From contig NZ_CP033878.1 in NCBI RefSeq assembly GCF_009690625.1, forward strand, positions 744,001 to 808,000: a stretch of 64,000 nucleotides of DNA, given 5' to 3'. Of the stretch, positions 1 through 64,000 are shown piece by piece. A model generated the notes under the pieces. It saw only the letters and a program-made list of their open reading frames with translations. It did not search any database and had not been told where the DNA came from. The translations under genes were made by a program, and so were the position numbers. The number at the start of each line of letters is the position of its first letter. Positions within the stretch are counted from its first letter, which is position 1. This DNA comes from Halorhabdus sp. CBA1104 (GTDB lineage: Archaea > Halobacteriota > Halobacteria > Halobacteriales > Haloarculaceae).

Positions 1-1011
1 AATTTCACGTCTCGACGATACAACATCGACAGAGGATTTGACTTCTTCGACGACGTGAGCCCGGAAGCAAGAAAAGAAAACAATCGAGGGGCTTGGCGAC
101 TCTACGTCCGCAATCTCATTGAAGATACGCCGCTGATGAATCTGGCCGGTCAAGCGAACAACCTTGCAATGGAATATCTCGGTCGAAGTCTCTACCTGCG
201 AAACGAAGCAGCTGAGAACATCACTGACCGAGCACTGGAATGGATGGACGGTACCAATGACAAGCGGTTCCTGTGGGTCCACTATATGGACACACACCAC
301 CCTTACCTCTCTCCCAAGAGAATTCAGAAGAAATTCGGACGAACGTACTCAAAGAAACACATCAAACAGCTCTCCCAGAAAACCCGCAGTGCCCAAGAGC
401 AAATTACTGACGAAGACATCCCGGAGATGGAATACGTATACGACTGTACGGTCCGGTACGTTGACGAGCAGATTGGCCGAATTATCGATAAACTCCGCGA
501 AGACGGCGAATTAGAACACTCCATGATAGTTGTTACCGGCGATCACGGCGAGGGATTCGGCGAGTTCGGGAAGTTCGGTCACGCGGATGAACTCTGGGAT
601 ACGATGATAGCCGTTCCGCTTATTGTACATCATCCCGACAGACCAAGCACTAACGTAAACGGACAGGCGCCACTTCGGCTGTTACGTGAAACGATTGTCG
701 ACGGAAGCGGCCTTTTCGATATCACTGAAAAAGGAGCAGACTACGTTTATACCGAAGTTCCGAACTATCGCGATGATATCCAGGGCGTTCGTGGTCAAGA
801 GTACAAATTAATCGCGCGGAATGACGACCAGATCACTACACGGCTTGCCAACGTCGAAGAAGAGATCCCAATTGAAGAGGTGCCAGACATGGAATACGAG
901 CAGTTGGAGAAGGAACTAACTCGCGATTTCGAACCAATTCAAGTAGCAGCAGATGTCGATCAACGCGAGTTCCGGGAGGATCTAGCCGCATTAGGATACC
1001 TAGAAGAATAA
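1..1011 (+). CDS. Sulfatase-family (alkaline phosphatase fold) protein, 5' end off window
   Basis: The reading frame is open from the first base, so the N-terminal part with the nucleophile lies outside the window; 336 codons are visible. Seen: FLWVHYMDTHHPY and the metal-binding block TGDHGEGFGEFGKFGH starting near visible codon 178, both typical of the C-terminal two thirds of sulfatases and related alkaline-phosphatase-superfamily hydrolases or transferases. It converges on a flippase gene and lies close to aglB, so a role in modifying sulfated or phosphorylated surface glycans is inferred. The region looks AT-richer than the genes beyond 2.8 kb. Substrate cannot be told; without the active-site motif, phosphotransferase activity is as possible as sulfatase. 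Confidence 0.8.
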   Translation, partial: NFTSRRYNIDRGFDFFDDVSPEARKENNRGAWRLYVRNLIEDTPLMNLAGQANNLAMEYLGRSLYLRNEAAENITDRALEWMDGTNDKRFLWVHYMDTHHPYLSPKRIQKKFGRTYSKKHIKQLSQKTRSAQEQITDEDIPEMEYVYDCTVRYVDEQIGRIIDKLREDGELEHSMIVVTGDHGEGFGEFGKFGHADELWDTMIAVPLIVHHPDRPSTNVNGQAPLRLLRETIVDGSGLFDITEKGADYVYTEVPNYRDDIQGVRGQEYKLIARNDDQITTRLANVEEEIPIEEVPDMEYEQLEKELTRDFEPIQVAADVDQREFREDLAALGYLEE

Positions 1012-1098
1012 CATGATAGAACAATTCAGCTATCTTCTCGCTTTTGTCGAATTTGTTGCTTGGCGGTCGAAGAGGCGTTTTCTGCTTGAGCCGACCGA

Positions 1099-2526
1099 TC
1101 ACCTCCAAGCCAGTAGTGGAAGGACGAACGGAAGGTTATCATCAACTGTTTCCCGGAACTTTTCAGACAGAACGAGTAATGCCACGAAGTAAATCACAGC
1201 ACCACCGCCAACGAGGAAGATAACGACCGGGATCGAGGCCCCAAGGAGTTCGCGTCCAACGAATACGGCACCAGCCATGATCCCAGCTGCCAACCACTGC
1301 TTACCGATTTCCTCAAAGGGAATGTTAAGATCGAAAATCTGATTTGCATAGTAGTATCCACCAAGTAGCGCCATCGTGGAAGATATCGTCGTGGCAATTG
1401 CGGCCCCGTACCAATTAAATTGCCAGACCAAACCAACGTTTAATACGAGATTGCTACTCACAAACGCGACGTTCACGTAGAACGTCAAGTCCGGCCTGTC
1501 GACAGCGTTAATTGTACTCAGGAACTGTCTCGAATACCCATACAAGAGACGTGAGAACGTCAAGATCAGTAGAATGTAGTACCCGGTCTTGAACCCAGGC
1601 CCATAAATGGTTAACACAATATCACCGACCAAGGCCGCTCCTACGAGGCCGGGAATGATAAATAATCCCGAGTACGCAAGACTGACTCGAAGAAGCCCAG
1701 CAATTTCAGCTTTTGATTTGCGTTCCGAGGAGATCTGGCTCATTTCTGGAAAGAGCGTCCGAGATATAGACGCTCCAAAAATAGCGAACAGCGAAGCGAG
1801 GTTCCAAGCAACCTCGTATACTGCGATAAAACTGTGGGAAACGAACGCAGCGAGAACTATCGTATCCATTGATTGGAACATCCTGTTCGTAATTGAACCG
1901 AGCCACGAGAACTGGGCGTAGGACTTTAATCGACGAAACTCTCTCCTAGACGGCAATCCACATGGAATCGTGATGAAGTACGAACCGATTAGTGCGGCCA
2001 CGAACGCACCAACGACGTACCCCGCGAAAGCCCCTCCAATCCCGAATCCCAAGAGAACGAGCGCGACCTGGATGATACTACGGCTTGTCCATTCTACGGG
2101 GATCAAGATACTAGATATGTGAACGAGATGTTGTCCGTCTAATATTGTCTGGACGAGCACTATTGCAATACGGACTGCTAACATCACGATGAGCACCCAC
2201 GTAGCCTGGATACCCATGAAGTTGTTCAAGTATGACTGTCCTATCCAGAGACAGACCGCGAGAAGTGCGTAGAGCCCGAACTGTGCGACTGCACCGGAAA
2301 GAACATAGTTGCCCTCATTCGTCTCGCTGACTCGCTTTTTTATCGCCTGTGGGAGGCCAAATTGAGCGACCATTGTTGTCCACGCCAGCACGGACAGCAC
2401 GACGACATATGTCCCGTACTGACTCTGTCCGAGCGTCCGCGTCAAAACAATTGTCGCGACGAATCCCGCGAATGACATGACCAAGCGCGACAAAAAGTGG
2501 ACGATAGACGTGTGACCGTATTTCAT
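1099..2526 (-). CDS. Polysaccharide biosynthesis flippase (Wzx/MATE-like, oligosaccharide-lipid flippase)
   Basis: A 475-residue polytopic membrane protein with about 12-14 hydrophobic segments and few charged loops. It starts with VHFLSRLVMSFAGFVATIVLTRTLG, the helix-1 pattern of the polysaccharide-export RfbX/Wzx family, and has the usual family length. Proteins of this family move lipid-linked oligosaccharides across the membrane; in haloarchaea (for example AglR) they are tied to N-glycosylation. Context fits: aglB lies just upstream on the opposite strand and a sulfatase-fold gene converges on its 3' end. Base composition looks AT-richer than the neighbouring core genes, as is common for glycan islands acquired by transfer. 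The actual glycan is unknown. Confidence 0.85.
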   Translation of the reverse strand: MKYGHTSIVHFLSRLVMSFAGFVATIVLTRTLGQSQYGTYVVVLSVLAWTTMVAQFGLPQAIKKRVSETNEGNYVLSGAVAQFGLYALLAVCLWIGQSYLNNFMGIQATWVLIVMLAVRIAIVLVQTILDGQHLVHISSILIPVEWTSRSIIQVALVLLGFGIGGAFAGYVVGAFVAALIGSYFITIPCGLPSRREFRRLKSYAQFSWLGSITNRMFQSMDTIVLAAFVSHSFIAVYEVAWNLASLFAIFGASISRTLFPEMSQISSERKSKAEIAGLLRVSLAYSGLFIIPGLVGAALVGDIVLTIYGPGFKTGYYILLILTFSRLLYGYSRQFLSTINAVDRPDLTFYVNVAFVSSNLVLNVGLVWQFNWYGAAIATTISSTMALLGGYYYANQIFDLNIPFEEIGKQWLAAGIMAGAVFVGRELLGASIPVVIFLVGGGAVIYFVALLVLSEKFRETVDDNLPFVLPLLAWR

Positions 2527-2832
2527 GAGTAGTCACGCGAGATTTTGCAGATACAAGGCGGTTTTCACTGCCACCGTATCAATACCCCGCTTCTTTTTCG
2601 CAGAAGATATGCCTCTTTGCGCTCACCCATCTCGTGAACTGATATTGTCATCATATATCTGGTAGGTACTTATTGAGCGACGACACATGTACTCTCGTTG
2701 AAGAACACCATCTAAAAGCGATTTCTATTGAATGTGACCGGGACTCCCTTCGAAAAACGAGATCAACTCATAAGGCTTATGCGCGCGTTGGCAGTGTCCA
2801 ACGGTAATGAGCGTACGGAGGGTCCCTGTCGA
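2527..2832. other. Intergenic region between divergent flippase and aglB
   Basis: There is no convincing gene here. It holds the 5' regions of two divergent genes. AT-rich stretches (around 2640-2665 and CATAAGGCTTATG near 2769-2781) are possible promoter elements. The decamer ATGAGCGTAC occurs twice, at 2807 and again at the aglB start (2833); only the second is in frame with AglB. Confidence 0.5.
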
Positions 2833-5800
2833 ATGAGCGTACTCGAAAAATGGCCAGACGACGAGACAACCGCCGGTCAAGCTCTCGGGTGGCTGTCCCA
2901 GTGGTATCACCTCTTCGTCGTGGCCGGACTGTTCGGGTTCATGTTCTGGCTGCGAGCACGCACCTGGGAGAATTTCATCGTCAACGGTGACGTGCTCTTC
3001 AGCGGCAACGACGCGTGGTACGAATTCCGTGAGGTCGCTTACGCGGTCGCAAATTGGCCGAATACGATGCCGTTCGACCCGTGGACCGAGTTCCCCACCG
3101 GAGTCGTTGTCGAGCAGTTCGGGACGTTCTACGATCAACTCATTGCCACGACAGCACTGATCGTCGGACTTGGAAACCCGAGTGACCACTTGATTCGACT
3201 CGTCCACTTGTTTTTCCCGGCGCTGCTGGGTGCCGCAGTCGTCATCCCGACGTACTATCTCGGCAAGCACGTCGGCGGCCGCATCGGTGGTGTCATCGCC
3301 GCGGTGCTCGTTGCCCTCTCCGGTGGCGAGTTCCTCCGACGGAGTCTCGTTGGCTTTTCAGATCACCACGTCGCCGAAGTCTTCTTCCAGGCCCTCGCAG
3401 TCCTTGCAATCCTGATCGCACTCCGTGTCGCCCAAGAGGAGAAGCCGATCTACGAGCTCTTCACCGAACGTGATTGGGACGGATTGCGCCGTCCGCTCGG
3501 CTGGGCTGTGATTGCCGGAGTCGCGCTTGGATTGTACATCTCAATTTGGCCACCCGGTGTCCTCCTGATCGGCATTCTCGGTGTGTACGTCACGATCCAA
3601 CTCCCGATAACGTACCTCCGAAAAGAGAGTCCGGAACACATCTCGATCGTTGCGGCAGTGATCTTTCTCGTCGCAGCGGTGCTATCGCTGGCATCGATCG
3701 ACGAGATCGGATTCGGGATGATTTCGCGAACGTTGGCACAGCCTGGTTTGGCCATTGCGGGCGCAGTGTGGGTCGGTGTCCTTTCCGCCCTGGCTCGTGC
3801 GTGGGACGAGCGCGACCTCTCGCGCTGGGTGTACCCAGTCGTCGTCTTCGGGAGTCTCCTCGGTGCGGTACTGCTGGCCGCCCTGTTGCTCCCGGATTTC
3901 TTCCAGTATTTCCTCCGGCAGGCCCTCCGGTTCGTCGGCTTTGCCTTCAACCCACACACTGATGCGGCCGTCACGATCGGCGAGGTCCAGCCGCTCCCCA
4001 TCGGACAGGCTGACACGCTAATCTCCTGGCTGGGCGTCGCCCCGATCGTCGGCGGCATCGGCGTTCTGCTCGCGCTCGCTCACCAGTACGTCGCTGACGA
4101 ACTCGATCCAGCGTACCTCTTTGTCGCACTGTGGTTCGCGTTCTTCGTCGCAGCGACGTTCACCCAGCAGCGGTTCGCCTACTATCTGACTGTCCCAGCG
4201 GCCGTCATGACGGCACTGGTCGTGACACGGCTCTTCCGGTATTTGCGATCGATCAGCGACACCGACGGTATCGAGACCTACGAGGCGTTGGTGGTCGGGG
4301 GCGTAATCGTCCTGTTGGTCGTCCCGATGGCTCTGGGGACGACGGCCATCGGTCGATCGGCGAGCAACGGGCCTGGTGGCGTCACCGGTTGGCAGAGCAG
4401 CCTCGACTATATCGAAGAGGAGACGCCAGCGGTCGGAAACTACGGCGATGCTGGTAATGCCGACCAGCTTGACTTCTATGGTACCTACGAGCGGACGGAT
4501 GACTTCGAGTACCCTGATGGCGCCTATGGCGTGATGTCCTGGTGGGACTACGGTCACTGGATTACGCAAGAGGGTGAGCGGATTCCGGTCGCAAACCCCT
4601 TCCAGCATAATGCGAGAGAAGCTGCTGCCTTCCTCGTGGCCCAAAACGAGACTGACGCGGACGACGCGCTCGCGGCCGTCGGTGAGTCCGAGACAGACGC
4701 CCAGACCCGCTACGTCATGGTCGACTGGAAGATGGCCACGGCCAACGGCGGATTCGGTGGGTATCGCTGGGGGAAGTTCTTCGCGCCGCCGAACTTCCTC
4801 GATGACGCCGACGAGTCGGACTACTACCGGCGCGTCCGCTCGCTCGTCCAGACCCAGCAGGGTCAGTCGCTGACCAACCGGTATTTCACACTCCAGAAAC
4901 AGGCCTACTACGAGACGATGGCCGTCAGACTCTACCGGTACCACGGGAGTGCGGCTTCACCGACTGACGTCCCTGGTCTCGATCTCGGCGGGAGCACGGT
5001 CGTCGTCGACTGGCAGGACTACCAGGGCGTGGCCCTCCCGGAACTGAGTCAAAATGGGACTGGACAAACCGTGCAGCTGTTCCAAAATCGGAGCGCTGCC
5101 GAGGAGTTCGTCGCCAACGACAGTACGTCCCAGATCGGTGGTATCGGTAAGATTCCGAGTGAGTCGGTCGGTGCCCTGCAACACTATCGGCTCGTGCAGG
5201 TGAGTGACCCGACCGTCGGACTACGATACGGCCAACTCGGGCAGTTCATGGCAAGCCAGCCTGGACTGACTGTCCTCTCGCGGAGTCAACAGTACCAGAC
5301 CGGTGTCGGCATCCGAGCGCTCGGCCTCGCTCGTGAGCCGTTCAACTCCTATACGAAGGTCTTCGAGCGGGTTCCCGGCGCGACCGTGCAGGGCGATGGG
5401 CCATCGAATGCGACTGTGACCGCAGCCGTCGAGATGGAGATGCCCAACGCAAACAAGACCTTCACCTATCGCCAGCACGCCGAGACTGACGCTAACGGTG
5501 AGTTCACGATGACGCTCCCGTACTCGACGGAGGGCTACGAGAACTGGGGGCCGGAAGACGGCTACACGAACGTCTCTGTCCGGGCCAACAGTTCCTATCA
5601 GTTCAGTACTGAGACGTCGTTCAACGAGAGTGGATCCATCTATCGCTACACCGCCACTGAAAACGTCTCGGAAGCCCAGGTCAACGGCGTCGAGGACGAG
5701 CCGGTCGCGATCGAGCTCGAACGCCAAGTGCTGGGCGAGTTCAACAACTCCGAGAGCAGCGACGCGGGTAACGAGAGCTCCGAGTCACTGACGCCGCCAT

Positions 5801-5904
5801 CTCTTCGGTCACCGGACGGTGACACGGACGATTCGCCCTCGGGACAGACTGGCGAGGCAGTGTCCTGGAACCCCGTACTGAACGCACGGAGTGCCGGTCT
5901 CTGA
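2833..5904 (+). CDS. aglB: Dolichyl-phosphooligosaccharide-protein glycosyltransferase AglB (STT3)
   Basis: Archaeal oligosaccharyltransferase, which transfers a lipid-linked glycan to Asn in N-X-S/T sequons on the outer face of the membrane. The 1023-residue protein has about 13 membrane segments in its first 530 residues, then a soluble C-terminal domain with the signature WWDYG at residues 570-574 and VDWKM as the likely DK/MI-type helix. GNDAWYEFR after the first membrane helix matches the catalytic acidic loop. The frame is open 35 codons further upstream, but ATG 2833 gives the hydrophilic N-terminus before helix 1 expected for the family. The C-terminal tail is Ser/Asp-rich. DUF368 follows after 5 bp, so co-transcription is likely. 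Confidence 0.95.
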   Translation: MSVLEKWPDDETTAGQALGWLSQWYHLFVVAGLFGFMFWLRARTWENFIVNGDVLFSGNDAWYEFREVAYAVANWPNTMPFDPWTEFPTGVVVEQFGTFYDQLIATTALIVGLGNPSDHLIRLVHLFFPALLGAAVVIPTYYLGKHVGGRIGGVIAAVLVALSGGEFLRRSLVGFSDHHVAEVFFQALAVLAILIALRVAQEEKPIYELFTERDWDGLRRPLGWAVIAGVALGLYISIWPPGVLLIGILGVYVTIQLPITYLRKESPEHISIVAAVIFLVAAVLSLASIDEIGFGMISRTLAQPGLAIAGAVWVGVLSALARAWDERDLSRWVYPVVVFGSLLGAVLLAALLLPDFFQYFLRQALRFVGFAFNPHTDAAVTIGEVQPLPIGQADTLISWLGVAPIVGGIGVLLALAHQYVADELDPAYLFVALWFAFFVAATFTQQRFAYYLTVPAAVMTALVVTRLFRYLRSISDTDGIETYEALVVGGVIVLLVVPMALGTTAIGRSASNGPGGVTGWQSSLDYIEEETPAVGNYGDAGNADQLDFYGTYERTDDFEYPDGAYGVMSWWDYGHWITQEGERIPVANPFQHNAREAAAFLVAQNETDADDALAAVGESETDAQTRYVMVDWKMATANGGFGGYRWGKFFAPPNFLDDADESDYYRRVRSLVQTQQGQSLTNRYFTLQKQAYYETMAVRLYRYHGSAASPTDVPGLDLGGSTVVVDWQDYQGVALPELSQNGTGQTVQLFQNRSAAEEFVANDSTSQIGGIGKIPSESVGALQHYRLVQVSDPTVGLRYGQLGQFMASQPGLTVLSRSQQYQTGVGIRALGLAREPFNSYTKVFERVPGATVQGDGPSNATVTAAVEMEMPNANKTFTYRQHAETDANGEFTMTLPYSTEGYENWGPEDGYTNVSVRANSSYQFSTETSFNESGSIYRYTATENVSEAQVNGVEDEPVAIELERQVLGEFNNSESSDAGNESSESLTPPSLRSPDGDTDDSPSGQTGEAVSWNPVLNARSAGL

Positions 5905-5909
5905 GAGCC

Positions 5910-6890
5910 GTGAGCGGGCAATCTCAAACTGACGGCAGGACTGACGACCCATCCACCGTCGAGGCTTGGATCGCCATCTATCTGAAAGGGCTGGCGATGG
6001 GTGCGGCCGATTCGGTGCCAGGCGTTTCCGGCGGGACCATCGCGTTCATCACTGGCATCTACGAGCGGTTGATCGGGGCAATCGCGTCCCTCGACCCGCG
6101 GGCCATCGTCCATCTCGGACGACTCCACCGCCCGGGTGGCCGGCAGGCCTTCGTCACCGAACTTCGGAAAATGGACGTCCCCTTCCTGATCGCGCTGGGG
6201 ACCGGCGTCCTGACGTCGCTCGTCCTCGTCTCCCGGGTGATGCACGTGGCGTTGAACGACGCGCGAGCGCTGACGTTCGCGTTTTTCTTCGGACTGATCG
6301 CCGCGTCGGCTGTCGTACTGTACGATCAGGTGTCGGTGGCCACGCCGAGCCGCATCGGGGCCGCAGTACTCGGGTTCGGGCTCGCGTTCTTCGTCTCAGG
6401 TGTCACCGCCGGTGCCGAGTACTCCCATGCCCTGCCGTTCGTGTTCGGGGCCGGCACAATCGCCATCACGGCGATGATTCTCCCCGGCGTTTCGGGGGCT
6501 TTCTTCCTCGTGTTGCTCGGGCAGTACGACTACCTCACGACGGTGTTGAAGCGCTTTGTCGACCGATTGGTCGGGCTGGTGACCGGTGACGCCACGCTGG
6601 CCGGCGTCCTCGACCTGGGGGCGACCGTCGTTACGTTCGCTGTCGGGGCGCTGTTGGGGTTGCTCGTGTTCGCACGCATTGTCGAGTGGGCGTTAGCGAA
6701 CTATCGGTACGTGACGTTGACGTTTCTCGTGAGTTTGATGGTCGGTGCGCTTCGCCTCCCGGTTATCGAAGTCCTAGATAACACCGCGACGTGGTCGCCT
6801 GTGACCACGCTGGTGACGGTCTTGGCGGGCGCAATCGGCGTGATCGTGGTTCTCCTGCTCGATTATTACACCGAATCACTGGCGTACTGA
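5910..6890 (+). CDS. DUF368 membrane protein (PopT-like polyprenyl-phosphate translocase candidate)
   Basis: A 326-residue polytopic protein starting at GTG, 5 bp after the aglB stop. Near residue 30 it carries the family signature AADSVPGVSGGTIAFITGIYE, and a second pseudo-repeat (AMILPGVSGAFFLVLLGQYDYL) lies in the C-terminal half, the internal duplication known for DUF368. Bacterial DUF368 members (PopT) are established undecaprenyl-phosphate translocases that return the lipid carrier to the inner leaflet. Directly behind aglB, the inferred role is flipping spent dolichyl phosphate back after glycan transfer. The family assignment is secure; the archaeal substrate is inference. Confidence 0.9.
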   Translation: MSGQSQTDGRTDDPSTVEAWIAIYLKGLAMGAADSVPGVSGGTIAFITGIYERLIGAIASLDPRAIVHLGRLHRPGGRQAFVTELRKMDVPFLIALGTGVLTSLVLVSRVMHVALNDARALTFAFFFGLIAASAVVLYDQVSVATPSRIGAAVLGFGLAFFVSGVTAGAEYSHALPFVFGAGTIAITAMILPGVSGAFFLVLLGQYDYLTTVLKRFVDRLVGLVTGDATLAGVLDLGATVVTFAVGALLGLLVFARIVEWALANYRYVTLTFLVSLMVGALRLPVIEVLDNTATWSPVTTLVTVLAGAIGVIVVLLLDYYTESLAY

Positions 6891-6954
6891 CCGGCTTGGG
6901 CAATCCCAACTGCGAGTCGGTAGCGTTTTCCCGCCGGTCCGGTTTGCCAGGCAT

Positions 6955-8025
6955 ATGCGCACGCTCAACTATCTGGATATCGAGCGGTATCTCGGCTCTA
7001 GCGGGATCACGACGGCGGCCAGCCAGCAGCGGAAAGCGCTGGCAGAGCAGGGTGTGACGGTCGAAACCTCCCCGTGGGACGGCCGAAACCCGCTGACTGC
7101 CGGTCTCGCGAACCTCGGTGAGGACTCGCTGTGGACCGACTTCGACGTGGCGCATTGCAATCTCGTCGGCCCGGGGACGATCGCCGTGGCCAGACACGCC
7201 AAGCGACACGATATTCCGCTGATACTGCACTCACACGTCACTCGCGAGGACTTCCAGGAGAGTTTCCGCGGGTCGAATCAAATCTCCAAGCCCCTCGGGT
7301 GGTACCTCCGGTGGTTCTACTCCCAGGCTGATCTCGTACTCTGTCCCAGCGAGTACACGAAAGACGTGCTCGAATCGTATCCCGTCGACGGGCCGATCCG
7401 TCCGATGACCAACGGTGTCGATCTGGACGCTCTCGAGGGCTACGAGAAGTTCCGCGCCTCGGCTCGCGAGAAGCACGACCTCGACGGCGTCGTCGTCTTC
7501 TCCGTCGGTCAAGTGTTCGAGCGGAAGGGGCTGACGACGTTCTGTCGGGTGGCCCAGCAGACAGACTACGACTTTGCGTGGTTCGGCCCCTACAGCACCA
7601 GCCCGCTGGCCTCTGAGACAGTCAAACGTTGGACGTCCGATCCGCCAGCAAACGTCACCTTCACGGGCTGGGTCGAGGACGTCCGTGAGGCCTTCGGCGC
7701 GGGGGATATCTATCTGTTCCCGACAAAGGCCGAAAATCAGGGGATCGCTGTCCTGGAGGCGATGGCAGCCAGGAAGGCAGTTGTCCTCAGGGACATCCCC
7801 GTTTTCCGGGAGTATTTCACTGACGGCGAGGATTGTCTGATGGCCAGTACCGACGCGGAGTTCCGCGAGGCCGTCGAGCGCTTGGCCGAGAACCCCGATC
7901 TCCGGGAGCGGTTGGGCGAGAATGCCCGCGAGACAGCCGAACAGCACAGTCTCGATCGCGTCGGCCAACAGCTGGTGGATATCTATCGCGGCTTGCTCGA
8001 CGGAGCGGATCCGGCGACACTTTGA
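6955..8025 (+). CDS. Glycosyltransferase family 4 protein
   Basis: A 356-residue GT-B enzyme. The N-terminal acceptor domain contains LVLCPSEYTKDVL and a hydrophobic QISKPLGWYLRWFYSQAD segment. The C-terminal donor domain has FSVGQVFERKGL and the GT4 E-x7-E signature in FPTKAENQGIAVLEAMAARK. ATG 6955 gives a normal GT4 N-terminus. It likely adds a sugar to a lipid or glycan at the cytoplasmic membrane face. Its place between aglB-DUF368 and a sulfatase-fold gene, all on the same strand, fits glycan assembly for N-glycosylation or a glycolipid. Donor and acceptor cannot be read from sequence. Confidence 0.9.
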   Translation: MRTLNYLDIERYLGSSGITTAASQQRKALAEQGVTVETSPWDGRNPLTAGLANLGEDSLWTDFDVAHCNLVGPGTIAVARHAKRHDIPLILHSHVTREDFQESFRGSNQISKPLGWYLRWFYSQADLVLCPSEYTKDVLESYPVDGPIRPMTNGVDLDALEGYEKFRASAREKHDLDGVVVFSVGQVFERKGLTTFCRVAQQTDYDFAWFGPYSTSPLASETVKRWTSDPPANVTFTGWVEDVREAFGAGDIYLFPTKAENQGIAVLEAMAARKAVVLRDIPVFREYFTDGEDCLMASTDAEFREAVERLAENPDLRERLGENARETAEQHSLDRVGQQLVDIYRGLLDGADPATL

Positions 8026-8110
8026 GACGGGCTGGTTGGCCTGTCGAACTTCACAGCCCTGGCGACCCGAATCGCGAGCCTCAAGTGGTGGGCCCCACTC
8101 TGGACGGGCG

Positions 8111-9586
8111 ATGAGCACCGGTGGGACCCAGAATGTCCTGTTCGTGGTACTGGATACGGTCCGGAAGGATCACCTCACAGTCTACGGTCACGATCGACCG
8201 ACAACGCCGAATCTGGACGCATTCGCCGAGGAAGCTCGGGTTTACGAGGAGGCAGTCGCCCAGGGACCGTGGACGGTCCCCTCACACGGATCGATGTTTA
8301 CCGGCACGTACCCGAGCGAACACGGGGCGACTCAGGAGAATCCCTACCTGGAGGGCCAGCAGACGTTGGCCCAGTCCCTCGCTGCAGCGGGCTACGATAC
8401 CGCTTGTTACACCTCCAACGCCTGGATCACACCGTATACCCATCTCTCGGACGGATTCGAACGGCAGGACAACTTCTTCAAACTACTGCCCGGTGACTTC
8501 TTTTCGGGGCCGTTGGCCCGAGGGTGGAAGGCACTCAACGACTACGACGTCCTCCGGAAAGCCGTCGCCGGGCTGATCAACGTCGGCAACTACTTCCACA
8601 AGTACTTCGAGAGCGAGGGCGGCGACTCGAAGACGCCGCGGGCGATCGAGCGGACGAAGTCGTTTATCGACGAGGCCGACGATCCGTTCTTCTCGTTTGT
8701 CAACCTGATGGATGGCCACCTGCCGTATCATCCACCTGAGGCATATCGCGAGGAATTCGCGCCCGACGTCGATCCGGCGGCTGTCTGTCAAGACACGAAA
8801 CTGTACAACGCCGGGGCCTACGAGATCGACGACGAGGAGTGGGCAGACATTCGGTCGTTGTACGACGCCGAGATCGCCTATATGGACCACCAAATCGGGC
8901 AACTGTTCGAGTGGCTCAAAGAGACTGGCCGCTGGGAGGAGACGATGGTCGTCGTCTGTGCCGACCACGGTGAACTGTTCGGCGAACACGACATCTACAG
9001 CCACGAATTTGCCCTGTACGAACCACTGATCAACGTCCCGTTGCTCGTCAAACACCCGGACGTCGACCCGGGCCGCGACGAGGAGACGCAGGTCGAACTC
9101 CTCGATCTCTATCACACGATTCTCGACGCGACGGGCGTCGATCCACTGGGAACGAACCTCGAACCGACGCGATCGCTGCTGTCAGCCGAGTATCGGGAGT
9201 TCACGGATGGCGAGTTCGCGTTCGCCGAATACCACTTCCCCGTCATCGAGTACCGGAACTTGCAGACGAAAGCCTCCTCAGCGGGCGTCGAGATCCCCGA
9301 AAACTCACGCTTTGACTCACGGATCCGGGCCGGCCGTCGTCCGGACGCGAAGTACATCCGCAACGAGTGTATCCCGGACGAAGCCTATCGGATCGACGAG
9401 GATCCTTCCGAGGAGCGTGACGTGATCGAGGGAGACGATCCGGCGATCGAAGCCCTCGAGGCGGCGTTGTCCCGCTTCGAAGCGGGTGTCGGCGGCGAGT
9501 GGACGGACGTCGAGGCCGATGACGTCCTCGAAGACGTCGGGGAGGAAGCCAGAGAGCAACTCGACGCGTTGGGCTACGTCGAGTGA
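8111..9586 (+). CDS. Sulfatase-fold protein with Thr at the nucleophile position
   Basis: A 491-residue alkaline-phosphatase-superfamily protein. The metal-binding N-terminus is NVLFVVLDTVRKDHLTVYG (first Asp), and a later block is VCADHGELFGEHDIYSHE. The region that should hold the formylglycine motif C/S-x-P-x-R reads W-T55-V-P-S-H, so the nucleophile position is Thr and Arg is replaced by His. This favours a phosphotransferase or phosphodiesterase-like chemistry, or a sulfatase subfamily that does not use formylglycine. The frame is open much further upstream inside the GT4 gene, but ATG 8111 directly precedes the conserved N-terminus. It probably acts on surface glycans with the preceding glycosyltransferase. 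Confidence 0.88.
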   Translation: MSTGGTQNVLFVVLDTVRKDHLTVYGHDRPTTPNLDAFAEEARVYEEAVAQGPWTVPSHGSMFTGTYPSEHGATQENPYLEGQQTLAQSLAAAGYDTACYTSNAWITPYTHLSDGFERQDNFFKLLPGDFFSGPLARGWKALNDYDVLRKAVAGLINVGNYFHKYFESEGGDSKTPRAIERTKSFIDEADDPFFSFVNLMDGHLPYHPPEAYREEFAPDVDPAAVCQDTKLYNAGAYEIDDEEWADIRSLYDAEIAYMDHQIGQLFEWLKETGRWEETMVVVCADHGELFGEHDIYSHEFALYEPLINVPLLVKHPDVDPGRDEETQVELLDLYHTILDATGVDPLGTNLEPTRSLLSAEYREFTDGEFAFAEYHFPVIEYRNLQTKASSAGVEIPENSRFDSRIRAGRRPDAKYIRNECIPDEAYRIDEDPSEERDVIEGDDPAIEALEAALSRFEAGVGGEWTDVEADDVLEDVGEEAREQLDALGYVE

Positions 9587-9727
9587 GGCCCGGGTTTGTC
9601 GTGGTGTGGCACGTCCCGTGAACGCGACGGATAGTCACTACTAACTACGTCGCCGCGGTCCACCGACGCATGTGGCCTTCGAGCAATGCAGTCACGCAGG
9701 TGTATCGTCGCCAGGAGGGATCGATAG

Positions 9728-10753
9728 ATGGTCGCTGATGCGGGCCTTCTCACAGCAGATGTCCTCTTGGTCGCGTTCGCCGGCGGGGCGATCGGTGCGG
9801 TCGTCGGGGCACGGGCGGCCCTGAGCCTGTCCGGCCTGACAATCGTTGTCGGCGAAGTCGGGAACTTCCTGACTGGAGCGGCAACTGGATCGCCTGCAGG
9901 GACGAGTATCACTGCGTTGATCGGCTACGGGCCGGCGCTCGGTCCACACGTCGCCTTTGCCGGCGGTGTCGCGGCCGCCGCCTACGTGGGTCGCGACCGA
10001 TCGCCAGACGCGTCGTTCTCGTACCACCGCGCGAAGGATCTCTCGACAGCCATCGGTGCCCGATCGGACGCCATGCTCGCCGGTGGGGCCTTCGGCGTGC
10101 TGGGGTACTGGATCGCAACGCTGGCCCGGACCGGGGCGCTGCCGGTCGAGCCAGTCATGTTCAGCGTGGTCCTGACCGGACTGCTCGCCCGGATCTCCTT
10201 TGGGTATCCGCTATTCGGGTCGATTTCGAGTGGCCTGCTCGACATGACGCCCTACCAGCGAGGGGAGATCCGAACGGCCCTGGAAGGCCGTGAGGACGAC
10301 CAAGCAGGGACGGCCCGGCCTGCCGTCGAGCCTTGGACCCCACAGCAGTACGGCTGGCAGCGACAGGCCGTTCTCGGCCTCGTCGTCGGCGTTTTCGCTG
10401 CGTACGTCGCCTACGTGACCGCCAGTTACTATCTTGCCTTCGGGATCGCCGCCGCGTCACTGCTGTTTGTGGTCGCCGGCCAGGAGGCAGTCCCCGTTAC
10501 TCATCATCTTGCACTCCCCGCGAGCATCGCTGCGCTGTCACTTCCTGGGGCAGACCCGGAACTCGTGTTGTTGGTCGGTGCTGTCTTCGGCGTTGTGAGT
10601 GGCCTGGTCGCGGAACTCGCCCAGCGAGTGGTGTATGCTCACGCGGACACCCACGTCGATCCGCCGGCGATCGCGATCGTCGTGATGACGCTTGCGATCG
10701 GTCTGCTAACGGGCATCGGTGTCTTCGACCAGGGACTGATTCCAGCCGTCTGA
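9728..10753 (+). CDS. Uncharacterised multi-pass membrane protein
   Basis: A 341-residue, very hydrophobic, Gly/Ala-rich protein with roughly 8-9 predicted membrane helices and one charged cytoplasmic-type loop near residues 175-205 (RGEIRTALEGREDDQAG). I do not recognise the family. The repeated small-residue helices (VAFAGGAIGAVVGARAA, VAFAGGVAAAAYVG) suggest an internal duplication, as in transporter-like folds. It has no obvious catalytic motif. It stands alone between the glycan genes and two minus-strand micro-proteins, so context does not help. ATG 9728 is taken because hydrophobicity begins within ten residues. Confidence 0.75.
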   Translation: MVADAGLLTADVLLVAFAGGAIGAVVGARAALSLSGLTIVVGEVGNFLTGAATGSPAGTSITALIGYGPALGPHVAFAGGVAAAAYVGRDRSPDASFSYHRAKDLSTAIGARSDAMLAGGAFGVLGYWIATLARTGALPVEPVMFSVVLTGLLARISFGYPLFGSISSGLLDMTPYQRGEIRTALEGREDDQAGTARPAVEPWTPQQYGWQRQAVLGLVVGVFAAYVAYVTASYYLAFGIAAASLLFVVAGQEAVPVTHHLALPASIAALSLPGADPELVLLVGAVFGVVSGLVAELAQRVVYAHADTHVDPPAIAIVVMTLAIGLLTGIGVFDQGLIPAV

Positions 10754-10763
10754 CTGACGGCGA

Positions 10764-10922
10764 TCAGATTTCCTGAACGCCGACCCACCGCTCGCCATCT
10801 CCTGTCGGACACCAGGATTCGTGGTTGCTGGCACAGTTTTCGTCCAAGGCCCACCCACACGTACAGTGTGTGCGGGTCGCCCTGTCGAGTCGGTGGCGAC
10901 ACAGCTTACACTTTGTACTCAT
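10764..10922 (-). CDS. Small Cys-rich (zinc-ribbon-like) protein, 52 aa
   Basis: A 52-residue protein beginning MSTKCKLCRHRLDRA, with the second cysteine pair in THCTCGW and further Cys/His residues (ENCASNHESWCP). The CxxC...CxC arrangement suggests one structural zinc site, as in the many zinc-finger micro-proteins of haloarchaea. The start at 10922 was preferred over an extension 14 codons upstream because the extension is hydrophobic and unlike the family type. Function is unknown. A second Cys-containing micro-protein lies just upstream on the same strand. Confidence 0.65.
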   Translation of the reverse strand: MSTKCKLCRHRLDRATRTHCTCGWALDENCASNHESWCPTGDGERWVGVQEI

Positions 10923-10994
10923 AGGGTCCAGTACGAACGCCCCGAATATAATACTAGCCAACAAGTCACTCGGAGAATAGAACGGACGCCCGTT

Positions 10995-11177
10995 TCAGCC
11001 TTCGGCGATCGGGCTGTACGTGCCGTTGATATCCCATTCGTGCAGACAGTGTGCTTGGCCGAGGCGTCGATCTCCGTCTGTTTCCAGTGCGCGCCAGACG
11101 TCTCGGTCACCGTCCCAGACCTCCTGTCGACCACATCGTTCGCAGGTTCGCTTGCGCGGTGGCTCGATTTCGCTCAT
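10995..11177 (-). CDS. HEWD-type small haloarchaeal protein, 60 aa
   Basis: A 60-residue protein with a zinc-knuckle-like TCERCGR near the N-terminus and the C-terminal signature HCLHEWDINGTYSP, which gives this haloarchaeal family its name (HEWD). The start MSEIEPP at 11177 is chosen over one four codons upstream because it matches the usual N-terminus. Cys residues near positions 12, 15 and 44 with His could bind one metal ion. No function is known. It is probably an independent gene from the neighbouring Cys-rich micro-protein, with 72 bp between them. Confidence 0.65.
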   Translation of the reverse strand: MSEIEPPRKRTCERCGRQEVWDGDRDVWRALETDGDRRLGQAHCLHEWDINGTYSPIAEG

Positions 11178-11318
11178 ACGCCAGCCCACGTGTCACGTCT
11201 ATATGAATGTCGCGACAGGACCTGTCCCGTGCCGTGGCTGGCACCGTTTGGGAGTGGCCCGACTCGCCGCTGGGCGTTGTGGCCGTCGGCTTTTGAGTCT
11301 GTGTGCCCATAGTGAGCT

Positions 11319-11894
11319 ATGGGCCATCACACGTTCGATCCAGACGGGGCGAAGCGACTCGAAGACGACTCCCGGTACGCGTATCTCTCTGTCGATGAGT
11401 TGCTCGCTCTGTTCGAGCCCGACCCAGCTGATGTTGTCGCGGATCTCGGGAGTGGCACAGGGTTCTATACCCGTTCGATCGCCCCCCACGTCCGACGGAT
11501 CGTCGCGGCGGATCTCCAGCCCGCGATGCACGCGGCCTTCGCGGAGTTTGGGATCCCGGAAAACGTCGATCGGGTCACAGCTGGGGCCGGTCGGCTCCCG
11601 ATCCGGACCGACCGGCTGGATGCCGTCTACTCGACGATGACGTACCACGAGTTTTCGGGTTCGAACGCACTGGCCGAACTCGCTCGCGTCCTCGCTCCTG
11701 GTGGGCGACTCGCGATCGCTGATTGGTCGGCCGAGGGGGCCGGACAGCGTGGTCCGCCAGTTGCCCAGCGCTTCGACGCTGGGACCGTCGTCGACCAGCT
11801 AAGGGGAGCCGGCTTTCGGATCGAACGTGCCGCCGATCGCCGTGAGACGCTGGTCGTCGCCGCCCGCCTCCCGGCGACGTCCCGACAATCGTAA
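11319..11894 (+). CDS. Class I SAM-dependent methyltransferase
   Basis: A 191-residue protein with a Rossmann methyltransferase core: motif I VVADLGSGTGFYT near residues 40-52, an acidic end of beta2 (VAADLQ), and the post-motif block TMTYHEF and LAPGGRLAIADW. The length fits a single-domain methyltransferase. Substrate is not evident; the small size and lack of extra domains suggest a small-molecule or ubiE-like enzyme. It lies 26 bp upstream of the TraB-family gene and could be co-transcribed with it. Confidence 0.88.
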   Translation: MGHHTFDPDGAKRLEDDSRYAYLSVDELLALFEPDPADVVADLGSGTGFYTRSIAPHVRRIVAADLQPAMHAAFAEFGIPENVDRVTAGAGRLPIRTDRLDAVYSTMTYHEFSGSNALAELARVLAPGGRLAIADWSAEGAGQRGPPVAQRFDAGTVVDQLRGAGFRIERAADRRETLVVAARLPATSRQS

Positions 11895-11920
11895 GGAACT
11901 CCGGGGCAGTAGGATGGACG

Positions 11921-13426
11921 ATGAGCGATCACGCGGGACCGGCGACGAGCGAGGCCGGAACGGGATCGATTCGCCTCGTCGGGACGGCACACGTCTCCGA
12001 GGAGAGTGCCGAACGCGTCGAAGCGGCTGTCGAAGACGACGATCCCGACGTCGTCGCAGTCGAACTCGACGAAGGCCGGTACCGACAGATGAAAGGGGAG
12101 ACGCCGGACGATATCGAACCCGGCGATCTCCTCGAAGGCAATACGGTCTTTCAGTTTCTGGCCTACTGGATGCTCTCGTACGTTCAGTCGCGATTGGGCG
12201 ATCGATTCGACGTTTCGCCTGGCGCAGATATGCTGGCCGGCATCGAAGCGGCGGAAGAACGTGGTATCGACGTGGCGTTGGTCGACCGGAATATCCAGAC
12301 GACGGTACAACGCTTTTGGCGACGACTCACGGCGGGCGAGAAGCTCAAACTGTTTGGCAGCATGCTGGTCGGCATCGCCGGCCCACTGACAGCAGCCGGG
12401 ACGATCGGGGTGACCGTCGGCTTTTTCGGGGCTATCCTCGTCTCGGTGCTCGGTGGCGTCTCCGTGCTGGGTGGGGCCGCGTCGGTCCTCGGTCCGCTCG
12501 CGAGCGTCGCGAATCTGGCGGTGTTGGCCGGCATCATCGGCGGTGCGATCGCCCTCCCGCTGTTGTTCGTCTTCACTCGCGTTGGTGACTCCGAGGCGGA
12601 TATCGAGGAATTCGACATCGAGGATCTGACCGATACAGACGTCGTGACGGCGATGATGGAGGAGTTTCGGCGGTTCTCCCCGGGCGGTGCGGAGGCCCTA
12701 ATCGACGAGCGTGATGCGTATATCGCCCACCAGCTCGTCGGCCTGCGGGAGGCAGGGGCTTCAGTCGTGGCCGTCGTCGGGGCCGGGCACCGCGAGGGGA
12801 TCCAGCGCTATCTCGACGATCCATCGACGCTGCCACCGATGGAGGAGTTGACGGGGACGATCTCCCGCAGCCGTTTCTCGCTGTATCGCCTGTTCGGATA
12901 TCTCTTCACCGTCGGATTCGCGGCGTTTTTCGGCTTGTTACTGCTCGGTGGGGCCGAACAGGGCTGGCTCCTCCGGTTGTTCGCGCTGTGGTTTGTCATC
13001 AACGGAATCATCGCTGCCGGACTGGCTCGGTTGGCGGGTGCCCACTGGTCGAGTGCGGGTGTCGGCGGCGCTGTTGCCTGGTTGACGAGTGTCAACCCAC
13101 TGCTCGCTCCTGGCTGGTTCGCTGGCTACGTCGAACTGCGGTACCTGACCGTCAACGTCAGCGACATCAACCGACTCAACGAGTTGCTGGACAACGAGGA
13201 GTTGCCGATCTCTGAGCTGGTTGGGCGGATGCGGGAGGTGCCGCTGTTCCGGTTGATCTTGATCGTCGCGCTCACAAACATCGGGAGTTTCATCGCGAGC
13301 ATGCTGTTTGCGACGACGGTACTGCCGTACATGTTCGCTGAAGTCGGCGGTGTCGATCAGGTGGCTGCCCACATGCTGGATGGCGCACGGAACGGTGCCG
13401 AACTACTCTGGGGTCTCGTCTCGTGA
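11921..13426 (+). CDS. TraB/PrgY (TIKI-fold) domain membrane protein
   Basis: A 501-residue protein. The N-terminal soluble domain starts with RLVGTAHVSEESAERV, the GxxH signature of TraB/PrgY proteins, and is followed by VAVELDEGRY and ALVDRNI. It is a metalloprotease-like fold related to TIKI proteins; in bacteria PrgY and TraB lower peptide pheromone activity. The C-terminal half has several membrane helices (from about residue 300). The next gene, an M50-like membrane protease, starts inside its stop codon (GTGA), implying coupled translation and a shared membrane or proteolytic task. Substrate is unknown in archaea. Confidence 0.88.
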   Translation: MSDHAGPATSEAGTGSIRLVGTAHVSEESAERVEAAVEDDDPDVVAVELDEGRYRQMKGETPDDIEPGDLLEGNTVFQFLAYWMLSYVQSRLGDRFDVSPGADMLAGIEAAEERGIDVALVDRNIQTTVQRFWRRLTAGEKLKLFGSMLVGIAGPLTAAGTIGVTVGFFGAILVSVLGGVSVLGGAASVLGPLASVANLAVLAGIIGGAIALPLLFVFTRVGDSEADIEEFDIEDLTDTDVVTAMMEEFRRFSPGGAEALIDERDAYIAHQLVGLREAGASVVAVVGAGHREGIQRYLDDPSTLPPMEELTGTISRSRFSLYRLFGYLFTVGFAAFFGLLLLGGAEQGWLLRLFALWFVINGIIAAGLARLAGAHWSSAGVGGAVAWLTSVNPLLAPGWFAGYVELRYLTVNVSDINRLNELLDNEELPISELVGRMREVPLFRLILIVALTNIGSFIASMLFATTVLPYMFAEVGGVDQVAAHMLDGARNGAELLWGLVS

Positions 13427-14052
13427 GTGTGCAGCTTCGATTCAGTCGTCGTGAGTTGGTGGACCTGTTCGCTGCGTGGGTTGCTTTGAGCGTTGCGTTC
13501 ACAGTGTTTCTCAACCCGTATCTGCTCGGTGGCGCGACAGTGGGACTCGTCGACGATGTAGTCGAGACGTTCCTCCGCCAGTTTGTGACGAGCCTCGGCA
13601 CGGTCGGTGTCGCATTCATCTGTCACGAACTCGCCCACAAAATCGTCGCCGTCCGGTTTGGCCAACTGGCTACATTCCGCGCTGACTACGGCCTCCTGTT
13701 GTTAGCAATCGTCTCTGCGCTGGCCGGGTTCCTGTTTGCCGCCCCTGGCGCGGTCGTCCATCGCGGTCGCATCACACCACGTGAGTCCGGGCTTATTTCG
13801 CTTGCCGGTCCGGCAAGCAACCTCGTGCTCGCTGCCGTGTTCTTCGCGACGACACTGGTTGCCAGCCCCGCGGTCGCTGACGCCGCGGCCCTCGGCGTCA
13901 CGGTCAATCTCCTGTTGGCCGGGTTCAATATGCTCCCCGTTGGCCCGCTCGACGGTCGGACTGTCGTCCGGTGGAATCGGGCCGTCTACGTGGCCGTTGC
14001 CGTGCCGTCGATCGCGCTGGCCGTTACAGCGCTGTTCGGTATCGGCTTCTGA
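13423..14052 (+). CDS. Site-2-protease-like (M50) zinc metalloprotease
   Basis: A 209-residue polytopic protein with a zinc-protease motif H68-E-L-A-H72 inside a membrane helix (FICHELAHKIVAVRFGQ). A second conserved block in the C-terminal half, NMLPVGPLDGRTV, supplies the Asp ligand as in S2P enzymes (NxxPxxPLDG). It starts with GTG overlapping the TraB-family stop by 4 bp. Intramembrane proteases cut membrane-bound regulators or signal remnants; the coupled TraB-type gene may act on the same substrates. All three predicted metal-site residues are present, so activity is expected. Confidence 0.88.
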   Translation: MSVQLRFSRRELVDLFAAWVALSVAFTVFLNPYLLGGATVGLVDDVVETFLRQFVTSLGTVGVAFICHELAHKIVAVRFGQLATFRADYGLLLLAIVSALAGFLFAAPGAVVHRGRITPRESGLISLAGPASNLVLAAVFFATTLVASPAVADAAALGVTVNLLLAGFNMLPVGPLDGRTVVRWNRAVYVAVAVPSIALAVTALFGIGF

Positions 14053-14114
14053 TCTGTTCGTCACTGCTCGGCGTCGAACGATACGCTCTTTTCGTGTCCC
14101 CGTGATCGACGGGC

Positions 14115-15287
14115 ATGGTCGAGCATCGCCCGGTGGCAGGCGAGGACGTGGACGCTCACAGACGAATTCGGCGATACGCTTTCCACGCCGCGGACGGACC
14201 GGACCCCGAAGACGAGGACGGGCCGACGATCGGCCAGCCGTTCGGGCTGTACGACGACGGGACGCTCGTGAGTATCGCCAAACACTACGCTTTCGACGCG
14301 CGACTCCGGGGTGAGTGGGTCGATCTGGCCGGACTCGGCGCAGTCGCGACCCCACCAGCATATCGCGACCAGGGGTACGCTCGCCGATCGTTACAGGCCT
14401 CGGTCGAACGCCTGGCTGATGAGGAAACGCCACTCGTTGCTCTCTGGCCCTTCGAGACGGCCTTCTACCGGCAGTTTGGATGGACAACGGCAAATTACGT
14501 CCATCGGTTCGACTGTCACGCCGACGCCTTGACCGAGTTCGATGTCGATAGCGGGACGTTCCATCCTGTCGGTCCCGACGACTGGGAGTCCCTCGAAGCG
14601 GTCCACCTGGCTGCTGGCGACGGCGAGACCCTCTCGGTGCGGCGGAGCGAACAGTGGTGGCGCAACCGGATTCTCCGCCAGTGGGGTCAAGACCGCCGCC
14701 ACGCGTATCGGTACGACCGGGCCGGAACCCCGGCCGGGTATCTCGCTTACGAGGTCGAAGATGGGACGCTGTCTGTCGCGTACATGGGAGCCGTCGATTA
14801 CGACGCCTTACGGGCCTTACTCTCCTTTGTGGGCCGCCACCGCGCACAGATCGAAACCGTTGCTTTCGAGCGAGCCGAGGGGGCTGCACTGCTCGACGTC
14901 CTCTCTCGACCCCAGGACGTCGAGTGCACACTAACGCCGGGGCCGATGGTCCGGGCCACCGACGTGGCGATGGCTCTGGAAGCCGTCTCCTATCCCGACA
15001 CAGTCGAGGCTGACGTGACGCTCACCGTGACAGACCCGCTCGTTCCCGACAACGCGGGGCAGTATCGCCTGTGCGTCGCCGACGGGAGGGGCCTTGTCGA
15101 ATCCGATCCGGACACCGACTCGGACGCTCGGATCGGTGTGGCCGGACTGTCGGGGCTGATCGTCGGAGCGAGAGACGCGACGGCTACAGCGCGTGCTGGC
15201 TCTGTCGAGTTCGTGGATACAGGTGTCGAGCGAACGCTCGACGAACTGTTCCCCACTGAACGTGTGTTTCTCCGGGAATTCTTCTGA
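14115..15287 (+). CDS. GNAT acetyltransferase with SCP2-like C-terminal domain (Eis family)
   Basis: A 390-residue protein with the three-part Eis architecture. The N-terminal GNAT domain shows LAGLGAVATPPAYRDQGYARRSLQASVERL, with the acetyl-CoA loop. A second degenerate GNAT-like domain spans roughly 140-280. The C-terminal sterol-carrier-protein-like domain runs from about 285 (DVTLTVTDPLVPDNAGQYRL) to the end. Eis proteins acetylate amines on aminoglycosides or proteins; the true substrate in haloarchaea is not known. It stands between the S2P-like gene and purM on the same strand, with independent spacing on both sides. Confidence 0.85.
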   Translation: MVEHRPVAGEDVDAHRRIRRYAFHAADGPDPEDEDGPTIGQPFGLYDDGTLVSIAKHYAFDARLRGEWVDLAGLGAVATPPAYRDQGYARRSLQASVERLADEETPLVALWPFETAFYRQFGWTTANYVHRFDCHADALTEFDVDSGTFHPVGPDDWESLEAVHLAAGDGETLSVRRSEQWWRNRILRQWGQDRRHAYRYDRAGTPAGYLAYEVEDGTLSVAYMGAVDYDALRALLSFVGRHRAQIETVAFERAEGAALLDVLSRPQDVECTLTPGPMVRATDVAMALEAVSYPDTVEADVTLTVTDPLVPDNAGQYRLCVADGRGLVESDPDTDSDARIGVAGLSGLIVGARDATATARAGSVEFVDTGVERTLDELFPTERVFLREFF

Positions 15288-15334
15288 GAGCGACAAGCGG
15301 TGGGCTTTTGCGGCCGCCGCGCGCCCACTCGGGT

Positions 15335-16387
15335 ATGACCGACGACGAGACGTCACCGGGGACCGACGACGAGAGCGGCGCGGCTGAGACAGCCGAGGAT
15401 CCACCGGCAGAGCCGACCGACGATGGATTGACCTACGCCGAGACGGGCGTCGACATCGAGGCGAGTGAGGCCGCCACGTCTGCATTGATCGGGGCTGCCG
15501 GGGACTTCGAGGGCGATTTTGCAGGGCTGGTCGACATTGGAGAGCAGTACCTCGCGTTGGCGACCGACGGTGTCGGGACGAAACTCCTCGTTGCCGAGGC
15601 GCTCGATGATTACTCGACGATCGGCATCGACTGCATGGCGATGAACGTCAACGATCTGGTTGCGGCGGGTATCGAACCGGTCGCGTTCGTCGACTACCTG
15701 GCCGTCGAAGAGCCGGATAGCCAGGCGAGTGAACAGATCGGGGAGGGCCTCGGGATCGGTGCCGAATTCGCCGACGTGGCGCTGGTCGGCGGTGAGACGG
15801 CCGTTATGCCGGAGGTGATCGACGGCCTCGATATCGCAGGGACTGCCGCCGGACTCGCGCCGAAAGATGGACTGTTCTCGGGGGAAGCTCAACCGGGCGA
15901 CGCGATCGTCGGCTGGCCCGCAAGCGGGATTCACTCGAACGGGCTTACCCTCGCTCGCGAGGCCGTCACCCGCAACCACGAGTACACCGATCCATTCCCA
16001 CCGAACCCCTCGAAATCCATCGGCGAGGAATTGTTGGAGCCCACGCGCATCTATACGGACTTGCTGGCTCCGCTGCGTGAGTACGGCGCTCACGGGGCCG
16101 CACACGTAACTGGGGGTGGCTGGCGGAACCTCACGCGGATGGGCGCCTATCGATACGAGGTAGAGGAGCCATTCGACACCCAGCCGATCTTCCAGTTCGT
16201 GCAGGCGGAAGGTACCGTTGGGGACAGGGAGATGTACCGGACGTTCAACATGGGTACTGGGTTCGTCGCAACATTGGACCCGGACGATGCGATGCGTGTC
16301 GTCGAAGCGACCGACGACGGTCGGATCATCGGCCGCGTTATCGAAGACGACCAGGCCGTCTCGGTTCGCGGATTGGACCTGGCCTGA
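15335..16387 (+). CDS. purM: Phosphoribosylformylglycinamidine cyclo-ligase (AIR synthetase)
   Basis: PurM closes the imidazole ring in purine synthesis (FGAM + ATP to AIR). The 350-residue protein has the AIRS-family core: GDFEGDFAGL, LALATDGVGTKLLVAEALDDYSTIGIDCMAMNVND (substrate and ATP-grasp-free nucleotide site), ALVGGETAVMPE, GWPASGIHSNGLTL and HVTGGGWRNL. An acidic N-terminal extension of about 30 residues precedes the AYAETGV-like start (LTYAETGVDIEASEA). ATG 15335 is preferred to an upstream frame extension of nine codons. Length is normal for the family. It has no linked pur genes here. Confidence 0.95.
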   Translation: MTDDETSPGTDDESGAAETAEDPPAEPTDDGLTYAETGVDIEASEAATSALIGAAGDFEGDFAGLVDIGEQYLALATDGVGTKLLVAEALDDYSTIGIDCMAMNVNDLVAAGIEPVAFVDYLAVEEPDSQASEQIGEGLGIGAEFADVALVGGETAVMPEVIDGLDIAGTAAGLAPKDGLFSGEAQPGDAIVGWPASGIHSNGLTLAREAVTRNHEYTDPFPPNPSKSIGEELLEPTRIYTDLLAPLREYGAHGAAHVTGGGWRNLTRMGAYRYEVEEPFDTQPIFQFVQAEGTVGDREMYRTFNMGTGFVATLDPDDAMRVVEATDDGRIIGRVIEDDQAVSVRGLDLA

Positions 16388-16706
16388 CGGCCCTGGCCGT
16401 CGGCTCTGTGGGCTGGGTTCTTCTCGGGCACGTTGCTCGTCTCGCCTCTCGTCGTCGACTACGCCGAGAGCACGCTATGGTCGGTGTCACTCGTTGTATC
16501 GGTCCGTCTCTCCCTCGCGAGCAGTAACTGTGGGCTTGTCGGACGTGGAACGTTCCCCGTGGATCGTCCGCGAGCACTCTTGCCTGGGCGAGATGCACTG
16601 ACGCTTTCCGAACGGTTGCGTTATCTCTCATCATGGCACAGACGTACGCCCACAGTCAAATCACGGCTTCGACACTTATCGGGCGGTACACGGTCAGGTG
16701 CGAGCT
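16388..16706. other. Intergenic region without a supported gene
   Basis: This is the convergent space between purM and the XRE-CBS gene. One plus-strand frame has a hydrophobic stretch (around 16410-16540) but lacks a plausible start and ends in Arg-rich noise, so no gene is called. The inverted element around 16698-16713 may end transcription of the minus-strand gene. I see nothing else. Confidence 0.5.
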
Positions 16707-17249
16707 TTAGCTCACGTGGGCAGCGATGTCTGCATCAGTGATGATCCCAACTGTCCGCCCGCTCTCGACGACCATGACTGCGTCGTGGTGATCGAGGTAG
16801 GTGTCGACCTCATCGAGCGTCGCACCGCGTTCGACCGTCGTCATCGATTCGTGCATCACTTGTGCAACCGGCAGTTCGCCGACGTTGTCTTCCGACCGTT
16901 GACGGATATCCGCGTTCCCGATGAGGCCACTCGGTCGCCCATCACGGATGACCGGGACTTGTGAGTACCCTTCAGCATCCATCAGCTGCTTTGCCTCGTG
17001 GACGCTATCGTCCGGGGCCACGCTGGCGATCGGTGCGTTCATCAGATCGTCTGCTCGAAGGACGCCACCTTCCGCTTCGCCCAGTGCGTTGACGATCCGC
17101 CGTAGCGTCGAGAGGCGCGGATCGACGTCGCCACCCTCGATGCGGGCGATTAAGGGCTGGGAAACGTCGGCTTTGTCTGCGAGTTCGCTCTGGGTAAGTC
17201 CAAGATCAGTCCGGCGCTCGCGTAGATCGTCCGGCGTTGGTAGATCCAT
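16707..17249 (-). CDS. XRE-type HTH protein with paired CBS domains
   Basis: A 180-residue protein. Residues 1-60 form a helix-turn-helix of the XRE/Cro class (LRERRTDLGLTQSELADKADVSQPLIARIEGG). From about 68 two CBS motifs follow (MNAPIASVAPDDSVHEAKQLMDAEGYSQVPVIRDGRPSGLIGNADI, then VMHESMTTVERGATLDEVDTYLD). CBS pairs bind adenine nucleotides, so a nucleotide-responsive regulator is inferred. The start at 17249 (MDLPTPDDL) is chosen because the upstream nine codons are not conserved-looking. It lies 48 bp downstream of the DUF555 gene on the same strand, so the two may form an operon. Confidence 0.9.
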   Translation of the reverse strand: MDLPTPDDLRERRTDLGLTQSELADKADVSQPLIARIEGGDVDPRLSTLRRIVNALGEAEGGVLRADDLMNAPIASVAPDDSVHEAKQLMDAEGYSQVPVIRDGRPSGLIGNADIRQRSEDNVGELPVAQVMHESMTTVERGATLDEVDTYLDHHDAVMVVESGRTVGIITDADIAAHVS

Positions 17250-17297
17250 ACCCGCTAATAACCGAAAGTAATACAAAAACCCTCCGGCGGCGGCCGC

Positions 17298-17672
17298 TCA
17301 GTTGCCAGTCTCGGCGGGTGCGTCGGCTTCGTCCTCGAATTCCACTGTCTCGACGACTTTCAGCGGAACGTCCCTGAGCGCGCCACCGATCTCGCTCTTT
17401 GCGATCCGCTGGGCGTGTTCGATACTCTCGGCGTTGAAGACCTTCATCTCCAAGACGAGGCCCACCAGTGCCGTATCGGCGGCAATGAACGCCGAGTCGA
17501 ACGGTTCGCCACAGGCGGGACAGGTCGTGGCACCGACCTCGACCTCGACGTAATCCATATCCTGGTCGTTGAGCCGCTTGCCTGCTTCGCTGACGGCAAC
17601 GCCGATCGCGTCATCGATGTCTTCGACGTCACGAACCAGCCAGGCTGCTTCCATTGCCACGAGGTAGTTCAT
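17298..17672 (-). CDS. DUF555 / UPF0212 family protein
   Basis: A 124-residue protein with the archaeal DUF555 pattern. It begins [35 protein letters not shown], carries a zinc-binding-type [12 protein letters not shown] in the middle, and ends with a [21 protein letters not shown] helix. The family is widespread in Euryarchaeota with no established function. The start four codons inside the longest frame matches the usual N-terminus. It precedes the XRE-CBS gene by 48 bp on the same strand; a possible joint transcript is the only functional hint. Confidence 0.88.
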
Positions 17673-17943
17673 GTACGAACCCAACCGGCGCGCCTATTCG
17701 TGCTTTTTGATTTTGCCCCACCGCGCACGTCACGCTAATAATGGCCATAACTTATGGGTACGTCGCTGTGCGCTCATCCCCCTGTTATATATCGACATCC
17801 AGTCATCCCTATCGAGTTGGAACGAATCCAAGTGAGGTTTGATCGCCATACTGCGGCCCGTTTGTTTTTCATTATCTATCCAACTATCACGGAAGCAGCA
17901 ATAATCCTTTTATACCCTCACGTGACCACCTCAGATGAGGACA

Positions 17944-18120
17944 ATGGACACGTACCTGTACCGCGCCAGCCTGTTCGTGCTGTACCAGCTGACGCTGCTC
18001 GTTGGCATCCTCCTGTTGCCGGTCGCACTGCTCGCCCGGCGCGTTGGATTCACGCTGCCACTCGATCGCCTCGTTACTCGCTTGGGGAACGCCTACGACC
18101 GAACTGCCGACGGATCGTGA
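17944..18120 (+). CDS. Small membrane protein, 58 aa
   Basis: A 58-residue protein of the form MDTYLYRASLFVLYQLTLLVG, a long hydrophobic segment and a basic/amphipathic C-terminus (LDRLVTRLGNAYD). It has one or two membrane helices. Similar short proteins are found in haloarchaea, as far as I recall near proteasome beta genes; here the psmB remnant begins about 85 bp downstream. The ATG at 17944 is preferred to an ATG three codons upstream because transcripts in these organisms are usually short-leadered. Function is unknown. Confidence 0.6.
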   Translation: MDTYLYRASLFVLYQLTLLVGILLLPVALLARRVGFTLPLDRLVTRLGNAYDRTADGS

Positions 18121-18170
18121 TCCGGGGACCCAGTGTAGCCGGGCCGTGGCCGCAGCTACCCTAACGGATG

Positions 18171-18178
18171 GTTTTATC
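18171..18178 (+). promoter_or_regulatory. TATA-like element upstream of the psmB remnant
   Basis: GTTTTATC lies about 27 bp before the first codon of the psmB frame (ATA at 18204). That spacing would place transcription start at or next to the codon, as in leaderless haloarchaeal genes. Confidence 0.4.
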
Positions 18179-18203
18179 ACTGCCGGGACGGTAGCCGGTC
18201 GGT

Positions 18204-18361
18204 ATATTCGAAGACGGGTTCGACGCTGATCTCTCCCTCGACAGCCCCAGCCACATCCCCGACAGCGGGACGCCAGTCTACGAACCGGAACTCGGGTCGC
18301 TCCCCGAATCGGGGGTCGATGGCGAGGTCAACGAGACGGGGACGACGACCATCGGCATTAC
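18204..18361 (+). pseudogene. psmB: Proteasome beta subunit, 5' fragment (propeptide and first mature residues)
   Basis: Fifty-two codons in one frame give a haloarchaeal PsmB propeptide (IFEDGFDAD...YEPELGSLPES...EVNE) followed by the processing site and new N-terminus TG|TTTIGIT. The catalytic Thr of the mature beta subunit is thus present. Two defects are visible. The frame has no ATG, GTG or TTG start after an in-frame TAG at 18192; the leaderless-position codon is ATA, perhaps a mutated ATG. The gene also stops after seven mature residues at the insertion point TTAC (18358-18361) of an IS200/IS605-type element. The matching 3' fragment lies at 20301-20480. Confidence 0.85.
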
Positions 18362-18362
18362 G

Positions 18363-18444
<82 letters not shown>

Positions 18445-18546
18445 AGGACGGGGATGAAGCCGACCAACAGTATTCAACCGCCAACGATGGCACGGACGGG
18501 GTTCCAACGCAATCTTTAAGCCGTCCGACTGTGATAGTATGCATAG

Positions 18547-18974
18547 ATGGTGAAGAGTACCCGTCACGCGAAATACGAACTCTACTACCACATAGTGTTC
18601 GTGCCGAAATCGGGCGGGACCGAAGGTCCCACTGACCTCGCGGAACAAGGTTCCGCTCAGTATCGGCGTTCGCACTTGACGGGGAAGACGAAGGAACGTC
18701 TCGAAACCATCTTCGCGGAAATCTGTGAGGACAAGGACCTCGAACTGGCCGAATCTGAGGTCATGCCCGACCACGTACACCTGTTCATCGGGAGTCCGCC
18801 GAAGAACGCCCCGTCACTCATCGTCAACTGGGTCAAGGGCATATCGGCGCGGAAGTATAATCAGCGATACGACGACCGCGTGAAGTGGACTCGTTCGTAC
18901 TACGTCGGCACGGCGGGAAGTGCCTCGAAGGGCGCTGTCGAACGCTACATCGCTGAACAGGAAGGTGGCGACGA

Positions 18975-18978
<4 letters not shown>
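18547..18978 (+). CDS. tnpA: IS200/IS605 family Y1 (HUH) transposase TnpA
   Basis: A 143-residue HUH single-strand transposase. The HUH pair is H76-V-H78 in MPDHVHLF; the likely catalytic tyrosine is Y134 in VERYIAEQ; the N-terminus is [18 protein letters not shown], all family hallmarks. It cuts and rejoins the element ends as single-stranded DNA. The canonical PKYRR block is split by a 17-residue insert (residues 22-38), described separately; without it the length would match the usual 125-150 range. The stop overlaps the tnpB start (ATGA). The reading frame is intact and the catalytic residues are present, so activity cannot be excluded. Confidence 0.93.
18610..18660 (+). other. 51-bp in-frame palindromic insert within tnpA
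   Basis: Exactly 51 bp (17 codons, [17 protein letters not shown]) interrupts the conserved PK|YRR block of TnpA. The DNA consists of two perfect hairpins with three-base loops: GGGACC-GAA-GGTCCC (18616-18630) and GCGGAAC-AAG-GTTCCGC (18640-18656). The frame is kept. Loop design matches the hairpins at the left end of the element. Confidence 0.75.
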
Positions 18979-20480
<1,502 letters not shown>

Positions 20481-20502
20481 GGCGTCTAGACGGGCCGCGT
20501 TC

Positions 20503-21672
20503 CTACATCTTCCCCCAGGCGGAAACCGCCCGAGAGAGTGACGACACGTCGGCGATCCATCGCGTTGCGATAACTTTTTTGAGCACTTTGGCACCGATTC
20601 CGCCGAACGTCTCGATCGGCGAGTACAGAACGTTCGTTGCCACGGCGTCCTCACCGACGGAGACGACCGTGCCCTTGTCTTCGAAGCGCCACTCCTTCAG
20701 CGGTTGCCCCCGGAGTGTCCGGGCAATGTTCTCGGCGGCGACGTCTGCTGCCTGCCAGGCGGCCTGGGCCGTTGCGGGCGCGGGCTCGTCACCGGGCTGA
20801 TCGATGAGAGCTGCATCACCGATCGCGAACACCTGGTCGTGGTCGGTCTGGAACGTCGTCGTCGTTCGCAGCCTGTTACTCTCCCGATCTTTTCCGATCT
20901 CGACGTCGTTCATTTCCTCTTGGCCGGTGATACCGCCAGTCCAGACCAGCACGTCATAGGGGAGCTGGTCTCCATTTTCGAGGTGGACTGTCTCGGCATC
21001 GACGTCATCGATGAACTTGCCAGTCTGGATCCGTACCGACCGTTCCTCGAGACGATCGCGGATCGCTCCCCGGAACGCCCGACTGTTGCCGGGCACGACC
21101 GACTCCAGCCCTTCGACGAGCGTGATCTCGATGGGCGCGTCGTGGTGGTCACGATAGGCCGCGATCTCGCCGGCAACCTGGACGCCCGTCTGCCCGGCAC
21201 CGCCGACCAACACGGTGGCTGGATCGTCCGGCGATGCGTTCTCAGTCGCCTCGACGATCGCGTCGTGGATCGCCAGGGCGTCATCGAGGCTCTTCAGCGT
21301 GAGTGCGTGCTCTTCGAGCCCTTCGATACCGAAGAATGCGGTCCGACTGCCGACCGCAACGAGCAGGTAATCGTACTCGACAGTACTGCCATCGGCGAGG
21401 TGGACCGTCCGGCCGTCGGTTCCGGTGTCAATCGTCTCGACGCGACCTTCACGGAACGTTGTTGCGGGGGATTTGATCTCCTCGATCGGGATCGTGATGT
21501 CGTCTTGGACAGTCGGATCCCGGATACAGCGATGAGATTCGTGAAGAACGAGGTGATAGGGCTTCTCCGAGACCCACACGAGATCTTGGCCGTCGTCGAG
21601 TTCGGATTCGAGCCGTTGGATCGCCCCCGCGCCCGCGTACCCGGACCCCAGGACGACCACCGTCTCAGTCAT
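20503..21672 (-). CDS. FAD-dependent pyridine nucleotide oxidoreductase (type II NADH dehydrogenase-like)
   Basis: A 389-residue two-dinucleotide-domain flavoprotein. The FAD site is VVLGSGYAGAGAIQRLE at the N-terminus; the NAD site is VLVGGAGQTGVQVAGEIAAY near residues 155-175; the second FAD contact is QVFAIGDAALI. It lacks redox-active Cys pairs, which fits NDH-2 or sulfide:quinone reductase-like membrane-peripheral enzymes; the basic, amphipathic C-terminus (AKVLKKVIATRWI) may dock to the membrane. It probably passes electrons from NADH to menaquinone. It is convergent with the psmB remnant. Confidence 0.88.
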   Translation of the reverse strand: MTETVVVLGSGYAGAGAIQRLESELDDGQDLVWVSEKPYHLVLHESHRCIRDPTVQDDITIPIEEIKSPATTFREGRVETIDTGTDGRTVHLADGSTVEYDYLLVAVGSRTAFFGIEGLEEHALTLKSLDDALAIHDAIVEATENASPDDPATVLVGGAGQTGVQVAGEIAAYRDHHDAPIEITLVEGLESVVPGNSRAFRGAIRDRLEERSVRIQTGKFIDDVDAETVHLENGDQLPYDVLVWTGGITGQEEMNDVEIGKDRESNRLRTTTTFQTDHDQVFAIGDAALIDQPGDEPAPATAQAAWQAADVAAENIARTLRGQPLKEWRFEDKGTVVSVGEDAVATNVLYSPIETFGGIGAKVLKKVIATRWIADVSSLSRAVSAWGKM

Positions 21673-21799
21673 ACCCGCTCGTCAGTGAGGGGTGGATACA
21701 AACCCTTTGAAATCCCGTCGCTACGGGAAGGCAACGTCGTAATTGCTGTTTCGAACGCGGTGAGAATGCCCGGCTGTCGCCCGCGGCGTCGCGGCTGGG

Positions 21800-22333
21800 T
21801 CAGTGTTCGGGGGTTTCGGCCGGTGCGACCATGTCGTCGATCGTCAGAATGAGTTTGTTACTGGTATCGTCTTTCCCGTCGAGTGTCCCGACGATCTGGA
21901 GTTTCGACAGGGGAGTCGGACCGACGGTCACGCTGTCGCCCTCCGCGTAGTTACTGAGCGAGCCCTGCAACGTCACTTCGGCGCGACAGTTTTCGGGGTG
22001 GTGAACGCTTGCGAGGTTGATCTCGGCGACGTTTGCCTCTTCGCTTCGCTCACCGTTGTGATACAGCGGGACCTCGGCGGCGTGATCCATGTCCTGGATC
22101 TGGAGTGCATCGTAGGCAGTGGCCGTCGGTTTGTAGCCGCCTTTCGGCCCAGGGACGCCTTCGACGAGTTGGAGTGCTTTCAGCGACTGCATTTGGTTGC
22201 GGATCGTCCCCGGATTTCGATTGACCTTCTCGGCGATCTCCTCGCCTTTGACAGCGTTTTCACTGTCCCGGTAGAGATTAATGAGTTCCTGGAGGATGTT
22301 TTTCTGGCTAGGTGTGAGTTCGATTGATGACAT
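21800..22333 (-). CDS. Winged-helix transcription regulator (Rrf2/TrmB-like)
   Basis: A 177-residue protein with an N-terminal winged helix (LTPSQKNILQELINLYRDSENAVKGEEIAEKVNRNPGTIRNQMQSLKALQLVEGVPGPKGGYKPT), then a beta-rich domain of about 90 residues (VAEINLASVHHPENCRAEVTLQGSL...VTVGPTPLSKLQIVGTL). The second domain resembles a small ligand-binding or SH3-like fold but I cannot name it. Only two cysteines or fewer are present, so an Fe-S Rrf2 is unlikely. A TATA-like element sits 25 bp upstream, implying a leaderless transcript. Confidence 0.8.
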   Translation of the reverse strand: MSSIELTPSQKNILQELINLYRDSENAVKGEEIAEKVNRNPGTIRNQMQSLKALQLVEGVPGPKGGYKPTATAYDALQIQDMDHAAEVPLYHNGERSEEANVAEINLASVHHPENCRAEVTLQGSLSNYAEGDSVTVGPTPLSKLQIVGTLDGKDDTSNKLILTIDDMVAPAETPEH

Positions 22334-22753
22334 GAGTTATTTTTCGTGATAGCCGGTCTTAAATGCGACGGTGACACCTGATTCTCGGGAACGTCTCTTG
22401 GTAGCCGTTACCTCGACAGATTCTAGATAGCCATCGCCGCCGGTAATCCGATTCCAACCCCGTTATATGGATGTTGACATATCTGCCACCACGTCCGATT
22501 CGAACGACTAGCCAGATTCTCGTTGCGGAACCCACGAAGGGGCCTGTTGTGGGATTTGACCATTGGATCTCCAGCCTTCTTCCGTGCCTGGGCTAAGGGC
22601 GCTGTCCTGACGAACCGCTTCAACACGGGTTGTGTATGCGAGCGGGCGTCGCGTCCCAGTACCTGTCTCATCCGAGACGGCTGAGAGCCACCTTACTGAT
22701 GGCGTGAGTGAAATTCTGTGAGTGCGCTCGACGGTGCCGGTTCGAAATGGCCG
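22334..22753. other. 420-bp region between the regulator promoter and gyrA 3' end
   Basis: A minus-strand frame of about 80 codons (22423-22671) is open and ends in a Trp-rich RTWWQICQHPYNG stretch, but no family is recognisable and codon usage is weak. It may be a decayed transposase or plain spacer. The region also holds the promoter of the winged-helix gene. No RNA gene is seen. Confidence 0.4.
22358..22364 (-). promoter_or_regulatory. TATA-like element of the winged-helix regulator
   Basis: Read on the minus strand this is ATTTAAG, centred about 27 bp before the ATG at 22333. This is the normal distance for a haloarchaeal TATA box driving a leaderless message. Confidence 0.5.
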
Positions 22754-27136
<4,383 letters not shown>

Positions 27137-27168
27137 AAAACACTGTCTCGTTGTTTCGTCTCGTGGGT

Positions 27169-27194
27169 CTTAAACCCCTCGTGCGCGCGCGCAC
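27169..27194 (-). promoter_or_regulatory. gyrB promoter: TATA-like box with adjacent alternating GC palindrome
   Basis: On the minus strand GTTTAAG (27169-27175) sits 33 bp before the gyrB ATG. Just upstream (27181-27194) is GTGCGCGCGCGCAC, a perfect 14-bp palindrome that alternates purine and pyrimidine throughout. The promoter assignment rests on spacing only. Confidence 0.5.
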
Positions 27195-27230
27195 GGACCT
27201 CTGTGCATGTGAAGAAATAATACAAACAAT

Positions 27231-27240
27231 TTATTTATAT
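27231..27240 (+). promoter_or_regulatory. AT-rich TATA-like element upstream of the TrmB-like gene
   Basis: TTATTTATAT is the strongest AT run in the gyrB-trmB interval and could set a plus-strand start near 27265. That would leave a leader of about 130 nt before the ATG at 27399, long for a haloarchaeon. Confidence 0.35.
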
Positions 27241-27398
27241 GGGGAGCGAACGTCGACACATGTTGGGAATTGTGTACGGTGCCGACGGCCGTGAAGTCAA
27301 ACGGGCGTTGACACTAATGAACCCCTCGGTTCCCGGTCGGGGTCGAGCGGGTGGGGGATGTGCAACTGATCGCGAGCTCTTTGGGGGTATCCGGTCCA

Positions 27399-28469
27399 AT
27401 GACTGAAATCGACGACTCGACGCTCGGAACACAGCTAGAGCGGTTCGGGCTTTCCGAGACGGAGATCCAGACGTATCTGGCCGTGCTGGAAAACGGCGAA
27501 GCTAAGGCCAGCACGATCGCCGATGCGACCGGCGTTTCGAAACGCTACGTCTACAGCGTCTGTGAAGAACTCGAAGAACAGGGGTTCGTCGAGGTCAACG
27601 ATCACGTCGTTCCGACGAAAATCCGCGCCAAACCTCCCGAGGAAGTGATCGAACTACTCTCGAACCGCCTCGAAGAGATTCAGCCAGCTCTCAAACGCCG
27701 CTACTCCGAGTCCGAGGCCAGGCCCCAGCGCTTCGACGTCATCAAGTCCCGGGTTACCGTCCTCAAGCGAATCAACGAGTACATCAGCCAGGCCGACCGC
27801 CGTGTCGGGCTATCGATCCCGTATTCGTCTGTCTCCCGCGTCGCGGAGGAACTCCAGGATGCCGTCGATCGGGGCGTCCTCGTGTTGTTGTTGGTGACGA
27901 ATGCTGAACCGGATCTCGAAGAACTGGCTGGCTACGACCGGCCGATCGCCAGTGTCGTCCGGAGTTGGGACGCATCGATTCCCGTGATCCTCGGTGCCGA
28001 TCGGGATCTCGGGATGGTCTCCTCCTCAGAGATGATGACGACGGCCAACAGCGACGAGCAGGCGATTTCGCTCGTCCAAGAGCGAATCGTCCCGACGCTG
28101 TATGGCTCGTTCCTGGCGAATTTCTGGGTCTCGGCCGAGCAAGTCCAGGTTATCGATCCGGCACCACTCCCCCAAACCTACCAGAGTTTCGAACAGGCGG
28201 TCTTCGAAGCTACCCTCCGGTTGCGTGACGGCGACGCGATCGACGCCTGCGTCGAAGCCTTGCATAGCTCCGAGGACAGCGAGACAGAGACGGTTACTGG
28301 GCGGGTAGCCGACACGCGACAGGGGATCGTCGATCCGATTAGCAACGAGTTCCCGATCGAGCACTCGTTGCTCATCGAGACGGACGAAGGCGAAATCACG
28401 ATCGGTGGCACTGGCGCGTTCCTCGAAGAGTACGAGGCCCGGACAGTCACGCTCGAAGCCGCTGAGTAG
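27399..28469 (+). CDS. TrmB-family transcription regulator
   Basis: A 356-residue regulator. The N-terminal TrmB winged helix covers about residues 10-75 (LERFGLSETEIQTYLAVLENGEAKASTIADATGVSKRYVYSVCEELEEQGFVEV). A PLD-like middle domain and a C-terminal beta domain follow, ending VEFTIGGTGAFLEEYEARTV-like. Family members bind sugars and switch sugar or central-metabolism genes; the ligand here is unknown. The start at 27399 is chosen over one 16 codons upstream because the HTH follows directly. It sits between divergent gyrBA and downstream top6BA, so its promoter region could be shared with gyrase control. Confidence 0.9.
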   Translation: MTEIDDSTLGTQLERFGLSETEIQTYLAVLENGEAKASTIADATGVSKRYVYSVCEELEEQGFVEVNDHVVPTKIRAKPPEEVIELLSNRLEEIQPALKRRYSESEARPQRFDVIKSRVTVLKRINEYISQADRRVGLSIPYSSVSRVAEELQDAVDRGVLVLLLVTNAEPDLEELAGYDRPIASVVRSWDASIPVILGADRDLGMVSSSEMMTTANSDEQAISLVQERIVPTLYGSFLANFWVSAEQVQVIDPAPLPQTYQSFEQAVFEATLRLRDGDAIDACVEALHSSEDSETETVTGRVADTRQGIVDPISNEFPIEHSLLIETDEGEITIGGTGAFLEEYEARTVTLEAAE

Positions 28470-28539
28470 TAACGTCTCCGCCGGCGGTGACCGGCCATCG
28501 GGAAGTCTTTAACCACGGGACGGTTGCACTTTCTACAGG

Positions 28540-30975
28540 ATGTCAGGGAGGCAGTCGACACTCGGCGAGGAGGGGATCGCCCAAGAGTTGGCCCAGAGCC
28601 AGCGCTCGATCTCTATCGCCGAGTTCTTCGAGAAGAACAAGCACATGCTCGGGTTCGACTCCGGCGCCCGGGCGCTGGTCACGGCCGTCAAAGAGGGCGT
28701 CGACAACAGCTTAGACGCCTGTGAGGAAGCCGATATCATGCCGGATATCTACGTCGAGATAGCGGATCTCGGTGACTACTATCGTCTCGTCATCGAGGAC
28801 AACGGCCCCGGAATCACCAAGGAGCAACTCCCGAAAGTCTTCGGGAAACTCCTGTATGGCAGCCGCTTTCACAAACGCGAGCAAAATCGCGGCCAGCAGG
28901 GAATCGGGATCAGCGCAGCCGTCCTCTATTCACAATTGACCAGCGGCAAACCGGCGAAGATCACGTCACGAACGAACGGCAGCGAGACGGCCCACTACTT
29001 CGAGTTGATCATCGACACAGATACCAACGAGCCGGAGATCAGCGTCGACGAGACGACCACGTGGGATCGCCCACACGGGACCCGCATCGAGGTGGAAATG
29101 GAGGCCAATCTGCGAGCCCGTCAGCAATTGCACGACTACATCAAGCATACGGCAGTCGTCAACCCGCACGCCCGCATCGAGTTCGTCGAACCGAACATCG
29201 ACGACCCGCTGAAGTTCGAACGCGCCGAGGGAGCTACACTGCCCGCCGAGACCGAGGAGATCAGGCCCCACCCACACGGTGTCGAACTCGGCACTCTCCT
29301 GAAGATGCTGGAGGCGACGGACTCCTACTCGATCTCCGGATTCATGCAGGGTGAGTTCACCCGCGTGGGTGCAACGACCGCCGAGAAGGTCCTGAACAAC
29401 TTCCGGGACCGGCATTTCGGTCGTGAAATGGCCTGGCGACCGCCCGAGGCCCACGAGGGCGATCTCGAGGTTACCGTCCGGGCTGCAGTCGCCAACAAGG
29501 GCAAAGACGCCACGAAGTCCTTTGCCCGTGAGGTTGCTGACACGATCGGTGACCGCGAGCGGATCGCCCACCACGAACTCCGGGCGGTCGTCGACGTGGC
29601 GGCCGAGGATGCGGCCGAGGGATTCGGAACGACCTTCGGAAGTACGGTCCGAGAGAAAGCCACAGCCGCTGCCTGGGCGGCGCTTCTCGGGGACACTGAC
29701 GACGGTGAGCCCCGCGAAACCCTCGCTTCGGACCTCTACGGGCTCGTCGAGGCCGCGACGAGTTCTCGGAAGGACGACGCTACCTTGCACGGCCTGGCCG
29801 ATCGCATCGCCACGAAGTTCCTCGACAGCGACGACAATCGCCACCGCTGTACGCGGGACGAACTCGAGGAGTACGTCCAGCGAGCCGCAGAGAGCACTGA
29901 GGAGTACGACGATGCGACGATCGGCGAGACCGCGCGTGAGAACGTTTGCGAAGCGATTTGGGACGTTATGGTGACCGTTCCCGACGAGCCGCCGAACGTC
30001 TCGACTGTTGCAGACGGGCGCGATACGGCCTCGGAACTCCTCGAAGCGATGCGGGAGACAGATATCATCTCCCCGCCGACGGACTGTCTGGCCCCGATCA
30101 CCGAGCGCTTAGTCGAGGAAGGACTGCGCAAGGAGTTCGACGCCGACTTCTACGCCGCGGCGACCCGCGATGCCGCGGTATCGGGTGGCGACCCATTTAT
30201 CGTCGAGGCCGGGATCGCTTACGGGGGCGATCTGGAAGACGGCGGCGCCGTCGACGTGATGCGCTTTGCCAACCGCGTGCCGCTGGTCTATCAGCGTGGG
30301 GCCTGTGCGACGACGGACGTCGTCAAGACGATCAACTGGCGCAACTACGGCCTCGATCAGCCCGGCGGATCAGGCCTGCCCAACGGGCCGGCCGTCGTGA
30401 TGGTTCACGTCGCCTCGACGAACGTGCCCTTCACCAGCGAATCGAAGGACGCTATCGCGAACGTGCCCGCGATCGAAGACGAGATCGAACTCGCCATCAG
30501 GGAGGCCGCCCGCGAACTCAAGTCCTTCCTCAACAAGCGCCGGTCGATGCAAAAGCGCCGTGAAAAGCAGGACAAACTCGGGACGATCCTTCCCGAGATG
30601 GCGACCAAACTCTCCGCGGTAACCGGTCGAAAAGCCTTGGACATCGACGACTCGCTGGCTCGGATCATGAACAACGTCTTGATCGAGCGGGAGGTCGAAG
30701 ACGGCACCGTCCGGCTGGTCGTCGAGAACAACGACTCGGCGAACGCCGAGCCGGAGATTACGGATATCGTCACGGTCGAACCAGACGACGTACACGCGGA
30801 CGGCGACGACGCTCGTGTCGTCGAGATGGACGGCGAATGGTTCCTCAAGTGGTCGCCAACGGTCGCCAGCGGCGAAGAGGCGGCCCTGACCTACGAGATC
30901 GATGGCGACGCCGACTTCGACATTTCGGTGGATGGGATCGAGAGCGCGAAACTGACCGTGGACGGTGAACAATGA
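28540..30975 (+). CDS. top6B: DNA topoisomerase VI subunit B
   Basis: The ATPase subunit of the archaeal type IIB topoisomerase, which relaxes and decatenates DNA. The 811-residue protein has a GHKL site: [13 protein letters not shown] (Mg-binding Asn), DNGPGI, and [16 protein letters not shown], then the switch-Lys region. The transducer domain contains the typical [13 protein letters not shown] stretch. A C-terminal beta extension ([14 protein letters not shown]...[10 protein letters not shown]) is common in euryarchaeal forms. Its stop overlaps the top6A start (ATGA), implying balanced synthesis of the A2B2 complex. Confidence 0.96.
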
Positions 30976-32084
30976 GCACTGAATCAAGCGAGACGACAGA
31001 CGCGACCGAGGGGGACGCCCGCGAGCGGTTGCTCGATCTGGCAGCACAGTTTTACGACCAGTTCGAGCGCGGCGATGTCCCGCACATGGACGTCCCGACC
31101 CGGACCAAGACCAACATCGAGTACGACCCCGAGCAGAAGGTCTGGGTCTACGGCGACCGGAAGAGTACGCGATCGGCCAACAGCGTCCGTGGAGCCCAGA
31201 AGCTCCTGAAAGTCATCTACGCGATCGACTTCCTCGCCAACCAACTCGAAGAAGACCGTTCCTCGACGCTGCGTGAACTGTACTACCTCAGCGAGTCCTG
31301 GGACTTAGACGAGGCTCAGTTTTCGAGTCAAGACGAGTCAAACCAGCTCATCGAGGACCTGGAGATCGTCTCGGACGTCCGCCGCGAAGAGTTCCACATG
31401 CGTCCCGAGGAGTCCGGCGCGAAGGTGATGGGCCCCCTCCGCCTGCGCGAGCAAACCAACCGCGGCGACCGGGAGATCCACTGTCAACACGACGTGGGCC
31501 AGGGTGGCTATCAGATCCCCAACGACCCCGACACGATCGAATTCCTGGACAACGACGCTGAGTTCGTCCTGTGTGTGGAAACCGGCGGTATGCGTGACCG
31601 ACTCGTCGAAAACGGGTTTGACGACGAGTACAATGCGATAGTCGTCCACCTGGGCGGCCAGCCCGCCCGCGCGACCCGCCGGCTGACAAAGCGCCTCCAC
31701 GACGAACTCGGCCTGCCCGTGACGGTGTTCACTGACGGGGACCCTTGGTCGTATCGCATCTATGGATCCGTTGCGTACGGGTCGATCAAGTCCGCCCACC
31801 TCTCGAAGTACCTCGCGACGCCGGAAGCGCAGTTCATCGGCGTCCAGCCCGAGGACATCGTCGAGTACGATCTGCCGACCGATCCCCTCGCGGACTCCGA
31901 CATCAACGCCTTGGAGTCCGAACTCGAGGACCCACGGTTCCAGACCGACTACTGGGAGGAACAGATCGAACTCCAGCTCGACATCGACAAGAAATCCGAA
32001 CAGCAGGCCCTGGCCTCCTACGGCCTGGACTTCGTGACGGATACGTATCTGCCGGAACGTCTGGACGAGATGGGTATCATCTAG
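30972..32084 (+). CDS. top6A: DNA topoisomerase VI subunit A (Spo11-like)
   Basis: The DNA-cleaving subunit and homologue of Spo11. The 370-residue protein contains the winged-helix active-site block [12 protein letters not shown], with the catalytic tyrosine at Y104 or Y105, and the Toprim metal motif [11 protein letters not shown]. The [12 protein letters not shown] and [25 protein letters not shown] blocks are as in other archaeal Top6A. Length is standard. It overlaps top6B by 4 bp. The ychF gene converges on its 3' end. Confidence 0.97.
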
Positions 32085-32105
32085 GACGCGCGGGGGCGAG
32101 CGGTC

Positions 32106-33293
32106 TCAGTTCGTCGTCGTGATCTCGAGGACGTCGCGGTGATCGAGTTCCGTCTCTGCGCCGACCTGCCGTTCCGAGCGCGCGTCCTGGGCGTGGAGGA
32201 ACCCCTCGCCGATGTCCGTATGCAGGAAGTACGCGAAGTCCTCGGCTGTCGAGCCGTCGGGGAGCACGAAACAGTCCTGCAGGAAGGTCCCGTCGTCCTT
32301 CGGAGCGCCGGAACCGGGGAAGACGGCGATCGCCCCCAACACATCGAACAGCGCCGTTTCGAGGACACTTTGGACGCCAGTCCCGCCGTAGGCCCCGACG
32401 AACTCGCGGATCTCCTCGAGCCCGGCGGCTTTCTCCGCGGGGAGGTCAGCCGTCACCGCGAAGTCCTCGTCGCCGGGCCGGTACTCGAGGACGCCCTGCT
32501 CGTCGCCGTTCTTCAACGCCTTCTCGGCGTGGGCCGAGACGGGGACGAACGTCAGGTGCTCGTACTCGGGGTCGGTCGTCACCGCCTCCCAGTTGTCCTG
32601 TGCCGCTTCAGTGTCCATCTTGTTGGCGGCGATGACGATCGGCTTAGTTCGGATCCGGATCTCGCGGGCGAGGGCTTGCCGATCGGCTTCCTCCCACGTG
32701 TCGGGATCGAGTTCGAGCCCTTCGCCGAGGATGACCTGCTTGATCTCGTCTTCACCGATACCGAAGGCCGAGAGCTGTTCGGCGAGATCAGCCTCGACAT
32801 TCCCGTCGTCCCCGTTGTAGCCCGAGTGGTAGCGCTCGATGCCCTTCTCGAAGATATCGAGATACCACATGTCGAGTTCGTTCTCGAGGAAGTCGATGTC
32901 CTCACGCGGGTCGTGATCCGTCGTCGGTTCGCCTTCCAGATCCGTCTCGCCGGTGAAGTCGACGACGTGGACCAGCACGTCCGCCTCGTTCAGATCCGAG
33001 AGAAATTGATTGCCGAGCCCCTTGCCCTCGTGGGCACCGGGCACGAGCCCCGCGACGTCGACCAGTTTGGTCGGGACGAAGCGGACGCCCTCGGCACAGT
33101 AGCCGTGGTTCGGGGTACACGTGTGATCGAACTCGGGGGCGGCACACTCGACGCGGACGTAGGCTTCACCGACCGATGGATCGATCGTCGTGAACGGGTA
33201 GGCTCCTTCAGGCACGTCGTTCATCGTCGCTGCATTGAAAAACGTGGACTTCCCGACGGAGGGCTTGCCCACGAGGCCGATCTTGTAGCTCAT
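32106..33293 (-). CDS. ychF: Redox-regulated ATPase / Obg-like GTPase YchF
   Basis: A 395-residue universally conserved translation-associated P-loop ATPase (OLA1/YchF). Motifs: G1 GLVGKPSVGKSTFFNAAT at the N-terminus, G3 VDVAGLVPGAHEGKGLG, G4-like AANKMD, then a coiled-coil region and a C-terminal TGS domain (ending VLEITTTN). The archaeal form inserts a zinc-type stretch CAAPEFDHTCTPNHGYCAEG after the G1 region. It binds ribosomes and prefers ATP in other organisms. It is independent of the convergent top6 operon. Confidence 0.95.
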   Translation of the reverse strand: MSYKIGLVGKPSVGKSTFFNAATMNDVPEGAYPFTTIDPSVGEAYVRVECAAPEFDHTCTPNHGYCAEGVRFVPTKLVDVAGLVPGAHEGKGLGNQFLSDLNEADVLVHVVDFTGETDLEGEPTTDHDPREDIDFLENELDMWYLDIFEKGIERYHSGYNGDDGNVEADLAEQLSAFGIGEDEIKQVILGEGLELDPDTWEEADRQALAREIRIRTKPIVIAANKMDTEAAQDNWEAVTTDPEYEHLTFVPVSAHAEKALKNGDEQGVLEYRPGDEDFAVTADLPAEKAAGLEEIREFVGAYGGTGVQSVLETALFDVLGAIAVFPGSGAPKDDGTFLQDCFVLPDGSTAEDFAYFLHTDIGEGFLHAQDARSERQVGAETELDHRDVLEITTTN

Positions 33294-33403
33294 TGGCGAC
33301 TAGCAGTCAACGGTCGGCTAAAACGTTCTCATCCACCGTGTGTTGGCCAGGGATTGACAGGGGAGCGAGACACGTTCGACGAGTCGCTCGAACCAGCGAG
33401 TCG

Positions 33404-33640
33404 TCAAGCGCTCCCGGGGATCGGGATGTCGGCAATCGGTTGGTCCACCTCGAAGCCGGGACTCGTCTCGACCGCTTTCCCGATAAGAGGGTCCCCAACG
33501 GGTTCGAGCGCAGTCGTCTCGGCCGACTCCGCCGGGGAGATCGTCGCTTCGACCGCGACGGCGTCCCCGCCCGAGCGGTAGGGTCTGTCGACGTCCAGTG
33601 AGAGTTCACCGTCGCCGTTGACGTCGAGAGACGGGCTCAC
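33404..33640 (-). CDS. Small protein resembling the end of a DUF7282 domain, 78 aa
   Basis: A 78-residue frame starts with GTG overlapping the preceding stop (GTGA). Its first 40 residues (DVNGDGELSLDVDRPYRSGGDAVAVEATISP) repeat the C-terminal end of the upstream secretion-platform protein (GSLDHPYRSSDGAIAVDARIDPP), the last strands of a DUF7282-type beta domain. The rest is acidic and unassigned. Only a partial domain is present, with no signal peptide. It is either a small coupled partner or a truncated copy left by a partial duplication. Confidence 0.5.
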   Translation of the reverse strand: MSPSLDVNGDGELSLDVDRPYRSGGDAVAVEATISPAESAETTALEPVGDPLIGKAVETSPGFEVDQPIADIPIPGSA

Positions 33641-36066
33641 TCGTTTTCGCCGTCGTCGGGGGGATCGATCCTCGCATCGACGGCGATCGCCCCGTCGCTG
33701 GATCGGTACGGATGATCGAGCGAGCCGCCAGCGTAGCTGAGGCGTTCGTCGTCGTCCGTGTCTTGATGTGGCACGGCCACGAGCGTCGCTTGGGTGCGTA
33801 TGGGCTCGTCGATCTCGACGACGACGTTCGTATGCTCTCCTGGGGGCAGATACCCGGTCTGGCCGACGACTTGTCCGTCTTTGGTCCGCTCGTGAACCAC
33901 GACGAATCCACCTTCCGACGTCGAGACGGAATCGATCGTCACGGTCTGTCCGATCGCCTGCTGATTTTGCATCGTCAGGGAGGCAACCGGCGAGGAGGCT
34001 ACGAGGATCAAGACGTACGCGATCGTCAACAGGATCGCTGCGTGTTTCGCCCCGTCCTTGAGCGTGCCCTCGCCGAGTTGGCCCGCGATGAACCCCGACA
34101 GGACACCCTGGATGAGTGCGGCATGCAGAAAGACGAGCGTGTACGCCGGTTTGTTCACTTGCCCGAGGCGAGCGAAGGCGGTGACGTCGACGCCCAGCCG
34201 GTTTGACTGATCCGGAACGGGAACGTTGTTCGGCAGGCTCGGCACCAGGACTTCTTGGACAGCGAAAATAATCACCAGAAAGACCAGAAACGAGACGTAG
34301 ATGACCACGAGGTAGGTGAACATCTGTTGGCGGCGCTCTCGGCGCATGCGGAGGTCAGACCGGGCCTGTGTGGCAGCGATCCGGAGTACCGGCCCGAGCT
34401 TGCCGCTTGCTTTCATCGCGTTGGTCAGCAGCGAGACGACTCTGGCGGTCGAAGATGTCCGCACACGCCGACCGAATCGGCGGAGGGCGTTGGACGCGTT
34501 TGCTCCCATCGACATGTCCGTCCAGATACGGTTAACTTCGTCTGTCAGCATCCCGAGGTCCGTATCGCGAACCCGATCGACGCTCTCGACGAAGGACATC
34601 CCCGCTTCGTTGAGACTCGCCAGTCGTTCGAGGAGTTCCGGCGTCGCGGCCTCGATACGGTCGATCCGTCGGGTGTATAGCTCCCGGACAATAGCGTAGG
34701 TCCCGATCAGGAAGATCGTCACCTGGACGAGCACGTCGTCGGCGAGCCGAAGGTTGAACCCGTACTCGGTAACCGCCGCTGGGAGCGAGATCGCAACCCA
34801 CAGCAGCGCGATCGGCACCGTGATGTAAAATACTCGTGACGGGTTCCAGAGGATGGTCTGTACTGGTTGGCGCAAGACTCGTTTGATGCGTGCCACGCGG
34901 TCGTACAGTGCGAGCTGGGCTCGCCCCGCAGCCGCGTAGGCCAGGTTACTTCTTTTCGAGCTCGCGGTGTTTGGCATGCGTGTCGCCGATTCCGATCCCG
35001 TTTGAATGGCCTCTAGTCCGCTCTCGCGGGCGACTCCAAGCTCCTCTAACTTCTGGGCCAGATAGACGACGAACAGCGCGTTCGACAGCGGGACGATGAC
35101 GTACGCCAGCATCTGCAAGATCGGGAGGGTGTCGGTGATCGTCAGCCCGAACACGAGCAGGATGGTAAACAGGAACAACACCCCGGCCACCAACGTTGTC
35201 ACGTACGCCTCAGCGATCGTCGCAAGTAATTCGAGTACCTCCGCCTGTCGTTGTTCGGCTTCCTCTTGGAGTCGCTCGTACTGGTCTTCGAGGAACTGTG
35301 GGAGCTTCTGGCCACTCGAAAGCACACTCGCTAAATTCTCGGCAAACGTCCGGAACGGGTCGCTGGGACTGCGGTGGGCAGTCCGACGAACCGCCGAGAT
35401 CATGTCTCGGCCGAACAGATCCATCTCCCGGACGGCGACACTCATTTCGTCTGCGGCGTCCCCATAGATCGCCCGGTTGCGTCCCAGCGTTCGCATCACT
35501 TCCGGGAATGCCATGCCACCGCGGGCGAGGGCGTAGACGAACGCCACTGTCCTGGGTAGTGCCTCGTTGATCCCCCGCCGGCGGACTTCCGCGTGGCCGG
35601 ATGGCAACTGCCAGCGCAAGACGTAGGTCAGAATTGCCGAGAGCACGCCGAACACGACGCCTCCCGCAGTCAGGACGAAGAAGACCTGATTCGGGGACAG
35701 AAGAATCTCCATGTTTCGTTCCCCCAGCACCTCCCCCATGACAGAAGGGAGTTCGGCGAGGATACCGGCGACGATCGGGAGCACGACCAGTGCCGCGCCG
35801 ACGGCATAGACGCCGATGACGCCACCGACGACCGAGGCGGTCGCCGTGTACAGGTAGGTCTTGGCGGCGTAGACCCGGTAGGTCGTATCGACGTAGGCCG
35901 ATTCGAGGAGCCGGCGTCGCTCGGCGGAGGCGGGCACGTATCGGCTGAAGTACCGGCGTGCGATCCGAGTGACGAGCCGATCGAGGCGCTTGCTGAGACG
36001 GGTTGAGGCGACTGCCGCCGCGATCGTAACGGCGACCACGAGCGGCAGGTACCCGACGACACTCAT
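33637..36066 (-). CDS. Type II/IV secretion system F-family membrane platform (PilC/TadC-like) with C-terminal DUF7282-type domain
   Basis: An 809-residue membrane protein. Two GspF/T2SSF domains are visible: EALPRTVAFVYALARGGMAFPEVMRTLGRN (about residue 190) and ATPELLERLASLNEAGMSFVESVDRV (about 510), each followed by membrane helices. The last 110 residues form a beta domain with EGGFVVVHERTKDGQ...YLPPGEHTNVVVEIDEP, as in the haloarchaeal DUF7282 extracellular family. It is the platform on which the PilB/TadA-type ATPase turns to assemble type IV pili. It begins 1 bp after that ATPase gene. A longer open frame upstream overlaps the ATPase and was not used. No pilin genes are seen nearby. 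Confidence 0.9.
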   Translation of the reverse strand: MSVVGYLPLVVAVTIAAAVASTRLSKRLDRLVTRIARRYFSRYVPASAERRRLLESAYVDTTYRVYAAKTYLYTATASVVGGVIGVYAVGAALVVLPIVAGILAELPSVMGEVLGERNMEILLSPNQVFFVLTAGGVVFGVLSAILTYVLRWQLPSGHAEVRRRGINEALPRTVAFVYALARGGMAFPEVMRTLGRNRAIYGDAADEMSVAVREMDLFGRDMISAVRRTAHRSPSDPFRTFAENLASVLSSGQKLPQFLEDQYERLQEEAEQRQAEVLELLATIAEAYVTTLVAGVLFLFTILLVFGLTITDTLPILQMLAYVIVPLSNALFVVYLAQKLEELGVARESGLEAIQTGSESATRMPNTASSKRSNLAYAAAGRAQLALYDRVARIKRVLRQPVQTILWNPSRVFYITVPIALLWVAISLPAAVTEYGFNLRLADDVLVQVTIFLIGTYAIVRELYTRRIDRIEAATPELLERLASLNEAGMSFVESVDRVRDTDLGMLTDEVNRIWTDMSMGANASNALRRFGRRVRTSSTARVVSLLTNAMKASGKLGPVLRIAATQARSDLRMRRERRQQMFTYLVVIYVSFLVFLVIIFAVQEVLVPSLPNNVPVPDQSNRLGVDVTAFARLGQVNKPAYTLVFLHAALIQGVLSGFIAGQLGEGTLKDGAKHAAILLTIAYVLILVASSPVASLTMQNQQAIGQTVTIDSVSTSEGGFVVVHERTKDGQVVGQTGYLPPGEHTNVVVEIDEPIRTQATLVAVPHQDTDDDERLSYAGGSLDHPYRSSDGAIAVDARIDPPDDGENE

Positions 36067-36067
36067 G

Positions 36068-37729
36068 TTAGGTGTCGCTGTCTCCCTCGATCGCGTCGAG
36101 GGCGGCTTCTTTGTCCGCGTAGTACCTGTTGACCTGGGCCGTAAACCGGCGGTAGTCGGTGACGTCCTGGTCTCGCATCGCACGCAGGAACCGCTGTCTG
36201 TCCCGTAGCTCTTCGAGCAAGTCGGACTGGCTCCAGCCACGCTCCTCTCGAATCTCGTCGAGTAGCGTGGAGTTACTCTCCCCGAAGGTGTCCTCGGTCG
36301 GGCTCCACTCGTAGACGTTGGCGTAGTCGAGTTCGCCCGTTCGCTGGTCGATCCCTTCGATCTCCGCGAGCACTTTCGCCCGCCGGACTCGCTCGTCGCC
36401 GTACCGTGCAAGCACCTGCACACAGAGGATGTCCAGACTCTGGACCATCGGTCGCGGGACGTTGATCGGCTCGTTCTCCAAGCGATTGATGACCGTCTGA
36501 ACGGAGTCGGCGTGCATCGTCGAGAACGTCGTATGCCCGGTGTTCATCGCCTGGAAGAGTGTAATCGCTTCCTGGCCCCTGACTTCCCCGACCACGATGT
36601 ACTCGGGACGGTGGCGAAGCGCAGAGCGCAACAGATCGTACATCGTGATGTCGTCTTCGTCGAAGCGCTCGCGGGTGACACTCGAAAGCCAGTTGTCGTG
36701 ATACAAAGAGAGTTCACGGGTGTCTTCGATCGTGAGGACCTTCGCCCGCGGCGGAATGAACATCGAGACGGCGTTCATCGAGGTCGTCTTGCCCGCGGCA
36801 GTCCCCCCCGCAAACAGCAGGGACTTGTTGTGCTCGATTGCCAGCCAGAGGTAGGCCAGCATATCCAGACTGAACGTGCCATACTCCACTAGATCGATCG
36901 GCGTGAAGGGGTCGTCGGCGTATTTCCGGATAGTGAACGCCGACCCGTGTGGCGTGACTTCCTTTCCGAGTGCGAGTTCGATCCGTGACCCGTCCGGGAG
37001 CGTCGTCGAAACGACGGGATCGGCGACGCTGATGTGGCGACCGGAGCGCTGGGCCAACTGGACGACCACGTCGTCGAGTTCGTCCGCGCTGTAGGAGACG
37101 TTCGTCTCGATATCGGTGTACCGATCGTGATAGGCAAAGATCGGGAGATCGACCCCGTCACACGAGATGTCTTCGATCGCTGGATCGTGCATGAGCGGAT
37201 CGATCTTCCCGTAGCCCTGGAACTCCCGGTAGAGGTAGTAAAACAGTCGATGGACGGTCTCTGGATGGACTTTGACGCCGTACTCTTCGAGCCGATCGCG
37301 CAGTTCGGCGAGCAGGGCTCCTTCTGGATCGTCGTCGACATTCTCGCGGTACAGAAGCGGGTCCCGTACGTCTTCGAACAGGCGTTCGAGGAGGTCCCGC
37401 TCGAACTCGTCGAGATTCGGCTCGGCCACGTGGTAGTAGTGTTCGTCCTGTTGGGGATCGTGGTTGATCGACGCGAACGCGTAGGGCGCATTCAACCAGT
37501 AGCGCTCTAGCTCGTCCATTTTCGGGTCGCCGTCGAACGTGACCAGTCGGTCGTGGCGCGTCGGATCGTAGTTTTCGGTGACAACCTGCGAGCCTGCGAG
37601 GACACGCCCAACTCGTGAGAGCCACGCCTTCGCGTCCGCTACCCGATCAGTTTCCTTGCTGGCAGGGCTCTCCTGACCGGCGCGTGAACCGACATCCACA
37701 TCGTCGATGGCTGGATCGCTGTCAGACAT
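36068..37729 (-). CDS. Type II/IV secretion ATPase (PilB/TadA/GspE family)
   Basis: A 553-residue hexameric assembly ATPase. Walker A is AGGTAAGKTTSMNAVSMFIP, the Asp box VLTIEDTRELSLY, Walker B RPEYIVVGEVRGQEA, and the His box GHTTFSTMHADSVQTVINRLE. The N-terminal domain has the haloarchaeal Trp/Tyr-rich beginning (YWLNAPYAFASINHDPQQDEHYYHV). It powers pilus-like filament assembly together with the membrane platform gene that follows 1 bp later. All catalytic motifs are intact. Confidence 0.94.
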   Translation of the reverse strand: MSDSDPAIDDVDVGSRAGQESPASKETDRVADAKAWLSRVGRVLAGSQVVTENYDPTRHDRLVTFDGDPKMDELERYWLNAPYAFASINHDPQQDEHYYHVAEPNLDEFERDLLERLFEDVRDPLLYRENVDDDPEGALLAELRDRLEEYGVKVHPETVHRLFYYLYREFQGYGKIDPLMHDPAIEDISCDGVDLPIFAYHDRYTDIETNVSYSADELDDVVVQLAQRSGRHISVADPVVSTTLPDGSRIELALGKEVTPHGSAFTIRKYADDPFTPIDLVEYGTFSLDMLAYLWLAIEHNKSLLFAGGTAAGKTTSMNAVSMFIPPRAKVLTIEDTRELSLYHDNWLSSVTRERFDEDDITMYDLLRSALRHRPEYIVVGEVRGQEAITLFQAMNTGHTTFSTMHADSVQTVINRLENEPINVPRPMVQSLDILCVQVLARYGDERVRRAKVLAEIEGIDQRTGELDYANVYEWSPTEDTFGESNSTLLDEIREERGWSQSDLLEELRDRQRFLRAMRDQDVTDYRRFTAQVNRYYADKEAALDAIEGDSDT

Positions 37730-37935
37730 TCGTCAGTTCTGGCCCAGTGTCGTAGTGGTGCCTTGTTGCGGATTGCAAGTCCAACTACTTAAATTCGGCC
37801 GGCGGATTCTCAGCGGCGAGAACAGGTCGCCCCCGTGGCCAATTCCGATCCGCGTGACCTCGACCGACGGTCCCCGGCCGATCCTGACGCCGCCGTCACC
37901 TTCATGCTAATAGAACACATACCAACGAGTACCGG

Positions 37936-38355
37936 ATGAAGCGCGAACACTTCAGCCTCACCGTTGCCCCCGAACCCGAAGAGAGCGACCGCCCGACGCT
38001 GCATATTGCCTACGACGGGCCGACAGCGTTGCTTCGTGAGCGATTACACAACCCAGAGGACGAGGCCCTAACGGACGACGAGATCGACGTCGCGTTTCGC
38101 TTACAGGACGACACACGGGGTGTGTTGAGTATCGCCGATCGACACACTGGGGCGTTCGTCTTCGAGCTCGAGGCCGATCTCGATGCGATCGATCGGATCG
38201 TTCAGGCCGCAGAGGCCGACGACGAGCGCTACCGGATCGTGATCGAGACTGACGGGGACGCTTGGACGTACGACAAAGAGACGCTACTGGTCTATGGGGT
38301 CGATGGCCAACTGCTCCGCACAGACAGCCTCATCCCCGGCAGTGTCGAGCTGTAG
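37936..38355 (+). CDS. DUF5793 family protein
   Basis: A 139-residue acidic protein beginning MKREHFSLTV and ending LLVYGVDGQLLRTDSLIPGSVEL. This pattern matches the haloarchaeal DUF5793 family. It is predicted soluble with alternating beta strands and no membrane segment or catalytic motif. It is transcribed divergently from the secretion ATPase; the 206-bp spacer has an AT-rich stretch (ACTTAAATT near 37785-37793) that could serve either side. Function is unknown. Confidence 0.82.
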   Translation: MKREHFSLTVAPEPEESDRPTLHIAYDGPTALLRERLHNPEDEALTDDEIDVAFRLQDDTRGVLSIADRHTGAFVFELEADLDAIDRIVQAAEADDERYRIVIETDGDAWTYDKETLLVYGVDGQLLRTDSLIPGSVEL

Positions 38356-38476
38356 GTCCCAGACCCTGGAGAAACAGACTGGTTTCTGGTGGCATACCCG
38401 GCAGCATTCACCGGATGTTTGTGAGACGGTACCAAAAAGCGAGATTTAATGCGTCCGCCCTTCCCATGGGGGACAC

Positions 38477-39621
38477 ATGCGATTGCACGAGTACCAGGCC
38501 AAGCGGCTGTTCAGCGAGGCCGGTATCCAGACGCCGGCGTCTGGACTGGCTTCGACGGTCGAGGAAGCGGTCGAGGCGGCCGAATCGATCGGGTATCCGG
38601 TCGCGATCAAGGCCCAAGTCCACGTCGGCGGCCGAGGCAAGGCCGGTGGGATCAAACTCGCCGACACTGCCCAGGAGGCCCGCGAGGCCGCGGGGGAGAT
38701 CATCGGTATGGATCTCAAGGGCTACACCGTCGATCGCGTCCTCGTCGAGGCGGCAGTCGATTTCGTCACCGAGCTGTACGTCGGCGTGACGATGGATCGT
38801 GGCGCGGGCAAACCCGTCGCAATGGTCTCGACGAAAGGCGGGGTCGACATCGAGGAGGTCGCCGAAAGCGATCCCGACGCGATCGCTCGGGAACACGTCG
38901 ACCCGGCCCACGGATTACACCCGTACCAGGCCCGGAAAGCCGTCTACGACGGGGGCGTCGAGCGCGAATTCGCGGGCGATGTCGCTGCGATCCTCTCGAC
39001 GCTGTATGACCTCTGGGACGAGACTGACGGCAGTGACGCCGAGATCAATCCCGTGATGATCACCGACGACGGAGCGGTCGTCGCCGCTGACGCCGTCTTC
39101 AACGTCGACGACGACGCCCTGTTCCGTCAATCCGAAATCGCGCAGTTGGAGGGCGAAACGAGCGGCGACGACCTCGAATCGATGGCCAGCGAGTACGGGT
39201 TCGATTACGTCCGCCTAGATGGCAACGTCGGCATCATCGGGAACGGCGCTGGACTCGTGATGACGACGCTCGATCTGGTCGATTACTACGGCGGGGCGCC
39301 GGCGAACTTCCTCGACATCGGCGGCGGGGCAAAGGCCGGTCGGGTCCGCAACGCTTTAGAGGTCGTCTTCGCCGACGAGAACGTCGACAGCGTGGTGTTC
39401 AACATCTTCGGGGGATCACGCGCGGCGACGAGGTTGCACGCGGTATCAACGACGCCCTGGAAGCGTTCGACGAGATTCCGAATCCGGTCACTGTCAGATT
39501 GGCAGGGACCAACAGCGTCGAAGGCATGGAGATACTCAACACAGAGCTGGTGACCGTCGAGGAGACCCTGGAGGCAGCCGTCCAGCGTGCGGTTGCCGAC
39601 GCCGAGGAGGTGGCACAATGA
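38477..39621 (+). CDS. sucC: Succinyl-CoA synthetase (ADP-forming) beta subunit, one apparent frameshift
   Basis: The TCA-cycle enzyme subunit that binds ADP by its ATP-grasp domain. Start MRLHEYQAKRLFSEAGIQTP; VAIKAQVHVGGRGKAGGIKLA; EINPVMI; NVGIIGNGAGLVMTTLD; GGGAKAGRV. The frame breaks at the run GGGGG (39410-39414) after VVFNIFGG. Adding one G continues as ITRGDEVARGINDALEAF and ends EEVAQ at the TGA of 39619-39621, giving 381 residues, the normal length. As with gyrB, a base-calling error at a G run is the likeliest cause. The stop overlaps a small ORF linking it to sucD. Confidence 0.93.
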
Positions 39622-39704
39622 GTTCTATCAGACGATTCGACACTCGCTTCGCTCGGTCGACTGCGACTGATAACCTCATTCTCACCACGGGGTGGTTCGA
39701 ATGA
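39618..39704 (+). CDS. Candidate 28-aa micro-ORF coupled between sucC and sucD
   Basis: ATG at 39618 overlaps the sucC stop (ATGA), and its own stop TGA at 39702-39704 overlaps the sucD start (ATGA). The encoded peptide starts [19 protein letters not shown] and ends TTGWFE; it is basic, unlike most haloarchaeal proteins. In many haloarchaea sucC and sucD overlap directly, so this 83-bp piece looks like an insert that kept coupling. It contains CTCGCTTCGCTCG, a repeat-like sequence whose complement also occurs at 59.2 kb. It may be a real small gene or a framed repeat. Confidence 0.4.
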
Positions 39705-40570
39705 GCGTACTCGTCGATGCAGACACTCGCGTTATCGTCCAGGGCATCACCGGCGGCGAGGGCGAGTTCCACGCAGAGCAGATGATCGAGTACGGGACCA
39801 ACGTCGTCGCCGGCGCGGTCCCGGGGAAGGGCGGCCAGGAAGTCCACGGCGTGCCCGTCTACGATACGGTCGACCGGGCCGCACGCGCGGAAGACGCCGA
39901 CGCTTCTGTCGTGTTCGTCCCGCCCGCCTTCGCCGCCGACGCGTTGTTCGAGGCCCTGGACGCGCCCCTGGATGTCGTCGTGGCGATCACCGAGGGCATC
40001 CCGACCCAGGATGTCAGCGAGGTCTACGAACAACTCCGTCGAACCGATACCCACTTGATCGGCCCCAACTGTCCGGGTATCATCACGCCCGGCGAAGCCA
40101 AACTCGGGATTCTGCCGGGCAACATCTTCACGGACGGTGACGTCGGGCTGGTCTCCCGGTCGGGGACGCTGACCTACCAGATCGTCGATAGCCTCACCCA
40201 GCGCGGGATCGGCCAGACGACAGCCATCGGCATCGGTGGCGACCCGATCATCGGGACGGACTTCATCGACGCCTTAGAACTGTTCGAGGCCGATCCCGAC
40301 ACGAAAGCGGTCGTCATGTGCGGGGAGATCGGCGGCGAAGACGAGGAAGACGCCGCCCGGTACATTGCCGAGTACATGGACACGCCTGTCGTCGGGTTCA
40401 TCGCCGGCCGGACGGCCCCGCCGGGCAAGCGCATGGGCCATGCCGGTGCGATCGTCTCGGGCAGCGGGACTGGCACCGCCGAAAGCAAGATCGACGCCTT
40501 GGAGTCAGCCAGCGTTCCCGTCGGTGACACGCCCAGTGACGTCGCCGATCACGTCGAAACCATTCTCTGA
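39701..40570 (+). CDS. sucD: Succinyl-CoA synthetase alpha subunit
   Basis: A 289-residue CoA-binding and ligase subunit. The N-terminal Rossmann part has [47 protein letters not shown] is the CoA site; the phosphohistidine loop lies in [13 protein letters not shown] (His in GHAG). All catalytic parts are intact. The ATG at 39701 is preferred to a GTG three codons upstream because it overlaps the preceding micro-ORF stop. Together with SucC it makes ATP from succinyl-CoA in the TCA cycle. Confidence 0.96.
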
Positions 40571-40641
40571 GCGACGAGTGGCTGTTGGCGTCGGCCCGGC
40601 CTGGTGAAAAAGCCTAACTCGCCGCCAGGCGTGACTCGAGT

Positions 40642-41304
40642 ATGCGCTGTATCGCCCACCGAGGCTTTGCCGGACTGTATCCGGAGAACACGCTCGCCGC
40701 CATCGAACAGGCCGGCCAACGGGCTGCGATGATCGAACTCGACGTTCGGCGCTGTGGGTCGGGTGAACTCGTCGTCCATCACGACGAAACCGTCGATCGG
40801 TTGACGACTGCCAACGGGCGGGTCGCGGACATGACTGCGACGGAACTGTCGCGGTTGAACATCGAGGGCTCCGGTGAGGGTGTGCCGTCCCTCGCCGAGG
40901 CGATCGAGGCGGTCCCCGCCGACGTCGGCCTCGATCTCGAACTCAAAGAATCAGGCCTCCTCACCGACGTTCGGGACCGCATCGCAGACGTCGACCGTGA
41001 CATCTGGCTTTCTTCGTTCGATATCTCGATCGTCGAGGCGGCCAGTGAACAGACGGATTGTCCGGTCGTGTTACTCGTCGGTGACTCCTCGGAGGCCGGT
41101 ATCGAACGGGCGGCCGGACTGGGCTGTGCGGGTCTGGCCCCCCACTGGCGTCTCGTCGATTTCGCGCTCATCGAGCGGGCTCATCGAGCCGATTTGGGCG
41201 TCTACCCCTGGACGATTACCGATGTCGAGCGCGCAGAGACCTTCGCGAAAATGGGTATCGACGGCATCATCGCGGACGATCCAGTCGCGTGTATCGAGGA
41301 GTGA
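40642..41304 (+). CDS. ugpQ: Glycerophosphodiester phosphodiesterase
   Basis: A 220-residue GDPD with the family's TIM-barrel signatures. AHRGFAGLYPENTLAAIEQA holds the first catalytic His and Glu, and MIELDVRRCGSGELVVHHDETVDRLT holds the metal-binding Glu/Asp and second His. It hydrolyses glycerophosphodiesters from lipid headgroups to glycerol-phosphate. It has no signal peptide, so it is cytoplasmic. It follows sucD by about 70 bp but need not share its transcript. Length is typical for short single-domain GDPDs. Confidence 0.92.
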   Translation: MRCIAHRGFAGLYPENTLAAIEQAGQRAAMIELDVRRCGSGELVVHHDETVDRLTTANGRVADMTATELSRLNIEGSGEGVPSLAEAIEAVPADVGLDLELKESGLLTDVRDRIADVDRDIWLSSFDISIVEAASEQTDCPVVLLVGDSSEAGIERAAGLGCAGLAPHWRLVDFALIERAHRADLGVYPWTITDVERAETFAKMGIDGIIADDPVACIEE

Positions 41305-41375
41305 GTGCGGACACGAACGGACTGTGGCGCCAGTGGAGCGGCGATCGTGGACGGGAGGAGAGCAGGGGCGCACGA

Positions 41376-42113
41376 TCACAGACGAGCAAGGTTCTGCCGA
41401 AGCTTGATGTTCGCTGTCATCAGTGCCGTCGCCGCCATGATGATGAAAACGACCTGGACGTGCAGGACGATTATCTGCTCGATGCCCAAAAGCGTGACCA
41501 GGGCAATCGCCGGTACGAACGCACTGAACGCAAGGACCGGCAGCAAATGGCGCAATAGGGTATCCAGCATCGTCCCCTGGACCATCGATCGGGAGAGTTG
41601 GGTACGCCCGTGCCAGTACCCGTAGGTCCCGAACGCGATCGCCCCGACCCCTTCCAGTGCGAGCACCGGTTGCTCGGCGATTCCGATCGCTTCCGCGGCG
41701 ATCGCCCCAACGACTGTGAGGCTGAATACCGCGACCAGGGGGCTCGGAACGACGCTCCCAGCCGTCCCACGATCACTGTCGGCGACTGTGCCTTGCCGGG
41801 CGATCAACTGCATCGTGAGTGCAAGCAACAGGACGAAGCCAAGAAATACCCCATCACGAACCGACGGGATCCCCGAGAGTACGATTTCGGCGATTCCGAC
41901 GATGCCATAGATCGCGGCTGCCCCGCCGACGAACCCGAGGTACGTCCAGATCGACGCTTGGGATGGAAGGTCGCTCGCGCGGCGATTCCACAGCGCGTAG
42001 ACACAGAACCGGACGCCTAACACCCCGATCAGGACGAAGCCGATGAAGTAGATGAACGTGAGGTTGGGGTTGCCGGCGATCTCTTGGAGGGCGAACGCGA
42101 CGTCACTCTGCAT
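41376..42113 (-). CDS. Seven-helix membrane protein coupled to a pseudokinase gene
   Basis: A 245-residue protein with about seven membrane helices and very short loops. I do not recognise the family. The last helix lacks a retinal Lys, so it is not a microbial rhodopsin. Its start lies 11 bp inside the end of the upstream pseudokinase gene, implying coupled translation and possibly a membrane partner of that protein. A conserved-looking GAIAFGTYGYWHGR lies before helix 6. The htr-rhodopsin pair is divergent on the other side of the pseudokinase. Confidence 0.7.
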   Translation of the reverse strand: MQSDVAFALQEIAGNPNLTFIYFIGFVLIGVLGVRFCVYALWNRRASDLPSQASIWTYLGFVGGAAAIYGIVGIAEIVLSGIPSVRDGVFLGFVLLLALTMQLIARQGTVADSDRGTAGSVVPSPLVAVFSLTVVGAIAAEAIGIAEQPVLALEGVGAIAFGTYGYWHGRTQLSRSMVQGTMLDTLLRHLLPVLAFSAFVPAIALVTLLGIEQIIVLHVQVVFIIMAATALMTANIKLRQNLARL

Positions 42114-43539
42114 GGGTCAACTCCTCGTGCACGGCCACGACGTCTCTGCGGAAGTCATTGATTGTTTCGTATCGGACCAGGGACCGTTTGGCCATCGCTT
42201 TCCCGACGATATCGTCGATTGCTCCAGGCACGTCGACTGACCTCGATGGGGCCGGCGGCTCGCCGTCTATCACTTGCTGGCGGATCTGTTCGAACTCACC
42301 CGACACGGGCGGCCGTCCGGTCAGGAAGCGATAGAGGACAGCCCCGAGTTGATAGATGTCCGTGCCGTGGTGAATCCGGCCGAATCGGCGATCGTAGTAT
42401 TCGGGGGCGGCATACCGAGGATCGAGCAGGGTCGCCGGCGTGACGTGCCAGCGATAGACGCCGAGCAAGCCGGGGTTGTCGAGGGAAGCGGTCTGCGGGG
42501 TCGCGCCAGCCTCTGTCGGGAACGCGACGTTTTCGGGATCGATCCCGCCGTGGACGACGCCATGCTGGTGAGCGTATTCCAGTGCGTCGGCCAGCTCGAT
42601 CGTCAGCGAGAGGGCGGCTGCGGGCTCGATCGGCCCACTCCGATCCGCCAGGGTCGCGTCGGAAGGATCGGTCCCAGCCCACGGCCGGGGCTGGCTCCCC
42701 CAATGGAACAGCCTAACGATACCGGAGTGATCGCCAATCTCGGCCCACTGATCGAGGGCCTCACCGAGATCTGGGGCGAACGAATCACTCTCGCCGGTCG
42801 GACGGTGAAACAACCGGATCGCCATCGCTCGTTCGACGCCGCTGTCCTCGGCCAGGACCCGTGCGATCTCCGCGTAGCGGCTGTGTTTGCGCCCCGAAAG
42901 GACCATCAGATCGTCGAAGCGGCTCTGTTCGACGATCGTCGTCAAACGACCAAAGAGCCGATTCCACTGTCGTCGCTCCCGTGCTTGTTCCGATCGCACA
43001 CCGGTGCTCGCTCGTGGTTCGTCGACGTCTTCTGGATTGTGTTCAGGCTCTAGGGGCTGGTCCGCATCTGGATGGCGCTGGGGGTCGGTCGGATCGATGA
43101 CGTCACGGTCCGGTTCGACCGATCGCGGGCCGAACATCCCTCCCGGTGGACGGACGCGGCCGACATCCTCGTGACGCGTGCTGCCGTCTCCCGATCCGGT
43201 CGGGCCACCACCCGTGGTCTCGTCACGGCGTTCCTGATGGGTCTCGTCGACGCGTTCCGGGAACTGTGAAGCGATGTAATCGTACGCGAGTTTCGCCTCG
43301 GCCCGACTCGAACCGTCGAATCGATCGGCCAACCGTCGCACGATCGATGGGATCGACTCCGGATCTGAGGCGGCAAGCAGACAGAGACCGAACGTCCCCA
43401 CGAGCCTGAGCTGTCGATCTTCATCGTCGAGAGCGCCCAACAGCACAGGGAGGTCTTTGACGCTTCCGGGAGGCGATGTGAGAATGTCCTCCAACACGTC
43501 GTTCGCTTCAGTGGCGTTTGCGTCGCCGCGTTCGGCCAT
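42103..43539 (-). CDS. HEAT-like repeat protein with kinase-fold domain lacking catalytic residues (pseudokinase)
   Basis: A 478-residue protein. Residues 10-100 are HEAT-like helices (LPVLLGALDDEDRQLRLVGTFGLCLLA), then a polar linker of about 100 residues. The C-terminal half has a protein-kinase fold: ALSLTIELADALEYAHQHGVVHGGIDPENV, APEYYDRRFGRIHHGTDIYQLGAVLYRFLTGRPP. Key residues are lost: VAIK reads MAIR, the HRD catalytic Asp is Gly (HGG), the following Lys is Asp, and DFG reads DNPG. Phosphotransfer is therefore unlikely and a scaffold or nucleotide-sensing role is inferred. The start 43539 skips an upstream 11-codon extension. It overlaps the 7TM gene by 11 bp. Confidence 0.85.
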   Translation of the reverse strand: MAERGDANATEANDVLEDILTSPPGSVKDLPVLLGALDDEDRQLRLVGTFGLCLLAASDPESIPSIVRRLADRFDGSSRAEAKLAYDYIASQFPERVDETHQERRDETTGGGPTGSGDGSTRHEDVGRVRPPGGMFGPRSVEPDRDVIDPTDPQRHPDADQPLEPEHNPEDVDEPRASTGVRSEQARERRQWNRLFGRLTTIVEQSRFDDLMVLSGRKHSRYAEIARVLAEDSGVERAMAIRLFHRPTGESDSFAPDLGEALDQWAEIGDHSGIVRLFHWGSQPRPWAGTDPSDATLADRSGPIEPAAALSLTIELADALEYAHQHGVVHGGIDPENVAFPTEAGATPQTASLDNPGLLGVYRWHVTPATLLDPRYAAPEYYDRRFGRIHHGTDIYQLGAVLYRFLTGRPPVSGEFEQIRQQVIDGEPPAPSRSVDVPGAIDDIVGKAMAKRSLVRYETINDFRRDVVAVHEELTHAE

Positions 43540-43683
43540 TTTTCTCTCCGAGTGGGCTACGTTCACACGCACCGATAATGACTGTTGGGGTGGCTGAGCG
43601 TCTATCGGCGTGGCGAACGCAGGTTATCACCGCTGAAAATCGGGTGCGGGCATTTACAGTATGGTGCCTCGTGAGGTCCGGTA

Positions 43684-45948
43684 ATGCCAGCAGACAACTC
43701 TGGATTGCTTCCGGCGTTTGTCCGCGAACGGTATACGGCGCGGCTAGGGGCCGCCCTCGCGTTCGCGATCGTGGTGATGCTCGCTTTCGGATTGGTCATC
43801 AGCGCACAGGCGACCGGGCAGCTTCGTTCGGATGTCGACCAGGATCTCACGACGCAGGCCAACGCCCAAGCGGCCCAACTGGACACGTGGGTGTCGGCGA
43901 TCAAGCAGGACGTACGGAAGACAACGCAACTGCCGGTCTTTGGGTCCGGCGAGACTGATCGCATCCGCGACCGCCTGACGGGAATGGTCGAGGGTAACGC
44001 CGTTCCCGACGACGTCGTTGCGGTCCACTACTTAGATACCGAGTCGATGGAGTTTCTGACGAGCTCCAGCGATGCGATGGTCGGTGTCAATCCGGCCGAT
44101 CAGGGCGCGGCCTTCGCGACTAACCCGCCCGCTTTCGACAGCCCGGACGACGTCTACGTCTCGGCGCCGTTTTCGGTCCCGGTTGTCGATCATCCGATCA
44201 TCGCCATCATCTCGCCGATCGAAGGCGCCGACGACCGCGCACTCGTGTACATGACTGACCTCGAAGCCCGCGCGAATGCCCTCTCGGCCGGGGACAGTAC
44301 GGAGACAGTCGTCGTAAACGACGCCGGCGAGTACGTTGCACATCCGAATACGAGCAAGATTCTGACCCAACACGAGGGCCATAGTAGTACGCTTTCGGCC
44401 GGTGAGTCGGAGTTCTCGCGGAATGGCGATATGCTCATGGGCGCGAGCAAGCTGACGAGCCAGGACTGGACAGTCATGGTTCATACGTCCGTCGAAGACG
44501 CCTACGCCGTCTCGAACCAGATCAACGCCGATCTCCTCGGGCTCGTGTTGCTCGCGATCATCAACCTCGGGTTGATCGGGGTGACGATCGGCTCGAACAC
44601 GGCCCTCTCACTGCGTCGCCTGGCCGGTCGTGCCCAGGAGATGGGCGAGGGGAACCTCGAAGTCGATCTGTCGACCGACCGTGAAGACGAGATCGGCACC
44701 CTGTACGTATCGTTCCAAAACATGCGTGATTCTCTCCGTGACAAAATCGACGAGGCCGAAAGCGCGACTGAAGCGGCCCAACAGGCCCGCGAAGATGCCG
44801 AATCCGAGCGGGCGGAGATGGAGGCTCTGTCCGCACATCTAGAAGCGAAAGCCGCCGCCTACGGCGACGTTCTCGACGACGTTGCCGACGGCGACTTGAC
44901 TCGGCGAGTCGACCCCGAAAGCGAGAACGAGGCGATGGAAATCGTCGGCACAGAGCTCAATGCGACCTTAGATGCCCTGGAGTCGACGATCGCAGACGTC
45001 GAATCCTTTGCCTCGGAAGTCGCAAGCTCTAGCAACACAGTCAGGCAAAACGCCGACCGCGTTAGCGACGCCAGCCGGCAAGTCAGCCAATCGATCGACG
45101 AAATTTTCGACGGCGCGAGCGAGCAAAGCGAGCGCTTGCGGGACATCGCCGACGAGATGGAGACGCTTTCGGCCTCGGCCGAGGAAGTCGCCAGCTCGGC
45201 CCAGGAAGTGGCCGCAACGTCCAGAGAAGCGGCCGAAGTCGGCGAAACGGGTCGAGACGCTGCCGAGGATGCGATCGAGGAGATGGGCGCGATCGAAGAC
45301 GAGACCGAACGGACCCGACAGGCGATCAACGATCTCGCGGCCGACCTCGAAGAGATCGGCGAGATCGTCGATCTGATCACCGAGATCGTCGAACAGACGA
45401 ACATGCTGGCGATCAACGCCTCGATCGAGGCCGCCCACTCGGGTGGTGGTGAAGGCTTTGCGGTGGTCGCCGACGAGATCAAGAGCTTAGCCGAGGAGAC
45501 AAAAGACGCGGCTGGTGACATCGAAGCTCGTATCGAGGCGATTCAGGAACAGGCCGACGAGACCGTCGAAACGATGGAGACGACGAGCGAGCGCATGGGC
45601 GAGGGCGTCGAGACGGTCACCGAGGCCGTCGAGTCACTCGAAACGATCGTCGAACACGCCGAGGAAGCCGATCGTGGCATCCAGGAGATCGACGATGCGA
45701 CCGAAGACCAAGCCAATACGGCCCAGCAAGTCATGGCCATGGTCGAGGATCTGACGGCGATCAGCCGCCAGACGACCGAGGAGGCAGATACCGTCGCTTC
45801 GGCGGCCGACGAGCAGACGGACTCGATCGCAGAAGTCTCCGAATCGGCGGGTGCCTTACGCCGACAGGCCGACGAGCTACAGTCCCTGCTCGATCGCTTC
45901 GAGGTCGCAGAGACGAACACAACCACTGCAGACGTGAGGGAGGACTAA
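43684..45948 (+). CDS. Methyl-accepting transducer (Htr-type) paired with sensory rhodopsin
   Basis: A 754-residue transducer. Residues 15-45 form TM1; about 45-285 form an extracellular Cache-like sensor; 290-312 form TM2 ([21 protein letters not shown]); HAMP domains follow ([30 protein letters not shown] and a second near 390-440); the MCP signalling hairpin has the tip [39 protein letters not shown]. The rhodopsin gene starts 3 bp after its stop, the standard htr-sop order, so it relays light signals through its TM helices to CheA/CheW and probably also senses a chemical outside, as HtrII does for serine. A CheW-MCP pair lies at 60-62 kb. Confidence 0.93.
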
Positions 45949-45951
45949 TCG

Positions 45952-46665
45952 ATGGTCGAATTCGATATTACGCTCTGGTTCACGCTCGGGACGCTGGGAA
46001 TGGCACTCGGAAGTATCGGCCTCGGGTACGGCTTGTTGGTGCTCCCATCGGAGTGGCGCCGCAGCTACGCGGACGTCGTCGTCGTGACACTCATCGCGAC
46101 AGTCGCCTACGGTCTGATGGCGCTTGGCATCGGTGATATCGGGGCCGCCAACGGAGCGACGGTGTCGCTCCCACGGTACGCCGACTGGCTGCTGACCACG
46201 CCGCTGCACGTGGTCTTCATCGCCGTCATCGCCGGTGCGGATCGCCGGCTGACGCTCACGGCTGCCGGCTTGCAAGCTGCGACGATCGTCCTCGGCTTTG
46301 CCGGGGCACTCGTGACCAGTCCCCTGAAAGAACTGTTCTTCCTCGCCGGGAGTCTGGTCTTCGTCATCGTCGTCTACTTGTTGGTCGTCGAGGCCGCAGA
46401 GACCGCCGATCAACAGGACGTCACGACCGCGGGGTTGTACCGGAAACTCCGGAACTTCGTGATCGTGCTGTGGCTGATATACCCGGTGATCTGGCTGCTC
46501 GCACCCACTGGGTATGGCTTCATGGACGCCGAGACGAGTTCACTCGTCATCACGTACATCGACGTCGTCGCGAAGGTCGGCTTCGGCCTCATCGCGCTGA
46601 ACGGCTTACAGAGTCTGCAGTCGTTTGGCGTAGACCGCCTCGGCCAGTCGCTTGCGGACGACTGA
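45952..46665 (+). CDS. Sensory rhodopsin (SRII/middle-rhodopsin-like)
   Basis: A 237-residue seven-helix retinal protein. Helix C reads P74-RYADWLLTTPLHVVF: R75, the counterion D78, W79, and F89 at the bacteriorhodopsin Asp96 (proton donor) position, so it is a sensor rather than a pump. Helix G has K208 for the Schiff base (DVVAKVGFG). Helix F has Y177 (LIYPVIWLL), matching the SRII Tyr174 position. The residue before the Lys is Ala207, where SRII has the signalling Thr204; this is as in middle rhodopsin (SRIII). His86 occupies the Leu93/PR105 colour-tuning position. It follows its transducer by 3 bp. Confidence 0.93.
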   Translation: MVEFDITLWFTLGTLGMALGSIGLGYGLLVLPSEWRRSYADVVVVTLIATVAYGLMALGIGDIGAANGATVSLPRYADWLLTTPLHVVFIAVIAGADRRLTLTAAGLQAATIVLGFAGALVTSPLKELFFLAGSLVFVIVVYLLVVEAAETADQQDVTTAGLYRKLRNFVIVLWLIYPVIWLLAPTGYGFMDAETSSLVITYIDVVAKVGFGLIALNGLQSLQSFGVDRLGQSLADD

Positions 46666-46998
46666 GGCGACAGCGACACGAACGTGTCTCGCCTTGCTGG
46701 CTGCGGTAGCTGTGAAGGGGCCTCGCCTGGTGGGCGACTCTCCTGAGAGCGAAGGGGGGCTGTCGTGGCTCCTATCGACGGGTCGACCACGGGTGGGGGC
46801 TGCGTGCCCGGGTCTCGCATCGGACAGGATCATCGACGCGACCAGCCAGACACCTCTTGTGACACTCAGCAGGCGGTTCGAATCCTCGATGCTCCACTAT
46901 CGTCCGTCGATGGTGGCCAACTCGACCAGACGGCTGGCGAGGGGCTTGGCTGGGAAAACGAGTAGCCAGTCGACACCAGTGGCGATCGTGGGTGTGGT
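46666..46998. other. Intergenic region between rhodopsin and hisD 3' end
   Basis: This is a convergent spacer of 333 bp. No frame has recognisable content. A sequence GGTTCGAATCC near 46875 resembles a tRNA T-loop but lacks pairing stems and any acceptor or anticodon arm. Nothing else is supported. Confidence 0.5.
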
Positions 46999-48273
46999 TC
47001 AGTCCTCGAAGCGCGCTTCGACGCTGTGGGCGTGGGCTTCGAGCCCTTCGGCCCCGGCCAGCGTCGTAATCGTCTCGCGGAGCGTTTCGAGTCCGTCCTC
47101 GGAGAGTTGCTGGTAGGTCGCCGGTCGAATGAAGTCATCGACCGACAGTCCGCTGGCGATGTTTGCCGACCCACCGGTCGGCAGGACGTGGTTGGTCCCG
47201 CTGGCGTAGTCACCGGCAGCGACGGGCGTGAACTCACCGACGAACGCCGAGCCGTAGTGGGTTATCTCTTCGAGCAACTCCCGCTCGTTTGCGGCGTGGA
47301 CGAAAATGTGCTCCGGGGCGTAGTCGTCGCTGAATTCGACAGCCCCGTCCATCGAGTCGGCGACGAAGACGCCACTTGCGTCGTTGTCCAGGGCCTCTCT
47401 GGCGATGTCTGCGCGCTCGCGTTCGGGGACCTGGCGCTCGATCTCTGTGGCGACGGCCTCGGCGTGGCCCTCGTTCGGCGTCACTGCGACGACGCCCGCG
47501 TTGGGATCGTGTTCGGCCTGGGCGACGACTTCCGCGGCGACGACCTCGGGGTCGGCAGTGTCGTCCGTGAGCGTCAGTACTTCACTGGGGCCGGCCAACA
47601 TGTCGATCCGGACATCGCCCCGGACTTCGGCTTTGGCCGCCGTGACCCACCGATTGCCGGGGCCAACGATCACGTCGACGGACTCGACCGATTCGGTGCC
47701 ATACGCCAGTGCGGCGATCGCCTGGGCACCGCCGATCTGGTAGACAGCGTCGGCACCGGCGGCGTGCATCGCTGCGAGCGTAACGGGGTTGATCTGTTCG
47801 GCGGGCGGGGTCGCGACGGCGACGTGATCGACACCCGCGACTTTCGCCGGAACGACACCCATCAGCACGCTGGAGGGATAGGCTGCGGTTCCACCGGGCG
47901 CGTAGACGCCCGCCGACTGGAGAGGATAGTACTTCCGGCCGAGTTCGCGACCGTCATCGGTTTCGACCGTCCAGTCCTCGGGGACCTGTCGCTCGTGGAA
48001 GGTGCGGATGTTCTCGGCGGCCGTCTCGATGGCCTCGCGTACCTCGTCGTCGATGGACTCGTAGGCCTGGGTGGCACGGTCGCTGATCTCGAAAGCCTCG
48101 ACCTCGACGCCGTCGAAGCGCTCACAGAACTCATAGAGCGCGTCGTCGCCCTCACGATGGACGCGGTCGACGATCTCGGCAACGTCCTCTCGGATTTCGC
48201 CAATACCGGAGTCTCGCTCGAAGAGCGCACGTCGCTGCTCCGCATCGAGGGCGGAAACGGACTGTACGTCCAT
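46999..48273 (-). CDS. hisD: Histidinol dehydrogenase
   Basis: HisD catalyses the last two oxidations of histidine synthesis (histidinol to histidine, NAD+ dependent, zinc). The 424-residue protein shows YYPLQSAGVYAPGGTAAYPSSVLMGVVPAKVAGV, VIVGPGNRWVTAAKAEV, IDMLAGPSEVL, and APEHIFVHA with the catalytic His/Glu region. The C-terminus has YASGTNHVLPTGGSA. The start MDVQSVSAL at 48273 is chosen because the upstream extension is not family-like. No other his genes are linked here. Confidence 0.95.
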   Translation of the reverse strand: MDVQSVSALDAEQRRALFERDSGIGEIREDVAEIVDRVHREGDDALYEFCERFDGVEVEAFEISDRATQAYESIDDEVREAIETAAENIRTFHERQVPEDWTVETDDGRELGRKYYPLQSAGVYAPGGTAAYPSSVLMGVVPAKVAGVDHVAVATPPAEQINPVTLAAMHAAGADAVYQIGGAQAIAALAYGTESVESVDVIVGPGNRWVTAAKAEVRGDVRIDMLAGPSEVLTLTDDTADPEVVAAEVVAQAEHDPNAGVVAVTPNEGHAEAVATEIERQVPERERADIAREALDNDASGVFVADSMDGAVEFSDDYAPEHIFVHAANERELLEEITHYGSAFVGEFTPVAAGDYASGTNHVLPTGGSANIASGLSVDDFIRPATYQQLSEDGLETLRETITTLAGAEGLEAHAHSVEARFED

Positions 48274-48364
48274 ACCGAGTGGCAATTGACAGTCCTCCCC
48301 AAAACCACTTGCCATCCGTGTCTGAGACTCCGATCATCGACGGTGGCGAATCCGCCAAAGCGGG

Positions 48365-48976
48365 TCAACGAGTGCGGACAGTCCACCAGGCACCGAGGAG
48401 GACCAGGAGGAACGCGCCGCCGAGAAAGAATGCCACTGCCGGGTCGGTCAGCAACGCCGCGAGTCCTTCTTTGGACCCTGTTTCCGTGGCCTGGATGCCG
48501 ATCTGCCCGCCGGACTCTTGGGTCGTCTCCCCACCGAGCCACTGGTTTGCCACAACGCCGAACGCCACCGCCCCACCAGCGAGGACGCCGACGCCAGCGA
48601 GCACCCGAGCGACCGCACGTTTCAACAGCGACTGGTCTTCCTGTTGGCCGGCCACGAGCACTAGGGCCTCGCTGGTCGGGGCGTAGACGTTCATCTCGTT
48701 GCCCTTCGCGGAGTAATCAGTCCCGACAGATTCGATCAACTCAGCCCCTTCTAATTTTTCGACGTGGTAGTGGACGTTCTGCAACGAGGTCCCGATCTCG
48801 TCCCGGATTTCGACCGGTGTCGCGGGGTCCTCGTAGACGAGCGCCAGCACCTGTCGAGCCGTCTGGGAGGACAGTGCGGCGAACGCTTCGTCTGCGGCTT
48901 CGTCGGACAGCCCCAGGACCCGTGGCTCGTCCGCGGTTTCGGTCCGCTCACCCCGGCGTGGCAATAGTGTTCCCAT
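48365..48976 (-). CDS. ArsR-like winged-helix regulator with C-terminal membrane helices
   Basis: A 203-residue protein. The winged helix covers about 25-90 (AFAALSSQTARQVLALVYEDPATPVEIRDEIGTSLQNVHYHVEKLEGAELIES). Two hydrophobic helices follow (RVLAGVGVLAGGAVAFGVVAN and AFFLGGAFLLVLLGAWW), separated by a polar loop. Membrane-anchored ArsR-type proteins are common in haloarchaea and may bind DNA while tethered. Signal and targets are unknown. Its promoter faces the J-domain ferredoxin gene's 3' end. Confidence 0.85.
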   Translation of the reverse strand: MGTLLPRRGERTETADEPRVLGLSDEAADEAFAALSSQTARQVLALVYEDPATPVEIRDEIGTSLQNVHYHVEKLEGAELIESVGTDYSAKGNEMNVYAPTSEALVLVAGQQEDQSLLKRAVARVLAGVGVLAGGAVAFGVVANQWLGGETTQESGGQIGIQATETGSKEGLAALLTDPAVAFFLGGAFLLVLLGAWWTVRTR

Positions 48977-49097
48977 GACGACGAGGTACAGTGCCCATCA
49001 AAAAGGGATTGGCGATCACTCAAACGGCTCTTTGATCGGCAGCCTCGGTATCCCGAGCCATCCCCAAGCCCCTTCAAATGGCGCTTTGACCGGTACG

Positions 49098-49739
49098 CTA
49101 GTCAGTCTCCTGTCGGTCGACCGGGCGCGGTGGGAGTCTGAGGTCCTCGATCGACGGGAGGTGTTTGACGTTGTAGACGAGGCGCAGGTGGTCCGTCTGT
49201 GGTTTCCCGACACAGGACAGCCGGATGCCCTGCTCGATGGCTTCCTCCGGCAGGATGTGGTTAACTGGTTGTGAGAGCTCTCCTTCCAGGACGGCGACGG
49301 CGCAGTTCGCACAGGCACCACCGCGACAGGAATAGGGCCAGGCGAACCCACGGTCTTCGATCGACTCCAGCAAAGGGGCGTCCTGGTCGACGGCGATTCG
49401 CCCGTACTCGCTCCCGTTGATCCCGGCCGCTCGTGATTTTTCGAACAGATCGGAGTCATCGAGACCCCAGCCCCGATCGACGATCGCTTCGTACTCGACG
49501 AACTCGACGGCCGTCCGCGCACCTGTCTCGGCTGGTGGGTCCGAGACGGCCGATTGGGCTTCGTACTCTCTTTCGAGGAGTGTCTCGTAGGCTGCCTGAA
49601 CACGACGGAACTGGGCGACTGACCCACCTTGGTCGGGGTGGGCCTCTTTGACACGCTCTCGGTACGCGTCGTGGATTCCATCTTGGGGTGTGCCAGGGTC
49701 GACGCCCAGTACCTCGAAGGGAGAGGGCACGCCGTACAT
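49098..49739 (-). CDS. J-domain / [2Fe-2S] ferredoxin fusion protein
   Basis: A 213-residue two-domain protein. Residues 5-58 are a J-domain (PFEVLGVDPGTPQDGIHDAYRERVKEAHPDQGGS...FRRVQAAYETLL) with the HPD motif intact. Residues 85-200 are a halo-type plant-like ferredoxin: an acidic stretch, cluster ligands in FAWPYSCRGGACANCAVAV and a fourth Cys in IRLSCVGKP, then LRLVYNVKHL. The ferredoxin part carries electrons; the J-domain usually stimulates Hsp70 (DnaK). The fusion suggests electron delivery or cluster trafficking coupled to a chaperone. Related fusions occur in other haloarchaea as far as I recall. Confidence 0.9.
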   Translation of the reverse strand: MYGVPSPFEVLGVDPGTPQDGIHDAYRERVKEAHPDQGGSVAQFRRVQAAYETLLEREYEAQSAVSDPPAETGARTAVEFVEYEAIVDRGWGLDDSDLFEKSRAAGINGSEYGRIAVDQDAPLLESIEDRGFAWPYSCRGGACANCAVAVLEGELSQPVNHILPEEAIEQGIRLSCVGKPQTDHLRLVYNVKHLPSIEDLRLPPRPVDRQETD

Positions 49740-50157
49740 TAGTCAAAATCGAGTGTTAAACCTTCGCGTGGCGGAGATTCGTCCGCTCGCGACGGACAGT
49801 CGAAACGGGACCGTCCCCGTTGGTGGCTGTACAAGCGGCCCTCGCTTCTCGGTTGAGGGATCTACGCTGGCTTGGCCACTCTACGTCGGATTTCGAAAGG
49901 ACAACTGCAATAAATCGACAGCATCTACAGGTTTTTATGGATCGGCCTTTGACGAGCCGAGATACGTTTGTGGGCAGTCGATCGTACTCGGTCGACGGCT
50001 CCGGCCTGACAGATCCGCGACAGCGCAATCGCCGACACGCAGAAACCGACCCACGTTCTTCGTCGTTCGTCTCTGCCCAGGCCTGCTGTTGTCGCTGTTG
50101 ATTGTTCGTTCATCTCCGATCGGATCGACATCGACTAACTTCGAGTCCCAGACAGAT
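49740..50157. other. 418-bp region upstream of the transsulfuration pair
   Basis: No recognisable gene. It divides the J-ferredoxin and the plus-strand PLP enzymes. CAGGTTTTTATGG near 49926-49938 contains the best TATA-like element, but it would imply a leader of about 200 nt. The frame of the downstream gene is open through this region, yet the translation is low-complexity and was not taken as coding. Confidence 0.5.
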
Positions 50158-51141
50158 ATGACAACACACGACACTCCCAAGGCATCGGTATTGGACACCA
50201 TCGGCGAGACGCCGCTGGTCGAACTCGACGTATCACCGGCTACGGTCCCGGTTTACGCTAAGCTGGAGACGTTCAATCCCGGCGGTAGCGTGAAAGATCG
50301 CATCGGGAAGTACATCCTCGAAGGATTGCTCGACCGTGGCGACATCGAGCCAGGCGGGACGATCGTCGAGCCGACCGCTGGTAACACTGGTATCGGCATG
50401 GCGATCGCCGCGACGCAGTTAGATCTCGATGCGATCTTCGTCGTGCCGGATGGCTTTAGCGTCGAGAAAGAGCGATTGATGGCCGCCCTCGGCGCGGAGA
50501 TCGAACATATTTCCGGCGATGGCGGCATGGCCGCGGCCACCGAACGCGCCCGCGAGATCGCCGACACGTTCGACAACGCCGTCGTTCCCCAGCAATTTGG
50601 GACCCCGTTGAACGTCGAGGCACACTACCGGACGACCGGCCCGGAAATCATCGACGCGCTCGACGGCGAGGTCGGGGCGATCGTCGTCGGCGTCGGCTCC
50701 GGGGGCACGTTGACAGGGATCACTCGCGCCGTCCGCGAGGTAGTGCCCGATGTCCACGTCGTCGCCGTCGAACCCGAGGGCTCGATGTTTGGTTCGCTAC
50801 TCGGCTCCGAGCGTGAGGAGGGGCCGTACAAAATCGAGGGCATCGGGACGCACGATCCCGACGTGACCGACTTGCTCGCTCCCGACGAGATCGACGAATT
50901 TCGGCCAGTGAGCGACCGAGACGCCCACGCTGAAGTAAAGCGACTCGCCGCCGCGGAGGGTCATCTCGTCGGCTCGAGTGCCGGCGCGGCGAGCGTCGTG
51001 GCTCGACAGGTGGCCGAGGAGATCGCGGCCGGTGAGCGAGATGCGCCCTTCGAGACCGTCGCGACGGTGTTTCCCGATGGGGGCGAGCGATATCTCTCGA
51101 AGGACATTTACGGATCCTTCGAGGAGTGGGAGGGGAAATAA
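50158..51141 (+). CDS. Cysteine synthase / cystathionine beta-synthase family enzyme
   Basis: A 327-residue fold-II PLP enzyme. The Schiff-base lysine is K46 in NPGGSVKDRIG; TAGNTGIGMA binds the substrate carboxylate; GVGSGGTLTGI binds the phosphate. It makes a C-S bond with O-acetylserine or serine. Its next neighbour is a cystathionine gamma-lyase/synthase that begins one base inside its stop (TAATG). This pairing points to a reverse transsulfuration route (homocysteine + serine to cystathionine, then to cysteine), so a CBS-like role is favoured over sulfide-dependent CysK. ATG 50158 is chosen because upstream translation is not conserved-looking. Confidence 0.88.
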   Translation: MTTHDTPKASVLDTIGETPLVELDVSPATVPVYAKLETFNPGGSVKDRIGKYILEGLLDRGDIEPGGTIVEPTAGNTGIGMAIAATQLDLDAIFVVPDGFSVEKERLMAALGAEIEHISGDGGMAAATERAREIADTFDNAVVPQQFGTPLNVEAHYRTTGPEIIDALDGEVGAIVVGVGSGGTLTGITRAVREVVPDVHVVAVEPEGSMFGSLLGSEREEGPYKIEGIGTHDPDVTDLLAPDEIDEFRPVSDRDAHAEVKRLAAAEGHLVGSSAGAASVVARQVAEEIAAGERDAPFETVATVFPDGGERYLSKDIYGSFEEWEGK

Positions 51142-52322
51142 TGACTGGCGACGGATTCGATCCCGCGGACTTCGAGACGCGCGCGATTCACGCCGGCTGG
51201 CAACCGGATCAAGAGACTGGCGCGATCATGCCACCGATCTATGCCTCTTCGACGTTCGCTCAGGATGCGCCCGGCGAGGATCGCGGCTACGAATACTCAC
51301 GGACGGGTAATCCGACGCGAACGGCCCTAGAAGACAACCTGGCGAGCCTCGAAGGGGGCGAATACGGCCGGGCGTTCGCCAGCGGGATGGCGGCGATCAA
51401 TACGGTTTTGAACTTGCTCGAGGCGGGCGATCATGTCGTCGTCGGACGGGACGTCTACGGCGGCACCCACCGACTGTTTACCGGCGTCTACGAGGACTAC
51501 GACCTCGCTTTTTCGTTCGTCGACGCGACTGATCCGGACGTCGTGGCCGAGGCGATCACCGACGAGACCGCACTCGTCTGGATCGAGACGCCGACGAATC
51601 CCCTGCTGCAGATTATAGATATCGAAGCGATATCGGCGGTCGCGAGCGAGGGTGACGCGTTGCTCGCGGTGGACAACACGTTCGCGACGCCGTATCTTCA
51701 ACGTCCACTCGAACACGGTGTGGACATCGTGGCCCACTCGCTGACGAAATACCTCGGCGGACACTCGGATGTCGTCGGCGGGGCGCTGGTCACCGACGAC
51801 GAGCAACTCGACGAACAACTCGGCTACTATCAGAACAGCGTCGGCGCAACGCCGGACCCGTTCGGGTGTTTCCTCGTCCTTCGGGGGACCAAGACCCTCC
51901 CCGTCCGGATGGACCAACACACCGACAACGCCCGGAAGCTGGCGGCGTGGCTGGACGACCACCCGGCCGTCGAGACGGTCTATTATCCGGGGCTCGACAC
52001 CCATCCTGGCCACGAGATCGCAGCGGCACAGATGGATGACTTCGGTGGGATGCTCAGCGTCGATCTGGCGGCCGATCTCGACGCTGTCCGGGAGTTCGTT
52101 TCCAGTACCGATGTGTTCACGCTTGCGGAAAGTCTCGGCGGCGTCGAGAGCCTGCTCGAACATCCAGCGACGATGACCCACGCGGCCGTTCCGGCTGCTG
52201 AACGCCGAGAAACCGGGATTACCGACGGGCTCGTCCGGCTGAGTGTCGGGTTAGAGTCGTTCGAAGATCTGCAGGCTGACCTAGAGCAGGCGCTCGCTGA
52301 GACGGTCGCATCCAACCGATAA
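51141..52322 (+). CDS. Cystathionine gamma-lyase/synthase family PLP enzyme
   Basis: A 393-residue fold-I PLP enzyme of the Cys/Met metabolism family. Seen: FETRAIHAGWQPDQETGAIMPPIYASSTFAQ, YEYSRTGNPTRTALEDNLASLEGG, AFASGMAAINTVL, and Lys203 in HSLTKYLGGHSDVVGG. The C-terminal LGGVESLLEHPATMTHA and GLVRLSVGLE are standard. It shares a base with the CBS-like gene stop, so they are co-translated. The likely reaction is cleavage of cystathionine to cysteine; gamma-synthase activity cannot be excluded from sequence. Confidence 0.9.
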   Translation: MTGDGFDPADFETRAIHAGWQPDQETGAIMPPIYASSTFAQDAPGEDRGYEYSRTGNPTRTALEDNLASLEGGEYGRAFASGMAAINTVLNLLEAGDHVVVGRDVYGGTHRLFTGVYEDYDLAFSFVDATDPDVVAEAITDETALVWIETPTNPLLQIIDIEAISAVASEGDALLAVDNTFATPYLQRPLEHGVDIVAHSLTKYLGGHSDVVGGALVTDDEQLDEQLGYYQNSVGATPDPFGCFLVLRGTKTLPVRMDQHTDNARKLAAWLDDHPAVETVYYPGLDTHPGHEIAAAQMDDFGGMLSVDLAADLDAVREFVSSTDVFTLAESLGGVESLLEHPATMTHAAVPAAERRETGITDGLVRLSVGLESFEDLQADLEQALAETVASNR

Positions 52323-52336
52323 CAGGAAGTCTTGGC

Positions 52337-52567
52337 CTATCGAGTCGTCGAATCCATCGAGCAGGTGTCCATCCCGAGCAAGGAATACATCCCGCAACTC
52401 CCCGTCGCTGCAGTGCCAAGCATCATGAGTGCAACCACACCGAGGATCGGTGAGAGGATCGCCGGAAGCGAGACGACTTTTGCGAGGATCGCAAGCGAAA
52501 CAGCGCCCGCAAGCGCACCGAGCAGCGTCCTGACTTGGCGGTCCGTCGTACCGACGTTTTGCTCCAT
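52337..52567 (-). CDS. DUF2892 (YgaP-type) small membrane protein
   Basis: A 76-residue protein, MEQNVGTTDRQVRTLLGALAG, followed by two membrane helices and a short Cys-containing tail (TGSCGMYSLLGMDTC). This is the DUF2892 pattern, found alone or fused to rhodanese domains (YgaP). The C-terminal CxnC is typical. It converges on the PLP-enzyme pair with 14 bp between stops. A sulfur-related role is suggested by family and neighbours but unproven. Confidence 0.85.
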   Translation of the reverse strand: MEQNVGTTDRQVRTLLGALAGAVSLAILAKVVSLPAILSPILGVVALMMLGTAATGSCGMYSLLGMDTCSMDSTTR

Positions 52568-52887
52568 ACACTCACTTACACGGCCAGGGGTATAGCTTTT
52601 TGTATTGGGACGATCGGGAAGAACTGCAAGACGGAATGGTCCCAGAACACGTCCGCTACAACTCAGATGAACTCAATTGTGGATGTAGATTTGCGTATCT
52701 AAAACAATACAGCTGTCGAAGCGACGTATGCAATACCGACAAATTGCGGCCCCCTCGTGCCCTGACGCGTGGCACTTTGCCATACTGGCCTGACAACTCT
52801 TCCGTATGGAGTGTTGTCTCTCGAAAAGAGCGGGACGGTCAAAAACAACGCTTTCCACGGTGACTCCCAAAGATACTCCCATCGAAT
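52568..52887. other. Intergenic region upstream of the TetR gene
   Basis: AT-richer than its neighbours. A frame (52600-52863) is open but shows no family and an unnatural composition, so no gene is called. It should hold the divergent promoters of DUF2892 and tetR. I see no repeat or RNA gene. Confidence 0.45.
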
Positions 52888-53472
52888 ATGGATCCGGGAA
52901 AGCGGGACATCATGGAAGCGACGTACGACGCGATCAGCCAGTACGGGTACAGCGATCTGACGATCCAGAATATCGCTGACGAATTCGACCACAGCAAGAC
53001 GCTGATTTATTATCATTACGACGGACGAGACGAGCTGTTGGTCGACTTTCTCAGCTACATCCTCGACAGATTCCTCGACGAACTCCCCGATGAAGACGAT
53101 TCGCCGAGAGAACAACTTGAGAATCTCGTCGAAACCCTTCTGCCAACGACCGTTTCCGAGGAGCCGTATCGGGTCATGTTGGCGATGTTCGAGCTTCGGA
53201 TGAACGCACCACACGATACGGCCGTTCGGGACCAATACCTCGCCGTCGAAGAGACGATCACGGATCTCATCGAAGATATTCTGACACGCGGCATCGACGC
53301 CGGTGAATTCGAGGACCTCGACACGAAAGTCGAAGCCGAGTTGCTCGTCTCGTTGCTGATTGGTACGCGGACGCGTCGACTGACCGTCTATGCGCCCGAA
53401 CAGTCGATCGAGCCCTTGAAAACTGCCATTGGAGCACAAATCGATCGCATCACCACTGCCGAATGTGAGTGA
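52888..53472 (+). CDS. TetR/AcrR family regulator
   Basis: A 194-residue regulator with the TetR helix-turn-helix at 5-50 (KRDIMEATYDAISQYGYSDLTIQNIADEFDHSKTLIYYHYDGRDEL). The C-terminal helical domain is typical of TetR_C. It likely represses a nearby gene in response to a small molecule. A perfect 7-bp inverted repeat overlaps the presumed promoter of the small membrane-protein gene 180 bp downstream (53654-53672), which makes that gene a candidate target. The ATG at 52888 gives a normal TetR N-terminus. Confidence 0.92.
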   Translation: MDPGKRDIMEATYDAISQYGYSDLTIQNIADEFDHSKTLIYYHYDGRDELLVDFLSYILDRFLDELPDEDDSPREQLENLVETLLPTTVSEEPYRVMLAMFELRMNAPHDTAVRDQYLAVEETITDLIEDILTRGIDAGEFEDLDTKVEAELLVSLLIGTRTRRLTVYAPEQSIEPLKTAIGAQIDRITTAECE

Positions 53473-53653
53473 TGTCCCGAGCAGCGAACGGACAATCACT
53501 GCGCGCTGGGTTGGCTATCTATCACGTAGCCAGGGATTGCATTACCGTTGGGTCTCACCACCATCGACTGATGTCGCCTCTCCGATAACGAGCGAGGTAT
53601 CTTCCGCATACAGCCCGGTGATGACGTCTGTGGCCCCTGGGCACCACAACTTT

Positions 53654-53672
53654 AAATACTAACCAAGTATTT
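53654..53672 (+). promoter_or_regulatory. Inverted repeat, candidate TetR operator over a promoter
   Basis: AAATACT-AACCA-AGTATTT is a perfect 7-bp inverted repeat. It lies 20 bp before the ATG of the 68-aa membrane protein and within the only AT-rich stretch there (TTTAAATACT), so it overlaps the likely TATA box. The upstream gene encodes a TetR repressor. Confidence 0.55.
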
Positions 53673-53691
53673 AGGATATAGTTGAAGGAAA

Positions 53692-53898
53692 ATGCTCGAG
53701 ACCAAAACAGACCGGTATCTTGCAGTCGGTGCAATCAGTGCTGTCATTTCACTACTCCTGATGCCAATTGCGGGCGTTGTCTCTATTTATAGCGGGTACA
53801 AGGTGCATGGTGAGACCAAAGAGCTGTACAGCTACTTGCTGGTCGGCATGGGGACGATCGCACTCTTGCTCTGGATCGGCTACCTCCTGACTCTTTGA
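53692..53898 (+). CDS. Small membrane protein, 68 aa
   Basis: A 68-residue protein with two membrane helices (YLAVGAISAVISLLLMPIAGVVSIYSGY and YLLVGMGTIALLLWIGYLLTL) joined by a polar KVHGETKELYS loop. No family is recognised. It follows a TetR gene and carries a palindromic candidate operator in its promoter, so it may be inducible by the regulator's ligand. A short helical-hairpin protein could act as a stress or efflux-accessory peptide; that is a guess. Confidence 0.6.
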   Translation: MLETKTDRYLAVGAISAVISLLLMPIAGVVSIYSGYKVHGETKELYSYLLVGMGTIALLLWIGYLLTL

Positions 53899-54224
53899 TC
53901 ACACTCAGTGCCGTCCCCGATAGTCCGTTGTTTTTTCACTCAGTTCACTGGAGTCGGTAGCAGTCCAACGAGAGTGTAATCTGGGCACGACGTCGCTGAA
54001 AACCTCACCCGTGCAACTTCCGTCTCTCGCTGTCTTCCTGTTTGCGGTCGCCATCGGCGACGAAAATCGATCGAGTCGTGGCCACAGCAAGCACTGTGGT
54101 GACTTCTGGATCAATACACTCGGAGTTACTCATAGCGACAATCAGACCGTTTCTCGATGTGAAACGCTGTTCGGAGACTCATCAAAGAGCAATCCTCCTA
54201 GCCCTCATAGAGGTGTTCACTCGT
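53899..54224. other. Intergenic region upstream of the lipoprotein gene
   Basis: 326 bp with no recognisable gene. The frame of the lipoprotein is open from 54042, but that extension carries no signal sequence and lies before the twin-arginine motif, so it was not used. No repeat or RNA gene is seen. Confidence 0.45.
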
Positions 54225-55988
54225 ATGCCTTCACGCTTCAACAACGACGCTGACAGTACCATACAGACGACCCAGAGTCGACGCCGATTCCTGCTCGGAA
54301 TGGGCACTCTGACAGCAGCTTTGGCCGGTTGCAGCGGTGATACCAGTCAGCAAGCAACCGAGGCTCCGACCGACAACACAACCGACGACGGTCCGACGGA
54401 CGAGACGCCGGTCGACGACTCCCCAACGGAGACGTTCGATCCGGCGGGCGACTTGCCCTACGGCCAGTGGTTGACGAGAGACAATCGTGGGTTGTTCTTT
54501 GCCTACGCTAATCTGGACAATTTACCCGACGATACCGTCGCTGACTCTGGTGGCTCTTCGGATCGATCCGTCGATGATCCGCTGGCTCTGTATCCGCTCG
54601 TGCTCGGTGGGGCTGCTGTCGGCATTGGCCGACTGTCGCTTTCGTATGTCGGACTCGCCCAGGCCATCAACCCCAGGGCTACGTCCGACTCGACGGTGAA
54701 CGAGCTAACCATCACCAACGAGACTATAATCGCCGAGGGATCTTTCGCAACCGACCAGCTACACGACCGACTGATCGAGTCCACGGACGAAACGTTTGGC
54801 ATCGCCTACGAACAAACTAGCACAGAACGGGGATACGACCGGTACGAGCCCGTTGACGTTCCCGATTCGGTAGACGATCCGCCTGCAGTAGCAGTCACAG
54901 ACGAGACAGTCATCGCTGGGCCAGACGCCAGCCGACTCGACCAGACGATTGCCACCGACGTCGGGAATCGGTCCCGAATCTTCGAGACTGACGAAGCCGC
55001 TACAGCACTGCTCGAACAGGCCGGGACTGGCGATCTCGTGGTCGGTCAGTTCGGGGCGGCGACAAGTGAGCAACTCTTTGGGGACCTACAGCTCGATCCC
55101 GGCCCGCAGTTCAGGCCCCGCTCTGGCGAGAACGTGGTTGCGGCAGTGGATTTCGACGCGAGCAGCGACACGTTCGAAGCGCAGTTCGCCCTCGACGCGG
55201 CCGATCTCGGTGAGGGCAGACAAGAGACAATCGAGACGTCGTTCGGGACAGCGGCCGTCGACGACTCGGAATCGATCGACGTGAGTGACGGCCGTCTCAT
55301 CGCGAGTGGTACCTACAGCGTCGAGAGCCTGGGCCTGACGAGCGCCGACAGTGCTGGAGACGAGCAACTTTCGGAGGCGGCAGCTGCAGAATTAGTCGCT
55401 CCAGACGCACTCACCTTCCAGTACGAGCCCCAACCAGACCAGCAGTTCGGGGAACTCTGGGTTACAATCACCGAAGAGACCGACGCGGCGGCGATCCGAC
55501 TCGATACTGATACAGGTAATTCTACCGAAATCCGGCCCCAAGAGGGCTCTATCAGCAACGGTGATAGTATATCTGTGCCGGTCGATCAGGACGGAGACGC
55601 TGTGACTGTCTCCGTACTCAACGACGAGGGTGCAGTCGGTAAACTCACAACCCAGTCCGTCCCGACGGCCGAACTGTCCGAGGAAACAGCCAGCAAAGCG
55701 GTTCCAGAAGATGCGCTGTCGTTCACTTACGACTCACCCGACGGTGGTGAGTTCGGCTCACTCACGATCGAGGTTGTCGCAGACACCGACGCTGAGACAC
55801 TTATCGCACAGCCACAGGAGGCACCTGGACTGTTCGCTGATCGCGTCGGTTCACTGGGCAGCCACGCGCCCATCGATGTCGGTACGACCCTCGAAACGGC
55901 CGTAGAGCCAGCGGGCGAGGAAGTCATCGTGTACGCGACTGTCGACGGTGCCACTGGTGTGGTTGCCCGCTGGCAAGGTCCAACGTAA
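54225..55988 (+). CDS. Tat-exported lipoprotein, haloarchaeal, unknown function
   Basis: A 587-residue secreted protein. The N-terminus has the twin-arginine stretch SRRRFLLGMGTLTAALAGC with a lipobox (LAGC), then a Thr/Asp-rich linker (about 40-80). The rest is a soluble, acidic protein rich in beta structure, with two similar blocks (AELVAPDALTFQYEPQPDQQFGELWVTI and EDALSFTYDSPDGGEFGSLTIEV), suggesting tandem related domains in the C-terminal half. Binding partner and role are unknown. ATG 54225 is the nearest start giving a proper signal peptide. A minus-strand antitoxin remnant abuts its 3' end. Confidence 0.8.
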   Translation: MPSRFNNDADSTIQTTQSRRRFLLGMGTLTAALAGCSGDTSQQATEAPTDNTTDDGPTDETPVDDSPTETFDPAGDLPYGQWLTRDNRGLFFAYANLDNLPDDTVADSGGSSDRSVDDPLALYPLVLGGAAVGIGRLSLSYVGLAQAINPRATSDSTVNELTITNETIIAEGSFATDQLHDRLIESTDETFGIAYEQTSTERGYDRYEPVDVPDSVDDPPAVAVTDETVIAGPDASRLDQTIATDVGNRSRIFETDEAATALLEQAGTGDLVVGQFGAATSEQLFGDLQLDPGPQFRPRSGENVVAAVDFDASSDTFEAQFALDAADLGEGRQETIETSFGTAAVDDSESIDVSDGRLIASGTYSVESLGLTSADSAGDEQLSEAAAAELVAPDALTFQYEPQPDQQFGELWVTITEETDAAAIRLDTDTGNSTEIRPQEGSISNGDSISVPVDQDGDAVTVSVLNDEGAVGKLTTQSVPTAELSEETASKAVPEDALSFTYDSPDGGEFGSLTIEVVADTDAETLIAQPQEAPGLFADRVGSLGSHAPIDVGTTLETAVEPAGEEVIVYATVDGATGVVARWQGPT

Positions 55989-56049
55989 TCAGTCGATCCA
56001 GCTTCCGGGGTACTCATGTCCGTCGCCCACGACGTGTACCTCGACAGTG

Positions 56050-56191
56050 CCGCCAGCGCACGTGCCTTCCCGACGGACATACCGTCACGGGCGTACAGCG
56101 AGACTACTAACTCCCGCTTCATCGCGGACGACCGCTCCTTCTCTGAGAGCTGCAACGCGTCGTAAACGTCGTCGATTTCGATCGTCGCCAT
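56050..56191 (-). pseudogene. UPF0175-family antitoxin remnant (N-terminal ~47 residues)
   Basis: The start MATIEIDDVYDALQLSEKERSSAMKRELVVSLYARDGMSVGKARALAALSRY matches the N-terminus of the haloarchaeal UPF0175 antitoxin family (related to VapB/AbrB partners). After LSRY the frame runs into the antisense of the lipoprotein gene, so the second half is lost, probably by a deletion or recombination near 56045. In the adjacent frame an unrelated 18-residue tail (HVVGDGHEYPGSWID) ends in TGA at 55989-55991. No toxin gene is seen beside it. Confidence 0.65.
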
Positions 56192-56276
56192 CTCTGAGAA
56201 TGTGTGCGCGATTTTGAGGTTTGGCTAGCGTCTCCCGAGCGGATGACAGGCAAAGCAAGCGCTCGAAGCGGCCCAT

Positions 56277-56335
56277 TGTATGCCTGGAACACTACCGGGC
56301 GAGTTTCTACTCGTAAGCTCGGTGGTACTGAAATC
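56277..56335 (+). repeat. Repeat copy 1 (CCCGG...CCGGG hairpin plus TCTACT... element)
   Basis: This is the diverged first copy of a sequence repeated at 59032 and 59275 in the same orientation. The copies share TGTACGCCCGGAACACTACC, then GGGCGAGTTTCTACTAGTAG and CGGTGG-A-GTGAAAT. Here the first half reads TGTATGCCTGGAACACTACC and the second TCTACTCGTAAG. Confidence 0.75.
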
Positions 56336-56396
56336 GAGTACTCCATAGGCCGGCGTTCAATAAATTTACACATCTACCAAGGTTCGCCTGCCTGTG

Positions 56397-57911
56397 TCAG
56401 AATGGGTATTTATCTCTAACTGATTGGAACGCGAGTCTTCCGAGCAACTGACTGGGGCCACGTTTTGGCAGGTCGCGGACGACATCCATCGTACTCGGCG
56501 GCTCACTCCCACCGATGCCGAGTTCCCAGTCTGTCTCCGATTCGAAACGGTCCACCGCGGTCTCAACGCGGTCGCGCACAGCGTCCGCGTCCATCGTCTT
56601 CACGTCGCCATCTTCCATCAGTACGTCGCCATCCACGATCACCGTCTCCACGTCAGCCGGTGCTGCGTTATTAGCCACCTGTGCTGGGATGTTGGTCAGT
56701 GGTGTGAATTTCGGCTTCTCAACGTCGAGCAGAATGATATCGGCCCGTTTTCCGGGTTCGAGGCTCCCGATCTCGTCGTCGACACCAAGCGCCTTCGCCC
56801 CTTCGATAGTGAGCATTCGCACGAGTCCCATCGAGTCGTACTGGCCGGTCGAGCGCTTGAGGTTCGCTGCGAGCCGGGCCTGCCTCGCCTCGCCGAACAA
56901 ACTGTAGGAATCGTGCCAGTAGTGGTCGTCGATGCCCAGACCGACATCGACGCCCGCGGCGCGCAGTTCCGGCACCGGCGTCCACTGCACATCACCGTCT
57001 GTGTTCCAGTAGCTGAAGATTGACGGGCAGTGTGCCACCGACGCGTTCGCCTCGGCCGTCCGCTGGATGTCTTCATCATCGGCGAGCCGGAAGTGCGCGG
57101 CCACGAGCCGGTCGTCGAGGAGGCCGACGTCGTCAAGAAGGTCAAGCGAGTCTTCGGCTCCGTTCGAGCGCGCCATCGTGTTGCTCGCTTCCAGTTCGAG
57201 CAGGTGCGTGTGAACGAGTAAATCGGGGTGGTCGGCGGCGAGGTCGGCAGTGCGCTCCCACAGCGTGCGGGTACACGACCAGTCGTCGTGGGGGTCGATC
57301 GTCGCCCGGATGCGTCCGTCGAACGCGCCGTGGTAGTCATCTATGAACTCACGGGCGCGGTTGAACTGCTCGTCAACCGGGATATCCCAGAAGAGGTCCG
57401 AGAGCGCTACCCCGAAGAACCCGCGGAGACCCGCCTCGCCGAACGTCTCTGCGCCTCCGCTGGGACGGACATCCATTGAGTTGACGGTGGTGACACCACC
57501 CGTGAGAAAGTTCAGTGCCGCAAGTTCGTAGCCTGCCTCGGTGAGGTAGTCGTACTCTCCCGCAGCGATGTGGCCAAAGATGGCGGTCATCCCGCCCACC
57601 ATCTCCATGAGGTTGAGGTCGCTAAACGCACCGAGCAGCGGCGTCAGTTCGAGATGAGTGTGCGCGTTGACCAGACCGGGCATCACGACGGTGCCCTCGG
57701 CATCAACGAGCCGATCGGCGTCACAGGCCCGATCACGTTCTCGTGTCGTTCGCACATCGGTGATTAGACCGTCTTTGACCACGACCGTCCCGTTCTCGTA
57801 AATTCTGTTGTCTTCGTCAACAGTCATAACCACTGCGTCGTGTACCACGAGATCCGCGTCGTTAACCGTGCCCTCAGTGTTATATTCCAACTCACCGGTA
57901 GTTACCGTCAT
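56397..57911 (-). CDS. Amidohydrolase (TrzA/AtzA/SsnA-like metal-dependent hydrolase)
   Basis: A 504-residue member of the amidohydrolase superfamily. The metal ligands are H84-T-H86 in VMPGLVNAHTHLELTP, a third His in LLVHTHLLEL, a fourth in LVAAHF, and the Asp in VGLGIDDHY. The C-terminal beta sandwich domain (LEPGKRADIILLDVEKPKFTP) is typical. Members deaminate purines, S-adenosylhomocysteine or triazines. No substrate-specific residue is clear. The gene is divergent from an HTH-10 regulator, with a shared AT-rich promoter, and repeats flank the pair on both sides. The start 57911 skips an upstream 17-codon extension. Confidence 0.88.
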   Translation of the reverse strand: MTVTTGELEYNTEGTVNDADLVVHDAVVMTVDEDNRIYENGTVVVKDGLITDVRTTRERDRACDADRLVDAEGTVVMPGLVNAHTHLELTPLLGAFSDLNLMEMVGGMTAIFGHIAAGEYDYLTEAGYELAALNFLTGGVTTVNSMDVRPSGGAETFGEAGLRGFFGVALSDLFWDIPVDEQFNRAREFIDDYHGAFDGRIRATIDPHDDWSCTRTLWERTADLAADHPDLLVHTHLLELEASNTMARSNGAEDSLDLLDDVGLLDDRLVAAHFRLADDEDIQRTAEANASVAHCPSIFSYWNTDGDVQWTPVPELRAAGVDVGLGIDDHYWHDSYSLFGEARQARLAANLKRSTGQYDSMGLVRMLTIEGAKALGVDDEIGSLEPGKRADIILLDVEKPKFTPLTNIPAQVANNAAPADVETVIVDGDVLMEDGDVKTMDADAVRDRVETAVDRFESETDWELGIGGSEPPSTMDVVRDLPKRGPSQLLGRLAFQSVRDKYPF

Positions 57912-57963
57912 AGTTGCAGGTAGGACAGTATGTCCGGTGAGCGTTCTGCCGGGTATCGTCATG

Positions 57964-57976
57964 GGGTTTTTATACC
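57964..57976. promoter_or_regulatory. Bidirectional TATA element between amidohydrolase and HTH-10 genes
   Basis: GGTTTTTATACC reads as a TATA box in both directions. It is about 35 bp before the HTH-10 ATG (58008), fitting a near-leaderless start, and about 55 bp before the amidohydrolase ATG (57911), giving a short leader. One element may thus serve both genes. Confidence 0.4.
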
Positions 57977-58007
57977 GGAGGTGCTGAAACAGGCGGTACG
58001 TCTGACG

Positions 58008-58688
58008 ATGTCGTTGACTCGACTCCAGATTTCGGCGTCGTTGGCACCCTCGGTTCTCCCGTCGTTCTACGTCACAGTCACGGAGTCACCGGCGATCTCG
58101 CAGTTGCGGCTCGTTGACTGGAATCTCGCAGCAGAGGACGTGGCAACTGTGCTGTACGATGTTGACGGAGACACAGACGTGTTCGTCGATGCAGCTCGTG
58201 GGACCGACGGGATCGAGGACGTAACGGTACCTCCTTCTACCGGTGGCTCGGGATTCGTGCTGGTCACTGCGACCCCTGAGGCACTCCCGTTTTTCAGGAC
58301 CTTTCTCGTGTTGACGGCACGGGCGGGGTTACTTGTCAGGTCCCCAGTCGTGTACAGCGACTTCGAAACGAGCGGTGAGGTGGTGGGAGACGCCGAGGCA
58401 CTTCAGGCCGCAGTTGACACCGCACCAAGTACTATCGACGTGACTATCGAAGAAATCGGGTCACGCCCGTCGCTACGGACGGATCCATTGTCGAAGTTGA
58501 GCACTCGCCAGCGTGAAGCTGTTCGCCTCGCGTTTGAACACGGATACTATCGGCACCCTCGGGAGACAACACACGCAGAATTAGCCGATAAACTTGGATG
58601 TGCGCCGAACACGGTCAGCGAACATCTACAGAAAGCTGAAATGAAACTCATCAAAGCGCTCGTTTCGCAGCGTAACTCTGGGCCGTAG
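58008..58688 (+). CDS. Bacterioopsin-activator-type (HTH-10) transcription regulator
   Basis: A 226-residue regulator with the HTH-10 domain at the C-terminus (LSTRQREAVRLAFEHGYYRHPRETTHAELADKLGCAPNTVSEHLQKAEMKLI). The N-terminal 160 residues form a small sensory-like beta-alpha domain typical of short Bat-like regulators. The divergent amidohydrolase is the obvious target. The start 58008 is chosen because a TATA-like element lies 34-41 bp ahead of it, and the longer upstream frame would begin before that element. Confidence 0.9.
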   Translation: MSLTRLQISASLAPSVLPSFYVTVTESPAISQLRLVDWNLAAEDVATVLYDVDGDTDVFVDAARGTDGIEDVTVPPSTGGSGFVLVTATPEALPFFRTFLVLTARAGLLVRSPVVYSDFETSGEVVGDAEALQAAVDTAPSTIDVTIEEIGSRPSLRTDPLSKLSTRQREAVRLAFEHGYYRHPRETTHAELADKLGCAPNTVSEHLQKAEMKLIKALVSQRNSGP

Positions 58689-59031
58689 TATCGATTGGAA
58701 CTACCATCGTTCCAAATACAGTCTCTACTAGTAGATCTGAGAGGAAGGAATCTGCCGTATTCCCGTGATATTGGGGCCGATATCCCCGATAGCTAGCGTG
58801 TGGGACACTGACTCTGGGTACGACACTATTGTACGCGTTGTATCTAACATGCGTCTCCAAAGCTGACAGTTGTCAGTCACACCGCCAGACCTCATTCCAG
58901 GCTCGTCATCATCGGCAGTGTCCGAGATCTAGCGAGAAAGAGCGGGCACTACAAGTGAATCTCATTCACCGAGAGATGGTGCCCGAAGCTCTTCATATTG
59001 CTTGGAGATGATTCTAATAGGGCACACGAAA

Positions 59032-59098
59032 TGTACGCCCGGAACACTACCGGGCGAGTTTCTACTAGTAGACTCAGTGGGAGTGAACTAGTCGAAAC
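59032..59098 (+). repeat. Repeat copy 2
   Basis: The best preserved copy: TGTACGCCCGGAACACTACC followed by GGGCGAGTT, then the perfect palindrome TCTACTAGTAGA (59061-59072) and CTCAGTGGGAGTGAAC. The first part forms a CCCGG/CCGGG hairpin with loop AACACTA. Confidence 0.8.
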
Positions 59099-59274
59099 AG
59101 AGCATCCGGCGACCGAGCGGTAAGGACCCGGAAGGACCCCACTTCACTCGCGCGAACGGACGTGAGCGCGAGGCCGACGAGCGACTAACGCGAGCGAAGC
59201 GAGCGACAGGAGCGAGGACAGCTTTTGGCCGAGCTTTTGCAAGTGAGCGTAGCGAGCGCTGCAAAAGGTCGTGG

Positions 59275-59333
59275 TGTACGCCCGGAACACTACCGGGAGA
59301 GGATCTACTAGTAGGCTTGGTGGAAGTGAAATA
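59275..59333 (+). repeat. Repeat copy 3
   Basis: TGTACGCCCGGAACACTACC, then GGGAGAGGATCTACTAGTAG and CTTGGTGGAAGTGAAAT. The hairpin is intact; the palindrome has one end base changed (TCTACTAGTAGG). It begins 243 bp after copy 2. Confidence 0.8.
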
Positions 59334-59506
59334 GATGATTTGAGGCATTTAAACCGCGGATTCCGGAATATTAGTTGGAAAGCAAGTCAATATAGCTGAT
59401 CGACCTCCCGCCTTGGTGAAACCCTCAGCGACTGTCGGGAGCTTCGTGCTGCATATTGAGTGTGTAGTCAGCACGATGGCGGCGTTTAGCTGTCTATCCG
59501 GGTTGT

Positions 59507-59828
59507 CTAACTGTAGGTGAGGACCTTATCAGCATCCTCAACGATTCGAAGATATTCGTCCATCGATGATCGTGGCTGGAGTTCGTCTTCCTCCAACCCT
59601 CTTGAATCCAACACGTTCCACAAGCAGCCAACTCGCCTCCGTTCTGCGTGTACTTCAACAATACACCGTAGGGATTGACTTTTCGTGCTCAGCGTCGGGA
59701 GTTTCGACGCCGTCGTTGACGAGAAACGTCTCGATAACGTGTCCGGCATCGAGTGCCTTGTTTGCCAGTCGAAACGCATTCCGGACTCGTTCCGGGTCGT
59801 TGGTTTCGAGGATGATTGCGAGTTGCAT
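59507..59828 (-). pseudogene. DsrE-family protein, two frameshifts
   Basis: The start MQLAIILETNDPERVRNAFRLANKALDAGHVIETFLVNDGVETPDAEHEK is a DsrE/DsrF-like sulfur-relay protein. One base is missing near 59678 (minus strand AAGTCAAT, expected AAGTTCAAT) and one near 59610 (TGTTGG, expected TGTTTGG). With both restored the middle reads FNPYGVLLKYTQNGGELAACGTC and the end LDSRGLEEDELQPRSSMDEY. The conserved Cys motif CGTC is thus at the second break. About 107 codons in all, normal length. It may be a true pseudogene or two base-calling errors; it stands in a decayed part of the chemotaxis cluster. Confidence 0.7.
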
Positions 59829-59862
59829 CGTATTCGGGGTCTGGTTGTCCTGCCTGCTGGTT

Positions 59863-60051
59863 TCAGTTTCCGCGGCCGATTTCTTCGAACTGTTCGAGAG
59901 TCTCCTCGTCGCCAAGCACGGAAAGGGCTTCCGGCCCGCTGTAGGCCGTCTCGACGTCACAGAACCCCCGCGATCGCAACGCGTACGCGTCGGCGACTTC
60001 CCGCTCGTCGTCGACGACGAGTACCCGCAACTGTCCGGCGGTCTTCGACAT
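59863..60051 (-). pseudogene. Truncated response regulator receiver domain
   Basis: Sixty-two residues starting MSKTAGQLRVLVVDDEREVADAYALRSRGF, the N-terminal third of a receiver domain with the paired acidic residues VVDDE. After YSGPEALSVL the sequence changes to GDEETLEQFEEIGRGN and stops, so the phosphoacceptor Asp, the Lys and any HalX output domain are missing. A deletion removed the rest. It lies between cheW and dsrE on the same strand, 57 bp after cheW. Confidence 0.7.
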
Positions 60052-60108
60052 AGTAAACGTGAATTCCCAAATATACGAGACTCGTCTCGTGAGATGCCCC
60101 GGGAGGGG

Positions 60109-60528
60109 TCACCGACCTGTCGTCAGTCCGAGATCAGGATCCACCCAGAGGAGTATCTCCTCGTCACGATTGACGATCCCTTCAAGCGCAGCAGCATCGT
60201 CCGGATCCCCGACAATATCGTTCTCGACCTCGGAAACTTGTGTTACACTATCGACAATCCATCCACGAGTATCCGTTTCACCGTCGGCTTCGAGAACCAG
60301 GATCCGATTTCCGAGCGTCCGATCACCGACGTCGAGGCGTTGCTTGGGATTGATTATCGTCGTCGTTTCGCCCCGCAGATCGAGGATTCCCTCGACGTGT
60401 CGTGGTGAGTCCGGAAGCGTCGTTAGCGATTCGGTGTCCGCTTCCACGATTTCGACGACGTGTTCGAGCGAGATGCAGAACTGTTCTTGATTAAGCGAGA
60501 ATTCGACGACCTGTGTCGTTGCAGTCAT
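60109..60528 (-). CDS. cheW: Chemotaxis adaptor CheW
   Basis: A 139-residue CheW with the SH3-like double beta barrel. Seen: QVVEFSLNQEQFCISLEHVVEIVEAD, the receptor-contact loop ILDLRGETTTIINPKQRL, VLEADGETDTRGWIVDSVTQV. It links MCP transducers to the kinase CheA at the membrane. It lies 11 bp downstream of the PAS-MCP gene on the same strand, so it is probably dedicated to this transducer. The main che operon must be elsewhere. Confidence 0.93.
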   Translation of the reverse strand: MTATTQVVEFSLNQEQFCISLEHVVEIVEADTESLTTLPDSPRHVEGILDLRGETTTIINPKQRLDVGDRTLGNRILVLEADGETDTRGWIVDSVTQVSEVENDIVGDPDDAAALEGIVNRDEEILLWVDPDLGLTTGR

Positions 60529-60539
60529 CTTCTGTCACC

Positions 60540-62174
60540 TCACGAGTCAAGCGTCGCGTTCCCTGACCTCTCGATCCTGAACTGCTTGACCATTTCATGA
60601 AGTCGGTCGCTCCGATGACTCATATCTTGAGCCATCTCCGCGACCTCGTTCATCGCTGCCGACTGCTGCTCGACACCTGCCGAAACCTCCTGCATCGAAC
60701 TGGAAATCTGCTGAGTGGTGGCTGAAACGTCTTCGACAGCGGCACTGACTTCTTCGGCGTTATCGGCCTGGCTTTCGACAGCACCGCTGACCTCGGCGAC
60801 ACCCTGACTGGTTTCCTCGATGTTCTGTTCGATATCCGTGAGCGCATCGACGACCGTTTCGACGGCGTCCGCCCCCTCGCGGATCTCGTTGTTGATCTCT
60901 TCGTACCGAGAAACGACTATCTCTGTCTGTTCCTGTGTTTCTTCGATTATTCCGGTAATATCGCCGGCTGAATCCTGTGATTCCTCGGCCAACTGCTTGA
61001 TTTCGTCGGCGACCACGGCAAACCCTTCCCCGGTCTGGTTCCCATCGTCAGCGCGCGCGGCTTCGATGTTGGCATTGAGAGCCAACATGTTCGTCTGATC
61101 AGCGATATCAGCTATTACATCGGTGATCTCGTCGATCTCTTCCATACGGGATTCGAGCGAGCGGATCTCGTCTTCGAGATCGTCCGCCGCGTCGACGGCT
61201 GTGTGGATCTGGTCGACAGCATCTGTACCTTCGTCGGCACCGTCCCGTGCAAGGTCGGCCGCTTCCTCGGCCTGTGAATCGATCTGTTGCATCGTCGCGG
61301 TGATCTCTTCGATCGACGACGAAAGTTCTGCGACGTTGCCACTGGCCTCTTCGGCCTGAGTGGCCATATTTTCAGCACCGCTCGTCACTTCCTCCGTAGA
61401 GGAACTGATCTGATCGATCGAAGACGTTACTTCCTCGGCGTTGCCGCTGAGTTCCTGGCTCGTCTCTGCCAGATCGTCACCGAGATCGATCATCTCTTCG
61501 ATGATCTCGTTGAGGTTCTCAACGGCCTGGTTCAGGTTCGAATTCATCGCCGCCATCTCGTCGTAAAAGGCCTGCATCTCCTCGAAGTCTTCGTCCGGTT
61601 CGGGGACGGTCGGATCTATCGTGAGGTCGCCGTCGGCGAACCGGTCTAATTTGTCCTGAAGATCGTCGAGTACCTCCTGTTGATAGGCTTCAAGTGCCTG
61701 ATTCCGTTCTTGTTCCTCGATACGGTCGGAGATATCGCGGTTGATCTCGAGAGCCCCGGTAATCTGTCCTTGGTCGTTGTGGAACGGAACGACCGTTCGC
61801 TCTACCGGGATGGTAGTACCGCCAGCTTTGATCGTTTCCTGGCGTTGCTGGATTTCCTGTCCCGTGCGCAGTGTTTCGCCCACGTAGTCAGTTGCGGTGC
61901 TGTCCTGATCATGGAGTTCTATCGGTTCGCGCTCAATAGCGTTTGACTCGGTCGTATCGAACAACTCGACTGCCTGCTGATTGAGGTGTGTGATCGTTCC
62001 CTCGGCGTCGACGACGAACGTCGCCGCCTGGAATCCGTTCAAAATGTTCTGTAATAACCGCTCTTGACTGTGGTCGTCATTCGATTGTGACGCCTGAGCC
62101 GGCTCATCGGCTGCTGGCCGAGTAGTCTGGGCATCTGTCTGACTTCCAAGAAGCGTTACCAGGGTTTCAAACAT
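60540..62174 (-). CDS. Soluble PAS-containing methyl-accepting chemotaxis transducer
   Basis: A 544-residue cytoplasmic transducer without membrane helices. A PAS domain covers about 38-155 ([33 protein letters not shown]...[19 protein letters not shown]). A HAMP-like coil follows ([20 protein letters not shown]), then the MCP signalling domain with hairpin tip [43 protein letters not shown]. The PAS pocket may bind a cofactor or metabolite, similar to haloarchaeal redox transducers. CheW follows closely, and an inverted-repeat element lies upstream. Confidence 0.93.
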
Positions 62175-62301
62175 CTATATTAGCCATAGTTGTCGAACCG
62201 TATGAGCCTACCCGATAACGGATTAAACATCAGTTGACCGGCCGTAGTAACATGTTAACCCGCAAGATTCAGAATTGATACTGATTGGGAACCGGTTGCT
62301 C

Positions 62302-62381
62302 ATACTGCCGGCTGTAAGTTCGTAAAGATATTTGCTACCCCGGAGTGGCGAATTCCTTCAGTTTGTTACAGCCGGCAGTAT
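62302..62381. repeat. Perfect 16-bp inverted repeat with 48-bp spacer (MITE-like or transcription hairpin)
   Basis: ATACTGCCGGCTGTAA at 62302-62317 and its exact reverse complement TTACAGCCGGCAGTAT at 62366-62381 enclose 48 bp. The element starts 10 bp past the HTH-10 stop and lies 128 bp before the transducer ATG. No target duplication is evident. It could be a small non-autonomous element, an operator pair or a terminator hairpin. Confidence 0.7.
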
Positions 62382-62390
62382 CAGGGACGC

Positions 62391-64000
62391 CTACCGAACG
62401 GGCGTGTCGGCTTCGAAAATCGATTCGAACACCGTTCGGTATGCTGCTTGTAGATGATTGTACACCGCCGGTTTCGAGATGTCGAAGTTGTCGGCGATCT
62501 CTCCGAGCGTCACGTCCCGAGGCGTCTCGAAGAATCCGGCGTGATAGGCGGTTTCGAGGATTTCCCGCTGACGATCAGTGAGACGGTCTTCCACATCCGT
62601 GTCCTCTCCAACGAACGAACGAGGTTGCTGTTTCTGTGAGACGACATCGACATCTTCGTACCGGGAGTGTAATGACTCGACGATCGGTCGTGTCGAAGCG
62701 GACATTCGTACGTGAACCCGGCAGGTGGTTTCCGAGGGAGTCGAAACTGCGTCGGCCATACCCCTTCCGTGTTGTTCGACCACTGACGACAGGAAGGGGC
62801 GCTGGCACGTGAGCGTGAGACGGTTCTGCCCTTCATTTCCGAGCCGATTGGCTGCGAGTATGTCACTGATATCCGTTGCCGCATCATAAACCGTCGCTGG
62901 ATCGCCGTCTTCAACAGTGACGAGAATACGGACCGTCTCCGGATCCCGCTCGATCACTGTCTCGTACCTGATTCTACTTTCCGTCGTCGCCGCCAAGCGC
63001 TGGACCGGATAGGTCGCCCACTCACCTGTCACTTCGAGTTCAGTCAGCCATTCTGACTCTCCGGTGCGAAGTTCGAGCATTCGATTGCGGTTCACGAGGA
63101 AAGACCCAACAATCCGGAGGAACGTCTCGAGCGACTGTCCGAAGGCGTCAGTTTCCCTTGCACAGACGGTAAGCACACCGTACAGAACGTCGTCATAGAC
63201 GAGCGGGATACTCAATATGGAACGAAAGTCAGCGGAGAGTGCGGTTTTTGCCCACTCCTCGCGTTTGACTCGGGACGGTACGTCCGAGACCGCAATCGGT
63301 TCGCGCTGGGCCGCGGCACGCTCGGATGGTGGCAGTTCTGTCTGGTTCTCCGATCCGACCGAGTCGAGATACTCGCTCCCGTCACCGGCCCATTCCGTCG
63401 GTGAAAGAGCGGTCGTGCCATCCCTCGGACGACCGATCCAGACGAAGTCGATCGGGTCGAGACCGAGCAATTCGTCACACGTGTTCGTCTCGATCTCCGC
63501 TTTCGTTACGCCGTTGCCGAACATTTGCTGGAGCGACTGTGTCGTCTCGATCATGTCCCGCAAGCTGTCGATCGTGTCCTGTTTTGTAGAGAACTTCTCA
63601 TTAAGTTCCGAACGAGCACGAGCGCTCCACAGGCTGTCGGACGCGGATTTCGCGTTTGCGGCCGCTACTTCGACGAGTTCTGTATCGACCTGGTCGAACG
63701 GAGTTCGCCCCGCGTTGATCGCTACCGCGACACCGAATTCACCGATAGGGACAGCCAGTAACTGGTTGTGTGTTCCATCCTCGAACGCTTCGGCCTGGAT
63801 CGCGACGTCCTCAGAAGTAACCGATTCGTCGTGCTGAAACGCCCGCCAGACTGGATGGTCACTCGGGAGAACCTCTCCCAGGATGCTCGCGTCGTCTGTG
63901 AGTGTCGAGGAGACAGATTGGGGCCTGAGTGAACCAGTGTCGTCGTCGAACCTCATAACGCAAGTGTGGTCGAACTCGAACGCTTGTTCGAGAAAGCTGT
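62391..64000 (-). CDS. GAF and HTH-10 (bacterioopsin-activator) regulator, 5' end off window
   Basis: At least 536 residues. The frame stays open to the window edge beyond the first in-window ATG (63956); the upstream codons read SFLEQAFEFDHTCVMRFDDDTG, the typical start of a GAF strand, so the true start lies outside. GAF domains follow (FDHTCVMRFDDDTGSL..., then DPIDFVWIGRPRDG...ILSIPLVYDDVLYGVLTVCA), then a Bat-associated domain and the C-terminal HTH-10 (LTDRQREILETAYHAGFFETPRDVTLGEIADNFDISKPAVYNHLQAAYRTVFES). It may sense redox or light and control the transducer or rhodopsin genes. The shape matches Bat-like proteins but no PAS is seen in the visible part. Confidence 0.9.
   Translation of the reverse strand, partial: SFLEQAFEFDHTCVMRFDDDTGSLRPQSVSSTLTDDASILGEVLPSDHPVWRAFQHDESVTSEDVAIQAEAFEDGTHNQLLAVPIGEFGVAVAINAGRTPFDQVDTELVEVAAANAKSASDSLWSARARSELNEKFSTKQDTIDSLRDMIETTQSLQQMFGNGVTKAEIETNTCDELLGLDPIDFVWIGRPRDGTTALSPTEWAGDGSEYLDSVGSENQTELPPSERAAAQREPIAVSDVPSRVKREEWAKTALSADFRSILSIPLVYDDVLYGVLTVCARETDAFGQSLETFLRIVGSFLVNRNRMLELRTGESEWLTELEVTGEWATYPVQRLAATTESRIRYETVIERDPETVRILVTVEDGDPATVYDAATDISDILAANRLGNEGQNRLTLTCQRPFLSSVVEQHGRGMADAVSTPSETTCRVHVRMSASTRPIVESLHSRYEDVDVVSQKQQPRSFVGEDTDVEDRLTDRQREILETAYHAGFFETPRDVTLGEIADNFDISKPAVYNHLQAAYRTVFESIFEADTPVR

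Follow-up and report, generated by a model that had tools for sequence, protein, structure and literature searches.

The gene at 45952..46665 (+) of the window, by which we mean the whole 64,000-nucleotide stretch of Halorhabdus sp. CBA1104 DNA that was analysed, encodes an SRII-class sensory rhodopsin of 237 amino acids with His and Ala at the two natural colour switches of the retinal pocket. It belongs to a clade of 28 opsins, all of which are directly preceded by the gene of an HtrII-type transducer. As the best explanation, to which we assign a probability of roughly 0.6, we propose that this opsin is the photoreceptor half of an SRII–HtrII phototaxis pair, which would absorb blue to blue-green light and would signal without the Thr204–Tyr174 bond.

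Sequence and structure of the opsin

The translated protein matched PF01036 (5.3e-50) and, as its best match in the PDB, SRII of N. pharaonis (NpSRII; 9.4e-40); with the PF01036 fold, Lys208, Asp78 and Asp204, it has the features of a type-1 (microbial) rhodopsin. Helices C and G align with those of NpSRII without a gap, in which the following residues correspond to each other: the Schiff-base counterion Asp78 (codon at 46183..46185; NpSRII Asp75, Asp85 of bacteriorhodopsin, BR), His86 (46207..46209; NpSRII Ile83, BR Leu93), Phe89 (46216..46218; NpSRII Phe86, BR Asp96), Tyr177 (46480..46482; NpSRII Tyr174), Ala207 (46570..46572; NpSRII Thr204, BR Ala215), and the retinal Schiff-base lysine, Lys208 (46573..46575; NpSRII Lys205), all on the (+) strand. 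An earlier note on this DNA had given the same reading frame and four of these residues (His86, Phe89, Tyr177, and Ala207), which translation and alignment confirm; its placement of His86 at the BR Leu93 position is upheld by the gap-free alignment of helix C, and the replacement of the signalling Thr by Ala207 is borne out in helix G. An AlphaFold model of the opsin, built from 32 relatives, had a mean pLDDT of 91.8, and its best Foldseek match was the SRII/HtrII structure 5jjn (TM 0.91/0.97, rmsd 1.4). The opsin of Halorhabdus salina is 96% identical to the window opsin.

Phylogeny and distribution

Related opsins were collected both from named genomes and from 391 Halobacteria genomes, and the opsin tree was computed with both switch sites masked. 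In this masked tree, the His sequences formed one clade of 28 rows (support 96/81), the sister of which (100/91) has Asn at the BR 93 site and Thr before the Schiff-base lysine; the two clades were joined at 99/100, and the link of this joint group to the NpSRII clade was weaker (82/84). The SRIIs of the NpSRII type and of the Halobacterium type have Leu, Ile, or Met at the BR 93 site and Thr or Ser before the lysine. The earlier description of the protein as SRII-like is supported by sequence, structure, and tree; the window opsin groups with SRII, not with SRI, BR, or HR, and also has no SRI-type Val-Pro after the lysine (AKVP). In canonical SRII, the 204 site holds Thr or Ser, which is bonded to Tyr174, and the window opsin keeps the Tyr but not its partner; because of this missing Thr204, we file the protein, as judged from its sequence, as a variant of the SRII clade and not as a canonical SRII.

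One member of the Asn/Thr clade (L075), the gene of which comes after that of a 774-aa HtrII, is by our own identification presumably the SRII of Haloarcula marismortui. The window pair resembles this SRII–HtrII system in the joint clade, in sequence (51% identity), in gene order, in the long HtrII with an ectodomain, and in contact residues, but has His/Ala instead of Asn/Thr at the switch sites.

His86 is conserved in all of the 28 distinct clade members and is encoded by both His codons across the clade, and a chance or one-off substitution is ruled out by this conservation. The residue before the Schiff-base lysine is Ala in 27 members and Ser in one, and Tyr is found at the NpSRII Tyr174 site without exception (28/28). 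The clade spans seven genera of Haloarculaceae including Halorhabdus, Halosimplex, and Halorientalis. When the 391 genomes were searched with the pattern D-W-x-x-T-T-P-x-H, opsin matches came from 23 genomes, which represent seven genera of one family, and no wider spread of His at the BR 93 site was found in this search of the class; the remaining seven pattern-matching genomes gave peptides such as DWRSTTPGH, which are not opsin-like. A plasmid search for the named relatives returned distant opsins only.

Some other opsins are also worth recording. L104 and L135 have Gln at the Schiff-base counterion (QW..ATP for DW..TTP) and Ala before the lysine, and no adjoining transducer was found for them. 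L094, L095, L106, L108, L120, L131, and L134 are SRII-like with Met at the BR 93 site and Ser before the lysine, and no transducer ORF was found within ~3 kb upstream of these genes.

The transducer gene and the receptor–transducer contacts

Directly upstream of the opsin gene is that of an HtrII-type transducer with 754 amino acids (43684..45948 (+)), which is composed of TM1, an ectodomain, TM2, HAMP (PF00672, 1.8e-11), and an MCP signalling domain (PF00015, 1e-35); its TM2 weakly matches the Htr2 TM2 domain PF17909 (0.0026). The transducer stop codon (TAA, 45946-45948) and the opsin ATG are separated by a 3-base gap (45949..45951 (+)) with GGAGG just upstream, and the two genes probably form an operon, as judged from this arrangement. 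A promoter scan gave no match of the sigma-70 type, a model that is uninformative for archaea. A protein-kinase-like gene (PF00069) at 42103-43572 (-) is divergent from the transducer gene.

The same gene order is found in all 28 members of the His clade, with a spacing of -4 to +3 nt. The Tyr199–Asn74 contact between receptor and transducer, a mark of SRII, is retained (Tyr at the NpSRII Tyr199 site in 28/28 opsins, Asn at the NpHtrII N74 site in 27/28 transducers). At other contact positions, the NpSRII Thr189 site is Asp in 24 of the 28 opsins, while the transducers have Gln at the NpHtrII E43 site (28/28) and Asp at the A63 site (27/28). Because Tyr199 and N74 are kept, with Thr189 replaced by Asp and E43 by Gln, the receptor–transducer interface reads as conserved with one contact remodelled.

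The transducer ectodomain (43795..44499 (+)) is predicted to adopt a double-Cache fold (model pLDDT 87.4). The best Foldseek matches of the model were the amino-acid receptor domains of Mlp24, Mlp37, PctA, and PctB (TM 0.67-0.75), and a profile match to a proline-binding dCache was also obtained (2.1e-4). HtrII of Halobacterium is a joint receptor for light and amino acids with a serine-sensing ectodomain, and the modelled fold suggests that the window transducer is likely to combine the two inputs as well.

In its genome, a single contig of 2.63 Mb, the window opsin is the only sensory opsin found, and the one other opsin (L001) is BR-like with Asp at the 96 site. For these only two opsins, the genome has two genes of the Brp/Blh type for retinal (G000:C1:58510-59355 and 695931-696803). 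It also encodes CheA and archaellins and gave ten strong matches to MCPs, and the machinery for retinal and for swimming is thus present. Also in the window, at 49098-49739 (-), an N-terminal DnaJ domain is fused to a 2Fe-2S ferredoxin domain.

Expected colour

The earlier note had called the position of His86 a colour-tuning site, and the literature agrees: BR 93 and 215 are named as natural colour switches, both less than 5 Å from retinal (PMC6197263, PMC7979833), and rank second and fourth of the colour-determining positions in the pocket (PMC6197263). The L/Q switch of proteorhodopsin likewise uses BR 93 for natural colour tuning (PMC7979833, PMC6197263), but with Leu or Gln in pumps, whereas His is found here in a sensor. 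The strongest shift to the blue comes from Gln at BR 93, and T204A in NpSRII causes a red shift of 8 nm (PMC6197263). In the His/Ala lineage, a polar residue would have been lost at the BR 215 switch while the other switch, BR 93, became His, and the loss of Thr and the gain of His could nearly cancel in colour. Since losing Thr would move the maximum by only ~8 nm towards the red, and polar residues at BR 93 mostly have a blue-shifting effect, the window receptor is probably blue to blue-green. For H. marismortui SRII, which has Asn/Thr, an absorption maximum of 468 or 485 nm is given, both values in PMC6450946. Our literature search found no reported effect of His at BR 93 (L93H/L105H). The unusual spectrum or photocycle suggested in the earlier note is plausible from the residues, but would belong to the whole clade and not to the window opsin alone.

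Proposed signalling without Thr204

Mutations of Thr204 or Tyr174 in NpSRII abolish negative phototaxis (PMC3274258), and canonical SRII output is hence not assured for the His/Ala lineage; indeed, the Thr204–Tyr174 bond is essential in NpSRII, and in this lineage the transducer must be triggered in some other manner. In the phototaxis pair that we propose, retinal on Lys208 would be isomerised by light, and helix F would move at the conserved contact face, where Tyr202 would face Asn of the transducer TM2 and Asp192 would be near Gln/Asp of the transducer. This movement would drive the HtrII transducer and, through CheA, the archaellum, and a small extracellular ligand would probably be sensed too by the transducer ectodomain. 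On helix G, the residue that gives the chromophore a polar partner in the other SRIIs, Thr204, is absent, and helix C has the polar His86 instead; the transducer might be triggered by another route or by Tyr177 and the movement of helix F without Thr. That signalling is possible with Ala at the 204 site is shown by SRI. Also, an HtrII-linked group (L103, L116, L118, and L125) has Ala before the lysine and Leu at the BR 93 site; on their sequences, these opsins form a further lineage in which the signalling site has neither Thr nor Ser, and their pairing of Ala with Leu means that Ala needs no polar residue at BR 93. The same four opsins (one Halobacteria genus group, f4 g44) have TTL for TTP in helix C, i.e., Leu at the BR Pro91 site.

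What His86 itself does is a further matter, and sequence cannot separate a colour compensator, a Schiff-base proton donor, and a neutral change from each other. Tentatively, the light trigger may be rerouted via His86 on helix C, or via a proton from His86, possibly with a pH-sensitive or fast photocycle and with the transducer interface unchanged; we rate this well below an even chance. Slightly less probable is that His86 donates a proton to the Schiff base from the cytoplasmic side, which would lead to fast M decay, quick cycling, and perhaps pH-dependent kinetics. The site is indeed on the face of helix C between the Schiff base and the Asp96 position (Phe here), and the latter is Tyr (14), Phe (9), Leu (3), or Val (2) among the 28 members and thus acidic in none of them. 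By making helix G stiffer, Thr204 prolongs the M state, and the NpSRII cycle becomes >100-fold faster when T204A is combined with other changes (PMC11992208); Ala in place of Thr would accordingly free helix G, with fast M decay and quick cycling of the receptor as a result. Sensory receptors, however, need a long-lived M, and the sister clade has at this site Asn, which is unable to donate a proton, suggesting that polarity and not proton transfer was selected first.

Alternatively, His86 and Ala207 might have been inherited from one ancestor and matter little today, in which case the colour and kinetics would be those of an ordinary SRII. His at the BR 93 site has a single origin on the tree, and its covariation with Ala is hence without statistical weight (a test of His–Ala covariation has no power, as His was gained once); furthermore, about one-sixth of the aligned positions are invariant across both sister clades anyway. 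The two clades are separated by fixed differences at six of 228 positions (14, 17, 45, 86, 203, and 207), among which both colour switches fall; the chance of this is ~6 in 10,000, a value that was computed post hoc and in a situation where all six differences may share one branch. We nonetheless consider this neutral reading to be unlikely, given that both sites are within 5 Å of retinal with their high colour ranking (PMC6197263) and are fixed even though opsins of different genera share roughly 50-60% of their residues.

It is very improbable that the protein is a middle rhodopsin or resembles SRM/SRI, and that its output differs from that of SRII (e.g., green light, attractant, or attenuation), since the tree puts the window opsin with SRII and far from SRI and the SRM-like L157 of H. 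marismortui, with both of which it shares Ala before the lysine, and since its full-length transducer includes the MCP domain that is lacking in HtrM (PMC6450946). Ala is the normal residue before the Schiff-base lysine in BR, HR, and SRI (PMC6197263). The middle-rhodopsin features that the earlier note had seen in the protein did not hold up, and this commonness of Ala, the full HtrII partner, and the tree speak against a middle rhodopsin. Middle rhodopsin of Haloquadratum walsbyi is an SRII-like opsin of the sensory type with Thr at the 204 site and is not known to have a transducer; the absence of a cognate transducer is a criterion of middle rhodopsin, and the window opsin has its transducer 3 nt upstream. 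In the work of Sudo from 2011, middle rhodopsin reportedly keeps the critical Thr, and its Ala201 and Met211 are said to be transducer-contact sites; the claim of the earlier note that it shares the Thr-to-Ala change is probably a mix-up.

Comparison with known systems and significance

The proposed phototaxis pair is similar to SRII–HtrII of N. pharaonis (5jjn, 1h2s; L105) in its fold, counterion, Tyr174, Tyr199–Asn74 contact, and non-acidic Asp96 site. Unlike NpSRII, which has Ile83 and Thr204, the window opsin has His and Ala, and the Thr189/Glu43 contact of N. pharaonis is changed to Asp/Gln; also, HtrII of N. pharaonis has 534 amino acids without the ectodomain that is present in the 754-aa window transducer. 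A transducer of ~750-790 amino acids with an ectodomain is shared with the Halobacterium-type pair, in which SRII, nonetheless, has Leu/Ser or Leu/Thr at the switch sites and forms a separate clade.

In the literature that we searched, there was no earlier description of His occurring naturally at this major position for colour tuning. The accepted view of SRII signalling, which comes from one species, has the Thr204–Tyr174 pair at its core, and here is a natural clade that lacks Thr204 and the members of which, from seven genera, are coupled to normal HtrII transducers. The function of even one His/Ala member would thus bear on whether the Thr204–Tyr174 bond is general in SRII or whether there are other ways of signalling.
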